From Desulfonatronospira sp. (lineage in GTDB: Bacteria; Desulfobacterota; Desulfovibrionia; Desulfovibrionales; Desulfonatronovibrionaceae): 10,608 nt of DNA. Where the stretch lies: the NCBI GenBank assembly GCA_003563255.1, contig PWSL01000031.1:1-10608 (forward strand), given 5' to 3'. Both the position numbers and the translations under genes were made by a program. The notes under the pieces are model-generated. The model was not told the DNA's origin. It saw only the letters and a list, made by a program, of their open reading frames with translations, and ran no database searches. This document shows positions 1 through 10,608 of this stretch, in pieces (the first letter of the stretch is position 1; each line of letters starts with the position of its first letter).

Positions 1-164
1 TTAGCACTACAGCGAAACTTATTTATTCACCTCCGGGGACTGGCTCTCCCCGCACTTATTTTTTCCAATAAAACCAAGATCATTTGTAATAAAAATAAGT
101 GCGGGGGTGCCTGTCCCCGATTTAGACAGGTTGAAAAGTTTTATAAGTTTCACTGTAGTGTTAG
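1..164 (-). mobile_element. MITE copy 1, complete, with TTAG target duplication
   Basis: A non-coding inverted-repeat element. TTAG (1-4) and TTAG (161-164) are direct repeats, as expected of a 4-bp target-site duplication. The element itself is 5-160. Its left terminal repeat CACTACAGCGAAACTTAT (5-22) matches the reverse complement of 143-160 with one mismatch. The 90-bp core (29-118) is a foldback with arms GGGGACAGGCACCCCCGCAC and GGGGACTGGCTCTCCCCGCA separated by an AT-rich loop. This copy is inverted relative to the other three. Its core is identical base for base to that of the copy at 8814-8976, which implies recent spread. It carries no ORF that could be a transposase, so it would need enzymes in trans. 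The left flank is outside the window. Confidence 0.85.
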
Positions 165-197
165 GGATTAGAACAAGAAAAAAACCTTGCCTGCATG

Positions 198-231
198 TTT
201 GTGGGGACAGACACCCCGGCACTTATTTTTT
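198..231 (+). repeat. Solitary REP-like half repeat (GGGGACAGACACCCC type)
   Basis: This stretch begins TTTGTGGGGACAG and continues with CACCCCGGCACTTATTTTTT. It resembles one arm of the MITE core, but with CCGGCAC in place of CCCCGCAC, and it has no terminal repeats around it. A close second copy lies at 9046-9079, differing mainly by a one-base gap and one or two substitutions. It sits 14 bp beyond the stop codon of the large glycosyltransferase, so in that transcript it lies in the 3' untranslated region. It lacks a clear stem followed by a T-run, so I do not call it a terminator. Confidence 0.6.
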
Positions 232-244
232 GGGATGTCTCCTG

Positions 245-2740
245 TCAGAAACAGCCTTTCAGTCTAGCCTCGTGCCTGGAGTAGCCAAACCTGTCTTCAA
301 CATAGTGCAGGGCTTTTTCCACTTGTTGATCGTATTGCTGATCATTATTCATAAAATACTCCATGACTGATTCAACTTCCTCTGGCCGGGCATATATGGC
401 TGCCTCCTGAAAAAGCACTTCATATTCGGAGGGTATGATTACCGGGACTCCAGTTGCCATAGCCTCAATAATTACCCTTCCAAAGGACTCAACAAGGTCT
501 GGATGGGTATAGTAGACGAAAAAGTCCAGGTTGGAAAGAAATGCCTGAGGGTGAACAGCCCCGAATTCAAGAACATTCCAGTTTGAGGGCAGGCGGCCAA
601 GCATTTTTTGCGGGGCCTGGGCTCCGCCCAGCACATGAACTTCATATCTATCTGACTCCGGGTAGATGGTCAACAAATCCCCAGGGTTATCCGGCCACTT
701 GTAAATATCATCCCTGGAATGTCTGCCGATAAGTATTCTGTCGCCTCGGACCGGCTTTGAAGCCCTTTTCCATCTGGAAACATCAATGATATTGTGCCAG
801 TCGTTACTGTCAAGGTTTATCAGGTTGACTTCAGGGGCATGATGCTCATGCAAAGCTCTGCGAATTAAGGGGCCGATGGGATGCCACACTCCTGTGCATT
901 TGAAGTACCTGGACAGATTGTCTGAACAACTCTTAAAACTATAGTAAAATTTGGGGTTTGCTCCATAATGTTTCACAGGGGTTTGATTAATAATCACCCT
1001 GACATTATCAGTCTGTATATCTGGAACGTACTTTTGCAGATACTGGAGCACTGGCGGATGCCTGATTATCAGTACATCGCAACTGACTTTTTCTCCAAAG
1101 GTAATAAAACTGACTGCGTCGCCATTAAGCATACGCCTGATTCGATAATCAATTTTTCTGGAAGGAACCAGGTCATACCGGTTCATTTGAACCAGACCTG
1201 TACGCATGCCAGCACTTGTCTGGGCTTTAATTTCCTCAATATTGGAAACAGTGGTACCTCCTGGTAGCCGGAACTCAGAAGCAATGATTACGTCAAAATG
1301 CTTTCTGTTTTTTAGAGAAGGCTCTTTCGGCAGCATGGGCGCCGGCACTGGAAAGGGCCTGACCTGCATCGTGTTATTGATAAAGAGCTGGGGTGCATGT
1401 TCATGAAAATACTCAAAACTTTCCTTATATTCTTTTCTTACGCCCATGAAAAACCCGGGGTATCCAAAGTGCCTGCTTCCAGTAAGCGAATCCGGGGATT
1501 GCCTGAGAAAAGATAATGGTCCAGTTTTTAAATGCTGCACTGAAGCTTCTCCAAATATCTTCTTCAGCCTCGCTGTGAACTCACCATCCGCTCCAAAACG
1601 GACACTGTCCCAGAATCCAGCTTTTTCCAGAACAGGTTCCCGTCGAAACATCAGTGAAGACATGTTGACCTGGATATAACGGCCAGGATTCCCCCTGCGA
1701 AAAAAATGTAAATCACTGAAGGCCCTGGAAAGCTGAGATGTATTGGCAATTTTAGATGGATTATCCAGGAGATGGCTTGCCTGAATTTCCAGTTTCTGTG
1801 GATGAGACCAGTCGTCGGAATCATGGCAGGTAACCAGTTCACCTCCGGCTACCGCAAGTGCAATGTTTCTAGCCACGTATGGTCCCTGGTTGGCATCAGC
1901 CCTGATCAGCTTAATTCTGGGATCATTATTTACATATTGCTTTACAACCTCGGATGTGTTGTCTGTACTGCAGTCGTCAACGACAATTATTTCCAGATTG
2001 CTCCATGTTTGCGACAACAAGGATTCAAGAGCGGTTGCAACTGTGTTTTCTGCATTATAAGCTGGAATGATTACACTTATGGTGCATGTATCCGGTGCTG
2101 GGACCAAGGCATTGGAATTCCCTGTCAGGGAATCAAAATAAGACCTGGAAAGAGAGGGTGTGAAAGATATGCCTGACAGCTTTGACAGCTCAAAGGCTTT
2201 GTTGATCCAGTGTACCTTTTCGGAAAGATGCTGCTCAAGGTTTGCTGCTGCCAGAAAAAGGTCGGCATCGGGGCCCATTTTCAATGCCTTCTGTAGTACG
2301 TGTCTTCCTGTTTCAGGGTCCTCAAGCAGATAATGGCACTCAGCCTCAAGAATGGCTCCCTGACGCAATCTTTCCCTGTCTCTGGTCCCTGACAGGGCCT
2401 GTTTCAGAAAATTCAGGCATTCAAGGGCACTGTCACGAGTGTATTGGTTGGAATACCACAGGGCAAGTTCCCAGGATGCCGATTTTTTTAAAATGTTGTC
2501 GCTGATGAGGGCCTTCAGGTCGGCAATGGTTTTTTCCTCAAAGCCCAGGCTCTGGATACGGATCCTGTATGCGTGTAGAATTTTTGAACCAGGGCTCTGA
2601 ACCATATTTTCGACATTAATAAATCGGCTCAGAAGCAGAAAAAAAGGACGCAGAACAGGCCAGGCCCTTGAATTTCTCAGTCCGGATGCCCATTCAAATG
2701 TTCTTTCAACACGGTTTTTCAGAAATCTGCTATTTATCAT
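245..2740 (-). CDS. Bifunctional glycosyltransferase (GT2 domain fused to GT-B/GT4 domain)
   Basis: A large soluble protein that probably adds two sugars in succession to a growing surface glycan at the cytoplasmic face. Residue numbers count from the upstream GTG. Residues about 60-215 are a helical N-terminal region without a recognisable catalytic motif, perhaps TPR-like. Residues 234-345 form a GT-A family 2 domain: the start SVIIPAYNAENTV, then IIVVDDCSTDNT, and the metal-binding motif HDSDDW (320-325). Residues about 495-840 form a GT-B fold domain: DVIIASEFRLPGGTT, GRILIGRHSR-like strand and linker, and an E-x7-E motif (E765 and E773 in ESFGRVIIEAMATGVPV), typical of GT4. Both active sites look intact. 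I chose ATG 2740; an in-frame GTG at 2782 would add 14 residues but lies inside a dispersed repeat and has no Shine-Dalgarno. ATG 2740 has no clear one either. Donor and acceptor cannot be read from the sequence. Confidence 0.9.
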   Translation of the reverse strand: MINSRFLKNRVERTFEWASGLRNSRAWPVLRPFFLLLSRFINVENMVQSPGSKILHAYRIRIQSLGFEEKTIADLKALISDNILKKSASWELALWYSNQYTRDSALECLNFLKQALSGTRDRERLRQGAILEAECHYLLEDPETGRHVLQKALKMGPDADLFLAAANLEQHLSEKVHWINKAFELSKLSGISFTPSLSRSYFDSLTGNSNALVPAPDTCTISVIIPAYNAENTVATALESLLSQTWSNLEIIVVDDCSTDNTSEVVKQYVNNDPRIKLIRADANQGPYVARNIALAVAGGELVTCHDSDDWSHPQKLEIQASHLLDNPSKIANTSQLSRAFSDLHFFRRGNPGRYIQVNMSSLMFRREPVLEKAGFWDSVRFGADGEFTARLKKIFGEASVQHLKTGPLSFLRQSPDSLTGSRHFGYPGFFMGVRKEYKESFEYFHEHAPQLFINNTMQVRPFPVPAPMLPKEPSLKNRKHFDVIIASEFRLPGGTTVSNIEEIKAQTSAGMRTGLVQMNRYDLVPSRKIDYRIRRMLNGDAVSFITFGEKVSCDVLIIRHPPVLQYLQKYVPDIQTDNVRVIINQTPVKHYGANPKFYYSFKSCSDNLSRYFKCTGVWHPIGPLIRRALHEHHAPEVNLINLDSNDWHNIIDVSRWKRASKPVRGDRILIGRHSRDDIYKWPDNPGDLLTIYPESDRYEVHVLGGAQAPQKMLGRLPSNWNVLEFGAVHPQAFLSNLDFFVYYTHPDLVESFGRVIIEAMATGVPVIIPSEYEVLFQEAAIYARPEEVESVMEYFMNNDQQYDQQVEKALHYVEDRFGYSRHEARLKGCF

Positions 2741-2772
2741 TCTAACGCCGGCTTTGCCCGCAACCCAAAAAC

Positions 2773-2820
2773 TTATTCTCACGCAAAGGCGCTAAGGTCG
2801 CCAAGAAAGACAGGATAATG
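2773..2820 (-). repeat. Dispersed intergenic repeat (GCAAAGGCGCTAAGG type)
   Basis: The plus strand reads CACGCAAAGGCGCTAAGG followed by TCGCCAAGAAAGACAGGAT. I recognise this as a short non-coding repeat scattered through many bacterial genomes. It has a weak GGCG/CGCC stem at its centre and TTAT/ATAAT-like ends. It reaches into the annotated 5' end of the large glycosyltransferase if the GTG at 2782 is used, which argues for the internal ATG. No function can be assigned. Confidence 0.5.
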
Positions 2821-2825
2821 TTTTT

Positions 2826-2886
2826 CATTCACCGGTCACGCCTGAGGCGTGATTGCCGGCAATCGCCACCGAGGATTCCGTGAATG
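2826..2886. repeat. Compound inverted repeat (three nested stems)
   Basis: Outer arms CATTCACCGG (2826-2835) and CCGTGAATG (2878-2886) pair with one bulged base. Inside are a 7-bp hairpin, TCACGCC-TGA-GGCGTGA (2836-2852), and a perfect 14-bp palindrome, GATTGCCGGCAATC (2851-2864), sharing two bases. As RNA it would fold into a branched cruciform between the stop of the membrane protein and the start of the large glycosyltransferase. There is no T-tract directly after it on the minus strand, so a Rho-independent terminator is not supported. It may protect or process the intercistronic mRNA, or be a repeat family member. Confidence 0.55.
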
Positions 2887-2898
2887 GTTACCCGGCGA

Positions 2899-4632
2899 TT
2901 ATGGACTTTTAAGCACAGGATTTGAGAGTACCTTGTTAATTGTTGTAAGTGCCGCCTTATAATTACCCTTGCTGATTTCTTTTTCCAGTGTGCGGCAGTA
3001 GTGGACCAGGTCAAGCCGGTCCAGGTCCAGGTCTTTCGGGGTGTCAGTCCTGTTTTCTTTAACAACTTCAAGGAGTTGGTCAAGCCTTTTTTGGTCAAAG
3101 GGCATGACAGCGCCCAATGGTTCCAGAGTCCATCTGCCCCAGGTCATGACCAGGACCTCACCAGCTTCAGTCTGTACCGTGTTTTTTACAGTCAGGTCCG
3201 GGTTGTGAATAAAATACGGCACTGACTTGAGCATACATTCAGTCCCGGGGAGGTATTCCAGAAAAAGGTTCAGATCGCTTTTTTCTTCCGGAGTGTCCAC
3301 AGCTATCCATGTCCTGCTTACAAATTCGCGGCTTAGGATTTCATGCAGGGACTTGTGTGATGTCCGGAAGGCTTTCACCAGTTCAGGTGAAGGCTTAATG
3401 GAATAATAGTATTCGAGCAGATTATCATGCAGACTTTTCCATTTATTTCCAGGAACAGGCTCACCCAGACCATATTCAAGGATCTGACAGACAAACGGTT
3501 CCCGGGTGTACCTGGTGACCAGGGCCGGTGCTTTTAACTCATTGCGGGATATCCGGGTAAAGAGATAGTCTTCGTTCTCAAACAGTTGAGCAGATTGCGT
3601 AGTAAAAACCTGCTTTTGAAATAATGCCTCCTGGTGGGAATCCTGTTTGCCTGTTTTTATCATAAACATGTACATGCCGGGAATGGTCGGGTCCATCCAG
3701 TGTACATCCAGGCTCACTCCGGGAGGCATAAGCAGGCTCATTTCCGCCTGAACCATGCTCTCCCGGGCTGACTTATGAAAAACATCCCGCACTGCAAGCT
3801 TATCCTTGCCTTCAGGGGATTCCATCTGTATTCCTGGAAATATCAGGGCATCAATTTTGTGCTTGTTTCTGCAAAGATTAACTGCTTCTTTGGTTGAGCT
3901 TACAAAGAAGTTCAAAGACCTCCTGAGCAGCAGGATGGACAGGATGGCAATGATGATGTTGCCGCCGTCACTGGTGAGAAACGGGGCCAGGATTATGAAA
4001 AATCCTGCCAGAAAAGCAAGGGAAGTGATGATTTTGAGGTAGTTGCCGGTTTTGTCCTGTATATAAAGCTTCAACTTGTCTCGTCTTACGTCACAACCTG
4101 ACAGGGCCCAGGCACTGAAAAAATAATACCCGGCCATCAGGAACAGCATGAAGATAAACAGCCAGAAATTTAGAACCATGAGCACCAGGAAAGCAGCACT
4201 CAAAAAAAGAAGGCTTGCAGATATTTCACAAAACGAAGCGTAATACCCCTGAATTGTTTCTTCCTGGTTTTTGAGAAGGGTCAGGGCGTTGGCCCGGTAA
4301 AGAATTTCCTTGCCCGCATCCTGTGACAGGCGGTTGACCATGGCTTCCAGTAAAAGGGTTACTAAATAAAAAGTCACTGCAGCCAGGCTCAGACCCAGGA
4401 GCCAGATGGATTTATCAGCAGGGTCAACGAATGGAAAGTATCGGGGCACTCCGGGTGACCCTGCCAGCAATATCACCTTCAAGGGCAGGAGCAAAGACAG
4501 TATCCTGGTCATGGTGGCGGTTGCCTCGGCAACGACAACGCCGGCGGTGGTCAAGGGGCGTAACTGAAAAAAAGTCCGCATAACCCGGGCAAACCACGCG
4601 GCAAATGCAGAGCTTTCCTGTATAAGGTTCAT
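2899..4632 (-). CDS. Membrane protein: ABC-exporter-like transmembrane domain with degenerate APH-like C-terminal domain
   Basis: I do not recognise a named family. Residues about 27-245 contain roughly six membrane segments, and the N-terminal part (LSLLLPLKVILL near residue 46) resembles the start of ABC exporter transmembrane domains. No Walker A, signature LSGGQ or Walker B follows, so the usual ATPase is missing. Residues about 270-577 are soluble. They contain HNPDLTVKN (476-484), which resembles the HxDxxxxN catalytic loop of aminoglycoside-phosphotransferase-like kinases: D479 and N484 have the right spacing, while H476 is one residue too far. The later metal-binding Asp expected in an IDW-like strand is replaced (VLVMTWGRW, 493-501). 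It is thus probably an inactive or altered kinase fold tethered to the membrane. The start ATG 4632 follows GGAAAA on the minus strand. The gene precedes the large glycosyltransferase on the same strand with about 160 bp between, so they may be cotranscribed. It could assist glycan export or sense a ligand; both are guesses. Confidence 0.8.
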   Translation of the reverse strand: MNLIQESSAFAAWFARVMRTFFQLRPLTTAGVVVAEATATMTRILSLLLPLKVILLAGSPGVPRYFPFVDPADKSIWLLGLSLAAVTFYLVTLLLEAMVNRLSQDAGKEILYRANALTLLKNQEETIQGYYASFCEISASLLFLSAAFLVLMVLNFWLFIFMLFLMAGYYFFSAWALSGCDVRRDKLKLYIQDKTGNYLKIITSLAFLAGFFIILAPFLTSDGGNIIIAILSILLLRRSLNFFVSSTKEAVNLCRNKHKIDALIFPGIQMESPEGKDKLAVRDVFHKSARESMVQAEMSLLMPPGVSLDVHWMDPTIPGMYMFMIKTGKQDSHQEALFQKQVFTTQSAQLFENEDYLFTRISRNELKAPALVTRYTREPFVCQILEYGLGEPVPGNKWKSLHDNLLEYYYSIKPSPELVKAFRTSHKSLHEILSREFVSRTWIAVDTPEEKSDLNLFLEYLPGTECMLKSVPYFIHNPDLTVKNTVQTEAGEVLVMTWGRWTLEPLGAVMPFDQKRLDQLLEVVKENRTDTPKDLDLDRLDLVHYCRTLEKEISKGNYKAALTTINKVLSNPVLKSP

Positions 4633-4776
4633 TTTTCCAGGTTCCAGGGAACAGGTTCGTGGTTAAAGGTGTAAGTCCAACTCGGGCTATGCCCGAAAAC
4701 CAACAAAAAGCTTTTCCTGACAGGATTTACAGGATCAACCACGCCATAGGCGCGTGGCAGACATAGATTAAAAGTT
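4633..4776. other. Intergenic spacer with small hairpins and a dispersed repeat
   Basis: The gap between the sulfotransferase end and the membrane protein start holds several small structures. There is a CGGGC-TAT-GCCCG hairpin (4683-4695) and an imperfect CCACGCC/GGCGCGTGG hairpin (4739-4757). Between them is CTGACAGGATTTACAGGATC (4717-4736), a dispersed repeat type seen in many bacterial intergenic regions. Near the membrane gene is a GTTCC/GGAAC-rich stretch similar in style to 9020-9037. I see no convincing sigma-70 promoter or T-tailed terminator on the minus strand. Confidence 0.5.
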
Positions 4777-4808
4777 ACCAACATGTTTGTTTGAAATTTG
4801 TGCTAAGC
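4777..4808 (-). repeat. 32-bp inverted repeat, copy A
   Basis: This 32-bp stretch, beginning ACCAACATGTTTGTTTGAAA on the plus strand, is the exact reverse complement of 8977-9008. On the minus strand it starts two bases after the sulfotransferase stop codon. Its outer context there (TTAG, GCGC, TTAGCACAAATTTC) resembles that of copy B (TTAG, GC, TTAGCACAAATTTC). The match fades within about 15 bp at the other end. The pair brackets 4.2 kb carrying four genes and two MITEs. Confidence 0.85.
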
Positions 4809-4810
4809 GC

Positions 4811-5587
4811 CTAACCATAATCACGGCGCAGAGATTCAAAATCATGCAGGGGGCGAGGAAATACTTTAAGGAAGAGCTTCTGTCTTCCGGCAAGCATTTC
4901 CTTTTTCAGGCAGCCATGCTTGGCCGAGGTATTGACAGGTCCTTGCTCAGCCCTCTTGACCGCGGCCCTGATATCTTTTAATTTCAGAGGATCGAATATC
5001 TTTTCATGCAGATAACTGCTCCCTTGAGCCTTGTAGTCATCCAGAAAAAAAAGCAGCACTCTGTCAGGTCTTTTTTCCTTCATGAGACGGATCCGGCGCA
5101 GAGACAGGATATATCTCAGTGCTACATAGGCAATGCCCCTGCCGGGCCAGCGGGCCTGAACTGACAGCAGGTGGTCCTCAAAGTGCCGGATACAGCAGAT
5201 ATATATGGGCTGCGCCGGATCAAAAAAGGCATTGTAAAAATCAAAGTATTTTTCATGGTATGGTGTTTTGTACCCAAAATATTTACAGTCTTCACCAGCC
5301 TCCCGCCTTTTGCCCTTTTGCAGATTGGCCCAGACGGCAAACATGAAATCCTTACTGGAAAGGCTGAATTTATCAGGCAGTTCTTTTGCAGGGCCGGCGG
5401 TCACATCCATTCGCTGGAATCTTTTCACCGTGCGTATAACCCGGTCAATGATAAAGACAGGTATCTCCCCCTGTACAGTCACACCAGGCACCTCATTGAG
5501 GACGTTGGTGATAAACCTTGTTCCAGAGCGGGGTGGACCGACTATTATCAAAGGGGTGGCTTTATCTGCAGATGGATAAGCAGGCAA
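4811..5587 (-). CDS. PAPS-dependent sulfotransferase family protein
   Basis: Predicted to transfer a sulfuryl group from 3'-phosphoadenosine 5'-phosphosulfate to a sugar hydroxyl, presumably on the glycan made by the neighbouring glycosyltransferases. The 5'-phosphosulfate loop is clear: IIVGPPRSGTRFI at residues 14-26, the usual GxPRSGTT form. The 3'-phosphate site is represented by IYICCIRHFEDHLLSVQARW (128-147), with R134 and S142 in the expected Rx7S arrangement. The length, 258 residues, is ordinary for the superfamily. There is no membrane anchor or signal peptide, so it is cytoplasmic. The start is a TTG at 5587 preceded by GGAG eight bases upstream; an in-frame TAA lies 39 bases before the start and there is no upstream ATG. 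The stop TAG forms part of a TTAG next to repeat copy A, so the extreme C-terminus may have been reset by that repeat. It is divergent from the GT2 gene, with a MITE between. Confidence 0.85.
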   Translation of the reverse strand: MPAYPSADKATPLIIVGPPRSGTRFITNVLNEVPGVTVQGEIPVFIIDRVIRTVKRFQRMDVTAGPAKELPDKFSLSSKDFMFAVWANLQKGKRREAGEDCKYFGYKTPYHEKYFDFYNAFFDPAQPIYICCIRHFEDHLLSVQARWPGRGIAYVALRYILSLRRIRLMKEKRPDRVLLFFLDDYKAQGSSYLHEKIFDPLKLKDIRAAVKRAEQGPVNTSAKHGCLKKEMLAGRQKLFLKVFPRPLHDFESLRRDYG

Positions 5588-5641
5588 CTGAACTTCTCCG
5601 GCCGGAACCCGGGCCTGGCCTTGAATTTACTTGACGTGTCC

Positions 5642-5816
5642 CTAACACTACAGCGAAACTTATAAAATATGTATCTGTTTAGCGCTTTTAAAGAAAGCAG
5701 GGGACAGGCACCCCCGCACTTATTTTTATTAAAAATGATCTTGGTATTATTGGAAAAAACAAGTGCGGGGAGAGCCAGTCCCCGGAGGTCAATCATAAGT
5801 TTCGCTGTAGTGCTAA
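5642..5816 (+). mobile_element. MITE copy 2, complete, with CTAA target duplication
   Basis: CTAA (5642-5645) and CTAA (5813-5816) are direct repeats flanking an element at 5646-5812 (167 bp) whose ends are inverted repeats of CACTACAGCGAAACTTAT. The core differs from the other copies by about three substitutions, making it the most diverged copy. Its variable segment between the left terminal repeat and the core is the longest and holds a small GCGCTTT-TAAAGAAAGC inverted repeat not found in the others. The element fills most of the 318-bp divergent spacer between the sulfotransferase and the GT2 gene, so any promoter for either gene must lie inside it or in the short flanks. Confidence 0.85.
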
Positions 5817-5852
5817 CAAGAAAAACTATATCAACAACTCCTGAAGGTCAAC

Positions 5853-5921
5853 ATGAGCATACGTGAACAAAAAACCTGGTCTAAAAACATGGCGGAAGCT
5901 GACTCATGCTGGTCTCCATAA
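5853..5921 (+). CDS. Possible 22-codon leader ORF overlapping the GT2 start
   Basis: ATG 5853 follows GAAGG at a good ribosome-binding distance (GAAGGTCAACATG). It opens a 22-residue frame, beginning MSIREQKTWSKN, that ends at TAA 5919-5921. The stop lies 13-15 bases inside the GT2 gene, which begins at ATG 5906 in another frame. This arrangement would permit translational coupling. The peptide resembles nothing I know, and it may simply be untranslated leader or the remnant of a displaced gene. Confidence 0.25.
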   Translation: MSIREQKTWSKNMAEADSCWSP

Positions 5922-6784
5922 TCATCCCCGTTTTCCGCAACAATAAAGGCCTTGATTCCTGCCTGAAAGCACTCGAGGTTCAGACGTGGCCCCGGGATCA
6001 GTTCGAGATCCTGGTAGTGAACAACGACCCTGAAAAGGAGATTGATGTCCAGGCGGATGCCGGCAATCTGCACTTTTTAAGGGAAATGACTCCTGGATCA
6101 TATGCTGCAAGAAACAAAGGAATTAATGAGGCCAGGGGCGAAATCACTGGATTTTGTGATTCGGACTGCATCCCGTCCAGGGACTGGATTGAAAAGGCAG
6201 TAAGTTTTTTTAAAAAAAATCCTGACTGCACGCGTCTGGCCGGGAAAATTGAGCTCTTTACCAAAAACCCTGAAAAACCTGCAACCGCCGAGATTTACGA
6301 GCAGATCTTCGCCTTCAGGCAAAAAGACTACGCCATCAAAGGAGCAGCCGCCACGGCCAATATGTTTGCATACCGCTCTGTCTTTGCAGACGCCGGCCTG
6401 TTCCGCCAGGATCTTATGTCCGGCGGCGATCTGGAATGGGGACGCAGGGCGCAGAAGGCCGGACATGCCATCGGATTTTCCCCTGAGGTTGTGGTGAAGC
6501 ACCCGGCCAGAAAAAGCCTTCAGGAGCTTATCCTGAAATCCAGAAGGGTTGTAAGCGGCTATATTGTTCTTCATGATGCCCGTTTCAGGACAAATCCCGG
6601 CAGGGCGGTACTGCACGCCCTGATCATGCTCAAGCCTCCTCTAGGGTCTGCACGCATGATTTTTGCCCGCAGGGACCTGACTCTTTGGCGCAGGACGGCT
6701 GTTTACGGCCTTGAATACCTGTTAAAACTGGTGCAGCTTGGCGAATTTATCCGGCTGCAGGCTGGAGGTTCTCCAAGGAGATAG
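5906..6784 (+). CDS. Family 2 glycosyltransferase (GT-A fold)
   Basis: A cytoplasmic or membrane-associated transferase that probably adds one sugar to a lipid-linked glycan. The N-terminus MLVSIIIPVFRNNKGL (1-16) is the nucleotide-sugar binding start of GT2, followed by ILVVNNDP (35-42). The arginine-containing GSYAARNKGINEARGE segment (64-79) is typical of the family. The metal-binding motif is CDSDC (84-88), and GGDLEWGRR (173-181) carries the acidic catalytic-base region. The C-terminus (about 230-292) is basic and amphipathic without clear spanning segments, suggesting peripheral membrane contact. The length of 292 residues is usual. ATG 5906 has GGCGGAAG upstream. It converges on the minus-strand GT-B gene with only 33 bp between and no visible terminator, so the transcripts probably overlap. 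Confidence 0.88.
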   Translation: MLVSIIIPVFRNNKGLDSCLKALEVQTWPRDQFEILVVNNDPEKEIDVQADAGNLHFLREMTPGSYAARNKGINEARGEITGFCDSDCIPSRDWIEKAVSFFKKNPDCTRLAGKIELFTKNPEKPATAEIYEQIFAFRQKDYAIKGAAATANMFAYRSVFADAGLFRQDLMSGGDLEWGRRAQKAGHAIGFSPEVVVKHPARKSLQELILKSRRVVSGYIVLHDARFRTNPGRAVLHALIMLKPPLGSARMIFARRDLTLWRRTAVYGLEYLLKLVQLGEFIRLQAGGSPRR

Positions 6785-6817
6785 GCAAGCGTTTACCCAT
6801 GAAATAGAAGAAGGCAT

Positions 6818-8005
6818 TTACAGTCCAAGTTCATGCTGCAGTATCCTGAATGAAGAGCTCCAGTCATGCCGGGCGGCAAAATCCAGATACGGCTGCTGGT
6901 CATGTTTCCTGGATGCAGCCTTTGAAGCCAGAGACACGAAATCGTGCACATTGTCATAAATCCAGGCCGGGCTGTTCATGCTCTCTACTTCCGCCCACCT
7001 GGCGCAGATGACCGGCAGACCGGCCGCCATGTATTCCAGAAGCTTCAATGGCCTTATGCCCTGGATAAGCTCCAGGCGATACTTGATATCAAAAGGAATC
7101 ATCCCGGCAACAGCCGAGTGCATAAGCCAGGGCATTTCTCCGTGGGGAACAGGACCAGGAAAGTATATATTGCCCGGCAGCCGGCCCACGGCAGGATCTG
7201 GTCTGCCAGGCCCGGCAAAAACAAAGGATACACCGGACAAGGCTGCAGCGGTCTCTTGAATCAGTCTCCAGTCCAGGCGGGAATCAAGAATTCCTGTGTA
7301 AAGAACAACAGGATCAGGAACCTTGGAAAGCACAGGGTGACGGCCCCCGGAACTGCCCTGAGACCTGAAAAACCAGTAATCCACCCCATTGGCTACCAGG
7401 GCTGTCTTTTGGGGAGACAGGCTCTCGACATACTCTTTCAAGCCCCGGGCGGAGTATATTGTCAGATCAGCCCTGGACGCGAGCTTTTGGGCCATCCATC
7501 TGCAGTGACCGGTCCAGCCGGGAAAATGTTCATGTATGTCCATAACCCTGAAAACACATCTGTCATAATCCAGTTGGTCCAGGAGGAAATGGTAGCTCAG
7601 GTTGTCGATATACAGAAGATCCACCTGATCAAGCCCGCTGTTTTTAATAATAGTCTGAAGGGTGGGAAAAACACTTTTGTGCCAGTTGGCAACGACCTGG
7701 CGGCTTCTCAAAAGAGGCATGCCGTCAGGGGCCAGTATGGAAAAAGGGATGTAGGAACTTATGTTGTTATTATGAATAAGCGGGCTTTGAAGTGAGGCCT
7801 TAAACCTGGCGGGTACTTCCGCGGAGTTGATCTTTAGCAGGTGCAAAGGAGTTACCGGCGCGGCAAAATAATGTACCTCAAAGCTGTTTACCGAGAACTG
7901 CCTGGCCAGATGCTGGCTGCCCAGCTGCAGACAGGACCAGTAAGGCTGGATGCAGGCCATGAGGACTTTTCTGGGTTTACTTTTCAAGACGTTTTGTTCC
8001 CTCAA
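6818..8005 (-). CDS. GT-B glycosyltransferase (group 1 / GT4-like, TuaH-type)
   Basis: A GT-B fold transferase. N-terminal Rossmann half: KVLMACIQPYW (13-23) with YIDNLSYHF and VMDIHEHFPGW in the acceptor side. The link ALVANGVDYWFF (202-213) is the usual NGVD before the C-terminal half. The C-terminal donor half has VVLYTGILDSRLDW (233-246), FVFAGPGRPD (261-270) and PLKLLEYMAAGLPVI (319-333), where K321 and E324 match nucleotide-binding positions. Similarity in layout is to enzymes such as TuaH of teichuronic acid synthesis, but the sugar is not predictable. I use the TTG at 8005 because it lies 4 bp after the methyltransferase stop, fitting cotranscription and translational coupling. An ATG at 7960 is the alternative, but it would cut the first beta strand. 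Confidence 0.85.
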   Translation of the reverse strand: MREQNVLKSKPRKVLMACIQPYWSCLQLGSQHLARQFSVNSFEVHYFAAPVTPLHLLKINSAEVPARFKASLQSPLIHNNNISSYIPFSILAPDGMPLLRSRQVVANWHKSVFPTLQTIIKNSGLDQVDLLYIDNLSYHFLLDQLDYDRCVFRVMDIHEHFPGWTGHCRWMAQKLASRADLTIYSARGLKEYVESLSPQKTALVANGVDYWFFRSQGSSGGRHPVLSKVPDPVVLYTGILDSRLDWRLIQETAAALSGVSFVFAGPGRPDPAVGRLPGNIYFPGPVPHGEMPWLMHSAVAGMIPFDIKYRLELIQGIRPLKLLEYMAAGLPVICARWAEVESMNSPAWIYDNVHDFVSLASKAASRKHDQQPYLDFAARHDWSSSFRILQHELGL

Positions 8006-8009
8006 TATA

Positions 8010-8801
8010 CTATCTGTTTCCGCTGCTTGCTTTTTTTCTCTTCACGCTGCCGGGCTTTGTAAATATAAGGTTGACAGAGCACGGCAGGAATGTTTGCAGA
8101 AAAGGGATCAGCCCCAGGAAGTAAAAGTATACCGTAGCCAGAGGATCCCTGTTTTGCAGGCTGGGATGGTAGTCCACATGCAGGTCCAGCCCAGCCTGAC
8201 GGGATAATCTGGCGACTTCTGAAACAATAAGCACGTCTTCAGGGACGTTACCTCGTTTGCGGTTCATTCTACGGCGAACAAGCCTGTAGAATAACTTCGG
8301 CGCTGCAGGTTCGTAGAAATAAATCCCTTTTCCCCCAGGCTTGAGTACACGGAATAATTCCTCGAGGGTCCTTTTATGGGCCAGGAAGTGATGGGCCGAG
8401 GCGAAGCAGAATACCAGGTCCAGGGAAGCATCGGCCTCTTTTATTTCATAACTTTTGCAGGCGTAGGCATTGTCCAGTGAAACCTGAAAAACTCTTTCCC
8501 ATTTTGGAAGAGACATGACGGCATATTCGCTGATATCCGTTGCCGTCACATGCGCCCGTGGAAACAGCTTTTTGTAAACGCAGGCCCCCCAGCCCTGACC
8601 GGCACCAAGTTCAAGTACTTTGCCTGTTTTAGGAATAATTTCCTTGTGCCTCTTGAGGCCCTCTAAGAAAACCAGGGCCTCCCTGGACTTTTTGAGCAAG
8701 TTTAATACCGAATCAGCTTCAGGGGATTCATGCCTGGAATCCCGCCAGAACTCTACTTCGAGCTTTTGCTTTGAAGCAATCTCTGTATCATTATACTGCA
8801 T
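8010..8801 (-). CDS. Class I SAM-dependent methyltransferase
   Basis: Probably methylates a sugar of the glycan or a precursor. The Rossmann methyltransferase motifs are in order: motif I VLELGAGQGWGA (62-73); the acidic residue D89 at the end of strand 2 (HVTATDIS); LDLVFCFASAHHF (127-139), the post-strand-4 motif; and FRVLKPGGKGIYF (150-162), typical of the Methyltransf_11/25 group. Residues about 219-247 are hydrophobic and the C-terminus is basic. ATG 8801 is preceded by TAAGGA, a strong Shine-Dalgarno, about 9 bases upstream; its first three bases belong to the TTAG target duplication of MITE copy 3, so the element abuts the ribosome-binding site. The GT-B gene follows after 4 bp in the same apparent operon. 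An N- rather than O-methyltransferase role cannot be excluded. Confidence 0.85.
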   Translation of the reverse strand: MQYNDTEIASKQKLEVEFWRDSRHESPEADSVLNLLKKSREALVFLEGLKRHKEIIPKTGKVLELGAGQGWGACVYKKLFPRAHVTATDISEYAVMSLPKWERVFQVSLDNAYACKSYEIKEADASLDLVFCFASAHHFLAHKRTLEELFRVLKPGGKGIYFYEPAAPKLFYRLVRRRMNRKRGNVPEDVLIVSEVARLSRQAGLDLHVDYHPSLQNRDPLATVYFYFLGLIPFLQTFLPCSVNLIFTKPGSVKRKKASSGNR

Positions 8802-8813
8802 CTGCCTGTTTCC

Positions 8814-8976
8814 TTAGCACTACAGCGAAACTTATAAAATATAATTACGTATCTCGATTGGGGACAGGCACCCCCGCACTTATTTTTATTACAAATGATC
8901 TTGGTTTTATTGGAAAAAATAAGTGCGGGGAGAGCCAGTCCCCGGAGGTCAGTCATAAGTTTCGCTGTAGTGTTAG
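8814..8976 (+). mobile_element. MITE copy 3, complete, with TTAG target duplication
   Basis: TTAG (8814-8817) and TTAG (8973-8976) flank an element at 8818-8972 (155 bp) with terminal inverted repeats CACTACAGCGAAACTTAT at both ends, matching perfectly. The core (8860-8949) is identical over 90 bp to copy 1. Its variable segment (ATATAATTACGTATCTCGAT) is different from those of the other copies. It occupies the left half of the 394-bp divergent spacer between the methyltransferase and the GT4 gene, directly at the methyltransferase ribosome-binding site and directly against the 32-bp repeat copy B. Confidence 0.88.
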
Positions 8977-9008
8977 GCTTAGCACAAATTTCAAACAAAC
9001 ATGTTGGT
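8977..9008 (+). repeat. 32-bp inverted repeat, copy B
   Basis: Exact reverse complement of 4777-4808, starting GCTTAGCACAAATTTCAAAC. It follows the right target duplication of MITE copy 3 without a gap. The inferred pre-insertion sequence TTAG-GCTTAGCAC parallels the unoccupied TTAG-GCGCTTAGCAC at copy A, so copy A looks like an empty counterpart of this site. Confidence 0.85.
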
Positions 9009-9019
9009 CGTTAAAATCG

Positions 9020-9037
9020 GTTCCTGGTTCTTCGTTC
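9020..9037 (+). repeat. 18-bp direct repeat GTTCCTGGTTCTTCGTTC, copy 1
   Basis: GTTCCTGGTTCTTCGTTC occurs here and again at 10369-10386 in the same orientation, so the two copies flank the GT4 gene. Here it forms a weak hairpin, with GTTCC at the start pairing with GGAAC at 9040-9044. Sequences of this style are common dispersed intergenic repeats; no function is known to me. Confidence 0.6.
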
Positions 9038-9045
9038 ATGGAACG

Positions 9046-9079
9046 TTTGTGGGGACAGCACCCCGGCACATATTTTTTT
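9046..9079 (+). repeat. Solitary REP-like half repeat (GGGGACAGCACCCC type)
   Basis: TTTGTGGGGACAGCACCCC followed by GGCACATATTTTTTT matches the unit at 198-231 apart from a one-base gap and one or two substitutions. It is a single arm without the terminal repeats or the second arm of the MITE. It lies in the upstream region of the GT4 gene. Confidence 0.6.
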
Positions 9080-9157
9080 GAACAAAAAACAAATTAGAAG
9101 AGTATTCAGTCTATCTCTGAACGGCTTCAAATTCAAGGCCGTAATTTTCTTCAATCC

Positions 9158-9185
9158 TTGACAGAGCAGCCGGCTAATTCATAAA
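9158..9185 (+). promoter_or_regulatory. Possible sigma-70 promoter for the GT4 gene
   Basis: TTGACA (9158-9163) is a perfect -35 box, followed after 16 bases by CATAAA (9180-9185), a four-of-six match to TATAAT. The predicted transcription start, near 9192, would leave only about four bases before ATG 9196. That fits the absence of any Shine-Dalgarno before the ATG, so the message could be nearly leaderless. The -10 box is weak and this could be chance. Confidence 0.35.
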
Positions 9186-9195
9186 AGCTACACTC

Positions 9196-10281
9196 ATGTT
9201 GAATGTCCTTGTTGTATCCCAGTATATTGAGCCGCATACAGGCGGGGCTGAGCGCTGCATGCTTGAAGTATGTTCCCGGCTGAAAAACCGTGGAATCAAT
9301 ATCGGTCATCTAAGCGCTGTGGGGGGTAATGAAAAAATGATCTCCCCGCCGCTCAGGTTTTTCAGCGGGGGATTTCACCCTTTTTGGCCGGGGCAGGTAG
9401 ACAGAGTTCTGCGAAAGTTACGCCCGGACATAATCTTCGCACACTTTACCGTTCCGGGAATTGTCGATATTGCCATCAGGCGGGCTGAAAAAATGAACAT
9501 CCCCGTATGCCTGGCTTACCACAGCGATATCACAGGACCCGAACTGCACAGAAAGTTGCTGGGCAATGTTTATTACCGGATTATTGGCATGCGAACCCTT
9601 GAACTGGCAGGCAGGATCATTGTAAGCTCACCTGAATACCGGTCATCATCCCCATGGCTTGCAGCACTGCACAGGCAATTCGACTATGTCATGCCCGGCG
9701 TGGACCCGGTCATGGCCAAGGGCAGGCCTTCACCCTCCTCTCCTTATCTTTTTTTTGCTGGCAAGACGGATTTGAAAAGTAAAGGCTTCGATATTCTTTA
9801 CAGGGCCTGGATGAGCATAAAAAAGGAATTCCCCTGTCTTGAGCTGGTGGCTGCAGGAACACCTTCCAGACAAGGTGCTTATCCCGGAGTACGGTTTACG
9901 GGCAGGGTGGACTCCAGGCAGGCGATGGCGGACCTTTACACATCCGCCCAGGTGACTGTATTACCCAGCACCAGCAATGCCGAGTCATACGGCATGGTCC
10001 TGGCTGAATCCCTGGTAGCCGGGACCCCTGTGGTGGGCTCGGATATCGGGGGGATCCCGGCACTGGTGCGTGACGGGGTCAACGGCTGCCTGGCTTCTCC
10101 GGGCAATGTGCAATCTCTGGCCAGGGCCCTGGCAAAAACATTACACCACCAGGACCGCCTGCGGGCAAACATCCTGGCAGAAAGGGAGGCTTACCTGCGT
10201 CTTTTCAGCTGGGACAATACAACAGACCGGATATTGCAGTCTCTGTCTGCTTGTGCTGGAAGACCTGTGAACACCAAGTAA
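9196..10281 (+). CDS. GT4 family glycosyltransferase (GT-B fold)
   Basis: A retaining GT-B transferase that probably acts in surface glycan assembly. N-terminal domain: LNVLVVSQYIEPHTGGAERC, with the G-G-A-E-R acceptor loop at 16-20; IIFAHFTVPG (79-88); and AYHSDITG (107-114), the common YHSD signature. C-terminal donor domain: YLFFAGKTDLKSKGFDIL (184-201), whose G189 and K194/K196 correspond to the phosphate-contacting region; the E-x7-E motif (E263 and E271) in ESYGMVLAESLVAGTPVV; then GSDIGGIPALVRDGVNG (281-297). The length of 361 residues is normal, with no truncation. ATG 9196 is chosen because the canonical first strand begins at residue 2; no Shine-Dalgarno is seen. It stands alone on the plus strand, between repeats on both sides. 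Confidence 0.92.
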   Translation: MLNVLVVSQYIEPHTGGAERCMLEVCSRLKNRGINIGHLSAVGGNEKMISPPLRFFSGGFHPFWPGQVDRVLRKLRPDIIFAHFTVPGIVDIAIRRAEKMNIPVCLAYHSDITGPELHRKLLGNVYYRIIGMRTLELAGRIIVSSPEYRSSSPWLAALHRQFDYVMPGVDPVMAKGRPSPSSPYLFFAGKTDLKSKGFDILYRAWMSIKKEFPCLELVAAGTPSRQGAYPGVRFTGRVDSRQAMADLYTSAQVTVLPSTSNAESYGMVLAESLVAGTPVVGSDIGGIPALVRDGVNGCLASPGNVQSLARALAKTLHHQDRLRANILAEREAYLRLFSWDNTTDRILQSLSACAGRPVNTK

Positions 10282-10310
10282 TCGTAACCATTCAGGGGGC
10301 AGATACCGGC

Positions 10311-10340
10311 CAGGGGACAGTCCCCGCGACACTTTTCCTG
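10311..10340 (+). repeat. REP-like palindrome GGGGACAGTCCCC
   Basis: GGGGACAGTCCCC (10313-10325) is a perfect inverted repeat with a one-base centre, followed by GCGACACTTTTCCTGCAC, which resembles the GCACTTATTTT of the other repeats. It lies 31 bp after the GT4 stop codon. The stem has no adjacent long T-tract, so a Rho-independent terminator is only possible. The rest of the spacer to 10465, apart from the 18-bp repeat, shows nothing I recognise. Confidence 0.5.
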
Positions 10341-10368
10341 CACAAATATAAAATCTTGAGAGTTCAAA

Positions 10369-10386
10369 GTTCCTGGTTCTTCGTTC
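10369..10386 (+). repeat. 18-bp direct repeat GTTCCTGGTTCTTCGTTC, copy 2
   Basis: Identical to 9020-9037. Together the two copies flank the GT4 gene and its upstream region (1.35 kb apart). Confidence 0.6.
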
Positions 10387-10465
10387 CTGGTTGAAAGAAA
10401 TAAAGTCAATAAATTTGGAGAGATATCTGGTCTGGTCCGAAAAACATATTGATCTGCCAAAAATA

Positions 10466-10608
10466 CTAACACTACAGCGAAACTTATAAAACTTTTCAAC
10501 CTGTCTAAATTGGGGACAGGCACCACCGCACTTATTTTTTATTACAAATGATCTTGGTTTTATTGGAAAAAATAAGTGCGGGGAGAGCCAGTCCCCGGAG
10601 GTTAATAA
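10466..10608 (+). mobile_element. MITE copy 4, right end cut by the window
   Basis: CTAA (10466-10469), then the terminal repeat CACTACAGCGAAACTTAT (10470-10487), a variable segment, and the foldback core through CCCCGGAGGT. The window stops before the right terminal repeat. The core has one substitution and one extra T compared with copies 1 and 3. Its variable segment (AAAACTTTTCAACCTGTC then TAAAT) is identical to that of copy 1, so copies 1 and 4 form a subfamily, arranged as an inverted pair at the two edges of the window. Confidence 0.8.

Follow-up and report, generated by a model that had tools for sequence, protein, structure and literature searches.

Abundant short repeats of a Desulfonatronospira genome with IS701-type tips, NTAN target duplications and a REP-like hairpin core

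The short repeats found in this DNA are very probably non-autonomous MITEs of the IS701 type with a REP-like passenger, which are mobilised by a DDE transposase at NTAN targets. An IS701-family DDE transposase would recognise the tips YACTACAGCGAAA, move the element of about 140-160 bp and insert it at NTAN through a 4-bp staggered cut, by which those four bases would be duplicated. The interior would be a passenger and not derived from the transposase gene; it is a REP-like inverted repeat, GGGGACAGGCAC...GAGCCAGTCCCC, whose inner stem varies. The ends, the target duplication, an empty site at one orthologous position and parent-type IS that agree in tips and duplications were all observed, and they tie a very abundant small repeat to a specific transposase class.

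The window, i.e., the whole analysed stretch of 10,608 nucleotides, is one entire contig (G000:C7:1-10608) of a 3.52-Mb draft genome with 532 contigs. It contains the following features:

1..164, minus strand: MITE copy 1 with flanking TTAG/TTAG; element at 5-160, right end with one mismatch
5642..5816, plus strand: MITE copy 2 with flanking CTAA/CTAA; element at 5646-5812, 167 bp
8814..8976, plus strand: MITE copy 3 with flanking TTAG/TTAG; element at 8818-8972, 155 bp, folding as a long hairpin (z -10.4)
10466..10608, plus strand: MITE copy 4 with left CTAA; element from 10470 to the end of the contig, which cuts off the right end
8860..8943, plus strand: core of copy 3, a REP-like hairpin of 84 bp (GGGGACAGGCAC...GAGCCAGTCCCC); type C elements contain cores of this kind too
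193..230, plus strand: solitary REP-like unit GCATGTTTGTGGGGACAGACACCCCGGCAC..., without MITE ends; GCATGTTTGTGG is common to this unit and the 5′ flank of the RAYT gene at locus L039
9041..9077, plus strand: second solitary REP-like unit
10312..10340, plus strand: weaker REP-like unit (GGGGACAGTCCCC...)

Copy 1 starts at the first base of the contig, so that its left TTAG is the contig end. Many contigs of the host begin or finish at a MITE copy, and joins are less certain there.

The family has terminal inverted repeats and lacks a transposase gene. An earlier note had described it as a MITE family with 18-bp terminal repeats, and this holds beyond the contig: the end CACTACAGCGAAACTTAT has seven matches in the window at up to one mismatch, six of them exact (none in 200 dinucleotide shuffles), and 200 exact occurrences in the host genome, 98 forward and 102 reverse. 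The reversed pattern of CACTACAGCGAAACTTAT does not occur in the host genome, and neither a gapped pattern nor any Rfam family was matched in the window. The end was found in five of the 101 genomes searched, namely the host, G006 (51 occurrences) and, with one each, G002, G010 and G016; in G002, which belongs to the same genus, it lies at C39:4386-4403.

The flanks were compared in 57 complete host copies, taken from the stretches that surround the first 100 ends in the list of 200 and from part of a YTAR list, and in 19 complete copies from G006 as a second species. An exact 4-bp duplication is present in 36 of the 57 host copies (shuffled partners: mean 6.1, maximum 14) and in 15 of the 19 copies of G006 (mean 3.7, maximum 9), which confirms that the target duplication is genuine. 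Lengths of 2, 3 and 5-8 bp showed no clear excess over shuffled partners in either set. Among copies with TA at both flanks, 35 of 49 have identical 4-mers, against a shuffled mean of 6.5.

The earlier note had named YTAR as the target, which does not agree with the larger sample: the target is NTAN. Of the host duplications, 35 of 36 are NTAN and only 19 are YTAR; in G006 all 15 are NTAN and eight YTAR. The 44 host copies from loci outside the YTAR filter have 27 duplications, 26 of them NTAN and 11 YTAR. Genome-wide, the pattern of YTAR plus end (T also permitted at one position) finds 81 ends vs. 200 for the exact end. Transposases of the IS5 group prefer YTAR targets, and the note had considered this group beside IS701. 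That an IS5-group transposase mobilises the family would suit the central TA of the 4-bp duplication and the roughly half of the duplications that fit YTAR; it is nevertheless extremely improbable, as the other half falls outside YTAR, the five PF01609 loci of the host carry no MITE ends within up to ~1.5 kb, or up to the contig end where that is nearer, and the same tips occur on IS701-type elements.

Twenty-one of the 57 host copies have no exact duplication. The copies with two A ends show it in 32 of 43 cases and those with two B ends in four of seven, vs. none of four with mixed A/B ends, so that recombination between copies explains at least part of those that lack one. Such A/B mixtures account for only four of the 21; assembly breaks may be the cause in others.

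In addition, the joined flanks of two sites were compared with seven genomes, and one of the two gave an empty-site match. In the hypF-uvrA spacer (genes named by eye) G002 is continuous with a single TTAA, 410 of 436 positions being identical (94%), and in the host (G000) and G006 the spacer is filled as TTAA-143 bp-TTAA. At the rsmH-ftsL site (likewise named by eye) none of the relatives among the seven genomes gave a continuous match across the junction. A wider comparison of the flanks of 56 host and 20 G006 sites was made against the fetched stretches only. It recovered the shared hypF-uvrA site again, and at two G006 sites (L075, L123) the host sequence is different but shows no clean empty site. 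Three matches with a continuous flank at ~80-83% identity (L113, L136, L138) were read as insertions into other repeats and excluded from the empty sites; of these, only L136 and L138 were inspected further, by eye.

Insertion into other repeats also bears on the doubt whether TTAG/CTAA belongs to a longer conserved sequence. This is true for four copies, whose insertion point is the TTAG in the end of a type C element (GTATCTGTTTAG|CGCTTT; flanks within two mismatches), yet these still have TTAG on either side. The same stretches hold 72 distinct intact type C ends at up to two mismatches.

Furthermore, full-size IS701-type elements with the same tips were found. A right tip follows an IS701-like C-terminus at a contig edge of G104, and this C-terminal fragment has matches in 10 of 97 genomes of the class, which led to the loci L179/L189. 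There, a 644-aa frame with DruA and DDE_5 lies in a 2251-bp element with YACTACAGCGAAA tips and unequal flanks, CTAC/ATAG; the related L189 matches NCBIfam IS701 with 281.5 bits. In the phylum of the host, 26 of 395 genomes have relatives at E <= 1e-40. Among 30 IS701 loci retrieved, a YACTACAGCG tip at either end together with an exact duplication is found in three: L228 (2295 bp, CTAT/CTAT), whose right tip TACTACAGCGAAACTTAT is identical to the MITE end in 17 of 18 bases, L226 (2286 bp, TTAG/TTAG) and L252 (2298 bp, TTAG/TTAG). Four further loci (L231, L234, L236, L237) have tips like YCCTACAACG, with an exact duplication only in L237, and the remaining 23 have no such tip pair. A 1482-bp element on a viral contig (L287) has TACTACAGCGAAC tips and the duplication GTAG/GTAG. 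Altogether, four of six full-size IS with a YACTACAGCG tip on both sides have an exact duplication; the two without are L189 and L193 (TTAT/CTAT). Other loci have one YACTACAGCG tip only, and the left and right tips of the IS diverge past the first 10 bases. Of the two groups proposed by the earlier note, IS701 is thus upheld by the tips and NTAN duplications of L226, L228, L252 and L287, and the IS5 group is not, as its host loci lack the ends.

L226 and L228 encode PF13546 with an N-terminal DruA, and L252 aligns with both. The 421-aa transposase of L287, a relative by tblastn with 42% identity, leaves no space for DruA; DruA is therefore dispensable for this tip. Pfam names the DruA domain after the Druantia defence protein, and the domain was also seen within an ISAs1 transposase and next to IS66 transposases. 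PADLOC gave no match for four DruA-bearing proteins, PDB sequences contained no relative of the L228 protein, and no paper that names both DruA and a transposase was found in the literature searched.

A full-length IS with the same ends, which the earlier note had envisaged in the host genome, was searched for there and not found. The PF13546 profile has no match in the 532-contig draft, in which a copy may have been missed, and none in G006, and with P0001 as query the matches in both genomes were confined to the DruA part. Among end pairs 500-4000 bp apart with identical outer 4-mers (loci L001-L150) the one candidate, L138, was rejected as two neighbouring MITEs. IS701 loci of nearer relatives (L086-L090) showed no convincing ends, L087 having a weak GACTACAGCAAAG upstream. 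A tblastn search of P0001 against plasmids gave 676 records, none of which spans 80% of the query, and the end-pattern scan of viral contigs gave one match, a single end (L286) without a clear partner. As the host draft yielded no such transposase, we infer that an IS701-type transposase, absent or unassembled today, acted in trans in this lineage. The MITEs would have been moved by cut-and-paste chemistry.

The same tips are also found in another phylum. When species genomes were scanned for the end, at least 10 stretches were obtained, and among the matches listed four come from Syntrophomonadaceae MAGs. In these four genomes, seven of 12 two-ended copies have an exact duplication (by eye). 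These MITEs have the same tips and a different core, which is another REP-like repeat; at L153 the interior is unrelated, yet ends and duplication are retained.

The interior of the host family was analyzed as well. Copy 3 forms one long hairpin of -43.7 kcal/mol as DNA (z -10.4). The core GGGGACAGGCAC...GAGCCAGTCCCC is present in 53 of 76 copies as searched, and its two A-A mismatches follow from the selection on those letters. The inner stem varies by copy, being of the CCCCGCACTTATTTTT or the CTTTTGCCG kind, and pairs in most copies; in five its arms are mismatched by eye (CCCCCAAACC on one side) and pair poorly. The same cores were found in the type C elements of the host genome, which have GTATCTGTTTAGCGCTTT ends and an 8-bp duplication (exact in seven of 27; 15 of 27 at >=7/8, for which the shuffled mean is 0.6). 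In 14 type C elements the identity of the core to the best A/B copy is 0.67-0.96, with five at 0.95-0.96, over a stretch of ~80 bp, whereas the 25 bases outside the core are only 0.33-0.59 identical. Of the core units counted in 302,809 bases, those near stretch ends excluded, 171 have a MITE end nearby and 38 have none; many of these 38 are located within type C elements (by eye). The host genome has four Y1 transposase loci. The RAYT gene at L039 lies between two type B tips (CACTACAGCGACACTTTG) of like orientation, with a GCATGTTTGTGG unit on its 5′ flank. The exact GCATGTTTGTGG motif occurs at one of the four Y1 loci, a match with two mismatches at another and none at the other two.

The REP-like, hairpin-forming core, the units without a MITE end and the unit beside the L039 RAYT gene agree with REP/BIME units spread by a RAYT (Y1 HUH), the flanking 4-mers being its target or cleavage site. 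As the sole process this is highly unlikely, because the variable 4-mers agree across the same copy far above shuffles, the empty site holds one TTAA, as expected from a duplication by staggered cut, and L153 keeps ends and duplication despite its unrelated interior. No staggered-cut target duplication is known from HUH transposition. The verdict of the earlier note, that this is not a REP/RAYT process, is right for the DDE-like ends and too sharp for the interior, which is a REP-like hairpin to which a motif next to a RAYT gene is related. Two systems might act together, an IS701-type transposase moving the ends and a RAYT moving single REP units of the core. Single units without MITE ends have a motif in common with the RAYT flank, and the same core is found in elements with other ends; however, the exact motif lies at only one of four Y1 loci, and recombination between elements accounts equally well for the shared core. 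We regard this combination as possible, if rather doubtful.

Under the preferred reading of IS701-type MITEs with a passenger, the less ordinary part is that one hairpin core is common to two MITE families, with 4-bp vs. 8-bp duplications; MITEs of bacterial IS are already a known kind. Tentatively, the REP-like hairpin may be a passenger cassette that came to lie between the ends of two or more unrelated transposons, the IS701-type with 4 bp and the type with 8 bp, and in the other phylum a different REP-like cassette would be packaged between the same IS701-type tips. If so, REP-type repeats would spread not by RAYTs alone but also via borrowed DDE transposase ends. The presence of the core within two MITE families connects REP-type repeats with DDE transposons in a way that can be tested. 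No description of an IS701-derived MITE was found in the literature searched, of which parts were available and which is thin on subscription journals; a text search for the end sequence gave no mobile-element title among the matches listed.

Compared with known systems, the repeats share YACTACAGCG tips and 4-bp duplications with full-size members of the IS701 family (NCBIfam NF033540; PF13546), which differ in having a transposase and, in the tip-matching L226 and L228 (L252 by alignment), an N-terminal DruA. For IS701, direct repeats of 4 bp are listed in the accessible part of the survey 'IS4 family goes genomic' (PMC2266710); its IS701 end consensus ---YACT-Y--YR, said there to cover only part of the family, is not matched in register here. 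MITEPye1, in the part of its description consulted (PMC11578231), is likewise short and has IS-shared ends, direct repeats and a long RNA hairpin, but is tied to IS1182 with 1-3 copies per chromosome, in contrast to 200 exact ends and IS701-type tips here. REP dimers inserted inside longer palindromes are reported for a few species in the consulted part of PMC3733652.

The GGGGAC...GTCCCC hairpin pair inside, the solitary units and the four Y1 loci of the host resemble REP/BIME with RAYTs, whereas the MITE ends and the duplication are of the DDE-element kind. REP/BIME moved by a RAYT are not known to have a target duplication, unlike the host family. Finally, the type C elements share the core with up to 96% identity over ~80 bp and differ in their ends (GTATCTGTTTAGCGCTTT) and in a duplication of 8 bp rather than 4 bp.

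A second MITE family of the same genome, type C, carries the ends GTATCTGTTTAGCGCTTT and is flanked by 8-bp duplications, with 27 copies counted within the stretches examined. The genomic loci holding them include the following:

L013, L048, L101, L113 and L138, among others: type C copies

The window itself contains a perfect inverted repeat pair, which includes the palindrome ACCAACATGTTGGT and is apparently a further dispersed repeat, a portion of it being found also in locus L044.

Window 4777-4808 and 8977-9008: arms of the 32-bp inverted repeat pair

The genes separating the MITE copies (window 245-10281) have by eye the appearance of glycosyltransferase, sulfotransferase and methyltransferase genes, and together they look like a surface polysaccharide cluster.

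At the host locus L039, a RAYT gene is flanked on each side by one of two direct copies of CACTACAGCGACACTTTG, and half a type B MITE was also recognized there by eye.

L039, 864-2101: RAYT gene

Sediment MAGs whose titles name Actinomycetota and Thermoplasmata also have contigs with MITE copies of the Desulfonatronospira kind (L076 and L083), for which mis-binning of the contigs is the simplest guess.

In two transposase loci (L158 and L189), a similar small overlapping frame (MPQAKRL...) lies downstream of the transposase frame, between its stop and the right tip, and it may represent a C-terminal part that is frameshifted or coupled. Taking the loci L031, L189, L202, L203, L226 and L228 together, the DruA domain (PF14236) is found both in fusion with transposases (IS701 and ISAs1) and as a stand-alone gene adjoining IS66 transposases, the IS66 neighbor having been scanned at the host locus L202 and at L203, one of six near-identical matches of the stand-alone kind in G006, a second species with the same IS701-type MITE family.
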